DNA from: a virus
Virus record (IMG/VR): IMGVR_UViG_3300027852_000197
Location: 1 to 20,474 of that record
Reading direction: 5' to 3' (one strand)
DNA length: 20,474 nt
Shown here: positions 1 through 20,474 of the stretch, piece after piece
Numbering within the stretch: position 1 is the first letter of the stretch
Layout: the number at the start of each line of letters is the position of its first letter
Position numbers and translations under genes: made by a program
Notes under the pieces: model-generated
Seen by the model: the letters and a program-made list of their open reading frames with translations, nothing else
Told to the model about the DNA's origin: nothing
The model's database searches: none

Positions 1-54
1 GCCTTCGACTTTTGGGTCGTCGTCGTCGCCTTCGACTTTTGGGTCGTCGTCGTC
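1..54. repeat. 27-bp perfect tandem duplication (two copies)
   Basis: Bases 1-27 and 28-54 are identical. The unit encodes nine residues (EGDDDDPKV on the minus strand), and six bases of a further unit follow at 55-60. The repeat keeps frame, so copy number could change without breaking the gene. Further copies may lie beyond the window edge. Confidence 0.95.
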
Positions 55-177
55 GCCTTCGGCAGCGGGCAGAGCCGCCGCGATGCGGACTGCTTGTTGC
101 ATTGTCGCGACTTGCGATAAAGACAGGTTTGCTTTTTGGGCTTTCAGATAAGCTTCGATCTGTTCGTGTAATGGCAT
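1..177 (-). CDS. Acidic-repeat protein downstream of head protease (3' end outside window)
   Basis: This gene starts at an ATG at 177 and runs leftward off the window, so only the first 59 codons are seen. An AGGAG ribosome binding site at 190-186 lies 8 bases before the ATG and overlaps the stop region of the protease gene. The first ~40 residues look like an amphipathic helix rich in Gln and Ala. They are followed by two identical copies of a nine-residue acidic unit, EGDDDDPKV, that continue to the window edge. In lambda-like phages this position, after the head protease, normally holds scaffold, decoration or major capsid genes. I do not recognise the family. A small scaffold or decoration-type protein is possible by position only. 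Confidence 0.75.
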   Translation of the reverse strand, partial: MPLHEQIEAYLKAQKANLSLSQVATMQQAVRIAAALPAAEGDDDDPKVEGDDDDPKVEG

Positions 178-188
178 AATAATATCTC

Positions 189-1196
189 CTATTTTGCCGG
201 TTGGTTTGACCGGACGGCCGAAGCCGTTTCCGGAGTTTGCACCGATGATGTCCCGGTGAATTCTTGAAGTGCGGCTAAGGCCTCGGCGCGGGTGCCGATT
301 GCATCAACCAATCCTGCCGCCACGCCCTGCTGACCGGCATAAATGCCAGCCTGCTGAGCGATGACGGCTTCGGGGGATAAGTTGCGCCCAACGGCGACGT
401 GATGAACAAAGACATTGCCGAGCTCGCCGATCATGGATTTCAAGCGCCCGATTTCGTCTTCGCTGAATTCTTTCCAGCCTGCGCCGTCCGTCTTGTAATC
501 ACCAAATTGGATAGGGATTGTTTCGATACCGATTTTTTTGTGCAGCACTGTTGTTTGGGTAAAGAGCATAATCACACCGATGGATCCGGTGATCGCTGTT
601 TCCGTGGCGATGATGGTGTCGCAGGCAGATGCCAAGGCGTAGCCGGCCGATGCTGCGCAATCACAGACGCTGGCCCAAATTGGTTTGCCGCCTGCCTGTT
701 TCATTTCGCGAATTGAGCGGACAGCTTCGAAACATCCGTCGACCAGTCCGCCAGGTGTGTCCATTTGCAGCATGATGCCGGTAATCATCGGGTCGGTTTG
801 CGCCTGGGCAACTGCGCCCGCAATGCGGTCATAGCCATCGCGGCACAGTTCGCCGTCCCAGTAATAGATAGCGCGGTCGAGGAGTGGGCCGTTGATGCGT
901 ATGATGGCCGTGGATCCGTCTGTCCAGTCCCAAAGTTTATCGCCGTGGGCAGGTTCGGCTTCGCTGTCACAATTACCGTTCAACATTGCCGGAGTGAGTG
1001 TGTAGGGTTTACGCTCGGCCGCAGATGATGCGCCGGGTGTGAAAGCGGATTTGATGCCTGCGATGATACCCGTGCCGGCCTGGTCGATTGCGCCGGAGAG
1101 ATCTCCTGTGATTTGGCTGACAAAGTCCTGTTGGCCGAAGGGCGCAAGGAATAACGGACGGTTGAGGTAGGCTGTCAAATTGGAATGTCTAGGCAT
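189..1196 (-). CDS. Phage head maturation protease, S49/SppA (lambda gpC-like) family
   Basis: Predicted to process the prohead and portal proteins during capsid maturation. The 335-residue protein has an N-terminal extension (about 1-95) followed by a ClpP/SppA-type fold (about 96-305). The nucleophile is expected to be Ser183 in the AASAGYALAS motif. The general base is expected to be Lys235 in GDYKTDGA. Their 52-residue spacing matches the Ser-Lys dyad of short SppA enzymes. ITGSIGVI (202-209) is another typical S49 block. Lambda gpC is longer (about 439 residues) because it carries the Nu3 scaffold at its C terminus, and that part seems to be missing here. The start overlaps the portal stop by eight bases (ATGCCTAG), so translation is probably coupled to the portal gene. 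Confidence 0.93.
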   Translation of the reverse strand: MPRHSNLTAYLNRPLFLAPFGQQDFVSQITGDLSGAIDQAGTGIIAGIKSAFTPGASSAAERKPYTLTPAMLNGNCDSEAEPAHGDKLWDWTDGSTAIIRINGPLLDRAIYYWDGELCRDGYDRIAGAVAQAQTDPMITGIMLQMDTPGGLVDGCFEAVRSIREMKQAGGKPIWASVCDCAASAGYALASACDTIIATETAITGSIGVIMLFTQTTVLHKKIGIETIPIQFGDYKTDGAGWKEFSEDEIGRLKSMIGELGNVFVHHVAVGRNLSPEAVIAQQAGIYAGQQGVAAGLVDAIGTRAEALAALQEFTGTSSVQTPETASAVRSNQPAK

Positions 1197-2880
1197 TTTC
1201 TTGTTCCCTCATATGTTCATTGTCGTCCGTTTCGCGAGCTTCGGATTTGTCTTCGCGGGCATTAGTGGACATGGCCTGGCTGTAATCCATAATTGGCAGG
1301 CCGAGCTCTTCACGGGTTCTGCGTTCTCTTGCCAATTGCATCAGGACTTTTTTCCAGTTTTTGCCCTGAACGGCACATTCGGCTTCTTGGGTTGAAAGCT
1401 GTAAATTCATCCGCATGCCAGCGGCCTGAACTTCTTTGACCGGGTCAACCCATCCGAGCGCCGGATAAATCCACTCAACAGCGCAATAGGCGGTCGGCAT
1501 GTCCCAGAAATCAGGCGCACCTTTTGGAGCGACCAGATTGCCGCGGGCGAATTGCTCTTCCATCCAGGCATAAAACCAACCCATCATAAAGCTGTTTGAA
1601 AAGTGCTCTTGATCGCGGGCCATGTTTTTGTGAACTTCAAGCAAAGCGGCACGAGCCGATGAGTAATTTACCTTTGACCAGTTCATTGTCAGCTGCTCGA
1701 AGCTGATGCCGGCGCCGGCAGCGATATTGTGCAGAACACGATCGATGAAGTCTTCACCGGTTTCACGCTTGGTATCGATAGCTTCTTTTGTATCGCCGTA
1801 GGGCAAAACTTCACTGCGGCCACCAAGCGGGTTTTTACGGGCGCTCGGATTGTCCTTGTAATATTGCATCCGGTCTTTTTCGACGGAGAGGACTTCTTCA
1901 GCTGTGATATTATTACTGACAGTGGACACATCGTAATTGGATGTGATGATGGTCGAGACCAGAGCATTGGCGACTTTGGACTGGAGCTCGGCGTCATCGA
2001 AGACATTGGTCGAGCGCAAGGCTTTGATGACGGGCGCGAGACGCGAAACCCCTCGTAATTGACCAGGTCTTGTGATCTGTTTGAAATGCAGGATATTTGG
2101 ACGGCCTGTCTCGGTGCGCATTGGCACTTCACGCCAGCTGTTGTTCTTGCCGCGGGTTGTCCAATCGGCCGGATGTCCTTCGCGGATATGAAAGCCGACC
2201 GGGCGGCCGGTATTGGTGAGTTCAATGCCGCGTCTGCGGGTTTCTGTATCCGCGGCATTTTGCGGATTGGAGACACGGTCAGCGTCAACCAATTGCAGTC
2301 TGGTACCTGTGTCGAGGCGGCCATTATCATCATCATAGGTCACCAAAGCAAATGCTTCGCCGTCGCGGTAGCCGCAACGGTAAGCCAGGCCGATGATCTC
2401 GCTGAAGGTATAGGTTTCTTCTTCGGTGAATTTGCCTTGTGGATCCGTGATGTACATTTCCCACAAGCATTCAACTTGTTCTGCGAAGTCGACCGCGGCA
2501 TCGAACTCAATGCCCAGGGCTTTGTGGTTGGGTTTCGAGGTCAGGCTCCATCCGGATCCGATGACGCTGTCAATGCGTTTTTCGATTGTCGATCTGGCCA
2601 GAGGGTCATTGCGTTCAAGGTCGCGCAGGCGCGAGACCAATGTGCCGCGTTCATATTCTGCGCCGGGTGGTTCGGGCGCATCGAGCCCTACGTTCCAGCC
2701 TTCGAGAACGCGGTTGTTGGTTGCCGCGCCGTCATAACGGCCGGCAGACCAAGGGGTGAGAGCCTGAGCGCCTTTAATCGCAGGCACAGATCCGCCTGAA
2801 GCGGGTATGGACAACACGTTTTCAGGGGCAGCATTGATGGTGATTGCTTTGGGGCTTGTTGTCGAGGGTAATGGTAACAT
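1189..2880 (-). CDS. Phage portal protein, lambda gpB family
   Basis: Forms the dodecameric ring at the capsid vertex through which DNA is packaged and to which the head completion proteins attach. The 563-residue length fits the lambda gpB/phage_portal_2 family (about 530). The N-terminal third has the family signature around RLRDLERNDPLARSTIEKRI, followed by VIGSGW. The middle has the ILHFKQ...PGQLRGVSRLAPVI block typical of these portals. The C-terminal tail after about residue 530 is charged and low in complexity. It starts two bases after the stop of the gpW-like gene and ends overlapping the protease start, which is the canonical W-B-C order of lambda. The long open frames on the opposite strand here are shadows. 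Confidence 0.95.
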   Translation of the reverse strand: MLPLPSTTSPKAITINAAPENVLSIPASGGSVPAIKGAQALTPWSAGRYDGAATNNRVLEGWNVGLDAPEPPGAEYERGTLVSRLRDLERNDPLARSTIEKRIDSVIGSGWSLTSKPNHKALGIEFDAAVDFAEQVECLWEMYITDPQGKFTEEETYTFSEIIGLAYRCGYRDGEAFALVTYDDDNGRLDTGTRLQLVDADRVSNPQNAADTETRRRGIELTNTGRPVGFHIREGHPADWTTRGKNNSWREVPMRTETGRPNILHFKQITRPGQLRGVSRLAPVIKALRSTNVFDDAELQSKVANALVSTIITSNYDVSTVSNNITAEEVLSVEKDRMQYYKDNPSARKNPLGGRSEVLPYGDTKEAIDTKRETGEDFIDRVLHNIAAGAGISFEQLTMNWSKVNYSSARAALLEVHKNMARDQEHFSNSFMMGWFYAWMEEQFARGNLVAPKGAPDFWDMPTAYCAVEWIYPALGWVDPVKEVQAAGMRMNLQLSTQEAECAVQGKNWKKVLMQLARERRTREELGLPIMDYSQAMSTNAREDKSEARETDDNEHMREQENA

Positions 2881-2882
2881 GA

Positions 2883-3116
2883 TTATATTCCCCCGCTAAA
2901 ATAGCCGTGGCGGCGGGCCGTGGTCGAACCTGCGGTGATGGCTGCGCATTCGGCTTCGGTGTCGAGAATTGCCTGATTGAGTTTATCAATATCAGTCGCC
3001 GCATATTTGACGGATTTGTCGGCGTAGCGCACCTCGGTCTTGAGAGCGCCGGTCAGCAGCGCGGTCTTGGCGGCGCGGAGACTGGCGAGGGTTGCGGCGC
3101 ATTCTTCTGCGGTCAT
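2883..3116 (-). CDS. Head-tail joining (head completion) protein, gpW-like
   Basis: A 77-residue protein expected to plug the portal after packaging and provide the tail attachment surface, as lambda gpW does (68 residues). The pattern fits the gpW fold: an N-terminal helix (TAEECAATLASLRAAKTALLTG), a short beta hairpin (TEVRYADKSVKYAATD), a second helix (IDKLNQAILDTEAECAA) and a basic C-terminal tail ending RRHGYFSGG. Location between terminase and portal is exactly that of gpW. The start overlaps the terminase stop by four bases (ATGA). Confidence 0.88.
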   Translation of the reverse strand: MTAEECAATLASLRAAKTALLTGALKTEVRYADKSVKYAATDIDKLNQAILDTEAECAAITAGSTTARRHGYFSGGI

Positions 3117-5278
3117 GCATCATCTCCATCAATGGGTGAATTGTTCAGTGCGGCGAGTTGCGCCAGTAGCTTGGCACGGGGGCTGCTGCGGGGCATTACT
3201 TCGGATTCTGTGACGCCTTTTGGTGTGGCAATCTTAGTCGGACCCCAAAGGTCTTCGAGCGTTGCTTGTTCGGCTTCGGGGTTGACGCCACGCTCTTCGA
3301 TCAGGTCGTGCCATTGTTCCGGCTTCTTGGTGTCCCAACGTAAATGGCAGGCAAGCGCCAGATTATAGATCAGAATATCGTGGTGCTCGTTCGGACGGTT
3401 CTTGATCTTCTGCCAGTAATAGTCAATGCGGCCGCCCCGACGGGCATGAGGCACAAGGACTTCGGCGGTGACTTGTTCGAAGAATTCCTCGTCGGCAATT
3501 TTCGGGAAATGGACCACGCCCTTTGGCCATTCGCCTTCGTCGTTCGGTCCGTCCTGCCATTGGCGCAGCATGCCGTACATGCGGGTTTTTAGGCCGTAGG
3601 TACCCACATCGTATTTAGTGGTTCGGCCAACAACAGTGCCGCCGATTTTGTGCTGGATTGATTTTGGTGAGGACAGCGGCGGTGCGGACGGTTTGTCACG
3701 GCCGCGGCCATCCAGATTGTAAACATTAGCAAGGCCTCTGGTGGCTTGGTAGACGATCGGTGAGCGGTAGCCACTATCCACGCCCCAAAGGTCGACCGGG
3801 AATGTCAGGCCGTTCTGATAAGGATAGGCGGCGGTTTGTGTGAACTCTATGAATTCGCGCCATACTTCCGGTTGATCGGTTGCGCCTTTGAAGATGCCTT
3901 TGTCGATAAGCCAGCCGTGGAGGTTTGGCCCCCAGGCATAGACGCCCCATTCGATGCGGTCTTTTTGTACATCCGCTGCGCCTGTCGTGAAATAGGCACC
4001 GAGCGGAATTTCGCAGTCAGGATAGGATTCGGTGCGCTTGGCGAGATCCACATGATCCGGTGCTTCGCCGCTGTCGTCCCAAGGTTCGGCGAGGACTTGT
4101 TGCCAGAACACTTTCATGGCCTCGCTGTCGCCTTCGGCTTCTTCGTATTCTAGCAGAATGCCGTCCCAGTCAGAGGTTTTGGCATAGGCTTTCCACAAAT
4201 GATATCCTTTGGTGCGGATGCCTTCGCAATCGCGAGCGGCCCAGGTCTCTATGTTTTCGGGGGATATGACTTCGGGTGGTTGTGGGTTTGTCGCGTTTTT
4301 GGATTTAAAGCACGGCACCCAGATGGCGGCGTCGACCATTGCGTCTTTTTCGCGTTCGGCAATATCTGTACCGCAGGACGGGCAGGAAAACACCGGCACC
4401 CGCATTTCATTGTGATTTGTGCTCCAGTGGAGATTATCGAGCTCTAAGGTGTGGAAGTCGCCGCAATGGGGACATGGCACATACCATTTGCGTTGATCGG
4501 ATTGATCAAAGGCCAGGCTGATCCGGCATGAGTTTTTAATCTGGCAGGTCGACGTCAACAGATATTTTGAATTCCTGTATACCTCCATGCGTTTAATTGC
4601 CTGCTGGACGGGGTCGCCGCGGTGTCCGGTTTCAGCCGGATATTCGCTGACTTCGTCGCCCCAATATCGCGCTCGGGTCACGCCTTGCAGGGCGGATGAG
4701 GATCCGGCAGAGGCCAGAATGCAACCACCACCAGGATAGGCCTTGATGAAGGTTGTTGAGCCTTTGCCGGATTTGTCGCTCTCGCCCTCGATGCATTTCT
4801 TGAGGACGGGCGTACTGTCGATTGTCGGCTGGATTTTGTAACGGTTGAACTTGCCCAATTCGACAATGCCCGATTGGGTGATCATCATCGGTAGTTTCTC
4901 GATATGGCCAACATAGCCAAACCAGTTGACGCCAACTTCGCTTTTGCTGGTTTGTGCGGACCATTTCAGCACAACGCCCATGCACGGGTCATCTGCGCTC
5001 AGTGAGCGGAGTGGCTCTATGACTTGTGGGCTGCGGATGTGATCCCATTTGCCTGGATATGGCGAGCCGCTGTCAGCTGAGACATATCTGTATTTTTGCG
5101 TCCAGTCGGCAGGGTCAATGTTCTCTGGCGGCTCTAAGGCTGTGGCGAGAGAGGCGAGTGCAATCGTGGCAGGGACGGCGACGGCCGTGAAGCTCGGGCG
5201 CTTGGCCCAATCTTTGAAACCGACCTTCAGGACGGCGCGGCCCTGGGCGAGGTAGGCTGTTAGGTCTGCGCGGGTCAT
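3113..5278 (-). CDS. terL: Terminase large subunit, lambda gpA family
   Basis: The ATP-driven packaging motor and cos-cleaving nuclease, 721 residues against 641 for lambda gpA. The ATPase domain has a deviant Walker A at about 107-114 (SAQTSKSE, Lys112) and a Walker B at 205-209 (YWGDE). Two CxxC pairs (269/272 and 299/302) form the zinc-ribbon-like insert common in this family. The nuclease half shows Asp436 in GAADVQ, Asp501 in GVDSGY and the late NEHHD motif. The first ~50 residues are an extension before the conserved EPP...W..Y.Y entry to the domain, so a later start cannot be excluded. The start overlaps the small-subunit stop by four bases (ATGA). This family usually belongs to cos-type packaging. 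Confidence 0.96.
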   Translation of the reverse strand: MTRADLTAYLAQGRAVLKVGFKDWAKRPSFTAVAVPATIALASLATALEPPENIDPADWTQKYRYVSADSGSPYPGKWDHIRSPQVIEPLRSLSADDPCMGVVLKWSAQTSKSEVGVNWFGYVGHIEKLPMMITQSGIVELGKFNRYKIQPTIDSTPVLKKCIEGESDKSGKGSTTFIKAYPGGGCILASAGSSSALQGVTRARYWGDEVSEYPAETGHRGDPVQQAIKRMEVYRNSKYLLTSTCQIKNSCRISLAFDQSDQRKWYVPCPHCGDFHTLELDNLHWSTNHNEMRVPVFSCPSCGTDIAEREKDAMVDAAIWVPCFKSKNATNPQPPEVISPENIETWAARDCEGIRTKGYHLWKAYAKTSDWDGILLEYEEAEGDSEAMKVFWQQVLAEPWDDSGEAPDHVDLAKRTESYPDCEIPLGAYFTTGAADVQKDRIEWGVYAWGPNLHGWLIDKGIFKGATDQPEVWREFIEFTQTAAYPYQNGLTFPVDLWGVDSGYRSPIVYQATRGLANVYNLDGRGRDKPSAPPLSSPKSIQHKIGGTVVGRTTKYDVGTYGLKTRMYGMLRQWQDGPNDEGEWPKGVVHFPKIADEEFFEQVTAEVLVPHARRGGRIDYYWQKIKNRPNEHHDILIYNLALACHLRWDTKKPEQWHDLIEERGVNPEAEQATLEDLWGPTKIATPKGVTESEVMPRSSPRAKLLAQLAALNNSPIDGDDA

Positions 5279-5874
5279 GCGGATTGCGCCTGGTCTTGGG
5301 TTGGGTTGATCAGCTGGTCAAAGGCTTGGAGCTCTTCGACGAAAACGGCGAGCAAGTTGAAGTCGTCTTGTCTGAGGGCGGCGATGACTTCGCGCTCGGT
5401 CTGGCAGCCGGACAAGTGGCGAGCCAGCGTTTCACGGCGGGTGGACATGGCTTGCTGGAGCATGGCGGCGGCGGCGGGGCCGATGCCTTCTATCTCTTCG
5501 CGGGGGATAAGATTGCCGGCCATTTTCTGATATTTCAGCTTGGACATGTTCGCGTCGGCGCGTTCTTTTTCCTCGCGGGAGGTGGCAATCTTGGTGGCTG
5601 TGTTGTCTAGCGGCGTGACGTTGGTTTCTACTGGTTGATCATCCGGGTGCATCGCGGCGGTTTTTAATGGGTTTTGAAGGGCGGACAACAGAGCGTCTGA
5701 CTTGGCAACATCCACTCTCGGGCGGCCATTGGAATTCTTGGTCATCACGATCTCGCCGCGGGTTTTCCACTTGCCGACTGTTTGACGTTTGACGCCTCGG
5801 TGGCGGGCGTAGGCAGCCTGGGTCATCATGGTGGGGGTTGTGGCTTTTTTGGGTGCCGCGGGTTTTTTAGCCAT
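5275..5874 (-). CDS. terS: Terminase small subunit, Nu1-like DNA-packaging protein
   Basis: Expected to recognise the packaging site and load the large terminase. The 199-residue protein has a Lys/Ala/Pro-rich head (1-15) and a MerR-like winged helix-turn-helix (about 17-60: QAAYARHRGVKRQTVGKW...GRPRVD). A charged helix follows (about 97-125, REEKERADANMSKLKYQKMAG), matching the assembly helix of Nu1-like proteins, then a helical C-terminal region that should bind TerL. No good Shine-Dalgarno is visible: AGGAC lies about 14 bases before the ATG. Met16/Met17 are alternative starts but are no better placed. Immediately upstream are phased TGACAAA repeats, the natural candidate binding sites for this protein. 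Confidence 0.88.
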   Translation of the reverse strand: MAKKPAAPKKATTPTMMTQAAYARHRGVKRQTVGKWKTRGEIVMTKNSNGRPRVDVAKSDALLSALQNPLKTAAMHPDDQPVETNVTPLDNTATKIATSREEKERADANMSKLKYQKMAGNLIPREEIEGIGPAAAAMLQQAMSTRRETLARHLSGCQTEREVIAALRQDDFNLLAVFVEELQAFDQLINPTQDQAQSA

Positions 5875-5885
5875 ATATTAGGTGG

Positions 5886-6065
5886 CTTGTCCTTTTGTCA
5901 AAATGTCCACTGATTTGTCACCTTTAATCATCAATTTGTCAGCCTTATTAAAAACATCACCGTAAAAAAAACTCAAACGCTATGCCGCCCCGTATACGCT
6001 GCGGCCGCAGGAAGGACCCCACGATCTTGCGCCGAGATGGAGCGAAAAATTTAACGGTTTTGTCA
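5886..6065. other. Candidate cos region: TGACAAA iterons plus adjacent palindromes
   Basis: This non-coding stretch sits between the small-terminase gene and the last early gene, the place of cos in lambda. Read on the plus strand, TTTGTCA occurs at 5894-5900, 5914-5920 and 5935-5941, at 20 and 21-base intervals, that is, on one face of the helix. A fourth copy lies at 6059-6065, beyond a GC-rich block. Relatives (CTTGTCC at 5886, AATGTCC at 5902) fill gaps. The GC-rich block contains CGTATACG (5991-5998) directly abutting CTGCGGCCGCAG (5999-6010), both perfect palindromes. I infer cosB-like sites for the Nu1-like protein and a cosN-like nicking site at the palindromes. This is not proven. 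Confidence 0.5.
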
Positions 6066-6078
6066 GGAATACAGATTG

Positions 6079-6642
6079 CTAATCATCTTTGTGTGTGTTC
6101 GTCAACCCATAATGTTCAGATAATATCAAAAGCCCAACTCCAAGCAGTGTAGATGCACAGGTTCGGCGGCTCTCAGCCCTACTATATCGTTTTGAATAGT
6201 CGCCAGCTGCAGTAAGAACTACACCATTTATTAAAACGCCAACCACAACATCCATGATTGATTTGGCCGCCATCACATCTCTGGCAGAGTTATGCCGAGC
6301 GCGAGCATCGATGACACTTGCACTAACATGGTCACCGGCAATGCCGCCGCCTTGAACTCTCTCTTTAAACTGGGTTGTCGCAATTCCAGAACCATAACCC
6401 TGGTCATGATCTGCTATGAATATTTCAGCCGCTCGGCACTGCGCGGCTGTTAATGTCCGCGCTTTATACATCCTCAAAATGCTGGACGGCAGAGATGGCG
6501 ACAATTTAACTGTCACACCATCCCCTGCCCGCCAGTTCCGAGAATGCTTGACCCGATCCATTTCAGGTTTCGCTCGCGGCAGGTCGCTCAACAATTCCGC
6601 TTCTGTAGGTTTCTTCTTTTCCTTCACATAGCCCTTAGCCAT
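6079..6642 (-). CDS. DUF6456-like protein, possible late regulator
   Basis: The 187-residue protein resembles what I remember of the alphaproteobacterial DUF6456 family: an LTAAQ..AAE entry (about 70), a DAR.RH..AR helix in the middle and a C-terminal VVVGVLINGVVL...LLGVGLLILSEHYG block. The molecular role of that family is unclear. ATG at 6642 is preferred because AAGGA lies six bases before it. A TTG two codons earlier has no room for a ribosome binding site. It is the last gene before the presumed cos and is set off from the helicase gene by about 200 bases of repeat-rich DNA. By position it corresponds to a late-gene regulator such as lambda Q, but that is inference only. Confidence 0.6.
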   Translation of the reverse strand: MAKGYVKEKKKPTEAELLSDLPRAKPEMDRVKHSRNWRAGDGVTVKLSPSLPSSILRMYKARTLTAAQCRAAEIFIADHDQGYGSGIATTQFKERVQGGGIAGDHVSASVIDARARHNSARDVMAAKSIMDVVVGVLINGVVLTAAGDYSKRYSRAESRRTCASTLLGVGLLILSEHYGLTNTHKDD

Positions 6643-6673
6643 ATCCAATCCTTATCTGTTTAATTATTCAAAT

Positions 6674-6762
6674 ATGCAAACTATGCAAACTATTCAGGGT
6701 TAGCCCCGCGCACACAGGCGCACACATGGGACTACTCCCTATAGAGTTTGCATAGTTTGCAT
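6674..6762. repeat. Inverted repeat of tandem ATGCAAACT units
   Basis: Bases 6674-6691 read ATGCAAACTATGCAAACT, two tandem nine-base units. Bases 6745-6762 are its exact reverse complement, giving perfect 18-base arms around a 53-base centre. The centre holds GGGTTAGCCCC and alternating purine-pyrimidine CGCGCACACAGGCGCACACA. The array lies in the gap between the helicase gene and the DUF6456-like gene. It could be a binding array for a regulator, an origin or a transcript-processing hairpin. The sequence does not decide. Confidence 0.9.
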
Positions 6763-6802
6763 GCCCGCCACTTAACCCATTGTTTTATTTATATAATTCA
6801 CC

Positions 6803-6827
6803 ATGCAAACGCACCACGCGTTCGCAT
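6803..6827. repeat. Short hairpin containing a further ATGCAAAC unit
   Basis: TGCAAACGC (6804-6812) and GCGTTCGCA (6818-6826) pair in eight of nine positions around a five-base loop. The left arm is another ATGCAAAC copy and the right arm a degenerate reversed copy. It lies about 33 bases beyond the helicase stop. No T-tract follows on the minus strand, so it is not a typical intrinsic terminator. Confidence 0.6.
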
Positions 6828-6859
6828 ATTCTTGAATGTTTCGCATTAAATCAGCCCCG

Positions 6860-8467
6860 TTATTCATCATAAGCCTCCGGCGGCGGCGTATCCTGCAGGT
6901 CGCCAGGATCTTCCCCATCATCAATCGGCTGCTGCAAAGAATTTTTTTTCAGGGATATCTCAGGCGTCACACCATCTTTGAACGATATCCCGACCTTGAA
7001 TGTCTTGCCGCCTTGACGGTCCGACTTCATCTGCCGCGTTGTTAAGTTGGCCGAGAACGCCCGCGACGGAATAGCATTGAGGCTATTTTTCTCGGACCAC
7101 GCTTCATAATCATCATAAAGAACTGACAGCTCTTCCCTGCCCGCTTTGTGACCGACCTCACATCTCTCTTCCATCCACAATGTGATCGGATCGCTCTCGC
7201 CCTTATATGTCTGGACGGCCCGGCGGATGCACATTGGCTCATTCAGCCGCTCGTGTAGCCAATCTGAGAGCCCTTCAATAGCCCAATTTAAAATTCCGGG
7301 GGCCTCCGCCCGCAGCTTCGCATCTATATCCCAGTCCTTGTCGGCATCGGAAATTCTATGTACCCATTCCATCAACTTGATACGCCGCCAGGTACCGTGA
7401 TCTGAACTGGTGATAATCGGCAACGGGTTGCACGGCATGGCCATCTTATAGACGGGAAAGAACTCGAATATATCTTGGCGCAATTTTCGCGCAGTGATCT
7501 TGTCACCACCGGTCATTGTCTTGATTGCACTCTCGTCCAGCTTGGCACCGCGTTTTGGCTCGGACAGCGACACAAACCGCGCAGGCCCGGCCAGTCGGGC
7601 AATATCCGGCGAAGCATCCGCCCCGCCCCTGAAATCATTCTGGATAAACGATTTAATATCCACCTGCATGGAATATCCACCCATCATATGGGCGAGCGCA
7701 TTGATGGTGGTCGACTTACCGTCCGCACCGCCGCCTTGCATAATCAGGAACATCTGCTCGCTGACAAATCCGGTCAGGCAATACCCCATAAACCTCTGAA
7801 AATACGCGCGACGTTCCGGATCCGGAATGCACAATTCTAAATGCTTGTCCCACATTGGTGCTTTGGCGTCCTTGTCATAATCACAGCCCGCAATCTGCGT
7901 ACAAAAATCAGATCGGCAATGCTTATGAAGGACGGTATCCATACCGTCCTCGGTCTTGGTAAATTTCAAAGTCCCGTTCCGCACATTCAGGGTCAACTCG
8001 TCTTTGTCCCATTGATCGCGCGGCAAGCGAACATAATTCTCCAATTGTGCAAGCATAGCCCGTGTGCGGCCGGCATTGCCGCTGTCGGCCGCCCATCGCC
8101 GATGTAGCGCGAGTCGTTTCTCAAAATCCTTGGGCTCTTCAGTCTCGTATTTACCCTTTGCATCTATGGCTTCAACTTCGGCATAGATCGCATCCGCCGT
8201 ATCATGGGCGGCCCGCTGCGCTCCGCTTTCACCTTCATCATCCGAAGCCCATTTTTGACCGTCCCAAGACCGCCAACCAAGCCTGGGAACAAATCGCAAT
8301 CCGTCTCCCATCCGCATCAAGAGCCGCCGTGCATTGCCAAGGTCCGACTTTGGCAAATTCGCCAATATCAAATCATCCGGCGGCGTGTGCACCGCGTCTT
8401 CAGTGAAATGCGTAGGTGTTTCCTGTTTTTCTGATTCCGTCAATGCGGCCGAGGATAAGCCAGTCAT
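6860..8467 (-). CDS. Phage/plasmid replicative helicase, P4/D5 SF3 family
   Basis: Expected to unwind the phage origin and drive replication. The 535-residue protein has a D5_N-type region (about 100-220) and an SF3 helicase domain: Walker A GGGADGKST (245-253, Lys251), Walker B-like RFVSLSEP (297-304, Glu303), sensor Asn347 in AMPCNPLP and an arginine finger at TWRRIKL (Arg361/362). These match the C-terminal domain of P4 alpha-type primase-helicases. No primase catalytic domain is present. The priming function is probably supplied by the separate DnaG-type gene of the same operon. The C terminus is Asp/Glu/Pro-rich. The ATG overlaps the stop of a 56-codon gene by four bases, with AGGG eight bases upstream. 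Confidence 0.93.
   Translation of the reverse strand: MTGLSSAALTESEKQETPTHFTEDAVHTPPDDLILANLPKSDLGNARRLLMRMGDGLRFVPRLGWRSWDGQKWASDDEGESGAQRAAHDTADAIYAEVEAIDAKGKYETEEPKDFEKRLALHRRWAADSGNAGRTRAMLAQLENYVRLPRDQWDKDELTLNVRNGTLKFTKTEDGMDTVLHKHCRSDFCTQIAGCDYDKDAKAPMWDKHLELCIPDPERRAYFQRFMGYCLTGFVSEQMFLIMQGGGADGKSTTINALAHMMGGYSMQVDIKSFIQNDFRGGADASPDIARLAGPARFVSLSEPKRGAKLDESAIKTMTGGDKITARKLRQDIFEFFPVYKMAMPCNPLPIITSSDHGTWRRIKLMEWVHRISDADKDWDIDAKLRAEAPGILNWAIEGLSDWLHERLNEPMCIRRAVQTYKGESDPITLWMEERCEVGHKAGREELSVLYDDYEAWSEKNSLNAIPSRAFSANLTTRQMKSDRQGGKTFKVGISFKDGVTPEISLKKNSLQQPIDDGEDPGDLQDTPPPEAYDE
7929..7950. repeat. Perfect 10-bp inverted repeat inside the helicase gene
   Basis: AGGACGGTAT (7929-7938) and ATACCGTCCT (7941-7950) are perfect reverse complements separated by CC. 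The stem lies within codons for EDGMDTVL, in the D5_N region. It would fold tightly in RNA or single-stranded DNA. It may be chance or codon-constrained. Confidence 0.7.
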
Positions 8468-8634
8468 AGTGCGCCCTTTTGTTGGAGCGCACGCGGCGCG
8501 CCCGCATTTATTATTTTACCGCGTACTCCCTTCAGCTCAATCAGTGGCCAACCAAAGGCACTTTGAATAGTTAATTTAACAAACACACTTAACGGAACAT
8601 TGCCATTTCCACGCTCACAACTATAATCCTTCAT
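8464..8634 (-). CDS. Small 56-residue protein between Cys-rich gene and helicase
   Basis: I read an open frame from ATG 8634 to TGA 8464, 56 codons plus stop, starting MKDYSCERGNGNV and ending ALQQKGAL. Support is positional. Its ATG overlaps the stop of the upstream gene as ATGA, its TGA overlaps the helicase start as ATGA, and GAGGGA precedes the ATG at good spacing. Both junctions match the four-base overlaps used throughout this operon. The middle (VFVKLTIQSAFGWPLIELKG) is hydrophobic and could form beta strands or a helix. The tail is basic. I do not recognise a family. Confidence 0.65.
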   Translation of the reverse strand: MKDYSCERGNGNVPLSVFVKLTIQSAFGWPLIELKGVRGKIINAGAPRALQQKGAL

Positions 8635-8828
8635 CTAATTCCCTCGCTAAATGCCGACCGATCGGACGGGTTGACCGTCTTGATCTGGCAGTCTTTACAA
8701 TAAACCCGCCCAAAAGAAGGCCGCCCACATTCCCGCATTTCCTTCGCCAAATAATACCGACACTTCTGCCGCGACCACTTCCCCCGCCGCCGGCTAAAAT
8801 GATCAGGAGCATTCGGATGTTCACTCAT
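8631..8828 (-). CDS. Small Cys-containing basic protein, possible zinc binding
   Basis: A 65-residue basic protein with four cysteines (23, 34, 44, 47), the last pair as VYCKDCQIKT, a zinc-finger-like arrangement. The N terminus (RRRGKWSRQKCRYY) is strongly basic, suggesting nucleic acid binding. The start is ATG 8828, ten bases after the P-loop gene, with a weak AGG ahead of it. The stop overlaps the next ATG. The other frame across the same bases (8621-8824) gives a Gly/Arg-rich low-complexity product and is rejected. Family unknown. Confidence 0.6.
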   Translation of the reverse strand: MSEHPNAPDHFSRRRGKWSRQKCRYYLAKEMRECGRPSFGRVYCKDCQIKTVNPSDRSAFSEGIR

Positions 8829-8838
8829 GGCCGATTAC

Positions 8839-9114
8839 CTACTTGTGACCGGCGAAACCTGTGAGCGCATAGGACGGCATTTCCGGCAATCCTAGTTTTT
8901 TGGCAGCATCACCCCACTTCACTATTTTGGCCTTTCCGGTGGTCTTATATCCTCTCGGAATTTCTGAGCAGAGAGCAATATCGCCATTCCTTAGTTTTCC
9001 TCGAAAGGCATCAAAACCATCCACAATCCGCTTTGCGCCATAAGCACGTTTAAGCGCTTCCTTATTATGGGTTTTCCCGCAGGCCATTGGACCAACAATT
9101 ATTGTAATTGACAT
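8839..9114 (-). CDS. Small P-loop NTPase-like phage protein
   Basis: A 91-residue protein with a Walker A motif at its N terminus (ITIIVGPMACGKT, GxxxxGKT at residues 8-15). A strand IVDGFDAF (about 50-57) follows, then NGDIALCSEIP, consistent with the second and third strands of a minimal nucleotide-binding fold. The length is about half that of a typical small kinase, so it may be a reduced NTPase as found in many phage replication operons. A strong AAGGAGAG lies a few bases before the ATG. The substrate cannot be told from the sequence. Confidence 0.7.
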   Translation of the reverse strand: MSITIIVGPMACGKTHNKEALKRAYGAKRIVDGFDAFRGKLRNGDIALCSEIPRGYKTTGKAKIVKWGDAAKKLGLPEMPSYALTGFAGHK

Positions 9115-9115
9115 T

Positions 9116-9214
9116 TTACTCTCCTTTTTTTACTGCCGCAAAATCGCAGCCGCATTTCTTCACAATTCGGGCTAATGCCCTAAAATCGGCATTTGCCGAT
9201 TTCTTGACGGCCAA
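9116..9214 (-). CDS. Possible 32-residue micro-protein (TTG start)
   Basis: The only sizeable gap in this tightly packed stretch (9115-9221) holds an open frame from TTG 9214 to TAA 9116. It encodes MAVKKSANADFRALARIVKK, then CGCDFAAVKKGE. GAGGG lies about five bases ahead of the TTG, and the stop is two bases before the start of the P-loop gene. The composition looks protein-like. Against it: the TTG start, small size, a hairpin within it, and a competing ATGA-overlap start at 9225 that stops after 17 codons. Confidence 0.3.
   Translation of the reverse strand: MAVKKSANADFRALARIVKKCGCDFAAVKKGE
9169..9202 (-). other. Two adjacent small hairpins
   Basis: AAATCGGCA (9183-9191) and TGCCGATTT (9194-9202) are perfect complements. 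GGGC-TAAT-GCCC (9169-9180) lies next to them. On the minus strand the larger hairpin is followed by only TTTTA. A weak transcription pause or an mRNA stability element is possible. Confidence 0.35.
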
Positions 9215-9221
9215 CCCGCCC

Positions 9222-9533
9222 TCATCTCCGCTTGTTTAAATACACCGGAGCCTTCTCGATCAGATCGAGCGCCACAGACGTCGAGACCGAGCGCACCATC
9301 TTGACCCAGGTCACCGGCCCGCCCGCAGCATTACAATTACCGCAGCGGAAAAATTCACCACGAATAACCATGCCACTCTCACGGCAACACGGGCAAAAAT
9401 CATCGATATTTTCACCAAAGAAGTCCTGACCCGACACCGGACACATCTCGACCGCATCCATCATCGAAAATCGAGCCTTCACCAAAGCCGTCCTCTCCCG
9501 CAGCTCAGTATATTTATCCTGCGCGAAGCTCAT
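9222..9533 (-). CDS. Stand-alone zinc-ribbon protein, primase CHC2-like
   Basis: A 103-residue protein whose core resembles the zinc ribbon of DnaG-type primases. It has FCPCC (Cys47, Cys50) and FFRCGNC (Cys64, Cys67) with an intervening strand pair, followed by a GGPVTWVKMV helix like the GDxFxWLM that follows the CHC2 ribbon. The start at ATG 9533 overlaps the upstream stop as ATGA. A longer reading from 9683 would run over most of the upstream gene and is rejected. The larger DnaG-like primase in this operon has lost most of its zinc ligands, so this protein could act with it. That is inference. A transcription or repair zinc ribbon is the alternative. Confidence 0.65.
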   Translation of the reverse strand: MSFAQDKYTELRERTALVKARFSMMDAVEMCPVSGQDFFGENIDDFCPCCRESGMVIRGEFFRCGNCNAAGGPVTWVKMVRSVSTSVALDLIEKAPVYLNKRR

Positions 9534-9790
9534 AGCTCCGTGCCTTGCCGCAAAAACAGTGTGACCATTTTTTTCACAGCTTCTTGGTTTGCGATTCGCA
9601 ATATATCTGCGTAATCTTTTGCAATAAATTGCGACAAATGATTTGATATTGTAACTATAGCAGCCCTGGACATTACAGCCCATTCCGCCTGCTCATCCTG
9701 GTCCAAATCAGACCATAAACATGGCCGCACATCAGCATTCCACATTGATTCAGCAATTACATATTCGAACTTAGTATATTTTTCAGGCAT
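9530..9790 (-). CDS. Hypothetical protein (86 residues)
   Basis: A mostly helical, soluble-looking protein with Trp-rich segments in its first half (WNADVRPCLWSDLDQDEQAEWAV). The ATG at 9790 is chosen because it forms a TGATG junction with the upstream stop. A GTG one codon earlier is possible. The stop overlaps the ATG of the zinc-ribbon gene (ATGA). I recognise no family. Confidence 0.65.
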   Translation of the reverse strand: MPEKYTKFEYVIAESMWNADVRPCLWSDLDQDEQAEWAVMSRAAIVTISNHLSQFIAKDYADILRIANQEAVKKMVTLFLRQGTEL

Positions 9791-10068
9791 CACGCCACCT
9801 CCCGATTAGCCTGACGAGCAGCGAGCGCTTGCATGCCCGCCTTGATATAAGGGATGTTGGTGGGTGCTAATGGGTCAAGCCTGGTGCTAACATCAACGGG
9901 GCCGAAAGACGGCACGAGTACATGCCTTCCCAATTTACCACGACTTCCCAAGAACAAAGAATCCGACCTTTGCAAACAAAGCCACATCCGGCCGCGCACA
10001 TCAACGGCCGCAGTGTACCGAACACCGGCGACGCTTATATTATAACCAATAGCCTGCAAATGGGTCAT
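9790..10068 (-). CDS. Hypothetical protein (92 residues)
   Basis: Start at ATG 10068 overlaps the winged-helix gene stop as ATGA. An in-frame start at 10140 would overlap that gene by 76 bases and is less likely. The N-terminal half suggests alternating beta strands (VRYTAAVDVRGRMWLCLQ), the second half is Pro-rich, and the end is an Ala-rich helix. No recognisable family. Its frame and length fit the coupled operon. Confidence 0.6.
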   Translation of the reverse strand: MTHLQAIGYNISVAGVRYTAAVDVRGRMWLCLQRSDSLFLGSRGKLGRHVLVPSFGPVDVSTRLDPLAPTNIPYIKAGMQALAARQANREVA

Positions 10069-10496
10069 GATGGCGAGCACTCCAACAGTCTGTTCAATGT
10101 GGCGATCGAGGAACGCGGCATCGAATACCCGACGCCCCATATTGTTTGGATTTCAATGCCCCAAGGCCGAAGTGCAGAGCGCCAACGACAGGCCAACACC
10201 TTTGCGATGTTCTTTAAATTTGCGCCCTCGGTCTTTCGGACAATGTCTGCACACAATGCATGAGAAACGGTGCGGCCGGACATCAATATATTTAGGAATA
10301 AAATCGACTGATCACCGAGTAATGTCTGTCCCGAGTATCGCGCCCGCCCAAAAATTGGCCTGATCCGCGCCCGGAGCTTCATCGTCGTGTCATCACCAAT
10401 ACCCAACTCTTCAAGCACAAAGACAGCGTCGAAATAAGCCTTCTCCAATTCTGACCGGCTCATATTTTCTACATCGAGGTCAAACTTTATCGTCAC
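10065..10496 (-). CDS. OmpR/PhoB-type winged-helix DNA-binding protein
   Basis: 143 residues. The C-terminal half matches the transcriptional regulator C-terminal (OmpR/PhoB) fold: LFLNILMSG as the first core helix, LKNIAKVLACRWRSALRPWG as the recognition-helix region, and the hallmark wing IQTIWGVGYSM at 116-126 (compare IxTVRGxGYR). The N-terminal ~48 residues form a charged helix (SRSELEKAYFDAVFVLEELG), perhaps for dimerisation. There is no receiver domain, so control by phosphorylation is not expected. It begins with GTG at 10496 behind a strong GGAGGT, in a GTGA overlap with the upstream gene. Target unknown; it may regulate phage or host promoters. Confidence 0.72.
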   Translation of the reverse strand: MTIKFDLDVENMSRSELEKAYFDAVFVLEELGIGDDTTMKLRARIRPIFGRARYSGQTLLGDQSILFLNILMSGRTVSHALCADIVRKTEGANLKNIAKVLACRWRSALRPWGIEIQTIWGVGYSMPRSSIATLNRLLECSPS

Positions 10497-10747
10497 GATC
10501 CACCTCCGTCCTTGGCCACTTGTGCACCCAGTGAGAGAATGGCCTCCAAGTCGGACTTGTGCTCTTCGAACCGCCGGACAAGGTTAGCTGCGAGGCTGTC
10601 AAAATCGTCTGCGTGGATATCCAAAGCAACCACAGCATCCGAAGTATCTGCAAAACGACGCCGAAACTTACCCAATTTATATTGCCCACATTGCAGCGGC
10701 ACACGCGCCTTGGGCGGATTGGCAATATCGTCACACACGGCACTCAC
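10493..10747 (-). CDS. Hypothetical protein (84 residues)
   Basis: Starts with GTG 10747 in a GTGA overlap and ends in a GTGA overlap, like its neighbours. Two cysteines (5, 20) precede a basic patch (YKLGKFRRRF). The C-terminal half is an amphipathic helix (DDFDSLAANLVRRFEEHKSDLEAILSLG split over about residues 46-74). No family recognised. Confidence 0.6.
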   Translation of the reverse strand: MSAVCDDIANPPKARVPLQCGQYKLGKFRRRFADTSDAVVALDIHADDFDSLAANLVRRFEEHKSDLEAILSLGAQVAKDGGGS

Positions 10748-11055
10748 GCGCCCATCTCCATAGTCTGGTGACCGGCGAAGGTGATCCGGCCCATTGTCGA
10801 GATAAAACCTTTTTCGCGCAGAGATTTGTCCAAGACGTTTTCAACGGCAAAGCTGCCACCATAACCCGTATACATTCGTGACAAACCGTCGCCGCACCCG
10901 AACACGTTCGAGATTTGGCCAATACCCGAAAGCCCGTTCAGCGCATCCAGTTCCGCGGCGGTAGCTTTGGGAATAACAGCCTTGACTAACGGATCCATTT
11001 TGTTGGCCGCTTTACGGAGTTTCCGTGCACATATTTTTTTCCAAGCATAACCCAT
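10744..11055 (-). CDS. Hypothetical protein (103 residues)
   Basis: The ATG at 11055 is preferred because GGGTGG sits five to six bases before it. GTG at 11064 in the same frame would add three residues and overlap gcrA. A basic N terminus (WKKICARKLRKAANK) leads to a Gly-rich middle (NGLSGIGQISNVFGCGDG) and an aromatic Gly segment (MYTGYGGSF). The order and spacing fit a real coupled gene. Function unknown. Confidence 0.6.
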   Translation of the reverse strand: MGYAWKKICARKLRKAANKMDPLVKAVIPKATAAELDALNGLSGIGQISNVFGCGDGLSRMYTGYGGSFAVENVLDKSLREKGFISTMGRITFAGHQTMEMGA

Positions 11056-11057
11056 AT

Positions 11058-11606
11058 TTACCACCCCCCCGGTGCATGGGTTACCATCGGCGCATCATAC
11101 TCTGAGTGGATAGGCCGGCGCTTGCGGGCTTCGGTACCTTGCTGGCAATGCGCGGGACAATAGGACGCCTTTTTACCGTTCGGTAAAATTTTCTGCGCAT
11201 CGCCGCAGAACCTGGTCTCGGCTTCGGTTCCGGATACCGGCCAGCGGCAGTGGCCACCTTCCAAGTCCATAAATGAAATCCCGACCCCGTCGTTAACTGG
11301 ATGTGCCTGCAGGCATGGTTTGGGAGCAGGACGAGCCTTGGGCGTTTGCCGCCTGACCGATTGTACTTTGCGGCGTTTCCGCTGCAAGCACAGAGCCCTC
11401 TCCCTGTTCACCGCCGCTTGTTTTTTCCTGTTCGACGGCCCGTTTCTCGATCGTCTTACACCGGCGCGGTGTGCCGCCCCCATTACCGCATTGCGCGTGA
11501 CGCCGTATTCTCTGGCCAAAGGTAAAGCATCCTCACCGGCCGCATAGCGCCGGACGGCTTCGCGGCTCTCTTCTTTTGTCCACCCTCTTCGGTTTGCATC
11601 AGCCAA
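11058..11606 (-). CDS. gcrA: GcrA-family cell-cycle regulator homologue
   Basis: GcrA is the alphaproteobacterial factor that binds RNA polymerase sigma70 and activates promoters carrying methylated GANTC sites. This 182-residue homologue has the N-terminal helix-turn-helix (about 9-50: GWTKEESREAVRRYAAGED, then YGVTRNAVMGAAHRAGV, compare GVTRNAVIGKVHRLGL). A basic linker follows. The C-terminal domain has the diagnostic MDLEGGHCRWPV (113-124), RFCG (132-135) and SYCPAH (148-153) motifs, giving Cys120, Cys134, Cys150 and His153. It starts at TTG 11606 with GGGAG eight bases upstream. No in-frame ATG offers an alternative. It lies two bases after the upstream stop in the replication operon. 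I infer redirection of host transcription or timing of replication with the host cycle. Confidence 0.88.
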   Translation of the reverse strand: MADANRRGWTKEESREAVRRYAAGEDALPLAREYGVTRNAVMGAAHRAGVRRSRNGPSNRKKQAAVNRERALCLQRKRRKVQSVRRQTPKARPAPKPCLQAHPVNDGVGISFMDLEGGHCRWPVSGTEAETRFCGDAQKILPNGKKASYCPAHCQQGTEARKRRPIHSEYDAPMVTHAPGGW

Positions 11607-11608
11607 GG

Positions 11609-11926
11609 TTAAATCTCCCCCGACTTCAGGATGACAACGCCGCAGTGCCGACCTGCCGCCAGTTCATCAATCCGCGCATTCAAATTCTCAAGCGTGGTAC
11701 CTTGCGGTACAAATTCGACATCGGTCCGCCCGAGCGTTCCCTTGAAAGCCAGGGACGCGGCAAGCAAACCACCGTCGGCTGTCGTCGTCTCAGGCAAGAC
11801 CCGCGCAAAACAAACCCGCCCAAAATCCACGACTGCAGGCGTCGGTTTTGAAGGAAGAGCTCTTATGAACGCCATGCCGAAACAAAACCCACCTGCCAAA
11901 AAAAATGTGTTTATCAATTCCCTCAT
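11609..11926 (-). CDS. Small membrane-anchored protein (105 residues)
   Basis: An N-terminal hydrophobic segment (about 7-23, TFFLAGGFCFGMAFIRAL) looks like an uncleaved signal anchor. It is followed by an 80-residue soluble domain, probably outside the cytoplasm, ending AGRHCGVVILKSGEI. The layout faintly recalls small TrbI-type conjugation proteins (membrane anchor, VVDFGRV strand, C-terminal strand), but I cannot support that name. Start ATG 11926 overlaps the upstream stop as ATGA. A membrane protein in a replication operon is unexpected. Host-takeover or exclusion roles are possible. Confidence 0.65.
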   Translation of the reverse strand: MRELINTFFLAGGFCFGMAFIRALPSKPTPAVVDFGRVCFARVLPETTTADGGLLAASLAFKGTLGRTDVEFVPQGTTLENLNARIDELAAGRHCGVVILKSGEI

Positions 11927-12111
11927 GACCGGCCACCATTATTGCGGCGCTGCATTTGCCGCCGCTTGCGCTGCCTGGTTCCGGGTGATGACCTTGGTGC
12001 GATTTGCCAGCCTTTAGGTTGCGCAATTGGGGAAAGTCCTGCCATCGGTGCTCCACCCATGAGCCCAAAACCACCTAAAGCCGCAATTATGTTTATATGT
12101 CCACTTCTCAT
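11923..12111 (-). CDS. Small hydrophobic-plus-basic protein (62 residues)
   Basis: ATG 12111 overlaps the primase stop as ATGA, and the TGA overlaps the next gene in the same way. The first half is hydrophobic and Gly-rich (INIIAALGGFGLMGGAPMAG, about 7-26), suiting one membrane span. The second half is strongly basic (RQRKRRQMQRR), which would lie in the cytoplasm and could touch membrane lipids or nucleic acid. With the next gene it forms a pair of small membrane proteins. A competing frame at 11790-12074 breaks the overlap pattern and is rejected. Confidence 0.55.
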   Translation of the reverse strand: MRSGHINIIAALGGFGLMGGAPMAGLSPIAQPKGWQIAPRSSPGTRQRKRRQMQRRNNGGRS

Positions 12112-13505
12112 GCTACTCTCTCCGTTTGAAATTCTTTGGGGATGCCAATATTGCTGGCGTTGTCGTAAGCGATATTTGCCAAGGCCTTTGCCTTCGCCCG
12201 TTCACGTAAAATATCGTTGAAATCTTGGCCTGCCCCTGGCCATGAATTCATGGTCTGCCCGCCGACGAAATGTTTAAACTTGGCCGCGGCCAAAGCATAA
12301 GCCCGCTCTGCCCTCTCGCTTCCCGTCAAACCGCGCTTGGGATCGTCCTTCAAATCGTCTTCACAAAGATTGCGAACATTTCCGCTCCACCCGCTCGGCG
12401 GCAAAAAGCCTGGACGGTTGATATCCGGAACAGGGGTGCCAACCGGCTTGCCCAAATGGATCCGCTTTGGTCCTTTGCGCGTGATGCTGAATTTAGGTTT
12501 GCCCCATTTGTCCTGCGCTTGCGCTCCGGTTAGATTGCCAAGCGACAGAGCCGCCCACCACATGCCGCCAGACTGGCCGCCCGCTTTGCCGTTTTCTACA
12601 TAAAGCTGATAGGCCGATAATTCCGACTCGACCCCCTCGCCCACAGACAGGATATTATTGCCAGCAGCAAATGGTGAACCGCCTGGTGTAATCAGCCGCG
12701 CCGATCCACCAAAATACGCGCCGAGGATTTGTTTCGCCAACCGCTTCTTGCCTTTTGGCCCATTTCGATTTCGGGGCCGCGAGACATCAATCTTGTCGCG
12801 GCCATCAGATCGTAGGAATGTAATGTGCAGTCCGGTGAATGCCCCTGCCCGCCCTGTGACCTCGGTCACCATTGCTGGAAAACTCTCTCCGGACGGATTG
12901 CGTACATTCGGGTGAAATCGTATCGCGGCCGGAATGCCGCCAATCAAATCCAGGTCAATATGCCGACCCCAAACCGTGCACTTTCCACCAGCCAAATAAT
13001 CAACACCGCCGCGCAGATAGGTTTCGACCAATGTCCCGCCTGCAGGTACTGATTGCTGCCAAAGCGCGAAGGCATGATCCATCATGCGTTTCTGGTAACT
13101 GGCTTGGCTCTCTGAACGGCGCGTATTCTCGCGCTTGCGCTGCTCTACTTGTTTGATGGACAAAGGTCCTTGGGACAGGCCTGCCAATTTGCGCCCTTCG
13201 GACAACGCCTGACCGAAAGTCATATTTTGCGAGAACATCAGCCAGGCAAATATATCGCCGTGGGATCCACTCGAGAAACAATGGTAAAACTGCTTTTCAT
13301 CGTTCACGGTAAAGGACGGCGTCTTCTCATTTGTAAATGGGGACAAGGCCTGAAACTCACGGCCGTTCCGTTTGAGCTTTACGCCGTGGCGGCCGATAAC
13401 TTCAGATAATTTAACCCGCGCCTTAATCTCGTCCTTCAGCGCTTCAAAATCCCCATCTGACATACGGGCCGACATTCTGCCGGATGTGTTATCCGGCCCG
13501 CTCAT
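12108..13505 (-). CDS. DnaG-type phage primase with degenerate zinc-ribbon and Toprim domain
   Basis: 465 residues, expected to make RNA primers for phage replication. The N-terminal domain (about 18-105) aligns with the CHC2 zinc ribbon of DnaG. The usual CPFH is SPFT (55-58) and the usual HCFGCG is HCFSSG (75-80), so only Cys76 of the four ligands remains while the fold residues EKTPSFTV and GDIFAWL are kept. The C-terminal half is a Toprim domain with the metal-binding Glu290 in SVGEGVES, an acidic CEDDLKDD (381-388) and GAGQDFND (424-431). The protein is shorter than host DnaG and lacks a clear helicase-binding tail. The ATG overlaps the CII-like gene stop (ATGA). A GCCGGAT/ATCCGGC hairpin lies within the first codons. 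Confidence 0.85.
   Translation of the reverse strand: MSGPDNTSGRMSARMSDGDFEALKDEIKARVKLSEVIGRHGVKLKRNGREFQALSPFTNEKTPSFTVNDEKQFYHCFSSGSHGDIFAWLMFSQNMTFGQALSEGRKLAGLSQGPLSIKQVEQRKRENTRRSESQASYQKRMMDHAFALWQQSVPAGGTLVETYLRGGVDYLAGGKCTVWGRHIDLDLIGGIPAAIRFHPNVRNPSGESFPAMVTEVTGRAGAFTGLHITFLRSDGRDKIDVSRPRNRNGPKGKKRLAKQILGAYFGGSARLITPGGSPFAAGNNILSVGEGVESELSAYQLYVENGKAGGQSGGMWWAALSLGNLTGAQAQDKWGKPKFSITRKGPKRIHLGKPVGTPVPDINRPGFLPPSGWSGNVRNLCEDDLKDDPKRGLTGSERAERAYALAAAKFKHFVGGQTMNSWPGAGQDFNDILRERAKAKALANIAYDNASNIGIPKEFQTERVA
13479..13497. repeat. Hairpin at the 5' end of the primase gene
   Basis: GCCGGAT (13479-13485) and ATCCGGC (13491-13497) pair perfectly around a five-base loop, eight bases inside the primase start. 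In mRNA it could modulate translation started by coupling, or favour the downstream Met11/Met15 starts. Confidence 0.5.
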
Positions 13506-13984
13506 TTGGCATCCACAAACAATGTTTGTTCCAGTGATGCCTTCAGGCGTTTGGCTTTTTTGATCACTTTGGCCAAATCTTTGACCAGGTCTTTGTCTTC
13601 AATCTCTTGCGCTGTGATTTTACCGTCGGCCGCGACCACTGAAAGATCAGCGATCAATTCGGCCAGTCCGGTAATTTGCGAGGCGGCGGCCTTAGCAGGA
13701 TTTTTGATAGTGGAAGGCTTGGCCACAACATCCATATCCAAATGGTACGCCATAACTTCCAGTAGGCTAAAATCGCCACTGGCTTTCATGAAATCCACAG
13801 CCACATCAACAGTTATAAATCTATCAGCGCAATCCGCGCTTTGTGATCCAAACCGTTGCAAAGTGCTGTCAGATTGAATCCGGGACAATGACGCCAAGAC
13901 CTTTAAAGGGCCACAACTATCCATGACCCTTTTGGTCGCTGTTTTCAGCCCGCGGTAAACCGAGCCTGCGAATTGCCGGCTCAT
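13502..13984 (-). CDS. CII-like phage regulatory protein
   Basis: 160 residues. The N-terminal half resembles the phage regulatory CII (CP76-type) family of proteobacterial phages: RGLKTATKRVMDSCGPLKVLASLSRI (residues 12-36, split here only by domain), then a Ser-rich turn and FITVDVAVDFMKASGDFSLLEVMAYHL. This is a helix-turn-helix-like fold followed by a dimer helix. The C-terminal half has a helical VVAADGKITAQEIED segment with an EF-hand or TerB-like look, then a Lys-rich tail. It is the second gene of the leftward operon, where lambda keeps cII. The start overlaps the Cro-like stop (ATGA). The name rests on pattern and position. Confidence 0.6.
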   Translation of the reverse strand: MSRQFAGSVYRGLKTATKRVMDSCGPLKVLASLSRIQSDSTLQRFGSQSADCADRFITVDVAVDFMKASGDFSLLEVMAYHLDMDVVAKPSTIKNPAKAAASQITGLAELIADLSVVAADGKITAQEIEDKDLVKDLAKVIKKAKRLKASLEQTLFVDAK

Positions 13985-14256
13985 TCTGCAGCCCCTGATG
14001 CAAGCTCGCAGTCTTCGGGGAAATTTTCCGAATGAATCCCCGTTACACGAGACTGGGCCGCTGATAAGTTTGTTTCATGATGATCAAGATACTTCTCAAT
14101 CTTTTCCAAGGTGCTCAAATTGACACCCTGGTCTCGCTCGATAAACTGCACGGTGCGGTGATCGATGCCAATATTCAGGCAAAACGCACGACGGGAAATG
14201 GCATGCTTTTCCAAGTGTGTTGTGATGCGCAGAAGTATGTTTTTTCGTATTTCCAT
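13981..14256 (-). CDS. Cro-like helix-turn-helix regulator
   Basis: A 91-residue protein whose residues about 17-60 form an XRE-type helix-turn-helix (ISRRAFCLNIGIDHRTVQFIERDQ, with RTVQFIERD as recognition helix). This is followed by LSTLEKIEKYL, a typical last helix. It is the first gene of the leftward operon, divergent from the CI-like repressor, the position of cro. The ATG at 14256 lies six bases from the best -10 match, and no Shine-Dalgarno precedes it, so the mRNA may be leaderless. It probably competes for the GGCGATTTATCGCC operators or their neighbours. Confidence 0.78.
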   Translation of the reverse strand: MEIRKNILLRITTHLEKHAISRRAFCLNIGIDHRTVQFIERDQGVNLSTLEKIEKYLDHHETNLSAAQSRVTGIHSENFPEDCELASGAAE

Positions 14257-14312
14257 GCCCGACCCATAACGGGCGATTTATCGCCTGTCAACTGTTAAGG
14301 CGATATTTCCCC
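14256..14312 (-). promoter_or_regulatory. Leftward early promoter with paired repressor operators
   Basis: On the minus strand TTGACA (14291-14286) is followed at 17 bases by TATGGG (14268-14263), a weak -10. A perfect operator GGCGATTTATCGCC (14272-14285) fills the spacer. A degenerate copy (14299-14312, 11 of 14 matches) lies upstream of the -35. Operator centres are 27 bases apart. Repressor bound here should block RNA polymerase directly. Confidence 0.75.
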
Positions 14313-14348
14313 CGTGCAAACTAAAAACGACAGGAATAAACAAACAAA

Positions 14349-15206
14349 ATGAGCAAGAAAATTGACAAATCCCCTATCCTGCGCACCCGCCTGCGCCGCG
14401 TTCTCCAACAAAAGGGTGTGGCCGCGAGCCACGTTTCTCGGTTTGCCGGCTTCAATGAGACTGTCATCAAAAACATTTTTCAAGCAAAATCTAAAAACCC
14501 CCGCGCAGAAACCATTGACAGGTTGGAGCGAACACTTGGTTTGCCACTTGGATTCCTACTCGCCACCAGAGAAGACACTCAGTCCCTGGCCGATAGTTCA
14601 GCGACCGCCGAGCGGCTCAGGTTCGAGGCCCGCGAACGCGGCGAGACCTTTGACCACGAAGCCGACCTGCAGGACGAAGCGTTTTGGGGCGAGATCCACC
14701 ACGAAGAGCTCGAGCCCTATGTCAATAGTGTGGACGAGCTCAACTTTATTCAATCCGCACTCGCCACTCCAGAGCTATTTGACCCGGACGGCCTGCCGGT
14801 TGATATCAGCCAGGCCCCTGCGCAAACACCGGTTGTTGGTGAAATTGGGGCCGGTGGCCATATCAATCCAATTGACGACCATGCCAAAGGCGGCGGGCTC
14901 GATTATGTAGATACACCCGTTGGTGCAAAGCCCAATACTGTGGGCGCAATCGTCCGTGGGACCAGCTTTTATCCACTATTACCGGACGGTTCTCTGGTGT
15001 TCTGGTCTCGCCTGGAAAGCAGCATCAACGATTGGCTTTATAAAATGGTGGTTTGCCATTTGGAAGACGGCCGGAAAATGGTGAAGGTTTTAACGCCCGG
15101 CACCGCGCAAGGTAGATACACCTTGACCAGCCCGTCAGCTCCGCCGATTGAAAATGTCGTACTGGCCAATGTCAGTCCTATTGATCTTATGCAGCCAAAA
15201 AACTAA
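14349..15206 (+). CDS. CI/LexA-type phage repressor (HTH plus S24 peptidase)
   Basis: Maintains lysogeny by binding operators at the two divergent early promoters. It has 285 residues. The N-terminal helix-turn-helix spans about 9-70 (LRTRLRRVLQQKGV, then FNETVIKNIFQAKSKNPR). A charged linker follows (80-155). The C-terminal S24 domain has the Ala168-Gly169 cleavage site in GEIGAGGH, nucleophile Ser206 in RGTSFYPLLPDG and general base Lys246 in KMVKVL. The Ser-Lys spacing of 40 is close to LexA and lambda CI. It should therefore self-cleave on RecA filaments and be SOS-inducible. The ATG at 14349 has only a distant AGGA (about 13 bases), so expression may be low. It is divergent from the Cro-like gene and convergent with the small membrane protein gene. 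Confidence 0.92.
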   Translation: MSKKIDKSPILRTRLRRVLQQKGVAASHVSRFAGFNETVIKNIFQAKSKNPRAETIDRLERTLGLPLGFLLATREDTQSLADSSATAERLRFEARERGETFDHEADLQDEAFWGEIHHEELEPYVNSVDELNFIQSALATPELFDPDGLPVDISQAPAQTPVVGEIGAGGHINPIDDHAKGGGLDYVDTPVGAKPNTVGAIVRGTSFYPLLPDGSLVFWSRLESSINDWLYKMVVCHLEDGRKMVKVLTPGTAQGRYTLTSPSAPPIENVVLANVSPIDLMQPKN

Positions 15207-15213
15207 CGCAGCT

Positions 15214-15540
15214 TCAGTCAACTAATACGGCGCAAGAACTGTCCCAAGCATCCGAGCAAGCTCTTTTCACTTTTATCACCTCGATGGATCCGTCCTGTTC
15301 CTTGATAGGACATTGGTATATTTTGCTGATATCGGAATAAGAAGCACCCAGGGTTACTTTAGCACCTTGGTGATATCCAAGCCTTTGAGATTGCGCCAAC
15401 CCGCTCGCACAAAACATTGCAGCATCTTTATCCGGACTGTCTGGCGATAAAGTACCAATGGCGAGAGCTGCTAATAATATGACGACACCGGCAATCAATC
15501 CAGCACCTATGCACCCTACCCCTGATTCTTGCTTAGCCAT
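15214..15540 (-). CDS. Small membrane-anchored Cys-containing protein, candidate moron
   Basis: 108 residues. Residues about 8-30 (VGCIGAGLIAGVVILLAALA) form one transmembrane anchor. The remaining ~75 residues hold four cysteines (44, 77, 95, 103), compatible with two disulfides in the periplasm. The gene is on the opposite strand to the repressor and the rightward operon, separated from each, with its own AGGTGG three to four bases before the ATG. It ends seven bases from the repressor stop. Expression separate from the lytic operons suggests a lysogenic gene such as superinfection exclusion. No family recognised. Confidence 0.68.
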   Translation of the reverse strand: MAKQESGVGCIGAGLIAGVVILLAALAIGTLSPDSPDKDAAMFCASGLAQSQRLGYHQGAKVTLGASYSDISKIYQCPIKEQDGSIEVIKVKRACSDAWDSSCAVLVD

Positions 15541-15610
15541 AAACCACCTATTTGCATCAACTTAAGCATATTCTTTGCCCCCTTACAATTCTGCAGTTCA
15601 TACAATATTG

Positions 15611-15660
15611 GGCGATTTATCGCCTTTTAGCTTGACAAGGCGATTTATCGCCCTTAAGGG
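15611..15660 (+). promoter_or_regulatory. Rightward early promoter with paired repressor operators
   Basis: TTGACA (15632-15637) is followed at 17 bases by TAAGGG (15655-15660). Perfect GGCGATTTATCGCC operators lie upstream of the -35 (15611-15624) and in the spacer (15639-15652), centres 28 bases apart. The layout copies the leftward promoter. AGGAGG (15672-15677) then serves the first gene. Confidence 0.82.
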
Positions 15661-15681
15661 TTTCCAAAAATAGGAGGCCTT

Positions 15682-15903
15682 ATGTCAAACCCAAAACCAA
15701 AAACCAGAGCAGGCCAAACAGCTTATGATTGCGCCGTTGCCTTTATGAGCCTTGAGCTCGCCAAGCGCGAACTTGACGAAATATCCAAAGCACCAATCAT
15801 CGAGCAGAGCCGCCTTGATGCACTTCAACTCAACCTTGGCCGCGCCAATGCACACTGCGCCAGACTAGCAAACGGCTTCGATGCAGCAGGCGGCAACGGA
15901 TAA
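15682..15903 (+). CDS. Hypothetical protein, first gene of rightward operon (73 residues)
   Basis: Starts at ATG 15682 behind a consensus AGGAGG four bases upstream. It is probably all helical: a Lys/Pro-rich start (SNPKPKTRAG), then AYDCAVAFMSLELAKRELDE and a second helix DALQLNLGRANAHCARLANG. This gives a two-helix hairpin that may dimerise. Being first after a strong, repressed promoter, it should be among the earliest and most abundant products after induction. The TAATG junction couples it to the next gene. No family recognised. Confidence 0.75.
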   Translation: MSNPKPKTRAGQTAYDCAVAFMSLELAKRELDEISKAPIIEQSRLDALQLNLGRANAHCARLANGFDAAGGNG

Positions 15904-16499
15904 TGAAATGCCCTGCAGAACATTCAGATTTACCAGATGGTGTAACAGCCACAATCAGCATTGAACGAGATGGTGAAACTATAACTGCAGACTTCGACGA
16001 CAAACCCGCATCCGAAGCATTAATTGCCGAAGCCATCACCGGCATGGCCTCTGAAGCTATGGACAAAGACAGCGCCGGAATGGGTAAATCCACGCGCGAC
16101 GTTCTAAAAGGCTTCATTGCGAGGGTCGAGTTAGTCGAGGTTGAGCTTGCTGATCTACGTTATGACCGCACACAAATATATGCAGAAGCCAAAGCATTCG
16201 GTTTCGATGTGCCAATCGTAAAACGCATCATCAAACTCCGCAAAATGGAAGAGGCCGTGCGCGAAGAACGTGACGCCTTAACCGATCTTTATATGGACGC
16301 CCTCAACGGCAAAGATAAAGATGGCAAGACCATAGACATTCCCTTGGCGGCCGCACCAATCAAATCTCGTGAACGCGCCAAACACCCTGCCCGCATCAAA
16401 AAAGATGCGACCCGCACTGCACAGTTGGCCGATGAAAAACTGGCCCGCGACACTGCCACCAAACAAGCAGAAGAGATGTCCGGAGGTGGTCAATGGTAA
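15903..16499 (+). CDS. DUF2312/GapR-like DNA-binding protein
   Basis: GapR is an alphaproteobacterial chromosome-structuring protein that clamps overtwisted DNA and aids topoisomerases ahead of replication forks. Residues about 62-135 match its DUF2312 domain: TRDVLKGFIARVELVEVEL, DRTQIYAEAKAFGFDVPIVK, then IIKLRKMEEAVREE and LTDLYMDAL. The YAEAK.xGFD and IIxLRK signatures are diagnostic. Host GapR is about 90 residues. This one adds an N-terminal domain (1-60) with a beta-like segment (TATISIERDGETITADFDD) and a basic C-terminal tail (150-198, KSRERAKHPARIKKDATR). It may help phage replication or reorganise the host chromosome. ATG 15903 overlaps the upstream stop by one base. Confidence 0.85.
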   Translation: MKCPAEHSDLPDGVTATISIERDGETITADFDDKPASEALIAEAITGMASEAMDKDSAGMGKSTRDVLKGFIARVELVEVELADLRYDRTQIYAEAKAFGFDVPIVKRIIKLRKMEEAVREERDALTDLYMDALNGKDKDGKTIDIPLAAAPIKSRERAKHPARIKKDATRTAQLADEKLARDTATKQAEEMSGGGQW

Positions 16500-16888
16500 C
16501 CACGACACGCCCAACAAGCATCTGCCGTACCCGCACACATTTCAATGACGGCCGCAAGCTCTATGCATTTGACGTGCAAACCAACCGAGGCCCCGCAAGC
16601 ATTGGTGTGGCTTGCGGTGGCTACCCTACCCGCGCGGCTGCAGTTGCAATGGGCAAAGCCTGGCGCGGCCTGCTGGAGCGAAGTGACTACCCGGCGACGC
16701 AATGGAACAAAGACTACACCGCGTTAATGACGACCACCAAGGCCGGCATGGACCAGGGGCTCATACCAACTCCAGCAGGCCAAAGATTACTCGATATTCT
16801 AACGTCGCATCCGATTTTACCAACCGCCAAATTTAGAACATTAGCTCGAAATGTGGTGACCCCTGCTGAGGTGACTGAATATGTCTGA
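16493..16888 (+). CDS. Hypothetical protein (131 residues)
   Basis: ATG 16493 sits six bases after GGAGG and overlaps the previous gene by seven bases. The N-terminal half looks like a small beta sheet with Gly turns (FNDGRKLYAFDVQTNRGP, then IGVACGGYPTRAAAVAMGKAW). The second half is helical. The end (ARNVVTPAEVTEYV) overlaps the next gene. No recognisable motif or family. Confidence 0.65.
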   Translation: MVTTTRPTSICRTRTHFNDGRKLYAFDVQTNRGPASIGVACGGYPTRAAAVAMGKAWRGLLERSDYPATQWNKDYTALMTTTKAGMDQGLIPTPAGQRLLDILTSHPILPTAKFRTLARNVVTPAEVTEYV

Positions 16889-17144
16889 ACACTTTTACCA
16901 CAACGGAACAGGATCCCAAAATCTGCGGCCGTGCGAACTGGTCTCGTATTTACCCCGCGAAGGTGTGGCCACCATTAGGCCGGCCGGATGGGCAAAGGGC
17001 AAACATCTGAAATTAAGCTGGCACCTGGTGTTTCACAAACTCGAGCCAATTCTGGCCTGGTCTAGGGCAACTTCTAAACTGAAATCCAGACCATCCCTAC
17101 CCAAAGAATTTTTAACAAAACTAGAGGAGCTCAACGATGGTTGA
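16881..17144 (+). CDS. Hypothetical protein (87 residues)
   Basis: ATG 16881 overlaps the upstream gene by eight bases. The protein is basic with several Trp and His (WAKGKHLKLSWHLVFHKL) and a helical C terminus (LPKEFLTKLEELNDG). The coupling and the clean ribosome binding site of the next gene inside its 3' end support it as real. No family recognised. Confidence 0.6.
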   Translation: MSEHFYHNGTGSQNLRPCELVSYLPREGVATIRPAGWAKGKHLKLSWHLVFHKLEPILAWSRATSKLKSRPSLPKEFLTKLEELNDG

Positions 17145-17625
17145 CATGACAAATTTTAACAACTGGACGGCAGAGACCGAAGATCTCTCATTGGCAATAG
17201 AGTCCATGATTATCGACTACCTAAAATCCAGTCCGAACATTCAGGCCGAGGCTGTCATTCCTGGTACACTTCTGGCCGCGTTTAAATTGCACCTCAGAGT
17301 GTGTGACAAGCTCGGCATTGCGCAGGATAAAGCCACTGCGGATTTTTTAAAACAAGCAGGTCTCGCACCTCTGGTCCACACCGAACAACAAGCCGCTGCA
17401 GCACACGACCATTGTCTTAAGTGTGGTTGCACGGAAACGCAGGCCTGCGCCACCGATACCGAGGGCGGCGCTTGCTACTGGATTGGCCCCGGACTGTGCT
17501 CCGCCTGCGAGGAAACGCCACCACCTTCTCCCACTTCTGCAGTCACGGACAAAGACGCGCCAAGTTTCTACGAAAACAACGACCCGTCCCGCGCCGCAAC
17601 AACAAATGACGGAGCACAATCATGA
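17137..17625 (+). CDS. Cys-rich zinc-binding-type phage protein
   Basis: 162 residues. The helical N-terminal half (about 10-85) precedes a compact Cys cluster: HCLKCGCTETQAC (92-104), then ACYWIGPGLCSAC (112-124), with cysteines at 93, 96, 98, 104, 113, 121 and 124. The CxxCGCT...C.W...LCSxC pattern recurs in small proteins of many proteobacterial phages, usually unnamed, and probably binds zinc. The tail is Pro/Ser/Thr-rich and disordered. GAGGAG precedes ATG 17137 by seven bases. Confidence 0.68.
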   Translation: MVDMTNFNNWTAETEDLSLAIESMIIDYLKSSPNIQAEAVIPGTLLAAFKLHLRVCDKLGIAQDKATADFLKQAGLAPLVHTEQQAAAAHDHCLKCGCTETQACATDTEGGACYWIGPGLCSACEETPPPSPTSAVTDKDAPSFYENNDPSRAATTNDGAQS

Positions 17626-18056
17626 CAGACCCGCGCAAAACCGGAACCGATGAATTTGGTATCGAGCAACACATGAAAACCATGGTGCAAATATATTCCC
17701 AAACTGCACGAGCGACGGGCAGGACAAATCAAATGCTGGCCAAATTAAAGGACGGAGACCGTGTTGTTTTTTTATGTGAAAAAGAGAGAGACCGCATCAA
17801 CCGCCTTTTGAAAGCTCGGAAGTTAGATGTCCTATGTATTGTTATTCCAACAACCAACCCAATGAGATTATGTGAAAGACCACCCTCAATTGGCCGCACT
17901 ATATTTGATCATTCTTGGGTCGAAAAATATTATCAACAATCCATCAATACGGCGGCCGAAGCCATTGATTACTTCCAAACACAAACCTCCGGCCACGGAA
18001 ATGCACACCACGAGACCCATGAAGAAGCACAGCTTATTTGGAGAAAACAATCATGA
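17622..18056 (+). CDS. Hypothetical protein with GRT motif (144 residues)
   Basis: ATG 17622 overlaps the upstream stop by four bases. After an N-terminal helix there is ATGRTNQML (31-39), a strand VVFLC (48-52), a basic helix and a second strand VLCIVIP, then IFDHSWVEKYY (94-104). This order resembles small phage proteins with a GRTTRM-like reduced P-loop and a later FDH acidic motif, but there is no GKT/S, so nucleotide binding is doubtful. The C-terminal 35 residues are His-rich and disordered. Confidence 0.6.
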   Translation: MTDPRKTGTDEFGIEQHMKTMVQIYSQTARATGRTNQMLAKLKDGDRVVFLCEKERDRINRLLKARKLDVLCIVIPTTNPMRLCERPPSIGRTIFDHSWVEKYYQQSINTAAEAIDYFQTQTSGHGNAHHETHEEAQLIWRKQS

Positions 18057-18586
18057 CAGACCGCCCTATCTTATTCACGGCCGCCAATGCCCGGCTCATT
18101 ATCGACGGCAGTAAAACCCAAACCCGAAGACTGGCGACAAGCCCGCTGCAGAATGTCCGGGCCGGCGATCGGCTTTATTTGCGAGAGCCTTGGCGCTCAG
18201 ACGATTTAAACGATCTGGTCAAACCAAGCGAGCTCTTCGATGTTCCGATATTTTACGAGGCCGATCATTTAGGTCAGCCCGGCAAGCCAAACGAATCCGG
18301 GCGCCTACGGCCAAGTATGTTTTTACCGCGCCGCCTGACCCGCGTGACTTTGATCATCACAAATGTCCGCACACAATATCTACGCGAGACAAGTGAGGCC
18401 GATGCCAGAGCAGAAGGCATGGAGCCTGTCAACTATACCGACAAACATCCCTACTTGGCCGCTTATCGCGATTTGTGGAACCAACTCCATCCGGATGACC
18501 TCTACAACTCAAACCCCCAAATCATCGCCCTGACCTTCAGGACGGTAATCGAGAACATTGATTTAATCAAGGAACAAGCAGCATGA
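18053..18586 (+). CDS. ASCH-domain-like phage protein
   Basis: 177 residues from ATG 18053, which overlaps the upstream stop (ATGA) and has GGAG nine bases ahead. A TTG five codons earlier is rejected. The pattern is that of ASCH-type proteins common in phages: ILFTAANARLIIDGSKTQTRR (starting at residue 6), AGDRLYLREPW (37-47), RPSMFLPRRLTRVTLIITNVR, SEADARAEGM, then DLWNQL and a final strand PQIIALTFRTV. ASCH domains are PUA-like beta barrels thought to bind RNA or modified nucleotides. The substrate here is unknown. Confidence 0.78.
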   Translation: MTDRPILFTAANARLIIDGSKTQTRRLATSPLQNVRAGDRLYLREPWRSDDLNDLVKPSELFDVPIFYEADHLGQPGKPNESGRLRPSMFLPRRLTRVTLIITNVRTQYLRETSEADARAEGMEPVNYTDKHPYLAAYRDLWNQLHPDDLYNSNPQIIALTFRTVIENIDLIKEQAA

Positions 18587-18828
18587 CCATCACACTCACC
18601 AAAGACTTTGTCAGAGGCGTTCTTAAAGCATGCCCCAAAGGCCGCCGCCGCGCAGAAACCTGCCGCGATATGGCAATCGGCTACCGTCAACTAGCAAAAC
18701 GACCTAGCGAACTCGCAGAAGAACGGCGCGACAAAGCCAACAAATTAATGGAGCTAGCCCGCCGCCTGGACGCAAACGCAACACAACGCTCAACCAATCC
18801 ACAACATCAACACCAACTCTGGAACTAA
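18583..18828 (+). CDS. Hypothetical basic helical protein (81 residues)
   Basis: ATG 18583 overlaps the ASCH gene stop as ATGA. Strongly basic and helical (CPKGRRRAETCRDMAIGYRQ, then SELAEERRDKANKLMELARRL), with a Gln/His/Asn-rich tail. It could be a small nucleic-acid-binding or coiled-coil protein. No family recognised. Confidence 0.62.
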   Translation: MTITLTKDFVRGVLKACPKGRRRAETCRDMAIGYRQLAKRPSELAEERRDKANKLMELARRLDANATQRSTNPQHQHQLWN

Positions 18829-18832
18829 GAAC

Positions 18833-19072
18833 ATGAAAAACAAAATGCCCGACCTAAACAACCATCTATTTGCTCAGCTAGAACGCGTGAGCGAAGAAGG
18901 GCTGGACGAAGAAAAAATAGAAATTGAAATCGCCCGCTCCGAAGCGATCGTCAAAATTTCCGACCAGATTGTAAAAGGTGCAAGCTTGCAACTAAAAGCC
19001 GTTCAACTGGTAGCCAAACACGGCGACAGGCATATTGCAAACCTACCTATGCTCGAAGGTAAATCCCAGTGA
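18833..19072 (+). CDS. Small conserved-type phage protein paired with HNH gene (79 residues)
   Basis: Begins DLNNHLFAQLERVSEEGL, then KIEIEIARSEAIVKISDQIV, then helices to the end, a pattern I have seen in phage and prophage genes lying just before HNH-type genes (DLRNHLFxxLExL...RAxAIxxVAxxI). This is recall, not a search. The TGA overlaps the GTG of the next gene (GTGA), so the two are probably co-translated and may act together. Function unknown. Confidence 0.65.
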   Translation: MKNKMPDLNNHLFAQLERVSEEGLDEEKIEIEIARSEAIVKISDQIVKGASLQLKAVQLVAKHGDRHIANLPMLEGKSQ

Positions 19073-20040
19073 AAGTGTGGCGAGTAAAATATAGCGACAT
19101 CGAGCTCGCCTGGATTAAAGAAAATTCTCACCTAACCCGTGCCGAATTACACGCCCGTTTTTGCAAAAAATTTGGACGCGGTGAAATTACAGTTGATCAC
19201 ATTAAAGGCCTTTGCACCCGCAAAGGGTGGCTCAACTCTGCGCCCAGACAAAGACGGGTGTTCAGCCAAGAAGAAGAATGTTGGGTTTCGGAAAACTATA
19301 CCCGACCGCGCAAAGCCATGCACCGCGATTTTTGCTCTAGGTTTTGCCGGACGGATATCGACGTCACTCATTTGAATGCCCTGTGCACCCGTAACAGGTG
19401 GATTAGCCGGCCATCTCGACCACCAATTAAATACAGCACCGAAGAACTAGCTTGGGTGAAGGCTAATTGTACTTTACCCCACGCACAGCTCCACGCCAAA
19501 TTTACCAAACGCTTCGACAGGGCTGATGTTAAGATGGATGATATCAAAAGCCTCTGCACCCGCAAGGGCTGGAAAACTGGGCGAACCGGCCAATATTCAA
19601 AAGGAAATGTTCCGGACAACAAGGGCAAAAAGATGCCCTTCAACGCCAACAGCGCCAAAACTCAATTCAAAAAAGGACAATGCCCCCACAACACAAAGCA
19701 CCTGGGACATGAGCGCACCGACAAAGATGGATATATTCATATCTCTGTGAAGGAAACCAATCCCCACACCGGATACGAACGGCGTTATGTCCACAAGCAT
19801 CGATATTTATGGGAACAAAAACACGGGCCGATACCTGAAGGCATGGTCCTCAAATGTCTGGACGCCGATAAATCAAACACGGATCCAAGCAACTGGAAAC
19901 TAATCCCACGCGGCATACTCCCCCGCCTGTCCAGGTGGCGAGATTACGACAATGCACCGGCAGAGCTCAAACCAACAATTCTGGCAACCGCCGAAGTTGA
20001 ACACCAAACCAACGAATTAAGGAAACAGCAAAATGGGTAG
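19069..20040 (+). CDS. HNH-type protein with three tandem DNA-binding repeats
   Basis: 323 residues from GTG 19069, in a GTGA overlap with AAGG nine bases upstream. Residues 7-171 are three copies of a 57-residue module, each starting with an aromatic before acidic residues (Tyr8, Phe65, Tyr122) and ending LCTRxxW (Trp54, Trp111, Trp168). The middle has LHARF-like and DxIKxLC helices, suggesting Myb or helix-turn-helix DNA binders. A Lys-rich linker (175-215) leads to an HNH_3-type region: His242/His244 in VHKHRYLWEQ, HGPIPEG, then LKCLDADKSNTDPSNWKL. Usual enzymes have HH where LKC stands, so nuclease activity is uncertain, although phage relatives with KCLDGD are commonly labelled HNH. Confidence 0.8.
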   Translation: MKVWRVKYSDIELAWIKENSHLTRAELHARFCKKFGRGEITVDHIKGLCTRKGWLNSAPRQRRVFSQEEECWVSENYTRPRKAMHRDFCSRFCRTDIDVTHLNALCTRNRWISRPSRPPIKYSTEELAWVKANCTLPHAQLHAKFTKRFDRADVKMDDIKSLCTRKGWKTGRTGQYSKGNVPDNKGKKMPFNANSAKTQFKKGQCPHNTKHLGHERTDKDGYIHISVKETNPHTGYERRYVHKHRYLWEQKHGPIPEGMVLKCLDADKSNTDPSNWKLIPRGILPRLSRWRDYDNAPAELKPTILATAEVEHQTNELRKQQNG

Positions 20041-20474
20041 AGAAATCAGAAGAGTGCCAGCAAATTGGGAACACCCAAAAATGGTGCGACTAGGTACGAG
20101 CGGATATGAAAACGCTTTCAAGCCACAACATAAATGTAGTTTTGATGATGATGCAGCGGATTGGATTAAAGAGTTTATTAAATGGAGCGCAGGGGATTTC
20201 CCATCCCATGCAGAAGATGATGATAAAAAATTGCCGTTTTGGGAGTGGGCTGGCTCCCATCCCGACCGTGATGATTACGTTGACTATAAAGATGAAGAAC
20301 CAACTTGGTGGCAAGCCTATGAAACTGTGTCAGAAGGTACACCAGTTAGTCCGCCTTTCGAAACAAAAGAAGAGCTCATTCAGTATCTAGCCGACAACGG
20401 AGATTTTTGGGATCAAAAAAGATGCAAAGAACCAAAATGGGCAAGTTTATGGGGTGGCATACCTGGTGTGAGCG
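20033..20474 (+). CDS. Conserved-type phage protein, acidic, 3' end outside window
   Basis: ATG 20033 overlaps the HNH gene stop by eight bases, with AAGGA nine bases ahead. The frame stays open for 147 codons to the window edge. It starts GREIRRVPANWEHPK, is rich in Trp, Asp and Glu (DDDAADWIKEFIKW, FWEWAGSHPDRDDY), and contains WWQAYETVSEGTPVSPPF and TKEELIQYLADNGDFWDQ. I remember such segments from hypothetical phage proteins across many hosts, without an assigned function. Its acidic character could fit DNA mimicry, but that is speculative. Confidence 0.8.
   Translation, partial: MGREIRRVPANWEHPKMVRLGTSGYENAFKPQHKCSFDDDAADWIKEFIKWSAGDFPSHAEDDDKKLPFWEWAGSHPDRDDYVDYKDEEPTWWQAYETVSEGTPVSPPFETKEELIQYLADNGDFWDQKRCKEPKWASLWGGIPGVS

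Follow-up and report, generated by a model that had tools for sequence, protein, structure and literature searches.

Paired operators at both early promoters of a predicted lambda-type immunity region in an uncultivated virus

We analysed an uncultivated virus, the complete IMG/VR record of which (20,474 bases) is referred to below as the window, and found a 14-base palindrome, GGCGATTTATCGCC, placed twice at each of two TTGACA promoters that flank a repressor gene. The twin operator layout is real and exceeds chance expectation. Very probably, a temperate lambda-type phage with an alphaproteobacterial host has its immunity region here, with predicted operators paired at both early promoters. 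The same layout, with other operator sequences, recurs in approximately 17 related phages and prophages. Most deserving of a test is an asymmetry between the two promoters, namely, a cro mRNA that is predicted to be leaderless, opposite an operon with an ordinary leader.

Predicted operators, promoters and genes of the window

There are exactly three perfect copies of GGCGATTTATCGCC in the whole 20.5-kb record, together with one 11/14 copy, and the coordinates given in an earlier sequence-only reading (14272, 15611 and 15639 for the exact copies, 14299 for the imperfect one) were all reproduced. Among near-palindromic 14-mers of the window, this is the sole word with three exact copies. When up to three mismatches were allowed on both strands, 9 matches to the 14-mer were found, compared to 2.65 +/- 1.76 in shuffled sequences; none of 100 dinucleotide shuffles reached 9. 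With the flanks included, the operator sites form the 16-mer GGGCGATWWATCGCCT and are oriented head to head inside each pair. The only other weak match, at 15443 (11/14), is located inside an ORF and is probably a chance occurrence. A search with the 14-mer in the window and the whole record detected no third operator copy in either region, i.e., there are two sites per promoter.

The two pairs are built in the same way (Table 1). The left pair, on the minus strand, consists of operator B, 7 nt, TTGACA, 0 nt, operator A and TATGGG, whereas the right pair, on the plus strand, consists of operator C, 7 nt, TTGACA, 1 nt, operator D and TAAGGG. The distance between the -35 and -10 boxes is 17 nt on each side, and the centres of the paired operators are 27 and 28 bp apart; this order and these distances had been described from the letters of the DNA, and the description is correct. 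The extra base on the right falls between TTGACA and operator D, so that the operator is shifted by 1 nt while the distance between the -35 and -10 boxes is unchanged, as expected if the promoter and the operators are superimposed. Both -10 hexamers are weak, at 3/6 and 2/6, and a simple sigma-70 promoter scan of the window listed neither the leftward nor the rightward early promoter. The best sigma-70-like match in the region is TTGACA-16-TAAACT (10/12, positions 14120-14147, plus strand), antisense inside the cro-like gene and directed towards cI. It is possibly a PRE-like establishment promoter, but such matches are expected by chance. A weak cI promoter, with a -35 box almost abutting operator B, is plausible with low confidence because operator B is 36 nt from the cI ATG, compared to 33 nt in phage 16-3.

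Table 1. Features of the predicted immunity region (window coordinates)
Feature	Coordinates	Strand	Remarks
CII-like regulator	13502..13984	-	Pfam Phage_CP76 9e-7; phrog_101 CII-like 5.7e-6
Cro-like HTH protein, 91 aa	13981..14256	-	first leftward gene, opposite cI; Pfam HTH_3 1.6e-4, just below cut-off
-10-like TATGGG	14263..14268	-	17-nt spacing; ends 6 nt before cro ATG
Operator A	14272..14285	-	exact 14-mer; fills -35/-10 spacer of leftward (cro-side) promoter
-35 TTGACA, predicted leftward promoter (lambda PR equivalent)	14286..14291	-	related loci have it at the same place with respect to two operators
Operator B	14299..14312	-	11/14 copy; 7 nt upstream of leftward -35, cI side
Inferred weak cI promoter	14314..14342	+	GTGCAA (14314-14319), 17 nt, TAAACA (14337-14342), 6 nt, ATG
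CI-type repressor, 285 aa	14349..15206	+	N-terminal HTH, long linker, C-terminal S24 domain
Small ORF, 108 aa	15214..15540	-	hydrophobic N-terminus; between cI and rightward promoter; no family found
Operator C	15611..15624	+	exact 14-mer; 7 nt upstream of rightward -35
-35 TTGACA, predicted rightward early promoter (lambda PL equivalent)	15632..15637	+	same offset from operators as on the left
Operator D	15639..15652	+	exact 14-mer; within -35/-10 spacer of rightward promoter
-10-like TAAGGG	15655..15660	+	17-nt spacing
Shine-Dalgarno AGGAGG, first rightward gene	15672..15677	+	ordinary leader, unlike the predicted cro mRNA
First rightward-operon gene, 73 aa	15682..15903	+	ORF; lambda PL-side position
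Second rightward-operon gene, 198 aa (longer protein)	15903..16499	+	GapR-like DNA-binding domain, Pfam PF10073 1.1e-20; NCBIfam below cut-off

The gene order is lambda-like: the cro-like gene, the CII-like gene and a primase gene (DnaG-type zinc ribbon primase, 2.2e-23) are read leftward, whereas cI and a second early operon are read rightward; the left promoter would therefore be the counterpart of PR and the right promoter that of PL. The matches of the repressor to Pfam HTH_26 and Peptidase_S24 are weak, under the curated cut-offs, and its match to phrog_4 has a value of 9e-9; in an alignment of five relatives, the S24 cleavage dipeptide A168-G169 and the catalytic residues S206 and K246 are invariant. 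The region contains a repressor gene with an HTH and an S24 self-cleavage domain, a cro-like gene read in the opposite direction with cII-like and replication genes behind it, and operators common to both early promoters flanking the repressor gene, as in lambda-type switches. A small leftward ORF after cI is also present in Mesorhizobium phage L120 and in phage L121. An Rfam search detected no RNA family.

Terminase, portal and protease genes are read leftward in the window, which also has a gene for a GcrA-like protein (11058-11606, minus strand; Pfam PF07750, 2.3e-13); GcrA is a cell-cycle sigma-70 cofactor. The CcrM methylation site GANTC is strongly depleted in the window (positions 1-20474), with 14 sites found compared to approximately 79 expected from base composition. 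Taken jointly, the GcrA-like protein, the GapR-like domain and the depletion of GANTC all point to an alphaproteobacterial host. A gene annotated as GcrA is also located close to the switch of a Mesorhizobium phage relative.

According to the proposed mechanism, the CI-type repressor would bind the four 14-bp palindromes and block RNA polymerase at both early promoters, which would silence the cro-cII-replication operon on the left and the second early operon on the right. DNA damage would be expected to inactivate the repressor by LexA-type self-cleavage. The weaker site B, beside cI, would probably also tune cI. That one repressor shuts both operons, as the sequence-only reading had suggested, is the natural reading of an HTH and S24 gene located between the two promoters; the paired cooperative binding proposed along with it fared differently (see below).

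Recurrence of the layout in related loci

Relatives were collected via the S24 domain of the repressor; these were nine phage or viral loci and 27 genome loci, the latter drawn around an alphaproteobacterial-type centre. Among these relatives, the HTH domains and the operators differ while the layout at the cro promoter is constant, and the differing HTH domains and operators are, judging by the sequences, typical immunity-module swapping. There are 14 loci with a cro promoter of the TTGAC type (TTGCGC in Komagataeibacter phiKX1), and in these repeated or palindromic words flank the box on both sides. Twelve of the 14 have the operator words again at another TTGAC promoter on the far side of cI, 17 to 1,667 nt past the cI stop codon; such a second promoter was not found in the remaining two, L004 and L182. 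With the -35 box masked, word scores within the same locus were 7-27, compared to at most 6 in cross-locus controls, in which the words of one phage were looked for in another. The exception among the controls is the pair L175/L179, near relatives with a common operator. These are also the only loci that share operators in the comparison of operators with CI and Cro, and both proteins are nearly related there. The same operator was found at both promoters in Paracoccus phage Pyei1 (GGGGGAATTCCCC), phage yong2 (ACCCGNNNCGGGT) and phiKX1 (GTGTGNAAGTTTKCAC).

A second set was fetched after the rule had been fixed; it included 40 more places from another order, of which 38 were analysed. In this set, the distance from TTGAC to the cro-like start is 34-38 nt in six cases and 40 nt in two others, and operators bracket the box in all eight. 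Six loci were scored. A right-hand twin carrying the same palindrome was recognized in five of them (L192, L193, L198, L213 and L222), where L198 and L213 had a word score of only 5 and were accepted on reading the palindromes; in the sixth, L204, the right-hand twin is doubtful. The claim that two early promoters are under one common operator is well supported, as the arrangement recurs in approximately 17 loci and is annotated in phage 16-3. In this phage group, a TTGAC box between two palindrome copies, present to the left and to the right of a repressor gene of the S24 type, would allow the operator, the two early promoters and the specificity of the repressor to be predicted from the DNA sequence only. 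One sighting would become a general, checkable rule for the group.

The comparison gives no support to paired cooperative binding. The spacing within pairs is not constant and varies from approximately 17 to 33 bp: the centre spacings are 27/28 in the window, 26/29 in Pyei1, 33/19 in yong2 and approximately 24 in L175 and L179, where the values for the window and its relatives were read by eye. An automatic measurement of palindrome centres scores upstream sites barely above random, and no single spacing from it was relied upon. What is conserved instead is the position of the sites, with one operator at the -35 box, either overlapping it or immediately upstream, and one in the spacer between the -35 and -10 boxes. 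There is no fixed helical phase within the pairs; cooperativity is possible, but the spacing lends it no support. The two operator regions are 1.34 kb apart, and looping between them is likewise not supported.

Close relatives of the repressor, Cro, the primase and the GapR-like protein were looked for in viral contigs, with one match, L004, which shares the S24 domain only. A scan of genome contigs with the full-length repressor gave no match, and HTH-only searches of phages and plasmids gave no useful relative. The collections searched yielded nothing related that shares the HTH or the operator of the window. What would link this repressor to the 14-mer is its position. The operator-pair pattern was found in one viral contig only (L005, actinophage-like), in which the proteins are unrelated; at 4221-4260 of this contig, TTAACA is flanked by two copies of GGCGATAGATCGCC at a spacing of 26 bp, with an identical half-site and apparently the same layout. 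In genome contigs, the pattern was found in 113 stretches, mostly REP-like, and a phage switch was present in none of those seen. The GGCGATNNATCGCC pairs that follow GTTTGTAGTA or similar words (L006-L118) abound between genes in Chloroflexi, Parabeggiatoa and Verrucomicrobia as REP-like repeats; the pattern matches also include a repeat close to the beginning of contig L055, which is labelled SPHING1.

Alternative readings and the predicted leaderless cro

The abundance of such repeats has to be weighed, because the palindromes of the window could be mobile hairpin repeats of the REP/BIME kind and not operators. The window copies can be folded into hairpins, and the 113 bacterial-genome stretches consist of GGCGATNNATCGCC pairs 8-20 bp apart, which belong to the same word family; most of them look like intergenic repeats of the REP kind, typically placed after GTAGTA. 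However, this guide is absent beside the window copies, and the combination by which REP/BIME elements are recognized, a guide together with many dispersed copies, is not found in the record, which has three perfect copies only and none dispersed. Furthermore, the window copies are placed exactly around the TTGACA boxes upstream of two early operons, and unrelated palindromes occupy the same positions in related phages; we therefore regard a repeat origin as very improbable. It is also improbable that the main user of the sites is the Cro-like protein or another phage regulator and that CI acts elsewhere. The Cro-like protein is encoded by the first gene under operator A, and Cro-type proteins act at the lambda immunity operators and at OR3 of PY54 (PMC4488713), but the same layout in 16-3 is bound by the C repressor, and two full operators at both early promoters are what a maintenance repressor needs. 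The recognition regions of CI and Cro differ; the Cro-like protein probably uses the same sites as CI and would compete for them. We thus retain the predicted operators of a CI-type repressor as the preferred reading.

In the first 14 loci, the cro ATG lies 34-38 nt from the first T of the -35 box; in the eight added loci, the value is 36, 37 or 40 nt. A distance of 34-40 nt, observed in 22 loci, places the AUG at or near the expected +1, and a leaderless mRNA is therefore predicted. In an unbiased histogram, 11 of 26 distances of the first set are at 34-38 nt, compared to 0.86 expected, and in the second set the corresponding numbers are 6 of 45 and 1.5. At the right promoters, the first plausible start is in most cases at a distance of 44-99 nt, and approximately two thirds of the loci have a Shine-Dalgarno-like motif; L183, at 38 nt, is a possible exception. 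The promoters would mirror each other only in transcription, and this is possibly a new point. Leaderless repressor mRNAs have been described for lambda cI and paaR2 (PMC8630535); a conserved leaderless cro in this phage group was not found in the literature searched, the coverage of which was incomplete.

An ordinary leader on the cro mRNA would require that the -10 box was mis-assigned or that translation begins at an internal downstream codon. The weakness of the -10 boxes is in favour of this explanation, as is the first rightward gene of 16-3, which starts 48 nt from TTGACG. It is nevertheless rather unlikely: the ATG of the divergent ORF is found within the narrow range above more often than expected in the histograms, whereas cro of lambda, HK97 and P22 starts farther away (53, 53 and 58 nt). 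The HTH domains begin near the predicted cro start, leaving little room for an internal one, and the cro and cI mRNAs of PY54 are leaderless by RACE (PMC4488713). On balance, we slightly favour the view that in S24-type temperate phages, mostly alphaproteobacterial, cro is translated leaderless from its AUG while the opposite operon is leadered with a Shine-Dalgarno sequence, this geometry being conserved while operators and HTH domains swap freely. If this is true, the lysis-lysogeny decision could respond to the translation state of the host. The predicted contrast between a leaderless cro and a leadered right operon bears on the mode of translation initiation in phage switches outside enterobacteria.

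Comparison with known switches

The window resembles OL/OR of lambda in that the cro-cII-replication genes lie opposite cI, the operators overlap the early promoters and the repressor is of the S24 type; the centre spacing of OR2 and OR1 in lambda, 24 bp, is similar to that of the window pairs. A difference is the number of sites, which is three per region in lambda, graded in affinity (a trait absent from 16-3), and two per promoter in the window. In addition, cro of lambda is leadered (53 nt from TTGACT to ATG), whereas that of the window is predicted to be leaderless. The immB region of PY54, N15 and phiKO2 is likewise a CI/Cro switch. Unlike the window, these are enterobacterial telomere phages for which no two-plus-two mirrored layout is described (PMC4488713), and PY54 has a single OR3, bound by Cro (PMC4488713).

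The closest resemblance in layout is to Rhizobium phage 16-3, the operators of which were taken from its GenBank annotation (DQ500118). In this record, C-repressor operators are annotated around the -35 box of PL (OL1/OL2) and around that of PR (OR1/OR2), and according to a published vector paper, no regulator other than the C repressor is known to act on both PL and PR (PMC3694467). In phage 16-3, as in the window, the repressor gene lies between two divergent early promoters with two operators apiece, and both repressors combine an HTH with an S24 domain. At PL of 16-3, one operator overlaps the edge of the -35 box, the next begins right after TTGACT and the -10 box follows at a spacing of 17; at both promoters of the window, one operator is similarly at or upstream of the -35 box and one is in the spacer. 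The within-pair spacings annotated in 16-3 are 17 and 26; OR1 abuts the -35 box of Pc, from which the repressor gene c is itself transcribed, and there are 6 nt between the -10 box of Pc and the start of c. The operators themselves are unlike: the motif is ACAA-N4/6-TTGT in 16-3 and GGCGAT-ATCGCC in the window. The two repressors are weakly similar (33% over 60 aa, with an E value of 8e-4 from a single comparison), and neither a homologous repressor nor the same operator motif is shared. Judging by these sequences, the window has the layout of 16-3 in common, not the family of sites. Our analysis places the switch in a kind that is already known, with a clear precedent in 16-3, of which the window is a further case.
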